Assembly (NCBI GenBank): GCA_036523395.1
Contig: DATDEH010000041.1
Location: forward strand, 1 to 32,635
DNA: 32,635 bases
Source of the DNA: Candidatus Limnocylindria bacterium
GTDB lineage: Bacteria > Chloroflexota > Limnocylindria > P2-11E
Direction of reading: 5' to 3'
The notes beneath the pieces were generated by a model. It was not told where the DNA came from, searched no databases, and saw nothing but the letters and a program-made list of their open reading frames with translations. Below are positions 1 through 32,635 of this stretch, piece by piece (position 1 is the first letter of the stretch; every line of letters begins with the position of its first letter). Position numbers and translations under genes: made by a program.

Positions 1-5
1 CAGGC

Positions 6-995
6 TCAGGCGATCCCTTCGGCGACCGGTTGCGCCGCACGCGCGGCGGCGAGCGCCTCGCGTGCGGCACGGAGGACGGATTCGCGCACGTCGCTCACGT
101 TGCCCGTGATGAGGGCGCCAGCGGCTCGCACGTGGCCGCCACCGCCGAACCGCGTCATCAGCGCCGACGCATCCACCGACGGCGCCCACGCCGACGTGCG
201 GCAGGAGACCTTGATCGCGCCGGCATCGTGTTCATTGAACAGGAGCGCCACACGCATGCCGTTCGCGCGGGCGATCTGCTCGACGAGGCCTGAGATGTCC
301 TCGTCCAGGGCTTCCGCGCTCGCGAAGTCCTCGCGCGTCACCTCGGTCCACACGAGCTGTCCCTCCTGCTCGCGTCGCATCCTCGAGAACGCGAAGCCCC
401 AGAGCTTCAGCGCTTGGAAGCGCTTGTTGCGGAACACGTTGTACGTGATCGCCTGCAGGTCGGCGCCGGCTTCGCGCAGCCGCGCGGCGCGTTCGAGGGC
501 GCGCGAGTCCGTCGAGGGGAACTGGAACGAGCCGGTGTCGGTCATGATGCCGATGAGCGCGGCCGTCGCCATGTCGGCGGTCCACTTCACGCCTAGCGCG
601 TCGATGACGCGCGACACGATCTCCGCGGTCGCCGCGGACGAGACGTCGACCAGGTTCACCGAGCCGAACCGATCGTTCGACGCGTGATGATCGATGTTCA
701 CCAGGGTCGGGCCAGCTGGCAGGGCGAACTTCGCCCGCTCGGCCGATCCGAAGTCGACGGTAACGATGACGTCCGACGTCGCGGGCGGCGGCTCGGTGGT
801 GTAGCGATCGGCCCACGCGAGAAATCGGGCGTGCTCCGGCACTGCGTCGGCGCAGTGGAGCGTGACGCGCTTGCCGAGGCTATCGAGCGCCAGACCGAGG
901 GCGATTCCCGAGCCGATCGTGTCCGGATCGGGGTCGCGATGCGACACGATCGCGATGGTCTTCGCGCCGCGTAGCGTCTCGACGAGCTCTCTCAC
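6..995 (-). CDS. DHH-family phosphoesterase, NrnA-like (oligoribonuclease / pAp phosphatase)
   Basis: A 329-residue bifunctional-type DHH/DHHA1 phosphoesterase. Family members degrade 2-5 nt RNA fragments (nanoRNA) and/or dephosphorylate 3'-phosphoadenosine 5'-phosphate in the cytoplasm. Visible motifs are an HRDPDPDTIGS metal site near residue 19, DFGSAER near residue 82, the signature NIDHHASND near residue 100, a TDTGSFQF motif near residue 153, and a C-terminal DHHA1 GGGGHVRAAG substrate-binding loop near residue 285. The start is a GTG inside a GTGA overlap with the rbfA stop, so translation is probably coupled. The position after rbfA is typical: the canonical operon continues rbfA-nrnA-truB, but truB would lie outside the window. 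Which substrate is preferred, nanoRNA or pAp, cannot be told from sequence. Confidence 0.93.
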   Translation of the reverse strand: MRELVETLRGAKTIAIVSHRDPDPDTIGSGIALGLALDSLGKRVTLHCADAVPEHARFLAWADRYTTEPPPATSDVIVTVDFGSAERAKFALPAGPTLVNIDHHASNDRFGSVNLVDVSSAATAEIVSRVIDALGVKWTADMATAALIGIMTDTGSFQFPSTDSRALERAARLREAGADLQAITYNVFRNKRFQALKLWGFAFSRMRREQEGQLVWTEVTREDFASAEALDEDISGLVEQIARANGMRVALLFNEHDAGAIKVSCRTSAWAPSVDASALMTRFGGGGHVRAAGALITGNVSDVRESVLRAAREALAAARAAQPVAEGIA

Positions 996-1348
996 GAGTG
1001 GCCCTCTCCTTCCCGCGCCTCACGCAAGAGCGAAGAGATCCGTGCCGCGCGCTCCGCGGTCTGGTCGGAGAAAAAGGCGAGGTCCGGGACGTAGCGAAGA
1101 TCCGTCCGCGCGCCGATCTCGTGACGAAGATATGGTCGGGCCTCGTTGAGCGCGACCATCGTCGAGCGCACCTGATCCTGGTCGCCAAGGACGCTGACGT
1201 GCACCTTGGCGCTGCGAAGGTCGGGCGTGACCTCAACGCCGGTCACCGTCGCGAAAGCGATGCGCGGATCGCGCAGCTCCTCGCTGATGATCATCGCGAG
1301 CTCGCGCTGCAGCAGCGCGTTGACGCGGTCCGCTCGCTTGTACGCCAC
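992..1348 (-). CDS. rbfA: 30S ribosome-binding factor RbfA
   Basis: A 118-residue single KH-fold protein that binds the immature 30S subunit and helps 16S rRNA 5'-end maturation and cold adaptation. The N-terminus (ADRVNALLQREL), the conserved EELRDPRI segment near residue 24 and the VTGVEVTPDLRSAKVHVSV strand region are diagnostic. Its length matches the family (about 115-130). The start is GTG, 7 nt downstream of the infB stop codon. The stop overlaps the GTG start of the DHH gene by 4 nt. It belongs to the nusA-ylxR-infB-rbfA operon. Confidence 0.96.
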   Translation of the reverse strand: MAYKRADRVNALLQRELAMIISEELRDPRIAFATVTGVEVTPDLRSAKVHVSVLGDQDQVRSTMVALNEARPYLRHEIGARTDLRYVPDLAFFSDQTAERAARISSLLREAREGEGHS

Positions 1349-1355
1349 CCTGCGA

Positions 1356-3257
1356 TTACCTCGGCTTTGGCTGGACGGTGTACGCCTCGATGACGTCGCC
1401 GACCCGGATGTCGTTCGTGTCGAGCGTGATGCCGCACTCGAGACCCGCCGCGACCTCGCGCACGTCGTCCTTCACTCGGCGCAGCGACTCGATGTGCCCG
1501 TCGTGCGCGGCCTCGCCGCCGCGCAGCAGGCGCGTCTGCACGCCGCGGCGCATGACACCGTCGAGGACGCCGCAGCCGGCGATCGTCGTCTTGCCGGCGG
1601 TGAAGATCTGCCGGACCTCGGCGTGGCCGATGACTGTCTCGACCATTACGGGCTCGAGCATCCCGGTGAGCGCTTTCTGCACGTCGTCGAGGAGCTCGTA
1701 GATGACCTTGTACTGGCGAACGTCGACGCTCGTCTGATCGGCGACCCGCTTGGCGGGCGCCTCCATCTTCGTGTTGAAGCCGATCACCACCGCGCTCGAA
1801 GCCGCGGCGAGCGTCAGGTCGGACTCGGTGATGTCACCCACGGCGTCGTGGATGACCTGGAGGCCGACCTCGTCCTGCGGGATCTTCGCGAGCGCCCCCT
1901 TGATCGCCTCGAGGGAGCCCTGCACGTCGGCCTTAAGGACGAGCTTCAGCTCCTTGGCCTTTCCTTCCTTGACCTGCGCGAACATCTCGTCCAGCGTCGC
2001 GGGCTTCTCCGACGCGCCCGCACCGGCGCGCTCTCGCGCGTTCGCGGCGACGAGGGCCTTGGCGGTCTTCTCGTCCGGCACGACCCGGAAGACATCGCCC
2101 GCCTCTGGGACGCCCGGCAGTCCGAGGATCTCGACCGGACGGGACGGCTCGGCGCGGCCAACGGGCTTGCCCTTGTCGTCGGTCATGGCTTTCACGCGAC
2201 CGGCCGCGACGCCCGCGACGACGAAGTCGCCGCGCTCGAGGGTCCCCGTCTGCACCAGGACCGTCGCGACGGGGCCGCGCTTCGTGTCGAGGTGCGCCTC
2301 GACGACGCGACCGATCGCGGGCCGATCCGGGTTCGCAGTGAGCTCGGCGACGTCCGCCACGAGCAGAACGGTCTCCAGCAGGTCGTCGATGCCCAGCTTG
2401 GTGCGCGCCGATACCGCGACGAGCGGCGTGTCGCCGCCGTATTCCTCGATCGTCACTCCGTGCTCCGCGAGCTGCGCCTTCACCTGGTCTGGATTCGCGT
2501 CGGCCTTGTCCATCTTGTTCAGCGCGACGACGATCGGCACACCCGCTGCCTTCACGTGCGAGATCGCCTCGATCGTCTGCGGCTGCACACCGTCGTCCGC
2601 CGCGACGACGAGGATCGCCACGTCGGTGATCTGCGCGCCACGCGCGCGCATCGCGGTGAACGCTTCGTGACCTGGTGTATCGAGGAACGTGACCTTACGG
2701 TCGTTGTACTCGATCTGGTACGCGCCGATGTGCTGCGTGATGCCGCCCGCTTCGCGCGCGGTCACGTTGGTGGTGCGGATCGCGTCGAGGAGGCTCGTCT
2801 TCCCGTGGTCGACGTGTCCGAGGATCGTGATGACCGGTGGGCGCGGTTTCAGCTTGCTCGCGTCGTCCTCGGTCCAGAGCTCCGGCTTGAGCGGGGCGAT
2901 CTCGGCTTCGGTGTCCTCAACGGCCGGTGGCGCCTCTTCCTCGGCCTTGGTGTCGATGCCGAGCTCGGTCGCGACGAGGCTCGCGGTGTCGAAGTCGATC
3001 GTCGTGTTGATCGACGCCATCGTGCCCATATTCACCAGCGCGCGCATGAGGTCGACGATGCTGACGTCGAGCAGCGTCGCGAGCTCCCGCACCGAGACCT
3101 GCTTCGGCAGGACGACCGGCGGACGTCCTTCGATGACCGCCACCGCCGGAGCGGCCTGCTCGACCGGTGCGACGGCCGGCTGAGGGCGCTGCGGCCTACG
3201 GCCCCGTGGTCGGGGGCCGCGCTGTGGCGGGAAACGCCGGGGTCGTGCTTTGGGCAT
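1356..3257 (-). CDS. infB: translation initiation factor IF-2
   Basis: A 633-residue GTPase that places initiator fMet-tRNA on the 30S subunit. Order of parts: a short Arg/Pro-rich basic N-terminus (1-45), an IF2_N helical domain (about 52-102, with KQVSVRELATLL), an acidic linker, and a G domain with G1 GHVDHGKT (147-154), GGITQHIGAY, G3 DTPGHEAF and G4 NKMD. Translation-factor beta-barrel domains follow, then a C-terminal domain ending in DIRVGDVIEAY. At 633 residues it is a short-form IF-2 without the long repetitive N-terminal extension seen in many high-GC bacteria. Its ATG overlaps the ylxR TAA by 1 nt (TAATG), which suggests translational reinitiation. Confidence 0.98.
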   Translation of the reverse strand: MPKARPRRFPPQRGPRPRGRRPQRPQPAVAPVEQAAPAVAVIEGRPPVVLPKQVSVRELATLLDVSIVDLMRALVNMGTMASINTTIDFDTASLVATELGIDTKAEEEAPPAVEDTEAEIAPLKPELWTEDDASKLKPRPPVITILGHVDHGKTSLLDAIRTTNVTAREAGGITQHIGAYQIEYNDRKVTFLDTPGHEAFTAMRARGAQITDVAILVVAADDGVQPQTIEAISHVKAAGVPIVVALNKMDKADANPDQVKAQLAEHGVTIEEYGGDTPLVAVSARTKLGIDDLLETVLLVADVAELTANPDRPAIGRVVEAHLDTKRGPVATVLVQTGTLERGDFVVAGVAAGRVKAMTDDKGKPVGRAEPSRPVEILGLPGVPEAGDVFRVVPDEKTAKALVAANARERAGAGASEKPATLDEMFAQVKEGKAKELKLVLKADVQGSLEAIKGALAKIPQDEVGLQVIHDAVGDITESDLTLAAASSAVVIGFNTKMEAPAKRVADQTSVDVRQYKVIYELLDDVQKALTGMLEPVMVETVIGHAEVRQIFTAGKTTIAGCGVLDGVMRRGVQTRLLRGGEAAHDGHIESLRRVKDDVREVAAGLECGITLDTNDIRVGDVIEAYTVQPKPR

Positions 3258-3622
3258 TACGCGGTCTCCTTCTGTCGTACGAGCGCTGCTTGCTCTAGTT
3301 CTACCGCTAGTCGCGCCGCCGTGACGGCCTCGATCGGGATCTCGAGGGCTTTTGCGAGGGCTCCCTCGCGCAGTCCCCGCTCGAGGCAGGCCCGATCGGG
3401 GTCAAGGTACGCGCCCCGGCCGGGGGCCTTGCCGCGAAGGTCGACGCTCAGCTCGCCTGCGGGGGAGCGCACGATGCGCACCAGCTCCCGCTTCGCGCGG
3501 ACGGTGTGGCAGGCCACGCACGTTCGCTGCGGAAGGGGCCGACGGCCGGTGACCGCGTTCCCCTTCGGGCTAACGGCGTTCCTTCTTCTTCTTGGCTCCG
3601 AGGAGCGCTCGATCCTCTTCAT
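3257..3622 (-). CDS. ylxR: YlxR family (DUF448) RNA-binding protein
   Basis: A small basic protein of the YlxR/RnpM family; homologues bind RNA, and in Bacillus subtilis YlxR/RnpM has been linked to RNase P. The domain starts at RTCVACHTVRAKREL and contains the hallmark GRGAYL loop. The start used is the ATG at 3622, inside the 3' end of nusA. It is the only canonical start near the domain and is preceded by AGGAG with a 4-nt spacer. It gives 121 residues and a 53-nt overlap with nusA. The region after the nusA stop has no ATG, GTG or TTG in frame before the conserved domain. The TAA stop shares one base with the infB ATG. The position between nusA and infB is typical of the family. Confidence 0.9.
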   Translation of the reverse strand: MKRIERSSEPRRRRNAVSPKGNAVTGRRPLPQRTCVACHTVRAKRELVRIVRSPAGELSVDLRGKAPGRGAYLDPDRACLERGLREGALAKALEIPIEAVTAARLAVELEQAALVRQKETA

Positions 3623-4787
3623 CCAGCTCCTCTTCGTCCGCCATGGCCGACTCGGCCTCGACCTCGGCGATGAGGTCGTGACTCGGCTCCGCGTCCTCCT
3701 CGACCGGCGCGGCGACCTCGGCCTCGACCGCCACAGGCTCCGGTTCTGGCTCCGGCTCGAGCTCGGCACGCACCTCCGACTCGCTGCGGATGTCGATGCG
3801 CCAGCCGGTGAGCTTCGCGGCGAGCCGCGCATTCTGGCCTTCCTTGCCGATCGCGAGGGAGAGCTGCCGGTCGGGAACGACGACGTACGCGGTCTTGTCA
3901 TCGGTGACGATGTCCACGCGGACGACGTGCGCCGGCTCGAGCGCGTTGGCGACGTACTGCTCGGGCTTCTCGTTCCACTCGATGATGTCGATCTTTTCGC
4001 CGCCCAGCTCGTTCACGATCGCCTGCACGCGAAGCCCCCGCTGCCCGATGCACGCGCCACGCGCGTCGATGCCGGGCTGACGCGCACGGACGGCGATCTT
4101 GGTGCGCGAACCGGCCTCGCGCGCGATGCCGACGATCTCGACCTGACCGTGGTAGATCTCCGGCACCTCGAGCTCGAAGAGCCGCTTCACGAGGTTCTTG
4201 TGCGAGCGGCTGACCATGATCTGGGGCCCGCGCAGCGTTCGCCGGACCTCGACGACCACCACTTTGCGGTGCTGGCCGATGAAGTAGCGCTCGTGCGGCG
4301 CCTGGTCGGCGCGCGGAAGGATCGCCTCGGCCTTGCCGAGCTCCATGATCGCGGAGCCCGCCTCGAAGCGGCTGATCTGACCGTTGATGATGTCGCCCTC
4401 GCGATCGGCGTACTCCGCGAAGACCTGCTCGCGCTCGGCCTCACGCAGCGACTGCTGGATCACCTGCTTCGCGGTCTGGGCGCCGATACGACCGAGGGCG
4501 GCCGCCGACTCTTCGAGCGGGACGATGTCGCCGAGCTGAACGTCGGGCTTGATCCGCTTGGCGGCGTCCAACAGGATCTGCAGCTTCGGATCCTCGACCT
4601 TGTCGACGACCGTCTTGAGCAGGAAGACCCGGAAGGCGCCGGTGGTGATGTCGACCTTGACGTCGATGTTCTCTTCGGCACCGTAGGCGCGCTTAAGGGC
4701 TCGGGCGATGATGTCGCCCACGACCTCTTTGGGGAGCCCCTTCTCGGCGGAGAGCTGCGCAAGACCGGTCACGAGTTCTCGGTTCAT
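3570..4787 (-). CDS. nusA: transcription termination/antitermination protein NusA
   Basis: A 405-residue RNA polymerase-binding factor controlling pausing, termination and antitermination. Order of domains: N-terminal RNAP-binding domain (1-130), S1 domain (about 135-200, starting [14 protein letters not shown]), KH1 ([14 protein letters not shown]) and KH2 ([19 protein letters not shown]). An acidic Glu/Pro tail ending in a basic KKKKERR follows. The ATG at 4787 was chosen because [17 protein letters not shown] matches the family N-terminus and GGGAG lies upstream; the open frame extends further but is not NusA-like. It is the first gene of the operon; rimP, normally directly upstream, is not here. 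Two hairpins precede it. Confidence 0.96.
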
Positions 4788-4838
4788 CGCCGGCGCTCCC
4801 CTCTTCTTCAATTCGGCACGCTCGCCACGGTCGCGAAA

Positions 4839-4857
4839 CAGGGGCGGGTTGCCCCTG
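4839..4857 (-). promoter_or_regulatory. hairpin in the nusA upstream leader
   Basis: A perfect 7-bp inverted repeat (CAGGGGC / GCCCCTG) with a 5-nt loop lies 51 nt upstream of the nusA start and just downstream of the terminator-like hairpin. There is no T-run on either side, so it is not an intrinsic terminator. If the nusA transcript begins upstream it would fold in the 5' leader; NusA operons are autoregulated in some bacteria. The function is inferred only. Confidence 0.45.
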
Positions 4858-4863
4858 GGCGAC

Positions 4864-4888
4864 AAAAAAAGTGGGGTCGACCCACTTT
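4864..4888 (-). terminator. rho-independent terminator downstream of the Flp pilin gene
   Basis: Read on the minus strand, an 8-bp stem (AAAGTGGG / CCCACTTT, positions 4888-4881 and 4875-4868) closes a 5-nt loop. The run of seven T (4870-4864) begins in the last three stem bases and continues four bases beyond. This is a standard intrinsic terminator for the small pilin gene ending at 4982, and would separate it from the nusA operon. It could instead act as an attenuator if nusA transcription starts further upstream. Confidence 0.8.
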
Positions 4889-4981
4889 CAGCGGCGCCCG
4901 CGGCTCCCGGGCATCGACCGGTCGCCTGGCGAAATTGTATCAAAGAGGAGCAACGTCGGGAGCTTTGGCCGCCGCCCGCTT

Positions 4982-5134
4982 TTAGGTGAGGTTGTTCCCG
5001 ATGTTCGAGAACTGGTTCACCAGTTGATTTCGAAGAAAGACCATTGCGATGATGATCGCGATCGCGATGACCGCGATGATGAGTGCGTATTCGACCAAGC
5101 CTTGCCCTGATTCGTCTGTCCAAAATCGACCCAT
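4982..5134 (-). CDS. Flp/Fap-type pilin (small type IVb prepilin)
   Basis: A 50-residue protein starting MGRFWTDESGQGLVEYALI, then a hydrophobic helix rich in Ile/Ala (residues 18-34) and a short polar end (NQLVNQFSNIGNNLT). The GQGLVEYALI segment is the class signature of Flp pilins: prepilin peptidase (TadV/CpaA type) cuts after the glycine before the hydrophobic segment, with Glu at +5 of the mature protein. The start is supported by AAGGAG six nt upstream of the ATG. It stands alone: no tad/cpa secretion genes are nearby. A terminator follows 94 nt downstream, so it is probably monocistronic. It was found by translating the minus strand directly. Confidence 0.88.
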   Translation of the reverse strand: MGRFWTDESGQGLVEYALIIAVIAIAIIIAMVFLRNQLVNQFSNIGNNLT

Positions 5135-5172
5135 TTCCCACTCCTTACAGGCGGGTCGGCGGCCACCGGCTA

Positions 5173-5201
5173 GCCTGCCATGGCGTCAGCGCGCCTGCCA
5201 T
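5173..5201. repeat. phased 9-bp direct repeat upstream of the pilin gene
   Basis: GCCTGCCAT occurs at 5173-5181 and 5193-5201, exactly 20 bp apart (about two helical turns), 39-67 bp upstream of the pilin start. It lies in the 94-bp gap between ruvA and the pilin gene. The spacing suits a dimeric DNA-binding regulator, but no regulator is identified and no clear -35/-10 pair was seen beside it. Confidence 0.5.
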
Positions 5202-5228
5202 TGCTAAGCGGTATGCGCTACGTGACCG

Positions 5229-5807
5229 TCACCGTCCTGTCACCCCGACCCGCCCAGCGCCCCGCAGAGCCGCCGTGACGCGCTCCTCCGTGCTCGCAGA
5301 GCCCGGTGGCGGCGCTCCCCGGAGGGCAGCGATGGCCTCGCTCGCGGTGTAACCGAGGGCCTGCAGCGCGGCCGCCGCGTCGTCATCGGTGAGCACGCCG
5401 GTGGGCTCGCGCGCTGGACCGGTCCGACCGATCTTTCCCTTGAGATCGACGATGAGCCGCTCCGCGGTCTTCTTCCCCACTCCCGGTGCGCGCGCGAGCG
5501 CCGCGGAGTCGCCGGATGCGATCGCGGCCGCTATCGCCGAGGGACTCGAGACCGACAGCAGTGCGAGGCCCGCCCGGGGGCCGACACCGGAGACCGTGAT
5601 GAGCAGCTCGAAGAGCGCGAGCTCGTCGCGTGTCTCGAAGCCGAAGAGCTGCTGCGCATCGTCGCGCACGACGTGATGCGTGTGCAGCGCGACCGCGTCG
5701 CGTGACGGCTGGCGCGGGACGAAGACCTTGTAGCCGACGCCGCGCACGTCGACCACGACGTGATCGACGCCGCGCGCGACGACTTCGCCGCTGAGGTAGC
5801 CGATCAC
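5229..5807 (-). CDS. ruvA: Holliday junction branch migration protein RuvA
   Basis: A 192-residue DNA-binding subunit that forms tetramers on Holliday junctions and recruits the RuvB motor. Visible parts are the N-terminal OB-fold (VIGYLSGEVV, VDVRGVGYKVFVP), the helix-hairpin-helix pair (TVSGVGPRAGLALLS and APGVGKKTAERLIVDLKGKIG) and a flexible linker. The C-terminal domain III (AAAALQALGYTASEA) contacts RuvB. The GTG start at 5807 lies in a GTGA overlap with the ruvC stop. ruvB is not next to it, unlike in many genomes where ruvCAB or ruvAB are contiguous. Confidence 0.96.
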   Translation of the reverse strand: MIGYLSGEVVARGVDHVVVDVRGVGYKVFVPRQPSRDAVALHTHHVVRDDAQQLFGFETRDELALFELLITVSGVGPRAGLALLSVSSPSAIAAAIASGDSAALARAPGVGKKTAERLIVDLKGKIGRTGPAREPTGVLTDDDAAAALQALGYTASEAIAALRGAPPPGSASTEERVTAALRGAGRVGVTGR

Positions 5808-6295
5808 CTGGCGCTCGCGACGGCGGCGACGAATTTGACGCGTTGCGCGTGCGTGAGAGCGATGGCGATCGCGTCGGCAACGTTGTCCTGGGTTATGGGT
5901 CCGGAGAGCTCGAGGATGTGGACGATCATGCGCTGGACGGCGCGCTTGTCGGCGCCGCCGGATCCCGTCACCGATTGCTTCACTTCCTGCGGTGTGTACT
6001 CCGCGATCGAGAGACCGGCGCGCGCGCCGCACACGAGCGCGACACCGCGGGCTTCGGCGACGGCCATCGCCGTCCTCACGTTCTTGTTGAAATAGAGCCG
6101 CTCGAGAGCGAAGAACGCCGGTTTGTGGGTCGCGATGAGCTCATCGATGGCTTCGGCGATCGCGAGCAGCTTCTCCGCCGCGCTGCCATGGCGCGGCGTC
6201 TCGACGAGTCCGTGCGCCAGCAGGCGTGGCGGGTCGGTGGTCAGGTCCAGCAGCGCGTATCCCATTCCCGTCGTGCCGGGGTCGATACCCAGCAC
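5804..6295 (-). CDS. ruvC: crossover junction endodeoxyribonuclease RuvC
   Basis: A 163-residue RNase H-fold resolvase that nicks Holliday junctions symmetrically. Acidic catalytic residues are visible in LGIDPGTTGMGYA (first Asp), FALERLYFNKN (Glu) and the C-terminal DNVADAIAIALTHA segment (last Asp pair). Its length fits the family (about 160-175). The start is GTG at 6295, immediately before LGIDPG, 10 nt after yebC. The order yebC-ruvC-ruvA is common among bacteria and indicates one operon. Confidence 0.96.
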   Translation of the reverse strand: MLGIDPGTTGMGYALLDLTTDPPRLLAHGLVETPRHGSAAEKLLAIAEAIDELIATHKPAFFALERLYFNKNVRTAMAVAEARGVALVCGARAGLSIAEYTPQEVKQSVTGSGGADKRAVQRMIVHILELSGPITQDNVADAIAIALTHAQRVKFVAAVASAR

Positions 6296-6305
6296 GGTGT
6301 TCCGG

Positions 6306-7049
6306 CTAGGCGTGCTGAAGGACCTCGTCCGGTACGTCGAAATTCGCGTGCACCTTCTGGACGTCGTCCAGCTCCTCGAGCTCCTCGACCAGGCGCAGGA
6401 CCTTCCGGGCCTGGTCGCCGTCGACGCGGACGGTCGTGGTCGGGCGCATCGAGATCTCGGCCGATGCCACGGTGATGCCCGCTTTCTCGAGCGCGGACCT
6501 CACCTTCTCGAACGAGTTGGGTGTCGTGTAAGCGGTGACCAGGCTGCCGTCGGTCTCGACGTCCTCGGCGCCGGAGTCGATCGCGATGAGCGAGACGTCA
6601 TCCGGCGAGCGCTTGCCGGCGTCGATCTCGATGACGCCCTTCTGTTCGAAGAGCCACTGCACCGAGCCAGACTCGCCGAGCTTGCCGCCGTTCTTCGTGA
6701 ACGCGGCGCGGATCTCCGGGGCCGTGCGGTTGCGGTTATCCGTGGCTGCCTCGACCATCACCGACACACCGCCGGGCGCGTAGCCCTCGTAGAGGACGCT
6801 CTCGAGCTGCGCGCCGTCGGCGCCGCCAGTGGCCCGCTCGATCGCCCGCTGGATGTTCGCGTGCGGCATGTTCACAGCCCGCGCGCGGTCGACCGCCAGC
6901 CGCAGCCGAAAGTTCGCTTCGACGTCCCCGCCACCTTCACGCGCCGCGAGCATGATCTCGCGCGTCATCTTGGTGAAAACGACGCCCTTCTTGACGTCCG
7001 CCGCGCCCTTCTGGCGCTTGATCTGGCTCCACTTTGAATGTCCGGACAT
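6306..7049 (-). CDS. YebC/PmpR family regulatory protein
   Basis: A 247-residue TACO1/YebC-family protein. Members bind DNA as regulators or act in translation (stalling relief at proline stretches in some bacteria). The start MSGHSKWSQIKRQKGAAD, the FTKMTREI segment, NMPHANIQRAIERATGG and YEGYAPGGVSVMVEA are the classical blocks. The ATG at 7049 is certain from the conserved N-terminus. It is the first gene of yebC-ruvC-ruvA and is divergent from the EF-G paralogue with only 43 nt between starts. Confidence 0.95.
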   Translation of the reverse strand: MSGHSKWSQIKRQKGAADVKKGVVFTKMTREIMLAAREGGGDVEANFRLRLAVDRARAVNMPHANIQRAIERATGGADGAQLESVLYEGYAPGGVSVMVEAATDNRNRTAPEIRAAFTKNGGKLGESGSVQWLFEQKGVIEIDAGKRSPDDVSLIAIDSGAEDVETDGSLVTAYTTPNSFEKVRSALEKAGITVASAEISMRPTTTVRVDGDQARKVLRLVEELEELDDVQKVHANFDVPDEVLQHA

Positions 7050-7064
7050 CGCGCCGAATACTAT
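7034..7064 (+). promoter_or_regulatory. candidate sigma-70-type promoter for the EF-G paralogue
   Basis: TTGAAT at 7034-7039 and AATACT (7057-7062, 17-bp spacer) or TACTAT (7059-7064, 19-bp spacer) precede the TTG start at 7093 by about 30 nt. The -35 box lies inside the first codons of yebC. Each box matches four of six consensus bases. AT-rich tracts are rare here, which adds some weight. Confidence 0.4.
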
Positions 7065-7092
7065 CAACGCACACGCACTGGGGAGAGCGACA

Positions 7093-9177
7093 TTGGCCCT
7101 CATACAACCCGAGAAGATCCGCAATGTGGCGGTCGTGGGGCACGGCGGATCTGGGAAAACGACCCTCGTCGAAAGCATGCTCCACGCCGTCGGCGCCACG
7201 AACCGCCTCGGCAAGGTCGATGACGCGACCAGCATCCTCGATACCGATCCGGAAGAGCAGAAGCGCCGCATCACGATCAACATCGCGCTCGCCTCGTTCA
7301 CTCATGACGGGACCAAGATCAATCTCCTCGACACTCCCGGATTCCTCGACTTCGCCGGTGACCAACACGCTGCGCTGCGCGTTGCCGACGCCGCGATCGT
7401 GGTCGTCGACGCCTCTGCCGGAGTCCAGGTCGGCACGCAGCTCGTGTGGTCCGAGCTCGATGACCACAAGACGCCGCGCGTCGTCGTCGTCAGCCGGCTC
7501 GATCGCGAGAACGCCGACTTCGAACAGGTCTTGGGGCAGCTGCGCGAGGCATATGGGATCCGCGTCGTTCCGCTGCACGTTCCGATCGGCGAGCACCAGG
7601 GCATCTCCGCCACGATCGACCTGCTGCACGGCCAGGTCCTGAGGGGCCCGAAAGAGCCGATCGCCGAGATCGACAAGGCGCAGGCCGACGCGGTCGGTCA
7701 GTTCCGCCAGCAGCTCGTCGAAGCGATCGTCGAGACGAACGAGGATCTGCTCACCCGCTACCTCGACGGCAAGGAGATGTCGTACGAGGAGCTCCGCGAC
7801 GCCCTGCACCTGGCTGTGCGTGAAGGAAAGGTCATCCCGGTGGTGGCGACATCGGCGTCGAAGAACGTCGGGTACACCGCGCTCCTGAACACGATCCGCG
7901 AGATGCTCCCCTCGCCGGCGGAAGATACGTCGGTCATCGGTAAGTCACCCGCTGGCGACGAGACGGCGCGCAAGACCGATCCGAGCGAGAAGTTCTCCGC
8001 GTTCGTGTTCAAGACGCTTGCCGATCCCTTCGTCGGCAAGCTCAGCTACGTCCGCGTCTATTCCGGCACCCTGCATCACAACTCGCAGGTGTTCGACGCC
8101 ACGAAAGGCGAGACCGAGCGTGTGGGGCAGATCTTCTTCCTGCGCGGGAAAGAGCAGGAGATCACCGACGCCGTGGGCGCGGGCGACATCTGTGCCGTTC
8201 CGAAGCTCACGGCCACCTCCACGAACGCCACGCTGTCCGACAAGGACGCGCCGATCCTCTACGACCCCATCGCGTTCCCACCGCCTTCGTTCTCCGTCGC
8301 GATCGACCCCGCGAGCAAGGCCGACCTCGACAAGATGTCGACCGCGCTCCACAAGCTCATCGACGAGGACCCCTCGCTGCACGTGCGCCGCGATGACGCC
8401 ACGCACGAGACGATCCTGTCGGCGGTCGGCGAGTCCGGCATCGACGTCGCGGTGCATCGGCTCAAGGAGAAGTTCGGCGTGCAGGTCGAGATGCGGACGC
8501 CGCGAGTGCCGTACCGGGAGTCGATCCGGGCGAAAGCGCAGGCGCAGGGCCGCTACAAGCGCCAGACCGGTGGCCACGGCCAGTTCGGCGACGCGTGGCT
8601 CGAGGTCGAGCCGCTGCAGCCGGGATCGGGGGTGGTCTTCGAAACGCGCATCGTCGGTGGCTCGGTCCCGCGCAACTTCTGGCCCGCCGTCGAGAAAGGT
8701 ATCCGCGAGCAGGCCGTGAAGGGCGTGATCGCGGGCTATCCGCTATCGGACTTCAAGGCGACGCTCTACGACGGCTCGTTCCACCAAGTCGACTCGAGCG
8801 AGATGTCGTTCAAGATCGCAGGATCGCTCGCGCTCCAGGCCTGCGTGAAGGACGCGCAACCGTATCTGCTCGAGCCGATCATGGATGTCGAGGTCATCGT
8901 GCCCGAGGAGCAGATGGGCGACGTGCTCGCGGACCTCAACAGCCGCCGCGGTCGCGTACTCGGGATGGACGGCGCGGGCGCGGGGTATCAGAGCATCAAG
9001 GCTCACGTGCCCCTCGCGGAGATCTTCCGCTACTCGACCGATCTGCGCTCGATGACCGGCGGCCGCGGTACGTTCACCTCGACGCTGCTGGGCTACGAGC
9101 AGTGCCCGTCGCACATCGCGGAGAAAGTGATCGCGGCGCACGAGGAGAAGGTCGAGGAGGGCGCGGCCGCGCGCTAG
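7093..9177 (+). CDS. fusA: elongation factor G-like GTPase (EF-G paralogue)
   Basis: A 694-residue translation-factor GTPase with full EF-G architecture: G domain (1-about 280), domain II, III (VAIDPASKADLDKMSTALHKL), IV (RESIRAKAQAQGRYKRQTGGHGQFG) and V (EPIMDVEVIVPEEQMGDV). G motifs differ from housekeeping EF-G. G1 is GHGGSGKT (16-23), G3 is DTPGFLDF (80-87) with Phe84 where the catalytic His normally sits, and G4 is SRLD (134-137) rather than NKMD. These changes mark the EF-G-like paralogue group whose role is unsettled. The start is TTG at 7093, chosen because GGGGAG lies 7 nt upstream and the next residues match the family. It is not in an rpsL-rpsG-tuf context, so it is unlikely to be the main EF-G. 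It converges with the next gene. Confidence 0.88.
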   Translation: MALIQPEKIRNVAVVGHGGSGKTTLVESMLHAVGATNRLGKVDDATSILDTDPEEQKRRITINIALASFTHDGTKINLLDTPGFLDFAGDQHAALRVADAAIVVVDASAGVQVGTQLVWSELDDHKTPRVVVVSRLDRENADFEQVLGQLREAYGIRVVPLHVPIGEHQGISATIDLLHGQVLRGPKEPIAEIDKAQADAVGQFRQQLVEAIVETNEDLLTRYLDGKEMSYEELRDALHLAVREGKVIPVVATSASKNVGYTALLNTIREMLPSPAEDTSVIGKSPAGDETARKTDPSEKFSAFVFKTLADPFVGKLSYVRVYSGTLHHNSQVFDATKGETERVGQIFFLRGKEQEITDAVGAGDICAVPKLTATSTNATLSDKDAPILYDPIAFPPPSFSVAIDPASKADLDKMSTALHKLIDEDPSLHVRRDDATHETILSAVGESGIDVAVHRLKEKFGVQVEMRTPRVPYRESIRAKAQAQGRYKRQTGGHGQFGDAWLEVEPLQPGSGVVFETRIVGGSVPRNFWPAVEKGIREQAVKGVIAGYPLSDFKATLYDGSFHQVDSSEMSFKIAGSLALQACVKDAQPYLLEPIMDVEVIVPEEQMGDVLADLNSRRGRVLGMDGAGAGYQSIKAHVPLAEIFRYSTDLRSMTGGRGTFTSTLLGYEQCPSHIAEKVIAAHEEKVEEGAAAR

Positions 9178-9482
9178 GTGATCTCCGGCCGCGCCGCGTA
9201 CGCGCGGCCCAGGGCGGTCGCCGTCGCCACGCCGTACGAGAGGCCACCGAGAGCGGCGAGGATAGGTGTGCGGTCGACAGGAGCGTCGATGATCGCCAGC
9301 ACAAGCCGCGAGAGCGCGGCGGCACCGAGCATCGTCGCGAGCGGAAAGACTCCAAGGAAGCACGCCGGGGCCGCGACGACGGGCAGCGTCCAGAGCGCGC
9401 GCTGTTCGGCCCGGCCACAGCGTCGGCAGAAGCGCACCGAGGCCGACGGGTTTCCCTCGAACATCGCAACGATCAACAACAT
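9174..9482 (-). CDS. small predicted membrane protein with an N-terminal CxxC
   Basis: No family recognised. It has 102 residues: a short N-terminal part with FCRRCG (a possible half zinc site) followed by two hydrophobic segments (about 32-55 and 72-90), suggesting a two-span membrane protein. The ATG at 9482 has only a weak GGGG upstream. Support for a real gene: it follows the NADH dehydrogenase gene by 36 nt on the same strand, has membrane-like composition, and its TAG lies in a CTAG shared with the convergent EF-G-like gene. An in-frame ATG at 9464 is an alternative start. Confidence 0.5.
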   Translation of the reverse strand: MLLIVAMFEGNPSASVRFCRRCGRAEQRALWTLPVVAAPACFLGVFPLATMLGAAALSRLVLAIIDAPVDRTPILAALGGLSYGVATATALGRAYAARPEIT

Positions 9483-9518
9483 TCGCCCCGACCCACGCGA
9501 CGTACGGGTCGCGCGTCT

Positions 9519-10766
9519 TCACGTGATGTCGGCGACGATCCGGCGCGAGAAGTAGGACAGGAGCCACTCTCCCAGCAGCGTGCCGCGGTTGCGTCCGCCC
9601 ACGAGCTGCATGAGGTAGTTCGTCCGCCACACCGTCCACGCCGGCAGGCCCGACAGCACGATGTGGATCGGCCGCGCGAACTCTGCGGCCGCGCTGGTCC
9701 GTCCGAGCGCGACGAGATCGCCCTTGCGTTTGTAGACGTAGGGCTCCGTGGCCTCGCCTCGGACGAGATGCGCGAGATTGGTCGCCGCCGCGGGCGCCTG
9801 CTGCACTGCGACCTGCGCGAGCATCGGTAGCGCCTTGCCGTCCTGCTCGAAATGCGCGGCATCGCCGAGCGCGAGCACGTCGTCGCGCCCGCCGACGCGG
9901 AACGACGTATCGACGGTGAGCCGACCGTCCTTCGCGCGCGGCAGCTCGACTGCGGCGACGATCGGGTTGGTCTTCACACCGCCGGCCCAGATGACCGTGT
10001 GCGCGGTCAGTACCCTCCCATCCTTCGTGCGCAGCGTGCCATGCCCCACTTCTGAGACGAGCGTTTTCAGCATGATGCGCACGCCGAGCTTCTCGAGCCG
10101 GCGCTGCGCGATCGCGGAGAGGCGCGCATCCATCCCCGGCACGACGCGGTCGGCGCCGTCGATGAGCGTGATGGTGGGCTCGTGGCGCACGTCGATGGTC
10201 GGGTAGATGCCGCGCAGCGTGTGATCCATGAGGTCGCGCATCGACGCCGCGAGCTCTACCCCGACCGGGCCGGCTCCGACGATCGCGAACGACAGCAGCT
10301 CGCGCCGGCGCGCCGCTTCGGGCAGGAGCGCGGCATCTTCGAACGTCGACAGGATGCGGTGCCGCACGGCTCGGCCATCCTCGAGCCACTTCACGACGAG
10401 TGCGTGCTCCTTGACGCCCGGGATCCCGAAGTCGTTCGTCACGCTCCCGAGCGCGATGACGATGTGGTCGTACGCGACCTCGCCGTCCTCGGTGCGCACG
10501 GTCCTCTTCTCGAGGTCGATCGCCTCGACCTCCGTGCGGAGGAAGCGGAAGCCGGCCCTCGCGAGGGGCACGCGCAGCGGGTAGGCGACCGCGTGCGGCG
10601 GCAGCTCACCCGTCGCGACCTGATAGAGGAGCGGCGTGAAGAGCGAGAAGTTCGAACGGTCGATGAGCGTGACCTCCGCCTCGCCGCGCTTCAGTCGTTT
10701 CTCGAGATGGCGGACGAGGTGCAGCCCGGCGAACCCGCCGCCCGCGATGAGGATGCGCTTCGTCAC
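9519..10766 (-). CDS. type II NADH dehydrogenase (NAD(P)/FAD-dependent oxidoreductase)
   Basis: A 415-residue two-dinucleotide-binding-domain flavoprotein that passes electrons from NADH to quinone without pumping protons, bound peripherally to the inner face of the membrane. FAD site: ILIAGGGFAGLHLVRHLEK at the N-terminus. NADH site: FAIVGAGPVGVELAASM near residue 165. The ATG-like motif VIWAGGVK and the C-terminal FAD-contact GDAAHFEQDGKALPMLAQVAVQQ fit NDH-2. The C-terminal helix region (LPAWTVWRTNYLMQLVGG) is where family members contact the membrane. The GTG start overlaps the stop of the TPR gene (GTGA). A related sulfide:quinone or demethylphylloquinone reductase role is possible but less likely. 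Confidence 0.88.
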   Translation of the reverse strand: MTKRILIAGGGFAGLHLVRHLEKRLKRGEAEVTLIDRSNFSLFTPLLYQVATGELPPHAVAYPLRVPLARAGFRFLRTEVEAIDLEKRTVRTEDGEVAYDHIVIALGSVTNDFGIPGVKEHALVVKWLEDGRAVRHRILSTFEDAALLPEAARRRELLSFAIVGAGPVGVELAASMRDLMDHTLRGIYPTIDVRHEPTITLIDGADRVVPGMDARLSAIAQRRLEKLGVRIMLKTLVSEVGHGTLRTKDGRVLTAHTVIWAGGVKTNPIVAAVELPRAKDGRLTVDTSFRVGGRDDVLALGDAAHFEQDGKALPMLAQVAVQQAPAAATNLAHLVRGEATEPYVYKRKGDLVALGRTSAAAEFARPIHIVLSGLPAWTVWRTNYLMQLVGGRNRGTLLGEWLLSYFSRRIVADIT

Positions 10767-12526
10767 GAGCCCTTCGCCAACGCCGCCTGCACGCGGTCGA
10801 GCTCGCTCAGGTAGGCGCGAGTGATCGGGTCGTCGGCATCGAGGGTCCGCGCGTGCTCCAGGCGCTCGCGCGCGGCGGCGAGGTCTCCCGCCCGCATCTG
10901 CGCGAAGCCCGCGTCCGCGAGGTACGCGGGTTCGGCCGGGCGCAGCGCGGCCGCACGCTCGAGGGCGCCGACCGCCTGGTCGACGTCGTCGGCCATCAGC
11001 AGCGCGACACCGAGCTCGTGCAGCGCGTCGGGGTGCTCCGGCCACAGCTCGAGGACGCGAGCGAAGGAGGCGAGCGCGGCCGGCGCGTCGCCGCGGTGTC
11101 GCGCGAGCAGCCCGAGCCCGAAATGCGCTTCCCAGAGGTCAGGCTCGACCGCGAGAGCGGACTCGAACACGGACCGCGCCTCGGCCGATCGCGTCGCGTC
11201 TCCCTCGATGGCGCCCCTCCCCGCGCTCTCGAGCGCTCGCTCGAGGTCGGCATGGCGGATCCCGAAGCGGAGGCGTCGCGCCTGCCCCGCGATCTCACCG
11301 CTGGTCTCCAGCTCGAGCAGCGCATCAAGCTCGCGTGCCGCGCGGTCGCGGTCACCCGTTTCGTACGCGGCGCGCGCGAGGTTCAGTCGCACGATCGCGG
11401 GTCCGTTCGCCGCGAGCGCCGCCTCATAACGCGGGATCGCATCGGCGTTCTCACCGCGCGCGTGCAGAGCCGCGCCGTAGGACGCGTGAAGCTCCCAACC
11501 CGCGGCGCCGGCGGCGACCGCGCGCTCGAACGCGGGGTGGCCCGCTCCGAGGTCGCCGCGCTGCAGCGCGATGATCGCCGTGAGCTCCTGCGCCGCGCCG
11601 TACGAATCGCTCGCCGGCGAAATGCGACGCAGGTGCGCGAACGCGGGCGCGCTCGCGCCGGCATTCGCATAGAGCTCGGCGAGGCGAACGACGTCCGCGT
11701 CCGGGAGCGCGCGCACGGCGTGCGCGTGCTCGTAGGCGACGATCGCCTCGTTGATGTGGCCGGCCTCCGCCCGCAGCTTCGCGAGGATGTAATGCGCGCG
11801 CCACGAGCGAGGGCGGATGACCGTGAGGTCCTCGAGCGCGCGGACCTGGCGGCCGATGTCACCCCGCTCGAGTGACTCGGCCGCGAGAACGAGGAGCCGC
11901 TCCTCCGCAGGAGCGCACTCCGGGTCCCCGCCCAGCGCCGCGAGATAACGCTCAAGCGCGCGCCCGATCGCCTCATCCGCGCCCGCGGGGTCGCTCTGGC
12001 GTAGCAGCGTCGCCGTGACCTCCTCGTCCATGCCTTCGAGGAGTGCGGCGTACGCGTCCTCAGTCGCGGCGGCGGGCGCATCCGCGGCGGTCGTGTTCGT
12101 CGCACCGACGGCGCGCGCCAGCCAGCGCGCGAGGGCCGGCTCGGTCGTCGCGAGCGTCCCGGGTTCGATGCCTATCGAACGCGTCGCGCGGACCGCGCCG
12201 CTGCCGACATCGACGAGCGTGACTTCGAGGCGCCGGGAACCTCCGTCCTCGCGATAGATTCCGGTGAGCGCGTACGCGGCGCCGAGCGCGCGCCCGTACT
12301 CCGCCGCGAGGTTGGGCTCAGGCGACGACCCAAACACGAGGTAGCCGGCGTCGCTCGCGGCCTCGGGCATCGCGACCAGGAATACCGGCCGCACGTCGAC
12401 GGCCTCTTCCTGAGCGAATCGTTCGACCAGGCGAGCAGCGAGCTGACGAGCCCACGCCCCTGCCCGCGCCGTCATTCCGCGCGCGCCGAAGGGGATGACG
12501 GCGACGATGGGACGCGCGACGGTCAT
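10763..12526 (-). CDS. TPR-repeat protein with TolB-like N-terminal domain
   Basis: A 587-residue protein. The N-terminal 150 residues begin IVAVIPFGARG and contain GRALGAAYALTGIYREDG then LVDVGSGAV. This pattern resembles the TolB-like/FlgO-type domain found in front of TPR arrays in adenylate-cyclase-like signalling proteins. From about residue 160 to the end it is a helical solenoid of tetratricopeptide repeats, best seen at LWEAHFGLGLLARHRGDAPAAL, PDALHELGVALLMADDVDQA and PAYLADAGFAQMRAGDLAAA. No signal peptide or membrane segment is evident, so it is probably cytoplasmic. It sits 4 nt after tyrS and overlaps the NADH dehydrogenase start. The specific role is unknown; TPR solenoids bind proteins. 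Confidence 0.75.
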   Translation of the reverse strand: MTVARPIVAVIPFGARGMTARAGAWARQLAARLVERFAQEEAVDVRPVFLVAMPEAASDAGYLVFGSSPEPNLAAEYGRALGAAYALTGIYREDGGSRRLEVTLVDVGSGAVRATRSIGIEPGTLATTEPALARWLARAVGATNTTAADAPAAATEDAYAALLEGMDEEVTATLLRQSDPAGADEAIGRALERYLAALGGDPECAPAEERLLVLAAESLERGDIGRQVRALEDLTVIRPRSWRAHYILAKLRAEAGHINEAIVAYEHAHAVRALPDADVVRLAELYANAGASAPAFAHLRRISPASDSYGAAQELTAIIALQRGDLGAGHPAFERAVAAGAAGWELHASYGAALHARGENADAIPRYEAALAANGPAIVRLNLARAAYETGDRDRAARELDALLELETSGEIAGQARRLRFGIRHADLERALESAGRGAIEGDATRSAEARSVFESALAVEPDLWEAHFGLGLLARHRGDAPAALASFARVLELWPEHPDALHELGVALLMADDVDQAVGALERAAALRPAEPAYLADAGFAQMRAGDLAAARERLEHARTLDADDPITRAYLSELDRVQAALAKGS

Positions 12527-12530
12527 GCTC

Positions 12531-13745
12531 TCAGCGCCAGCGGATGCGGTGGTGCTTGCGCGGCCCGACCTGGATCACTGGTTCAGTGGCGGTCGGGACC
12601 ATCGTCTCCAGGCTCGCCTTGGACCCGTCCACCTTGACGCCGCCCTGCTTCACCAGGCGCAGCGCATCGCTGCGGCTCGACGCGATCTTCGAGTCGCGAA
12701 GGAGGTCGACGATGTTGATCTCCGCGTGGCCGTTGATCTCGACCTCGACCGTCGGGATGTCCTCGGGGAGCCCGCCCTCTTTGAACTGCCTGCCGAACGC
12801 GATCTTCGCCTCGTCGGCGGCCGCGGGCGAATGCAGCTCGCTCGTGATCTGCCACGCGAGCTTCTCCTTCGCTTCCTTCGGATGGAGCTCACGGTTGCCG
12901 ATCGCGCCGAGGATCTTGTTGACCTCTTTGCGCGGCATCTCCGTCGCCCACTCGAAGTAATGGGGCATGAGCTTGTCCTCGATCGACATCACCTTTCCGT
13001 AGATCTCGTTCGGCGGGTCGGTGAGCCAGATGCCGGTCTTCGGCTTCGACTTGCTCATCTTCTCGCCGTCGAGGCCCTCGAGGAGATGATTGATGAGGAG
13101 GTTCTGCGGCCGCTGACCGAGCTGCTCCTGCAGCTCGCGTCCGGCGAGGATGTTGAAGAGCTGGTCGGTGCCGCCGACCTCGACGTCGGATTCGATCGCG
13201 ACCGAGTCGTACGCCTGCAGCAGCGGGTAGAGAAGATCTTTGATCGGGATCGCGGTCTTCTTCTCAAGCCGCTTGCGGAACTCCTCGCGCTGAAGCATCT
13301 GCTGCGTGGTGAAGCGCGACGCGAGGTCGATCACGTCCTTCAGCCCGAACTTGCCGAACCACTCCGACTGGAGGACCACGCGCGTGCCTTCGCGCGGGAC
13401 GATGAGATGGAACTGCTCGATGTACGTCTCGGCGTTCTTCATCACCTTGTCGTGCGACATCGTCGGCCGCGTCTCGTCCTTATCGGTGGGATCCCCGATC
13501 TGTGTCGTCCAATCGCCGACGATGAGCACGATCTCGTGCCCCCATTCGGCCAGCTTGCGCAGCTTGCGCAGAGGCACGGCATGGCCGAGGTGGAGATTTG
13601 GGTGCGTCGGGTCGAAGCCCTGTTTGATACGCAGCTGACGGTCCCCGGCGCGCAGGGCGGCGGCGAGGTCTTCGCGGACGATCACCTCGGCCATCCCACG
13701 GGTCAGGAACTCTTCGAGCTCGGCGTCGCTGGGGCGCGTGGGCAC
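12531..13745 (-). CDS. tyrS: tyrosyl-tRNA synthetase
   Basis: A 404-residue class I aminoacyl-tRNA synthetase charging tRNA-Tyr. It has HLGH (52-55, the HIGH motif) and KMSKS (229-233), the LIVGDWTTQIGDPT and AYDSVAIESDVEVGGTDQLFN core segments, and a C-terminal S4 RNA-binding domain (LLRDSKIASSRSDALRLVKQGGVKVDG). It is the longer TyrZ-like form. The GTG start at 13745 is supported by alignment of the EEFLTRGMAEVI helix with family N-termini, although no good Shine-Dalgarno is visible. Its 5' end collides with the divergent PBP gene (see that entry). No T-box was seen upstream, because that DNA is coding. Confidence 0.95.
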   Translation of the reverse strand: MPTRPSDAELEEFLTRGMAEVIVREDLAAALRAGDRQLRIKQGFDPTHPNLHLGHAVPLRKLRKLAEWGHEIVLIVGDWTTQIGDPTDKDETRPTMSHDKVMKNAETYIEQFHLIVPREGTRVVLQSEWFGKFGLKDVIDLASRFTTQQMLQREEFRKRLEKKTAIPIKDLLYPLLQAYDSVAIESDVEVGGTDQLFNILAGRELQEQLGQRPQNLLINHLLEGLDGEKMSKSKPKTGIWLTDPPNEIYGKVMSIEDKLMPHYFEWATEMPRKEVNKILGAIGNRELHPKEAKEKLAWQITSELHSPAAADEAKIAFGRQFKEGGLPEDIPTVEVEINGHAEINIVDLLRDSKIASSRSDALRLVKQGGVKVDGSKASLETMVPTATEPVIQVGPRKHHRIRWR

Positions 13746-16263
13746 GACGGAGAGGATATCGGCGGGGCCGAGGCTTTACGATGGAAGCATCGCGCGCAAT
13801 ACGACACGCGACCACGCTCTCGGGCGCGGACCGTATCGCCAGTTGCGGCGCCGAAGTGGGGGCGGCATTCGCGGCAGGCTCGCGGTGGTGCCCCCGGTCG
13901 TGCTCGCGTTGGTCATCGCCACCCTCGCGCTCGCCGGTTTCGGCGCGGTGACCGCGTTCGCGTTTTTCGCCTCTGACCTGCCATCCCCGGAGGACCTCGC
14001 GAAGGACCCCCTCGCCCAGTCGACCAAGGTCTACGACCGGGACGGCGCGACGCTCCTGTACCAGTTCGAGGTCGAGCGGCGGGAGGTGGTCTCGCTCAAC
14101 TCCATCCCCCAGGTGGTGATCGACGCGACCATCGCGGCCGAGGACAAGTCCTTCTGGACCAACCCCGGCATCGACGTCTTCGGCATCGCCCGGGCGGTGC
14201 GCGATGACCTCTTTCACAAGGACGTCGTGAGCGGCGCCTCGACGATCACGCAGCAGCTCGTGAAGCAGCGGATCGTCGGCGACGAAGTGAGCGTCTCCCG
14301 CAAGATCAAGGAGGCGATCCTCGCCGTTCAGGTCACCCGGACCTACTCGAAGGAGCAGATCCTCGAGCTGTACTTCAATCAGATCTACTACGGGAACCAG
14401 GCCTACGGGATCAAGGCCGCGGCGCAGTCCTATTTCGGAAAGTCAGATCTTTCGACGCTCACGGTCGCCGAGTCCGCCCTGCTCGCGGGTCTGCCGCAGT
14501 CACCGTCGATCCTGGATCCGTCTCAGGCCGGCAACGTCGAGCGCGCCAAGGATCGTCGCGCCTACGTGCTCGACCAGATGGTCGACTTCGGCGCGATCAC
14601 GCACTCGCAGCGCGACGCCGCGGACGCGGAGCCGATCACGGTGGCCGGCCCGCAGGTGACGACGATCACGGCGCCGCACTTCGTCTTCCAGGTGCGCAAC
14701 CAGCTCGCGCAGATCCTGGGCGGCGACGAGTCGGCGGTCACGCGCGGCGGCTTCAAGGTCACGACCACGCTCAACACGAAGACACAGGAAGCGGCCGAGC
14801 GGCATGTGAAGGAGTCGGTCGAGTCGCTGCACGACAAGAATGTGTGGAACGCTGCGATGGTCTCGATCGACCCGCGCACGGGCGAGATCCTCGCGTACGT
14901 CGGCTCGGTCGATTACTACGACCGCGACGACCCTCGCGTGCAGGGCCAGTACGACGCCGCTGGCATCGCGCAGAGACAGCCGGGTTCCTCGTTCAAGATG
15001 TTCAACTACGTCACCGCTCTCAAGAAGGGCGCGACGGCGGCGACCGTCGTGGTCGACGCGCGCACGGACTTCACGGGGCGAGCAGACCCCACGCGCATGA
15101 GTCCGTCGGCGTGCGGCTACTGTCCCGAGAACGCGGACCTCCAGTACCACGGGCCGGTGACGATGCGGCAGGCCATCCGCGAGTCGCGCAACGTGCCCGC
15201 CGTGAAGTTCCTGTCGCAGTACAGCGGGATCGAGGACACGATCCAGACCGCGCACGACATGGGCATCACGGCGAACATCGACCCGAACCAGACCGGTCTG
15301 TCGCTCACGCTCGGGTCGAAGGAAGTGAAGCTCGTCGATATGGCGAGCGCGTACGGCGTGCTCGCGAACCTCGGCGTGCGCGTGACGCCGACGTACATCC
15401 TCAAGGTCGAGGACTCGCGCGGGAAGGTCGTCTGGGAGCACAAGGACTACGAGCAGAAGCGCGTGCTCGATGCCGGTGTCGCATGGCTCATGACCGACAT
15501 CCTGAAGGACACGACACAGCCCTCGCGGGACTTCATCTTCGGCAGCTGGACCAACATCGGGCGTCCCGCGGCTTTGAAGACGGGGACGACAGACAACCTC
15601 AAGGACGTCTACAGCGTCGGCTACGTCCCCACCCTGGTCACGGGTGTGTGGATGGGCAATGCCAACGGCGATCCGATGAGCTCGCGAGATTTCTCGAGCG
15701 CGATGGGGCCCGGGGTGCTGTGGCGCGATTACATGAAAGAGGTGCTCGACGGCGTCCCGGTCGCGGACTGGGAGCGGCCGGCGAACATCGTGCAGGCGAC
15801 CATCGTGGCCGCGCCAGGAGCCTTCGGCGGATACGGCTCGGGTCTTCTTCCGTCGAGCCTCTCGCCGTTCTCCATGACCGAGTTCTTCGTCCGCGGCACT
15901 GTTCCGACACAGGTCGACAACTGGTGGGTCGCAGGATGCCCCGGTCCGGACGGCACCGCGCGTATCGCCCTCAAGCCGCAGGAGCGCGCGCCTGGGAACG
16001 TCTGGCAGAAGTACACGGATCAATGGATCAAGGGCGCCAACGCCGGCTCGTACGGCTATGGCCGGTACAGCTGGAATCTCATCGGCTCCGAACCATGTCC
16101 GAGCCCATCGCCCTCGCCATCTCCTTCTCCGTCACCCTCGCAGGGCTTCAGCCCGAGCCCGACCACCAGGCCGAGTGGCACGCCGTTCGTCGTGCCGTCG
16201 CTCACGCTTCCGCCGTTCCCGTCCGGTCGGACGGTCGCTCCAAGTCCTACGCGCCCTCCGTGA
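13738..16263 (+). CDS. class A penicillin-binding protein (bifunctional transglycosylase/transpeptidase, PBP1A type)
   Basis: An 841-residue murein synthase anchored by one N-terminal membrane helix (about 52-77), with an extracellular glycosyltransferase family 51 domain (catalytic Glu in AAEDKSFW near 135; GASTITQQLVK at 166-176). The transpeptidase follows: SSFK (417-420, acyl-serine), SRN (483-485) and KTGTT (614-618). A tail of Ser-Pro repeats and further Pro/Ser/Thr-rich sequence ends the protein, probably in the cell wall. The start is uncertain. GTG at 13738 gives a basic cytoplasmic N-terminus but overlaps the divergent tyrS start by 8 nt; TTG at 13843 is the main alternative and still keeps basic residues before the membrane helix. 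Its stop overlaps the NUDIX gene start. Confidence 0.93.
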   Translation: MGTTERISAGPRLYDGSIARNTTRDHALGRGPYRQLRRRSGGGIRGRLAVVPPVVLALVIATLALAGFGAVTAFAFFASDLPSPEDLAKDPLAQSTKVYDRDGATLLYQFEVERREVVSLNSIPQVVIDATIAAEDKSFWTNPGIDVFGIARAVRDDLFHKDVVSGASTITQQLVKQRIVGDEVSVSRKIKEAILAVQVTRTYSKEQILELYFNQIYYGNQAYGIKAAAQSYFGKSDLSTLTVAESALLAGLPQSPSILDPSQAGNVERAKDRRAYVLDQMVDFGAITHSQRDAADAEPITVAGPQVTTITAPHFVFQVRNQLAQILGGDESAVTRGGFKVTTTLNTKTQEAAERHVKESVESLHDKNVWNAAMVSIDPRTGEILAYVGSVDYYDRDDPRVQGQYDAAGIAQRQPGSSFKMFNYVTALKKGATAATVVVDARTDFTGRADPTRMSPSACGYCPENADLQYHGPVTMRQAIRESRNVPAVKFLSQYSGIEDTIQTAHDMGITANIDPNQTGLSLTLGSKEVKLVDMASAYGVLANLGVRVTPTYILKVEDSRGKVVWEHKDYEQKRVLDAGVAWLMTDILKDTTQPSRDFIFGSWTNIGRPAALKTGTTDNLKDVYSVGYVPTLVTGVWMGNANGDPMSSRDFSSAMGPGVLWRDYMKEVLDGVPVADWERPANIVQATIVAAPGAFGGYGSGLLPSSLSPFSMTEFFVRGTVPTQVDNWWVAGCPGPDGTARIALKPQERAPGNVWQKYTDQWIKGANAGSYGYGRYSWNLIGSEPCPSPSPSPSPSPSPSQGFSPSPTTRPSGTPFVVPSLTLPPFPSGRTVAPSPTRPP

Positions 16264-16709
16264 ATCGACGCGTCGGCGCGATCGTTGCCTGCGTCGACGC
16301 GGACGGACGCGTGCTCCTCGTTCGTCAGCGAGGTGGACCGTTCGCCGGCGCCTGGCTGCTGCCAGGCGGCGGTGTTGAACAGGGCGAGTCACCGGAGGAC
16401 GCGGTGCGTCGCGAGACCCTTGAGGAGACCGGCTGCGAGTTGACGGCACTCGCGCATGTCGCGACGTACGAGGTCGACGAGAGCACCGAGGACTTTCGCT
16501 CGCTCATGCACCTCTATCGCGGCAATGCGGTGGGCGAGGCGCGGGCGGAGGTTGGATCCGCCGTGCGATGGTCCGCGCCGGATGCCGCCGGCTTTCATGC
16601 CGCGCTGCGACGCGAGCTCGCGGATGCGGGTCTGCGCCGCGAGGATGATGAGCGGCTCGCGCGTGCTCTCTCCGCGACGAACGTGACGATGCGTCGCGTC
16701 GATCGCTGA
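16260..16709 (+). CDS. NUDIX hydrolase
   Basis: A 149-residue pyrophosphohydrolase of unknown substrate. The Nudix box is complete: GGVEQGESPEDAVR followed by RETLEETG (about residues 39-60), with the Mg-binding RExxEE intact. The N-terminal RVGAIVACVDADGRVLLVRQRG strand pair and WLLPGG are typical. The GTG start forms a CCGTGA overlap with the stop of the PBP gene, so translation is probably coupled. The open frame continues upstream antisense-free through the PBP gene but is not conserved-looking there. The fusion-like coupling with a murein synthase is not a known standard pair; a role in cleaning nucleotide-activated precursors would be speculation. Confidence 0.85.
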   Translation: MNRRVGAIVACVDADGRVLLVRQRGGPFAGAWLLPGGGVEQGESPEDAVRRETLEETGCELTALAHVATYEVDESTEDFRSLMHLYRGNAVGEARAEVGSAVRWSAPDAAGFHAALRRELADAGLRREDDERLARALSATNVTMRRVDR

Positions 16710-16928
16710 AACACACGTCCGTTGGGGCGATGACGTTCCTGAATATCACGATGCGGGTTGCGCGTCCGTTGAAGTGCGCGCGGAGCGGTACGGATTCGAC
16801 CGCTCTGGGTACGGGAATCATCCAAATTACGTAGAGTTCTCGGGCGCAGATACCCCGTTGAAGCCCCTTTGACACGGCTGCCCCCGGTCGCCCGCTACTC
16901 GGGCATGTGGGTCGCTCGTTAGTCAGTC
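16710..16928. other. 219-nt intergenic region between the NUDIX and FecR genes
   Basis: This is the second-longest non-coding gap. It contains a 7-bp inverted repeat GAGCGGT / ACCGCTC (16783-16789 and 16799-16805, 9-nt spacer, extendable by inner C-G and G-C pairs) without a T-run. CGTCCGTTG is repeated at 16716-16724 and 16763-16771, and CCGTTGAAG at 16766-16774 and 16855-16863. It also holds the possible fecR promoter described separately. No tRNA or convincing small gene was recognised. Confidence 0.5.
16869..16899 (+). promoter_or_regulatory. candidate promoter of the FecR-domain gene
   Basis: A perfect -35 hexamer TTGACA stands at 16869-16874. The only -10-like bases at a workable distance are CGCTAC/GCTACT (16893-16899, 18-19 bp spacer), a weak match. 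The start codon would lie about 25 nt downstream of the expected transcript start. Confidence 0.35.
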
Positions 16929-18119
16929 GTGGGGTATGCAACTCGGGCAACGGTCCTTCTGTCCTGTTTGGCGCTGTGCGTTGGGACGGTCCCTGGTATC
17001 GGCAGCACGCCCGTTGCCGCAAACGTGCAGGCGCCCGCGCATACACCGCTGCGGGCCGCCGCGGTCCTCACCGTGATCTCCGGCGACGTGCAGACGCGTT
17101 TCGGCGGCTCGGGCTTCTCGAGCGCGACCGATGGCGCGGTCCTCTACGTCGGCTCCACTGTCCGCACCAGCGGCGACGCGCGCGCGGTCCTCACACTGTT
17201 CGAAGGCTCCACGATCGAGCTCGAGCCCGCGAGCGACATCACGATCGAGGAAGCGACCACACGAAGCAGCTCGACGATCGTGCAGCTCGCGCAGTCGGTC
17301 GGACGGAGCTGGCATGTCGTCACGCATCTCACCACCGCCGACTCACGCTATGAAGTGAGGACGCCCGCCGCGACCGCATCGGTCCGCGGCACCGCGTTCG
17401 AGGTCGCCGTCGATGACGCGCTCAGTGGCCCGACAACGACCGTGACCACGACCGAGGGTCGCGTCGCGACAGCGGACACCGCTGGCTCGAGCGAGGTCCT
17501 CGTCACCGCCGATCAGATCACGACGGTCCGCGCGAACACCGCGCCCGAGCCGCCCCGCGCGGCGCCCGACGCGCAGCGCGTGGTCAGCGTCGCCGTCGTG
17601 TCGGAGAGCTCGCTCGTCGTCGATCCGCTTGGCCGCGTCAATGGCTTCAAGGACGGCAAGGTCTTCGCGCAGACGCCGGGCGCGCGGGTGCGCATGCAGG
17701 ACGGCACGATCGTCGTGACCCTGCCGAACGTCCCCGATGGCGTATTCGCGACGACCGTCTCGGCAGGCACTTCGGCGACCGTGTCCACCACCGTGACCGA
17801 CAAGGGCGAGGAGCCCGTCAGAGTCAACAACGCGGTCGAGGCCGGCAGCGCATCGACGACCTCGGGTGTCGAGCTGCGCAAGGGCAGCGACATGCCGCAG
17901 GTACGTTCGCTCACACCGGACGAGACGCAGAAGCTGTCGGACGCGAAGTTCGGCGCGAAGGCGAAGGTCCGCGCGATCGCGAAGCAGACGCTGCGCGCGC
18001 CCGCGACGACCGAAGGGAACTCGGGCACCACAAGGGCGCCGACGAAGAAGAACGACGCGACCCCGCAGCCCGCAGCCACGCCGCGCCGGACCGAAGGCCC
18101 CACGCCGGCGCGCCGCTAG
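16929..18119 (+). CDS. secreted FecR-domain protein
   Basis: A 396-residue protein with a signal peptide (hydrophobic TVLLSCLALCVGTV at about 8-21, likely cut near VAANVQA) and one FecR domain (about 45-155). The domain shows VLTVISGDVQ, VGSTVRTSGDARAVLTLFEGSTIEL and YEVRTPAATASVRGTAFEV, the usual fold blocks. The second half lacks recognisable domains and ends in a Lys/Arg/Pro/Thr-rich stretch. Because it is exported and has no ECF sigma factor or TonB receptor beside it, it is unlikely to be a classical FecR signal transducer; a cell-surface role is inferred. The GTG at 16929 has no strong Shine-Dalgarno but precedes the signal peptide correctly. It converges with mutS2 at a shared CTAG. 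Confidence 0.82.
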   Translation: MGYATRATVLLSCLALCVGTVPGIGSTPVAANVQAPAHTPLRAAAVLTVISGDVQTRFGGSGFSSATDGAVLYVGSTVRTSGDARAVLTLFEGSTIELEPASDITIEEATTRSSSTIVQLAQSVGRSWHVVTHLTTADSRYEVRTPAATASVRGTAFEVAVDDALSGPTTTVTTTEGRVATADTAGSSEVLVTADQITTVRANTAPEPPRAAPDAQRVVSVAVVSESSLVVDPLGRVNGFKDGKVFAQTPGARVRMQDGTIVVTLPNVPDGVFATTVSAGTSATVSTTVTDKGEEPVRVNNAVEAGSASTTSGVELRKGSDMPQVRSLTPDETQKLSDAKFGAKAKVRAIAKQTLRAPATTEGNSGTTRAPTKKNDATPQPAATPRRTEGPTPARR

Positions 18120-20443
18120 AGCCGGACGATCGTCGCGCCGTCGCCGCCCTCGGCGGCGCCGGCGGGCTCGTGGGCGCGCACCAGAGGATGCCGCGACAGC
18201 ACCTCACGCACGGCGGTGCGTAGCGCGCCGGTCCCCTTGCCGTGCACGATCCGCAAGCGATCGACGCCCGCGACGGCGGCGTCATTGAGGTAGCGGTCAA
18301 GCACTTCGAGTGCCTCCTCGGCACGAGCGCCGCGCAGGTCCAGCTGTAGCGACACGGCCGCCGCCGAGCCGCCGATGACCGGCCGCGTCGCGAGCGGCGC
18401 CTCCTGGGCCGCCCGTGCGGGCCGCAGGCTCGTCGCAGGGACGCGCAGCCGCAGCGCACCGGCCGCGACGTCGGCCATCCCGCGGTCATCGATCGAGAGC
18501 AGTGTGCCGGGCTCGCTCACGCCCTCGACATGTACGGGCGAGCCGATCGCGATAGGCACCGCGGCGCGCGGGGCCTGCTCGGGTGTGGCCGCCGACCGAC
18601 GCGTCGTCTCCGCCTCAGCGAGGGCGGCTCGAGCGTCGTCGACGAGGTTGCGCTTCGCCGCCTGGTCACGCGCGCTCTCCGCCTGCCGTAGCGCTCGGCG
18701 CGACTGGAGCAGAAGCTCATCCGCCTCCGTGCGCGAGCGACGTGCCGACCGCTCGGCCTCGTCGCGGATGCGCTCCGACTCACGCCGCGCTTGCTCCGTC
18801 AGGCGCCGCGCATCTTCGGCCGAAACGCGCGCCTCCTCGAGCGCCGCGGAGAGATCGGTGCGATGACGCTCGGCCTCCCGCAGCGTCCGCTCGAGCGATC
18901 GATGGAGCTCGGATAGGTGTGACTCCGCGCGCGCTAGGACGGCGTTGTCGAGACCCAGGCGAGACGCGATCGCGAACGCGTTCGACGATCCCGGCAGACC
19001 GATATGCAGACGGTATGTGGGACGGAGTGACTCGGCGTCGAATTCGACGCTCGCGTTCGACGCGCCGGGCGTGTTGAGCGCGAATGCCTTCAGCTCCGGG
19101 TAGTGCGTCGTCGCCGCCACGAGAACGCCGCGCCCCAGCAGTGTCTCGAGGACGGCCATCGCCAGAGCGGCACCTTCGTCAGGATCCGTCCCCGCGCCGA
19201 GCTCGTCGAGCAGCGCGAGGTCATCGCGCTCCGCCTCGGCGAGGGTCGCGACGACGTTTCGGAGATGCGACGAGAATGTCGAGAGCGACTGCGCGATCGA
19301 CTGCTCGTCGCCGATGTCCGCGAACACACGCTGCACGACCGGCACCCGGCTGCCACGCGATGCAGGTATCTGCAGGCCGGACGCGGCCATGAGTACGAGC
19401 AGTCCGAGCGTTCGAAGGGTCACGGTCTTTCCACCGGTATTGGGACCCGTGATGACGAGCGCGCGGAAGTCCGATCCAAGGCGCACATCGATCGGCACGA
19501 CGCCGGTCCCGCGTTCGACCAGGAGCGGATGGCGCGCTCCGACGAGATCGACGATGCCGTGCGAGTCGAGCACCGGCCGCTCGCACTCGAGATGGGCCGC
19601 GAGCTCGGCCTTCGCGAGCAGGAGGTCGAGGGCGGCGAGGGCGGTCGTCACCGCGTCGAGGTCGTCCCCCGCCCGTTCGACGCGGCGCGACAGCTCGTCG
19701 AGAACGCGGCGCACTTCGGCGCTCTCGGCGAGCTCGGCCTCGCGGAGCGCGTTGTTCGCCTCGAGGATCTCGAGCGGCTCGATGAACACGGTGGCGCCGC
19801 TCGCGGACTGATCGTGGACGATCCCCTTGACCGCGCCGCGCATCTCGGCCTTCACTGGCACGACGTAGCGTCCGCCACGCTGCGTGATGAGCTGCTCCTG
19901 CAGAGCACGTGAGAGGTCCGGCGAGCGCAGCAGGCCGTCCAGGCGCTGCTGGAGGCGGGCCTGCGCCGCTCTGAGCGCCGCGCGCAGCGAGCCGAGACGC
20001 GGGCTGGCGCGATCGAGCACCTCGCCGGTGCCGGCGATGGCATGTTCGATGGCCTCGGCGACGTCGCGCGGTGGACGCGCGAAGCGTGCTTTCGCCGCGA
20101 GCGGCGGGTACGGATGAACCTCGGCGAAGAGCTTCTCCGCGGCGCGGATGGTGTCGGCGATCTCGATGAGCTGCGGTGGCTCCAGCGAGCCGCCCAGGCG
20201 TGCGCGCCGCAGGGCGTCGCGGATGTCGCGAGCGCCACCGATGCCGGCGGACGGCTGCGCGCGCAGCAGATCGCGCGCCGCCGCGGTCTCGTCCTGGAGC
20301 CGATCGGCCTCGCGGATGTCAGTGACCGGCGTGAGCGCCTCAGCGAGCTCGCGGCCCGGCGTGAACGACGACCGCTCCGCGAGGAGCGCGCGGATGGCCG
20401 GGTATTCGAGCGTGACGAGCGCGCGCTCCGCGGCGGTCGTCAT
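18116..20443 (-). CDS. mutS2: MutS2 family endonuclease/ATPase
   Basis: A 775-residue MutS paralogue lacking the mismatch-recognition domain. In other species it suppresses homologous recombination and acts on branched DNA or collided ribosomes. Order of parts: core/lever helices (1-300), ATPase with Walker A GPNTGGKT (333-340) and Walker B region LLDELGAGTDPDEGAALA, a long charged coiled coil (about 510-640), and a C-terminal Smr nuclease domain with LDLRG and HGKGTGALR. The ATG at 20443 shares one base with the glycosylase stop (TGATG). It is the last gene of the minus-strand run beginning at the ABC transporter. Confidence 0.95.
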   Translation of the reverse strand: MTTAAERALVTLEYPAIRALLAERSSFTPGRELAEALTPVTDIREADRLQDETAAARDLLRAQPSAGIGGARDIRDALRRARLGGSLEPPQLIEIADTIRAAEKLFAEVHPYPPLAAKARFARPPRDVAEAIEHAIAGTGEVLDRASPRLGSLRAALRAAQARLQQRLDGLLRSPDLSRALQEQLITQRGGRYVVPVKAEMRGAVKGIVHDQSASGATVFIEPLEILEANNALREAELAESAEVRRVLDELSRRVERAGDDLDAVTTALAALDLLLAKAELAAHLECERPVLDSHGIVDLVGARHPLLVERGTGVVPIDVRLGSDFRALVITGPNTGGKTVTLRTLGLLVLMAASGLQIPASRGSRVPVVQRVFADIGDEQSIAQSLSTFSSHLRNVVATLAEAERDDLALLDELGAGTDPDEGAALAMAVLETLLGRGVLVAATTHYPELKAFALNTPGASNASVEFDAESLRPTYRLHIGLPGSSNAFAIASRLGLDNAVLARAESHLSELHRSLERTLREAERHRTDLSAALEEARVSAEDARRLTEQARRESERIRDEAERSARRSRTEADELLLQSRRALRQAESARDQAAKRNLVDDARAALAEAETTRRSAATPEQAPRAAVPIAIGSPVHVEGVSEPGTLLSIDDRGMADVAAGALRLRVPATSLRPARAAQEAPLATRPVIGGSAAAVSLQLDLRGARAEEALEVLDRYLNDAAVAGVDRLRIVHGKGTGALRTAVREVLSRHPLVRAHEPAGAAEGGDGATIVRL

Positions 20444-21054
20444 CACGAAACCCCGCTCGAGCCACGCACCCATAAGCGCCACGGCTTCGCCGACGTCGCG
20501 CTCTCTGCGATGCCGATCCGAGGCCCGCGCGCGATCAGGCGGGGCGCGACCCTTGGTGCGTCGCGCAGCTGCAACACCGAGCGTGTCAGGTCGATGCCCG
20601 TGTGCGACGTGGTGAGCGTGAACGCGCGTCCAAGCAGCCCGGGTCCGCTGAGGCGCGCGTCATGAGCGAAGCCCTCGAGCGGCTCCGCGCCGCGGAGGAG
20701 CACAGCGCCTGCCACGCCCGGCTCATGGGCGACGACGTTCATGCAGTACCAGACCCCATGTGAGAGATAGACGTAGGCGTGTCCCGGCCTCCCGAACATG
20801 ACCTCGGTACGCGGCGTCAGGCCGCGGAACGCGTGCGAGGCCGGATCACGGGTCCCGTGGTAGGCCTCGACCTCGACGAGCCGCGCGGCGCGCCGGCCCT
20901 CGGGGCCATCGTAGAGGAGCACCTTGCCGAGGAGGTCGCGCGCCACGGCGAGGGGCGGGCGCGCGTAGAAAGGGCGCGGCAGACGCGGGCCGTAGCGGCG
21001 CGTAGCGGTGCTAGCTGGTCTTGCGCGGATCGAGCGCGTCTCGCAGGCCGTCAC
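20443..21054 (-). CDS. DNA-3-methyladenine glycosylase (AAG/MPG family)
   Basis: About 203 residues; it flips out and removes alkylated or deaminated purines, starting base-excision repair. Family landmarks: FYARPPLAVARDLLGKVLLY, the catalytic-Glu motif VEVEAYHG, HAFRGLTPRTEVMFGRPGHAYVYLSHGVWYCMNVV and the C-terminal RGPRIGI. The only canonical start ahead of the conserved FY segment is GTG at 21054, inside the 3' end of the permease gene (44-nt overlap). A CTG just before the conserved region is another possibility. Tight coupling to mutS2 downstream makes a small DNA-repair pair. Confidence 0.9.
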   Translation of the reverse strand: MTACETRSIRARPASTATRRYGPRLPRPFYARPPLAVARDLLGKVLLYDGPEGRRAARLVEVEAYHGTRDPASHAFRGLTPRTEVMFGRPGHAYVYLSHGVWYCMNVVAHEPGVAGAVLLRGAEPLEGFAHDARLSGPGLLGRAFTLTTSHTGIDLTRSVLQLRDAPRVAPRLIARGPRIGIAESATSAKPWRLWVRGSSGVS

Positions 21055-21943
21055 CGACGTAGTTGATCGACAGCACAGTCAGGAAGATCAGGAAGCCTGG
21101 GAAGAACGCCCAGTGCGGCGCGATGTCGATGTAGTCCTTCGCGTCGTAGAGAAGCCGGCCCCAGGTGGGGACGTCGGATGGGAACCCCAGACCGAGGAAC
21201 GATAGCGTCGACTCGGTGAGGATCGCACCGCCGACGCCGATCGTCGCCGCGACGAGCACCGGGCTCAGGACGTTGGGGATGATGTGTTTCATGATGATGC
21301 GGCTGTCGGGATCACCGATCGCGCGGGCGGCCTCGACGAATTCCTTCTGCTTCAGCGACAGGAATGACGCGCGCACGAGACGCGCGACGGGCATCCAGTT
21401 CAGGACGCCGATGACGCCGACGATCATGAGGAAGATGCCGAGCTCCGGTCCGAACGCTGCGCGAAGTGAATCGCGGAACAGATAGACGATGACCAGCAGC
21501 AGCGGCAGGATCGGCAGCGACAGGAACAGGTCGGTGAGGCGCATCAGCGGGCTGTCGAGCTTCACGAAGTAGCCCGCGAGCGCGCCGATCGTGAGGCCGA
21601 GCGTGATCGCGACCAGCACCGAGGTGATGCCCACGGCGATGGAAACGCGCCCGCCCAGGATCGCGCGCGCGAGCATGTCGCGGCCCAGGTCGTCAGTGCC
21701 GAAGGGATGCTCGGCGCTGGGAGCACGGAGCGATACGTTGAAGTCGATCACGTTGATCGCGGTGTGGTACACGAGCGGCCCGAAGAGCGTGAAGACGATG
21801 AGGAACAGGAACGTGAACAGCCCTGCCATCGCCAGCCGGTGCCGTGTGAACTGGTGCCACGCGTCGCCCCACAGCGAGCGCGCCGGACGCTTGAGCTCGA
21901 CGCTCGCGGGGAGCCGCGCGATCTCGACGTCGGTCGCGGCCAC
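21011..21943 (-). CDS. ABC transporter permease, DppC/OppC type
   Basis: A 310-residue inner-membrane subunit of a peptide/nickel-type importer. It has an N-terminal cytoplasmic stretch, a first membrane helix (about 38-60), the OppC N-terminal motif HPFGTDDLGRDMLARAILGGRVS, then four or five further helices. The ATPase-coupling EAA loop FVEAARAIGDPDSRIIMKHIIPNVL and the signature TLSFLGLGFPSDVPTWG follow. The GTG start shares one base with the upstream permease stop (TAGTG). It is translated together with the DppB-type partner. No ATP-binding subunit is encoded next to it. Confidence 0.93.
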   Translation of the reverse strand: MAATDVEIARLPASVELKRPARSLWGDAWHQFTRHRLAMAGLFTFLFLIVFTLFGPLVYHTAINVIDFNVSLRAPSAEHPFGTDDLGRDMLARAILGGRVSIAVGITSVLVAITLGLTIGALAGYFVKLDSPLMRLTDLFLSLPILPLLLVIVYLFRDSLRAAFGPELGIFLMIVGVIGVLNWMPVARLVRASFLSLKQKEFVEAARAIGDPDSRIIMKHIIPNVLSPVLVAATIGVGGAILTESTLSFLGLGFPSDVPTWGRLLYDAKDYIDIAPHWAFFPGFLIFLTVLSINYVGDGLRDALDPRKTS

Positions 21944-22902
21944 TAGGAGTACCGGATCCGCGGATCGAGGACGCCGTACAGGACGTCCGCGACCAGGTTG
22001 AACAGGACGACCAGCGTCGCGAAGATCAAGAGGATCGCGGCGACCACAGGCGTGTCGCCCTGACCGATCGAACGCACTAGGAGCTCGCCGATCCCGGGCA
22101 CGCGGAAGATCTGCTCGGTCACGATCGCGCCGCCGAACACGGCCGGTATCCCAAGAGCGACCAGCGTCACGACCGGGATGAGGCTATTGCGGAGGACGTG
22201 ACGTAGCACGACCAGACGTTCCTTGAGACCTTTCGCGCGTGCCGTTCGGACGTAGTCGAGCGGCAGGTGCTCGAGCATCTCCGCGCGCGTATAGCGCGCG
22301 ATCGTCGCGGTGTCGAAGAGCGCGAGCACGGTGATCGGCATGATCGACTGGCGTATCTGATCGCCCAGCGTGGACAGGCTCGTGATCTTCAGCGTCGAGT
22401 CGTAGATGAACGGCAGCCAGTGCAGCTTCACGCTGAAGATGATGATCAAGAGCAGACCCGTGAAGAACGTCGGCACCGAGAAGCCGATGAACGCGAAGGT
22501 GGTCGACAGATGGTCGAACACCGAATAGCGCCGCACGGCCGAGATCATCCCGATCGGGACCGCAAGCAGCACGCCGATCACGTACGCGACGCCGACGACC
22601 GCGAGGGTGTTCGGCAGCCGCTGCCAGATGAGATCCATGACCGGCGAGCGGCTCATGAACGAGTACCCGAAGTCGAGGTGCGCGATCGCGATGACCCACT
22701 TCACGTAACGGACGTGCCATGGCTGGTTGAGACCGAGCGACTCACGGATCCGCTCGCGGACCTCCGGCGGCACCCGCGGATCAGCCCCAAACGATGCGAG
22801 TGGATCGGTCGGCGCCAGCGCGAGGATCGCGTAGACGACGAAGCTGATGACGATGAGCGTCGGAATGGCGATGAGGAGCCGCCTCAGTACGTACCTACCC
22901 AC
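21943..22902 (-). CDS. ABC transporter permease, DppB/OppB type
   Basis: A 319-residue inner-membrane subunit. It starts MGRYVLRRLLIAIPTLIVIS, the usual first helix, then has a periplasmic loop with ADPRVPPEVRERIRESLGLNQP, the helix bundle, and the EAA loop LDYVRTARAKGLKERLVVLRHVLRNSLIPV for contact with the ATPase. It ends NLVADVLYGVLDPRIR, as the family does. The GTG start at 22902 has GAGGGG seven nt upstream. It pairs with the following DppC-type permease to form the channel. Confidence 0.94.
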   Translation of the reverse strand: MGRYVLRRLLIAIPTLIVISFVVYAILALAPTDPLASFGADPRVPPEVRERIRESLGLNQPWHVRYVKWVIAIAHLDFGYSFMSRSPVMDLIWQRLPNTLAVVGVAYVIGVLLAVPIGMISAVRRYSVFDHLSTTFAFIGFSVPTFFTGLLLIIIFSVKLHWLPFIYDSTLKITSLSTLGDQIRQSIMPITVLALFDTATIARYTRAEMLEHLPLDYVRTARAKGLKERLVVLRHVLRNSLIPVVTLVALGIPAVFGGAIVTEQIFRVPGIGELLVRSIGQGDTPVVAAILLIFATLVVLFNLVADVLYGVLDPRIRYS

Positions 22903-22937
22903 TCGTTAACCCCTCACGCCTTCCGGCCTCGAGGATC

Positions 22938-22977
22938 GGGTAGCGCGGTGGAGGTCTTCCACCGCACCACCCTACCC
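22938..22977 (-). promoter_or_regulatory. strong stem-loop between the binding-protein and permease genes
   Basis: A perfect 8-bp inner stem (GCGGTGGA / TCCACCGC, 22945-22952 and 22958-22965, 5-nt loop) is extended by an outer 6-bp stem (GGGTAG / CTACCC) with an internal asymmetry. No T-run follows on the minus strand. Such hairpins after binding-protein genes commonly protect the upstream mRNA from 3' exonucleases and keep the binding protein more abundant than the permeases. That role is inferred here. Confidence 0.6.
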
Positions 22978-22996
22978 CGTTCCTAGCCTGTGAAGG

Positions 22997-24769
22997 CTAC
23001 TTGCCGAAGTTCTGGACCGCGTACATCTCGGAGTCCCAGCCCGTCGGAACGACGTTCTTCAGGGTGTTTGAGATACCCGAGGTCACCTGCGTGCGTGTCA
23101 CGACCGGGATGATCACGACGTCCAAGATGAGGATGTCGTTCGCCTGCTTGAAGAGGGCGGCCCGCTTGGCCGGGTCCTTCTCCGTGCGCAGCTGATCGAT
23201 GACCGTGTCGTACGCCGGGTTCTGATAGCGGTTGTAGTTCGCGGAGTTCCAGTTGTTCGCGCTACCCGTCGCCTGCTTGCTGGTCCAGCCGTTGAGGTAG
23301 TTCGTGAAGTCCGGGTCACTGTTGTTCGTGAACATCTCGACGTCGGCCCAGAAGTGGTTCGCACCATCGGGCGAGGTGTTGGTGAAGAAGACGTCAGCAG
23401 GAACTGACTTGAGCTCGACCTTGAAGCCGGCCTTCTCCCAGTTCTGCTTCATGATGTCCTGCGTCTTCTGCCGCACCGCGTTGACCGTGGTCTGGTAGAC
23501 GATGTTCAGCTTGATGCCGCCCTTGGCGCGCACGTTGTCCGCGCCGAGCTTCCACCCAGCGTCGTCCAACAGCTTGCCCGCCGCGGTCGTGTCGAACTTA
23601 TTGCAGAAGTCGGTCGTGGCCGTGGACTCGAAGTCCGGCACGCCGGTCACGATGTTGCAGCCCGCCTTGCCGGCGAGGCCGTCACCGTAGATCTGCTGCG
23701 CGACGGTCTTGCGGTCGGTCGCCATCGCCAGCGCGGTCCGGACGGTCTTGCCATCCGGCCCGTTGAAGAACGGGTGCTTGGTGTCGGGCTCACCGCGCTT
23801 GGCCCCGAGCGATGCGCTCGGGTCCGAGAAGTTGAGCATGATGCGCTCGACGCTCGAGCCATAGACGGTGAGCAGCTTGCCCTTCGTGCTGGTGTCGGCC
23901 ATCGGCTTGAGGATGCCGGCCTCGACCTGAAGGTTCCACGCGTAGTCGACGTCGCCGGTCTGGAAGACCGCGCGCGCGGCTGACGGCGCGTCGCCGCCAC
24001 CCTTGAAGGTGACGCTCTTGAAGTACGGCTTGGTCGGCTCGCGGAACTGGTCGTTCATCTTGTAGGTGACGACGTCACCCGACTTGAAGGTGTCGACCAC
24101 GTACGGCCCGGTGCCGATCGGCTTGAGGTTGCCGGGCGCGTCCTTGAGCTTCTCGCCCTGGAACGCTTCGAACTGCTTCTTCTGAAGGATGTAGCAGCAG
24201 GTGCCGACGCCCCACTGGTAGATGTTCGGGTTCGGGGCGGCGTAGGTCACGACGACGGTGTTGGCGTCCTTCGCTACGACGGACTTCACACCCTCGGCCG
24301 CGTCCGACGTCGACACCGCCGTCTTCGGGTCCGCCATCAGGGAGAACGTGAACGCGACGTCGTCTGCGGTGAAGGCGGATCCATCGGACCACTTCACACC
24401 CTGCTTCAGCTTCCAGGTAACGGCCGTGAGGTCGGCGGACACGCCACCGTTCGCGACCGTCGGGATCTCCGCCGCAAGACCGTTCGCGAGCGGCTTCGCG
24501 TCAGGACCGTACGAAGCGAGCGGCTCGGTCACGAGTCGCGCGGCGTCGCTGTCCTTGGTGCCCGTCGCCAGGTGCGCGTTGAGGATCGTTGGCGCCTGCC
24601 AGTAGAGGATCTTCAGGTCATCGCCCGCGCCGCGCTTCGCAGCCGCGACGGTCGCCGACGGAGCGACTGTTCCCGATGCCGCAGGCGGTGTCGTTGACTG
24701 CCCACAGGCCGCAAGTGTCATAGTCGCGGCGGCCACAACAGCCGTCGCGCGTCGCCATTGGTTGGTCAT
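22997..24769 (-). CDS. ABC transporter substrate-binding lipoprotein (peptide/nickel family SBP_bac_5)
   Basis: A 590-residue extracytoplasmic solute receptor of the DppA/OppA cluster. Lipoprotein signal peptide: basic start MTNQWRR, hydrophobic core, lipobox LAAC with the lipid-bearing Cys at residue 22, then a Thr/Ser/Pro/Ala linker. The family signature appears as TWKLKQGVKWSDGSAFTADDVAFTF; KPIGTGPYVV and a C-terminal PVVTRTQV region also fit. Two Cys (VGTCCYI) in the middle are unusual. The likely ligand is an oligopeptide or similar small molecule; it cannot be specified. The ATG has AAGGA immediately before it and GGGAGG further upstream. Confidence 0.93.
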   Translation of the reverse strand: MTNQWRRATAVVAAATMTLAACGQSTTPPAASGTVAPSATVAAAKRGAGDDLKILYWQAPTILNAHLATGTKDSDAARLVTEPLASYGPDAKPLANGLAAEIPTVANGGVSADLTAVTWKLKQGVKWSDGSAFTADDVAFTFSLMADPKTAVSTSDAAEGVKSVVAKDANTVVVTYAAPNPNIYQWGVGTCCYILQKKQFEAFQGEKLKDAPGNLKPIGTGPYVVDTFKSGDVVTYKMNDQFREPTKPYFKSVTFKGGGDAPSAARAVFQTGDVDYAWNLQVEAGILKPMADTSTKGKLLTVYGSSVERIMLNFSDPSASLGAKRGEPDTKHPFFNGPDGKTVRTALAMATDRKTVAQQIYGDGLAGKAGCNIVTGVPDFESTATTDFCNKFDTTAAGKLLDDAGWKLGADNVRAKGGIKLNIVYQTTVNAVRQKTQDIMKQNWEKAGFKVELKSVPADVFFTNTSPDGANHFWADVEMFTNNSDPDFTNYLNGWTSKQATGSANNWNSANYNRYQNPAYDTVIDQLRTEKDPAKRAALFKQANDILILDVVIIPVVTRTQVTSGISNTLKNVVPTGWDSEMYAVQNFGK

Positions 24770-24806
24770 TCCTTGTTCGTACCTCCCACGCCTTCTCGCA
24801 ATCCCG

Positions 24807-24834
24807 CATCGCGGAACGACCCGCGATGTTCCGC
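24807..24834 (-). promoter_or_regulatory. alternative hairpins in the leader of the binding-protein gene
   Basis: Two overlapping perfect inverted repeats lie 38-65 nt upstream of the start codon: CATCGCGG / CCGCGATG (24807-24814 and 24821-24828, 6-nt loop) and GCGGAAC / GTTCCGC (24811-24817 and 24828-24834, 10-nt loop). They share bases, so only one can form at a time. This could be an operator for a dimeric repressor or an RNA switch; there is no T-run. Confidence 0.5.
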
Positions 24835-24886
24835 AGGCTACCCTCGTACCACTTTTAGAGCAAGGCGGTTCGGTCTGGACTTGGCC

Positions 24887-27295
24887 CTAGGCGCGGATGG
24901 TGGCGCCGAGTTGGTGCAGCACGCGGCCCTCGATCCGCTTCAGGGTGCGGTCGACATCGGCCTCGGTCAGCGTGCTGTCAGGCGACCTCAGGACGAGGCG
25001 GACGGCGAAGGACTTCTTGCCCGCGCCGACCTGCGGCCCGCGATAGACGTCCAGGAGGGTGATGGACTCGACCAAAGCTTTGCCGGCAGCCCGAATGGCC
25101 TCGTCGACCGTCGAGTAGGCCGTCGCCTCGTCCACGACCAGGGCGAGATCGCGGATGGCCGCGGGGTAACGTGACGGTGGGGTAACGCTCGTCGGGGCAA
25201 CGCGCTCGAGCAGCGCGGCAACGTCGAGCTCCGCGACGAACGTCTCCGCCGGAAGCTCCCAGAGGTCCGCGACGCGCGGATCGAGCTGTCCCCAGGTGAC
25301 GACATCTCGGTCGGGCGAGCCGCGTCGCTCCGAGCGTCCGGGGTGAAGACCTGGTGCGCCCGGCTGCGCAGCACCGGGTTCGGCGATGCGCAGCTTCGCA
25401 AGAGCCCCGCTGATGACGGCCTTCATGTCGCCGACATCGGCATCGCGGGCCGGAGCGACCCAGCTATCCGGCTGTGCTTCGCCCGCAATGACGACGGCCG
25501 CGATCGAACGCTCCTCGGGCAGATCGTTCTTGCGCGGTAGATAGACAGGCGCGATCTCGAAGATGCCGACGCCACCCTGGTGTCGAAGGTTGCGCCGCGT
25601 GGTGTCGAGCATGCTCGGTCGCAGCGTCGGCCGGGCCACCGATTGCGACACAGTCGTTGGGTTCTGGATGCGCAGCGGCTCCGGTGCGATGGGCGACCCG
25701 TCGGCAGTGAGACGGCCGAGCCACGCCGGATCGATAAGCGAATACGACACCGTCTCCTGCAGACCCATGCCGATGAGCGCGTCGCGGAGACGCTCGCGGA
25801 ACTCCTCCAGTGGGTGCGGCTCGACGAGAGGAAGGGGCCCGTCGGGCAGGTGCACCGGAAGACGGTCATAACCGACGATACGCGCGACCTCCTCGATGAG
25901 GTCCTCGGGTATCTCGATGTCCGTGCGGACCGCAGGGGGTCGGGCGACGAGCGCGTCGTCGGCCTGCGTGGCAGCGAAACCGAGGCGCTGGAGCGCCCCG
26001 ATCGCTTCGTCGCGGGTGACTTCCATGCCGAGATGACGCGCGAACTTGGCGAACGGGATGCGGACCTCGCTCTGGGGGCGCGGACGCGGATATCGATCGA
26101 CGGTGCCGGTGTGCTTTGCGCCGGCGTGCTCTCGCAAGAGCGCGATGGCTCGCGCCAGCGCGATCGGCACGAGGTCCGGACTGAGCTGCCACGAAAAACG
26201 CCGGGCGGCCGCACTCCCGGACGACCCGCGCAGGCCGAGCTTCGTCGACGTCGGACCGATGCTTCGCGGATCGAACGACGCGCACTCGAGTGCGACCGTG
26301 GTCGTGTCGGGGCGGATCTCCGAGTCCTCGCCGCCCATGATCCCGGCGATGCCGAGGCTGCGCTCTTCGTCGGCGATGACGAGCGTGCCTTCAGGCAACG
26401 CGCGGTCGACGCCGTCGAGCGTCTTCAGGTGCTCGCCCTGGCGGGCCTGCCGCGCCACGAGCGCGCCGCCCTTGACTTGACGCAGGTCGTACGCGTGAAG
26501 CGGCTGCCCGAGCTCGAGCATCACGTAGTTGGTGATGTCGACGACGTTCGAGATCGGGCGCATGCCCGCGGCGATGAGGCGTTGCTGCATCCACACGGGC
26601 GACGGGCCGATATGGATGTTGTCGAGGCGCGCGGCGGCAAATCTCGGGCACGCGACCGCGTCCTCGATGCGGACATCGAGACCTTTCGGTGCGTCCTTGC
26701 CGAGCGGGTCGCCCGCGGGCTCCCGCAGCTTCTGGTCGAGCAGCGCGGAGACCTCGCGCGCGATGCCGACGATTCCCAGGCAGTCGGGTCGGTTCGGCTG
26801 CACCTCGAGGAGCAGCACGGTCTCGCCCAACACCTCGGACAGCGGTGCACCAACGCGGAGCTTGTCGTCGAGGAGAAGGATGCCGTCATGGTCCTCGCCG
26901 ATGCCGAGCTCCTTCTCCGACATGACCATGCCCTCGCTCTTGATCCCGCGCACGTCCTTCGGCTTCATGACCGCGCTCTCGCCGGTGTGCCCATCGATGT
27001 ACCGCGCGCCGATCTCGCCGTAGGCGACGATCGCGCCAGGCTTCAGGTTCGTCGCGCCGGTGACGACCTGCTTCCGGCGACCGTCGCCGTACTCGACCGT
27101 CGCGAGCTGCAGCTTGTCGGCGTTGGGATGCTTCGCGAGCTCCGCGACGCGACCGACCCAGATCTTGTCCCACGCCTTCCGCTCGATGCCCTTCAACTCG
27201 GTGCCGGACATGTGGAGACGGTGCCCGAGATCGTCGACCGGGACGGTCACGTCGACGTACTCGCGCAGCCACGACAGCGGCACCCGGATCAGCAT
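24887..27295 (-). CDS. pheT: phenylalanyl-tRNA synthetase beta subunit
   Basis: An 802-residue beta chain of the (alpha-beta)2 PheRS. Domains in order: N-terminal MLIRVPLSWLREYVDV, EMAP-like tRNA-binding domain (about 40-150, HPNADKLQLATVEYG), the B3/B4 editing domain (about 210-370, hydrolyses mischarged Tyr-tRNA-Phe; ISNVVDITNYVMLELGQPLHAYD), B5 (about 395-465), the catalytic-like core and a C-terminal anticodon-binding FDX-ACB domain (about 708-802, SRYPAAIRDLALVVDEATAY). The length is normal. The ATG directly abuts the pheS stop (TAGATG), so the two subunits are co-translated. It is under control of the T-box upstream of pheS. Confidence 0.97.
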   Translation of the reverse strand: MLIRVPLSWLREYVDVTVPVDDLGHRLHMSGTELKGIERKAWDKIWVGRVAELAKHPNADKLQLATVEYGDGRRKQVVTGATNLKPGAIVAYGEIGARYIDGHTGESAVMKPKDVRGIKSEGMVMSEKELGIGEDHDGILLLDDKLRVGAPLSEVLGETVLLLEVQPNRPDCLGIVGIAREVSALLDQKLREPAGDPLGKDAPKGLDVRIEDAVACPRFAAARLDNIHIGPSPVWMQQRLIAAGMRPISNVVDITNYVMLELGQPLHAYDLRQVKGGALVARQARQGEHLKTLDGVDRALPEGTLVIADEERSLGIAGIMGGEDSEIRPDTTTVALECASFDPRSIGPTSTKLGLRGSSGSAAARRFSWQLSPDLVPIALARAIALLREHAGAKHTGTVDRYPRPRPQSEVRIPFAKFARHLGMEVTRDEAIGALQRLGFAATQADDALVARPPAVRTDIEIPEDLIEEVARIVGYDRLPVHLPDGPLPLVEPHPLEEFRERLRDALIGMGLQETVSYSLIDPAWLGRLTADGSPIAPEPLRIQNPTTVSQSVARPTLRPSMLDTTRRNLRHQGGVGIFEIAPVYLPRKNDLPEERSIAAVVIAGEAQPDSWVAPARDADVGDMKAVISGALAKLRIAEPGAAQPGAPGLHPGRSERRGSPDRDVVTWGQLDPRVADLWELPAETFVAELDVAALLERVAPTSVTPPSRYPAAIRDLALVVDEATAYSTVDEAIRAAGKALVESITLLDVYRGPQVGAGKKSFAVRLVLRSPDSTLTEADVDRTLKRIEGRVLHQLGATIRA

Positions 27296-28351
27296 CTAGA
27301 AGCTCTCCAGGAAGCGAAGGTCGTTCTGTGAGAACAGACGGATGTCGGGCGTGCCGGACATCACCATGGCGAGTCGCTCTATCCCGCCGCCGAACGCGAA
27401 GCCCTGATAGCGCTCGGGGTCGTATCCCACGCGCCGCAGAACGTCTGGATGGACCATGCCGCAGCCCGCGGCTTCGATCCAGCCGTCGCCACCGCAGGTA
27501 TGGCACTGCGGGTCCTTGCCTTCACAGATCACGCATGAGAAGGCGATCTCGGCTGAGGGTTCAGTGAACGGGAAGTAGTCCGGCCGGAAACGCAGATTGC
27601 TCTTGGTGCCGAAGATCTGCCGCGCGAACGAGTAGAGGACGCCCTTCAGGTCGGCCATCGTCAGCTTCTCGTCGATGGCGAGTCCCTCGTACTGGTGAAG
27701 GATGCTCTCGTGGATCGCGTCGGTCGCCTCGTACCGGTAACAGCGGCCCGGGATGATGACGCGGATGGGCGGCTTGCGCTGCTCCATGATCCGGACCTGC
27801 ATCGGTGAGGTGTGGGTCCGCCCGAGCAGCGGCTTCGTGGGGTCGTCGCCGAGCGGATTCGACACCCACAGCGTGTCCCACTTCTCGCGCGCGGGATGCC
27901 CCGGCGGGATGTTGAGCGCTTCGAAGTTGTAGTAGTCGGTCTCGATCTCGGGCCCCTCGACCGTCTCGAAGCCCATCGTCGCGAAGACGCGCGAAACCTC
28001 GCGGATCGTCGCGGTCACCGGATGCAGGCGTCCGATGCGGACGGGCCGGCCGGGGAGCGAGAGGTCGACGCGGTCCCGAAGGCCGCTGTCGATCGACGCG
28101 CTGTGGAGCGCTGTGCCGCGGCTTTCGAGCGCGGCCTCGATGCGCGCCTTCGCTTCGTTCACCGCTGCGCCGTAGGCTGGCTTGTCCTTCGCCGCGAGCG
28201 TCGCGATCTGTTTGGTCGCCTGCGTGACCTCGCCGTCTTTGCGACCGAGGTACTTCACTCGCGCCGACTCGAGCGCGGCATCATCCACGGCAGTGGCGAT
28301 CTCCGCCACCGCGCGGTCCGCCAGCGTTCTTAGGTCCTGCGGCCCCGCCAT
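27296..28351 (-). CDS. pheS: phenylalanyl-tRNA synthetase alpha subunit
   Basis: A 351-residue class II synthetase subunit holding the active site that charges tRNA-Phe. It has an N-terminal coiled coil (1-90, includes KYLGRKDGEVTQ), then LHPVTATIREVSRVFATMGFE, motif 2 GRCYRYEATDAIHESILHQYEG and motif 3 GFAFGGGIERLAMV. A Cys-rich insert with CVIC and CHTC pairs before GWIEAAG looks like a zinc knuckle, as in some bacterial PheS. The ATG at 28351 is chosen by GGGAGAG upstream and its place right after the T-box terminator; the longer open frame reads into the leader. Confidence 0.97.
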   Translation of the reverse strand: MAGPQDLRTLADRAVAEIATAVDDAALESARVKYLGRKDGEVTQATKQIATLAAKDKPAYGAAVNEAKARIEAALESRGTALHSASIDSGLRDRVDLSLPGRPVRIGRLHPVTATIREVSRVFATMGFETVEGPEIETDYYNFEALNIPPGHPAREKWDTLWVSNPLGDDPTKPLLGRTHTSPMQVRIMEQRKPPIRVIIPGRCYRYEATDAIHESILHQYEGLAIDEKLTMADLKGVLYSFARQIFGTKSNLRFRPDYFPFTEPSAEIAFSCVICEGKDPQCHTCGGDGWIEAAGCGMVHPDVLRRVGYDPERYQGFAFGGGIERLAMVMSGTPDIRLFSQNDLRFLESF

Positions 28352-28360
28352 ATCTCTCCC

Positions 28361-28416
28361 AAACAAGAAAGCCCGCGCTCGCTCGTGTGCTCTCGCACAC
28401 CGGGACGAAGGCGGGC
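28361..28416 (-). terminator. T-box-controlled intrinsic terminator
   Basis: On the minus strand GCCCGC (28416-28411) pairs with GCGGGC (28376-28371), enclosing an inner hairpin GTGTGC/GCACAC, and TTTCTTGTTT (28370-28361) follows. The upstream arm lies next to the TGGTACCGCGG bulge sequence, so tRNA binding there would favour the antiterminator. The pheS Shine-Dalgarno begins directly after the T-run. Confidence 0.85.
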
Positions 28417-28610
28417 CTCCGCGGTACCACCCGATCTCCCACCGGCACGCGGCCGATGGACACTCGTGGGGAGCGCTATCGGGCTCCACCCGGATGCGCT
28501 TTTCTGCGCATCGGCTCCGGAGCGAATTCCCGCGTTCCGTGTCGCTGCGGGCTTTCAGTCACGACCCGCATTCCCTGTGCGACGTTTACGCGGTACTGGT
28601 CTCCCTCGAC
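28361..28610 (-). promoter_or_regulatory. T-box leader sensing uncharged tRNA-Phe, upstream of pheST
   Basis: Read on the minus strand, Stem I can be folded by eye. GGGAG pairs with CTCC at the base. The specifier loop has the loop-E bases AGTA (28597-28594) facing GAA (28529-28527), with the specifier TTC (Phe) at 28526-28524 and a purine after it. Above are paired CCGCGT/ACGCGG, GTCGC/GCGAC and TGCGGG/CCCGCA. A further hairpin GATGCGC/GCGCATC follows. The T-box signature GGGTGGTACCGCGG is at 28432-28419; its TGGT complements the tRNA-Phe ACCA end. A terminator follows. The leader begins immediately after the rplT stop and ends 10 nt before pheS. Confidence 0.93.
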
Positions 28611-28614
28611 GCCT

Positions 28615-28986
28615 CTATGAGCTGGCTCTGTCGGCTTTCTTCGTGTTCACCAAGTCGAGATAGTGCCGGAACACCTTTGGATCGCGGACTGCCATGTCCG
28701 CGAGGACCTTGCGGTCGAGCTGGACGCCCGCGCTCCGCATGGCGGCCATGAGCCGGCTATACGAGACGCCGGACTCGCGCGACGCCGCGTTGATGCGTGC
28801 GATCCAGAGCGAGCGGAACTGCGTCTTCCGCTTGCGGCGATCGCGGTAGGCGTAGTTCAGCGCGTGGAGCGCGGCCTCGCGCGCAGGACGGACGAGCTTG
28901 TGTTTCGCCCCGCGGCGGCCTTCTGCGGCGCTCAGGAGCTTCTTGTGCTTCTTGTGGGCGGCGACCCCGCGCTTTATCCGTGTCAT
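28615..28986 (-). CDS. rplT: 50S ribosomal protein L20
   Basis: A 123-residue, very basic protein needed for early 50S assembly. It starts MTRIKRGVAAHKKHKKLLSAAEG and has LWIARINAASRESGVSYSRLM; the C-terminal NTKKADRASS is a little longer than average. The ATG at 28986 has AGGAG upstream, 8 nt after rpmI. In other bacteria L20 represses infC-rpmI-rplT translation through a leader structure; no such leader was recognised here. Confidence 0.98.
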   Translation of the reverse strand: MTRIKRGVAAHKKHKKLLSAAEGRRGAKHKLVRPAREAALHALNYAYRDRRKRKTQFRSLWIARINAASRESGVSYSRLMAAMRSAGVQLDRKVLADMAVRDPKVFRHYLDLVNTKKADRASS

Positions 28987-28994
28987 GCCTTCTC

Positions 28995-29201
28995 CTACTT
29001 CCCTACGAGGTGCGGCAGCATCTTGCGGATCAGCCTCAGGTCCCCGCGGGCCACGAGCGCCTTGCCGGCGTGCGCCCGCTTCCGGCGGGGCGACTTGTGC
29101 GCGTTGAGGTGGCCCTTGTACGCCTTCATGCGCATGAGCTTGCCGCGCCCGCTCGCAACGAAGCGCTTCTTGGCGCCGCTATGGCTCTTGATCTTGGGCA
29201 C
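28995..29201 (-). CDS. rpmI: 50S ribosomal protein L35
   Basis: 68 residues, basic, beginning MPKIKSHSGAKKRFVASGRGK with the conserved RRKRAHAGKALV and a C-terminal RLIRKMLPHLVGK. The start is GTG at 29201, with GAGGAGG about 10 nt upstream. It lies between infC (46-nt gap) and rplT (8-nt gap) in the standard order. Confidence 0.97.
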   Translation of the reverse strand: MPKIKSHSGAKKRFVASGRGKLMRMKAYKGHLNAHKSPRRKRAHAGKALVARGDLRLIRKMLPHLVGK

Positions 29202-29247
29202 GACGGGATGGCCTCCTCGCGCGAAGTGTGAACGCGAATTGTACCGG

Positions 29248-30054
29248 TTAGTTCGTTCGCTTACGAGGCGCGGCGCTCGGCGCGGCAGCCGGTGTGCTCG
29301 CGGGCCGCGGAGCGCCTGGTGGTGTGGCGCTCGCACTCTGCGGCGCCGGGGGGGCAGTCGGCTTCGGCGCGGAAGCAGGAGCCGCCGCGGCAGGCCGTGG
29401 TGCCGGAGCTGGAGCGGCAGCCGCGGGTCTCGGTGCCGCCGCGGCCAGAGGAGCGGCGGGCTTTGGTACGGGAGCGCCTGCGGCGGGTGGCGGTGGTGTC
29501 GTGGTCCCGGGCGCCGGCGCTGTGGGCGCGCCCTGTGCGTCGCGACGAACGGGGTTCATGACCATGATCATCGAGCGGCCCTCGAGAAGGGGCATGCGCT
29601 CGACTATCCCGTGGTCTTTCAAGCGGTCGGCGACCTGCAACAGGAGCACCCGGCCGCGATCGGGGTGCGCGAGCTCGCGGCCACGGAAGCGAACGGTGAC
29701 TTTGAGCTTGTCGCCCTCGTCGAGGAACTTCGACGCGGACTTGATCTTCGTCTCGATGTCGTGCTCGTCGATCTTCGGCGTGATCCGGATCTCTTTCCAG
29801 GTCACCGAGCGCTGGCGCTTCTTCGCTTCCTTCGCCTTCTGCTGCTCGGCATAGCGGTACTTGCCGAAGTCGAGGATGCGGGCGACCGGCGGCGTCGAGT
29901 TCGGCGCGATCTCGACCAGGTCGTAGCCGAGATCCTGGGCGTGCGCGAGCGCGCGCTGCGTCGGAACGACACCGAGCTGTTCGTTGTTCGGGCCGATCAG
30001 GCGCACGGCGGGCACGCGGATACCTTCGTTGATCCGCAGTTCGGGAGCGGCTAT
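29248..30054 (-). CDS. infC: translation initiation factor IF-3 with long Ala/Pro-rich C-terminal extension and probable ATA start
   Basis: IF-3 prevents subunit association and proofreads start codons and initiator tRNA. The N-domain (ELRINEGIRVPAVRLI onward), the basic linker AKEAKKRQRSVTWKEIR and the C-domain (IDEHDIETKIKSASKFLDEGDKLKVTVRFRGRE to RSMIMVMNP) are all present. The family's RINE segment lies upstream of the first canonical start (GTG, 30015). Between it and an in-frame TGA there is no ATG, GTG or TTG. GGAGG (30066-30062) stands 7 nt before ATA (30054-30052), giving 268 residues. After about residue 171 comes a roughly 97-residue Ala/Pro tail ending RKRTN; normal IF-3 stops at about 175-180. 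Confidence 0.93.
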   Translation of the reverse strand: MAAPELRINEGIRVPAVRLIGPNNEQLGVVPTQRALAHAQDLGYDLVEIAPNSTPPVARILDFGKYRYAEQQKAKEAKKRQRSVTWKEIRITPKIDEHDIETKIKSASKFLDEGDKLKVTVRFRGRELAHPDRGRVLLLQVADRLKDHGIVERMPLLEGRSMIMVMNPVRRDAQGAPTAPAPGTTTPPPPAAGAPVPKPAAPLAAAAPRPAAAAPAPAPRPAAAAPASAPKPTAPPAPQSASATPPGAPRPASTPAAAPSAAPRKRTN

Positions 30055-30066
30055 ACGCGCGCCTCC
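30052..30066 (-). promoter_or_regulatory. Shine-Dalgarno and ATA start of infC
   Basis: GGAGG followed by a 7-nt spacer and ATA is the best-placed initiation signal for infC. Rare start codons on infC (AUU in E. coli) let IF-3 limit its own synthesis by discriminating against them; the same logic probably holds here. A TTGACT (30106-30101) upstream could be a -35 box, but no good -10 was found. Confidence 0.7.
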
Positions 30067-30120
30067 GCTAAGAGCAGAGGGATTGCCTGCCGGTAGATGA
30101 AGTCAACTCGGAAGAGGATA

Positions 30121-31263
30121 TCACCGGGCGAGGAGCGCACGAATGTGGTCGCGAACGGATGGCCAGTCCGTGCGCGTGATCCCATACACGACGCTCGTTC
30201 GGATGCGCCCATCGTGCGAGATCCGGTCGTCACGGTGCTCGCCCTCTTTGATCGCGCCCAATCGCTCCATCGCGCGCTGCGACCGATCGTTCAGCTTGTC
30301 CGTCTGCAGCCAGACGCGGTGCGCGCCGAGGTCCTCGAAGAGATGGCGTAGCTGCAGGAACTTCGCCTCGGTGTTCGCGACCGTGCGGCGTGCCTCGCGC
30401 CCGAGGAAGGTCCATCCGATCTCCGCGGTCTTGTTGCCACGATCGATGTGAAGGAAGCGCGTGCTGCCGATCGGCGCGCCGTCGCTGATGCGGCGCGTAA
30501 GGAACGCCACCTGATTGCCGAGGATCTGCTCCTGGAGCGCCGCGTCGATCCAGCGCTCGAGCTCCCCCACCTCGCGCGGCATCGGCACGAGCATGAGGCG
30601 CCAGATGTCGGCGTCGTGCGCTACCGGGAAGAGCTCGGCGGCGTGCTCGCGTCGCAGCGGCTCGAGCCGGACGTGCATCCCGGTGAGGGCGACCGGCCGT
30701 GGATCGAACGCCGGCCGCGTGCGGCCGACGACATACGCCATCTTCACGTCGTCGGCGAAATGCCCTTTGTCGGTCATGACCCCGTCCCGCTCGACGCCTT
30801 CGACCTCGAAGCCCGCCGCCCTGTACGACGCGATCGCGCGGTCGTTGTACGCGAGCACGCTGAGCGAGACGCGGTGGACGCCCAGATCGTCCACCAGGTG
30901 TCTGACGAGCAGTCCGAGCGCCTCGCGGCCGAGGCCCTTGCCCCACAGCGCCGGCTCGCCGATCCCGATCCCCACCTCGGCGCTCTTTCCCTTGGGGCGC
31001 AGATCGCGGTAGTTGGCCTGGCCGATCGGTCGGCCCTCGTATTCGATCGCGAACACGACGCCGCGGTTCTCGCCGATGACGTCCATCCATTTGCGCGCGG
31101 CGTCGTTGTCCGCGAAGCGACCCGGCCGCCGTCCCCACTGGAACCAGGCGAAGTCCGGGTCGTTCGCCCAGCGCACGAGGTGCGGCGCGTCGGCCTGTGT
31201 CATCGGTCGCAGCGTGACGCGCTGGCCACGGAGCGTCGGCGCGATCGCCTGTGTCGTTGTCAT
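30121..31263 (-). CDS. tandem GNAT N-acetyltransferase (two acetyltransferase domains)
   Basis: A 380-residue protein made of two RimJ/RimL-like GNAT domains in one frame. Domain 1 (about 10-180) has LRGQRVTLRPMTQADA, an acetyl-CoA loop ALWGKGLGREALGLLV and VHRVSLSVLAYNDRAIASYRAAGF. Domain 2 (about 190-370) has LTGMHVRLEPLRREHA, EIGWTFLGREARRTVANTEAK and HRVWLQTDKLNDRSQRAMERLGA; its acetyl-CoA loop is degenerate. Substrates are unknown; RimJ/L relatives acetylate protein N-termini, others act on small molecules or antibiotics. The ATG overlaps the thrS stop (ATGA), so it is co-translated with ThrRS, and infC follows after 66 nt. Confidence 0.85.
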   Translation of the reverse strand: MTTTQAIAPTLRGQRVTLRPMTQADAPHLVRWANDPDFAWFQWGRRPGRFADNDAARKWMDVIGENRGVVFAIEYEGRPIGQANYRDLRPKGKSAEVGIGIGEPALWGKGLGREALGLLVRHLVDDLGVHRVSLSVLAYNDRAIASYRAAGFEVEGVERDGVMTDKGHFADDVKMAYVVGRTRPAFDPRPVALTGMHVRLEPLRREHAAELFPVAHDADIWRLMLVPMPREVGELERWIDAALQEQILGNQVAFLTRRISDGAPIGSTRFLHIDRGNKTAEIGWTFLGREARRTVANTEAKFLQLRHLFEDLGAHRVWLQTDKLNDRSQRAMERLGAIKEGEHRDDRISHDGRIRTSVVYGITRTDWPSVRDHIRALLAR

Positions 31264-32635
31264 GCCATCGCGTCGCCCGCACTCGGCTCATGCGCGGCGA
31301 AGTCCGCCGGGAGAGCCTTGGTGTCGCGCTCCTTCTTGATGCGCTCGATGAAGTCGTCGAACGCGACGCCCCGATCTTCGTCGCGCGATCCGCGGCGCCG
31401 CACCGACACCGTCCCGGCGGCAGCCTCCTTGTCCCCGACGACGAGCATGTAATTCGCTCTGCGGTGCTGCGCTTCCTTGACGCGGTTGCGGAGATCGCCC
31501 GCCTGAGAGTCGAGGTGGACGCGGAAGCCGCCGGCGCGGAGCTTCGCGGTGATCTCACGCGCGTACTCGAGCGCCGTCTCGCGGACCGGGATCACCGCCA
31601 CTTGTTCCCACGCGAGCCAGAGCGGGAAGTTTCCGGCGTAGTGCTCGATGAGACCACCGACGAAGCGCTCGAGGCTGCCGAACAGCACGCGGTGGATCAT
31701 CACCGCGCGCTCGCGCTGGCCCCTGTCGTTCACGTACGTGACGTCGAAGCGCTCGGGCAGGTTGAGGTCGATCTGCACCGTGGCGCCCTGCCACTCGCGA
31801 CCGATGGCGTCGTGCACCTTGATGTCGATCTTCGGCGCGTAGAAGACGCCGCCGCCTTCGTCGATCTTGTAGGGGACCTCGCGGATACCGAGGGCGGTCT
31901 TGAGGGCGTCCTCCGCCTTGTCCCAGAGCTCATCCGAGCCGAGCCGTTTCTCTGGTCGGGTGGAGAGGTAGATCGATGGGTCCGTGTATCCGAATACGCT
32001 GAGGAACTCGAGCGCGAGATCGAAGACCTTCCCGATCTCCTCCTGTGCCTGCTCCCAGGTGCAGAAGATGTGGGAGTCGTCCTGCGTGAAGCCGCGGACG
32101 CGGAGCATCCCGTGGAGCGTGCCGCCGCGCTCGTACCGGTACACCGTGCCGAGCTCGCCGATGCGCATGGGCAGCTCGCGGTACGAGTGGATCTTCGACT
32201 GGAACACCTTGATGTGGCCCGGGCAGTTCATCGGCTTGATCCAGAAGTTCTGGGTGCCATCGTCGAGCGCGAGCGGACCGTACATGTTCTCGCCGTACTT
32301 CTCGAGGTGCCCCGACCGCTGGTAGATCTTCTCGTGCGCGATGTGCGGCGTGTAGACGAGCGTGTAGCCGCGCTCGTGATGGATCTTGCGCCACCACGCC
32401 TCGAGCTCCTCGCGCACGACCGACAGGTTTGGCAGCCACAGCACCAGGCCGGACCCCAGCTCCTCGTCGACGCGGAACAGCTCGAGCTCCTTGCCGAGGA
32501 CCCGGTGGTCGCGCCGCTCGATCTCCTCGAGTCGTTTCAGGTAGGCATCGAGCTGCTTCTGATCCGGCCACACCGTGCCGTAGATGCGCTGGAGCTGCGG
32601 ATTGCGCTCGTTGCCGCGCCAGTACGCGCCGGCGA
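31260..32635 (-). CDS. thrS: threonyl-tRNA synthetase (5' end beyond the window)
   Basis: The C-terminal 457 residues of ThrRS; the frame is open to the window edge (AGAYWRGNERNPQLQRIYGT is encoded at 32572-32633), so the N-terminal TGS and editing domains lie outside. It contains the class II core with the zinc-site Cys in MNCPGH, RYERGGTLHGMLRVRGFTQDDSHIFC, motif 3 HRVLFGSLERFVGGLIEHYAG and the C-terminal anticodon-binding domain (VAVIPVRETALEYA; ANYMLVVGDKE). The stop overlaps the tandem-GNAT start by 4 nt. The tail after the anticodon domain (ALPADFAAHEPSAGDAMA) is slightly extended. Confidence 0.96.
   Translation of the reverse strand, partial: AGAYWRGNERNPQLQRIYGTVWPDQKQLDAYLKRLEEIERRDHRVLGKELELFRVDEELGSGLVLWLPNLSVVREELEAWWRKIHHERGYTLVYTPHIAHEKIYQRSGHLEKYGENMYGPLALDDGTQNFWIKPMNCPGHIKVFQSKIHSYRELPMRIGELGTVYRYERGGTLHGMLRVRGFTQDDSHIFCTWEQAQEEIGKVFDLALEFLSVFGYTDPSIYLSTRPEKRLGSDELWDKAEDALKTALGIREVPYKIDEGGGVFYAPKIDIKVHDAIGREWQGATVQIDLNLPERFDVTYVNDRGQRERAVMIHRVLFGSLERFVGGLIEHYAGNFPLWLAWEQVAVIPVRETALEYAREITAKLRAGGFRVHLDSQAGDLRNRVKEAQHRRANYMLVVGDKEAAAGTVSVRRRGSRDEDRGVAFDDFIERIKKERDTKALPADFAAHEPSAGDAMA

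Follow-up and report, generated by a model that had tools for sequence, protein, structure and literature searches.

In all likelihood, infC in this member of the Chloroflexota is translated from an AUA codon (30054-30052, minus strand) by way of an upstream GGAGG, and the non-canonical codon is kept so that IF3, the gene product, represses its own mRNA. AUA is the start codon on comparison of sequences, as an earlier note on this DNA had read it, and autorepression by IF3 is very probably the reason for it, judged by analogy with characterized systems. Comparison of genes showed where the start lies and that canonical codons are avoided there; repression of this particular gene by IF3 we infer from work in E. 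coli and Streptomyces. Across the phylum, the infC start is probably confined to codons rejected by IF3 but free to drift among them, with selection acting on rejection and not on a particular codon.

The window, i.e. the whole stretch of 32,635 nucleotides that was analyzed, has a GC content of 68% and comes from a draft genome of 3.0 Mb in 128 contigs. Sample names of close relatives, which give depths in cm, suggest that these are mostly from soil. Pfam matches showed the operon context thrS / infC-rpmI-rplT, with all genes on the minus strand. Upstream lies thrS (31260-32635; tRNA-synt_2b and HGTP_anticodon), cut by the window end, and downstream lie rpmI (L35, 28995-29201; Ribosomal_L35p, GTG start) and rplT (L20, 28615-28986; Ribosomal_L20, ATG start). 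A gene for a two-domain GNAT acetyltransferase (30121-31263, minus strand; Pfam Acetyltransf_3 in two stretches) was located between thrS and infC and overlaps the end of thrS by four bases. Most genomes of the window's family have it at this position, but none was detected in the loci from the class's other families. The thrS gene, too, was found in relatives. No Rfam match to a known RNA leader was obtained between the GNAT gene and infC.

From ATA, the infC coding sequence (29248-30054, minus strand) encodes an IF3 of 268 aa. Read 5' to 3' on the minus strand, the sequence runs from an in-frame TGA (30105-30103), which bounds the possible starts, through CTT CAT CTA CCG GCA GGC AAT CCC TCT GCT CTT AGC GGA GGC GCG CGT to ATA (30054-30052), followed by GCC GCT CCC GAA CTG CGG ATC AAC GAA GGT ATC CGC GTG (30015-30013) CCC. 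The Shine-Dalgarno GGAGG (30062-30066, minus strand) stands 7 nt before ATA. As the 16S rRNA of the same genome ends ...GGATCACCTCCTTTCT, with CACCTCCTTT carried at this 3' end, the GGAGG can pair with the anti-Shine-Dalgarno. The order reported in the earlier note (GGAGG, seven bases, ATA, then A-A-P-E-L-R-I-N-E-G-I-R-V-P) was exact in the minus-strand sequence, and no ATG, GTG or TTG occurred in frame from the TGA down to the GTG at 30015, as it had stated. Its prediction that automatic annotation would shorten the gene by 13 residues also held, the mechanical open reading frame call from 30015 giving 255 aa against the 268 aa from ATA.

The product is a full-length IF3, with N- and C-terminal domains above curated cut-offs. 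Profile scores were 195.8 bits for TIGR00168 (cut-off 60, E = 4e-58), 94.8 bits for IF3_N and 113.1 bits for IF3_C, and 11 solved IF3 sequences were matched. Both domains were intact and the protein aligned end to end with the IF3 of E. coli and Thermus. A C-terminal tail of ~100 residues, mostly Ala and Pro, extends past IF3_C (29251-29550, minus strand); its length is probably variable, as relatives differ in open-frame length.

The comparison of upstream regions among relatives, proposed in the earlier note as a check, was run, and ATA after the Shine-Dalgarno proved invariant in the family, and other non-canonical codons occupied that position elsewhere in the class. The family set comprised 28 genomes, 21 of which had a usable IF3 match; 20 genomes from 7 genera were counted, and one locus (L005) was left out. 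ATA was present at the infC start in 20/20, 5-7 codons before the conserved Ile/Val-Asn and always followed by GCN, and none of the 20 had a canonical codon in frame anywhere from the upstream stop to the motif. Isoleucine codons inside the same family genes were ATC 92, ATT 1 and ATA 0 (n = 93), and those in eleven other window genes were ATC 258, ATA 7 and ATT 5 (n = 270). It is therefore the codon itself, and not the residue, that is conserved at the start; an ordinary Ile codon would not be expected to read ATA in 20/20. When the 20 leaders were anchored on ATA, ATAGC was conserved at 100%, conservation was moderate at -11 to -8 (the purine-rich Shine-Dalgarno zone, the conserved part of these leaders) and low elsewhere upstream. 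Shine-Dalgarno match scores were 4.35 at family infC starts and 3.0 at a downstream control.

The excluded locus, L005 (genome G019), would be a family member without ATA; its nearest IF3 was that of L193 from another family (74% over 82 aa), and it is likely a misbinned contig, judged by this match. A CTG two codons before the Ile of RIN was rejected as a start because relatives vary among CTG, CTC and CTT at that position.

For the class, 109 infC genes were read from five families and one was omitted as its 5' end looks broken (L042), leaving n = 108. Beyond the family, starts were assigned by position and Shine-Dalgarno, some of them by eye. The codon at the homologous position, after a purine run resembling a Shine-Dalgarno, was ATC in 36, ATA in 33, CTG in 24, ATT in 14 and ACG in 1. 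A tree was built from the N-terminal region of infC, using codons downstream of the start only and excluding the start codon. It required at least 14 changes of start codon, none of them to ATG, GTG or TTG; the tree is short (246 columns) with many weak forks, and 14 is an approximate minimum. One transition would turn ATA into ATG, and from CTG each of ATG, GTG and TTG can be reached by one substitution; chance is thus an unlikely reason for the lack of canonical starts. In the controls from the same operon, rpmI began with ATG in 24, GTG in 20 and TTG in 1 (45/45 canonical). For rplT, the motif was found in 46 loci, 45 of which had an ATG start; the remaining rplT locus, a TTC motif match, was judged false. 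Of the class infC genes, 94 had a stop within reach upstream, and 21 of these also had a canonical codon somewhere before the motif. Over the whole class, a simple Shine-Dalgarno match score separated poorly (4.5 at starts and 4.1 at the downstream control).

The ACG comes from the sister family, of which one genome was sampled (loci L023, genome G028, and L213); the 5' end of infC there reads CTA ACG AAA GAG CTC CGG. This ACG aligns with the ATA of the window's family, and GAGGT lies 9 nt upstream of it.

Under the proposed mechanism, the GGAGG seven bases upstream would select the AUA at 30054-30052, and initiator fMet-tRNA would read it with a third-position mismatch. IF3, which destabilizes initiation complexes at codons outside AUG/GUG/UUG, would then repress the infC mRNA at high IF3 levels and relieve that repression when IF3 runs short. 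Selection would keep any codon that IF3 rejects; since any of them suffices, relatives could exchange AUA, AUC, AUU, CUG and, in one case, ACG at this position and still never take a canonical start.

Four other explanations were weighed against this reading. The GTG at 30013-30015 (minus strand) is the first canonical in-frame start and the gene finder's choice, and translation might begin there, leaving the conserved-looking residues upstream untranslated; this is very improbable. Among the 20 family members the codon was GTG in 3, GTC in 9 and GTT in 8, i.e. no possible start of this kind in 17/20, which fits an internal Val codon of infC. A start at this GTG would also remove INEGIR (positions 1-6 of Pfam IF3_N), the conserved segment whose loss the earlier note had pointed out, and the codons from ATA to GTG differ by synonymous changes (CTG/CTC/CTT, GCC/GCT/GCA/GCG), the pattern expected of coding sequence. 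That note had named a canonical start elsewhere in relatives as a result that would speak against AUA; none was found in the comparison, and the GTG at 30015 was itself unconserved. It had also raised a sequencing error, and the genome is indeed a draft (128 contigs) with metagenome-assembled relatives. The probability that a sequencing or assembly error turned ATG or GTG into ATA is nevertheless negligible, since ATA is common to 20 genomes of 7 genera and is also seen in named GenBank MAGs, and one error cannot be common to 20 genomes. Coupling of infC to an upstream frame through an overlapping ATAG is largely refuted and scarcely credible as the reason for ATA. ATAGC does occur in 20/20 family genes, placing a TAG across the start, and a 60-aa open reading frame ends at this TAG in the window, but 10/20 genes have no canonical start in the upstream frame, the residues encoded there are unrelated between genera, and genes elsewhere in the class with ATC AGC, ATT AGC or CTG GCA have no such stop.

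An unlikely explanation, though less so than the preceding three, is that ATA, as a weak start, simply keeps IF3 at a low level and that IF3 exerts no feedback. In its favor, non-canonical starts cut reporter expression in S. aureus about tenfold regardless of feedback (PMC13009471). A weaker Shine-Dalgarno, or GTG or TTG, could equally give a low level, and the switches of start codon (at least 14) all stayed inside the set that IF3 disfavors, which argues for feedback over a mere low level. In E. coli, autocontrol of infC is reportedly abolished when AUU becomes AUG, according to the title of Butler et al. 1987. Initiation at AUA with repression by IF3 is accordingly the preferred reading.

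A further 90 infC genes were read from the rest of the phylum, most by a rule that took, from the near-cognate codons lying 5-8 codons ahead of the motif, the one with the best Shine-Dalgarno. Genes with longer N-termini were set by eye (L152, L153, L158-L163, L168, L169, L173, L176-L178, L192, L196 and L197), as were the starts of L187 and L188. The codon was ATC in 40, ATT in 25 and ATA in 24 (89/90), with TTG as the best candidate in one (L193); these phylum-wide counts are softer than those for the class. A canonical codon was present somewhere upstream in 37 of the 82 genes of the phylum sample with a stop in reach. L193 (genome G298, another family) and L005 have a longer infC N-terminus (RKRRTKAPPKPPAPEP) with an apparent TTG start, and this lineage of the phylum may have lost the non-canonical one.

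Among named genomes elsewhere, the infC codon was ATA in Neomegalonema, other Alphaproteobacteria and Dehalococcoidales, ATC in Acidimicrobiia and Phycisphaera, ATT in Christensenella and TTG in Treponema. The apparent TTG start of Treponema and other Spirochaetaceae follows GGAGGT (L235, L236, L238-L240, L242, L243, L245, L246, L248 and L260). With TTG in L193/L005 and in Treponema, the non-canonical infC rule is not universal. ATA near the infC start was also seen in alphaproteobacterial MAGs, Neomegalonema and others (L217-L233), and AUA therefore arose or persisted in several phyla.

IF3 is known to destabilize initiation on codons outside AUG/GUG/UUG, and this property underlies the autoregulation of E. 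coli infC, which starts at AUU (PMC5472188). An AUU start of infC is documented in E. coli and B. subtilis (PMC1805508; PMC6097659), supported by peptides in Xanthomonas (PMC5559785) and confirmed in Listeria (PMC13068326). Streptomyces infC starts at AUC, with widespread misannotation (PMC5472188), and the AUA start of S. aureus infC was mapped by retapamulin ribosome profiling (Ribo-Ret; PMC13009471). The earlier note had called the window start a parallel solution in a distant lineage; the non-canonical start was borne out, but the phrase undersells the known cases, which cover several phyla and include AUA in S. aureus. Non-canonical infC starts in several phyla were thus known already; what the comparison adds is the phylum-wide rule, the switching of codons, and infC starts at CUG and ACG. 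No papers dealing with infC in Chloroflexota, or with infC genes that start at CUG or ACG, were found in the open-access literature (subscription papers and preprints were outside this scope), and CUG (24 genomes) and ACG (one genome) would be new infC start codons.

Compared with E. coli infC, the window has the same gene with thrS upstream and rpmI-rplT downstream, a non-canonical start after a good Shine-Dalgarno and a two-domain IF3. It differs in using AUA where E. coli uses AUU, in starting 7 codons before the Ile of RIN, and in the GNAT gene between thrS and infC; regulation by IF3 in the window is proposed by analogy. S. aureus infC shares the gene, the AUA codon and direction by a Shine-Dalgarno (PMC13009471), but belongs to another phylum, and its start was mapped experimentally whereas the window start was placed by comparison. 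The likeness to Streptomyces infC (AUC) and sigR (GUC) lies in a GC-rich genome, an infC start prone to misannotation and a codon rejected by IF3 (PMC5472188). Streptomyces has AUC where the window has AUA, and it is for sigR that repression of a non-canonical start by IF3 was demonstrated there.

The reading would extend the best known feedback based on a start codon to a large, mostly uncultured phylum, as the rule there. Repeated switching among five weak codons would serve as a natural experiment for learning what IF3 senses, and the same comparison, which looks for a position where one codon is fixed to the exclusion of its synonyms, could reveal other genes controlled by IF3. Gene finders limited to ATG/GTG/TTG will truncate or mis-start infC in these genomes.

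A T-box leader (28398-28618, minus strand) was detected upstream of pheS (RF00230, 84 bits, E = 1e-18, just below the gathering score of 93), with UUC at the expected specifier position, in agreement with phenylalanine. This leader contains the first GTG (28489) of the pheS open reading frame, and the real pheS start is therefore further downstream.
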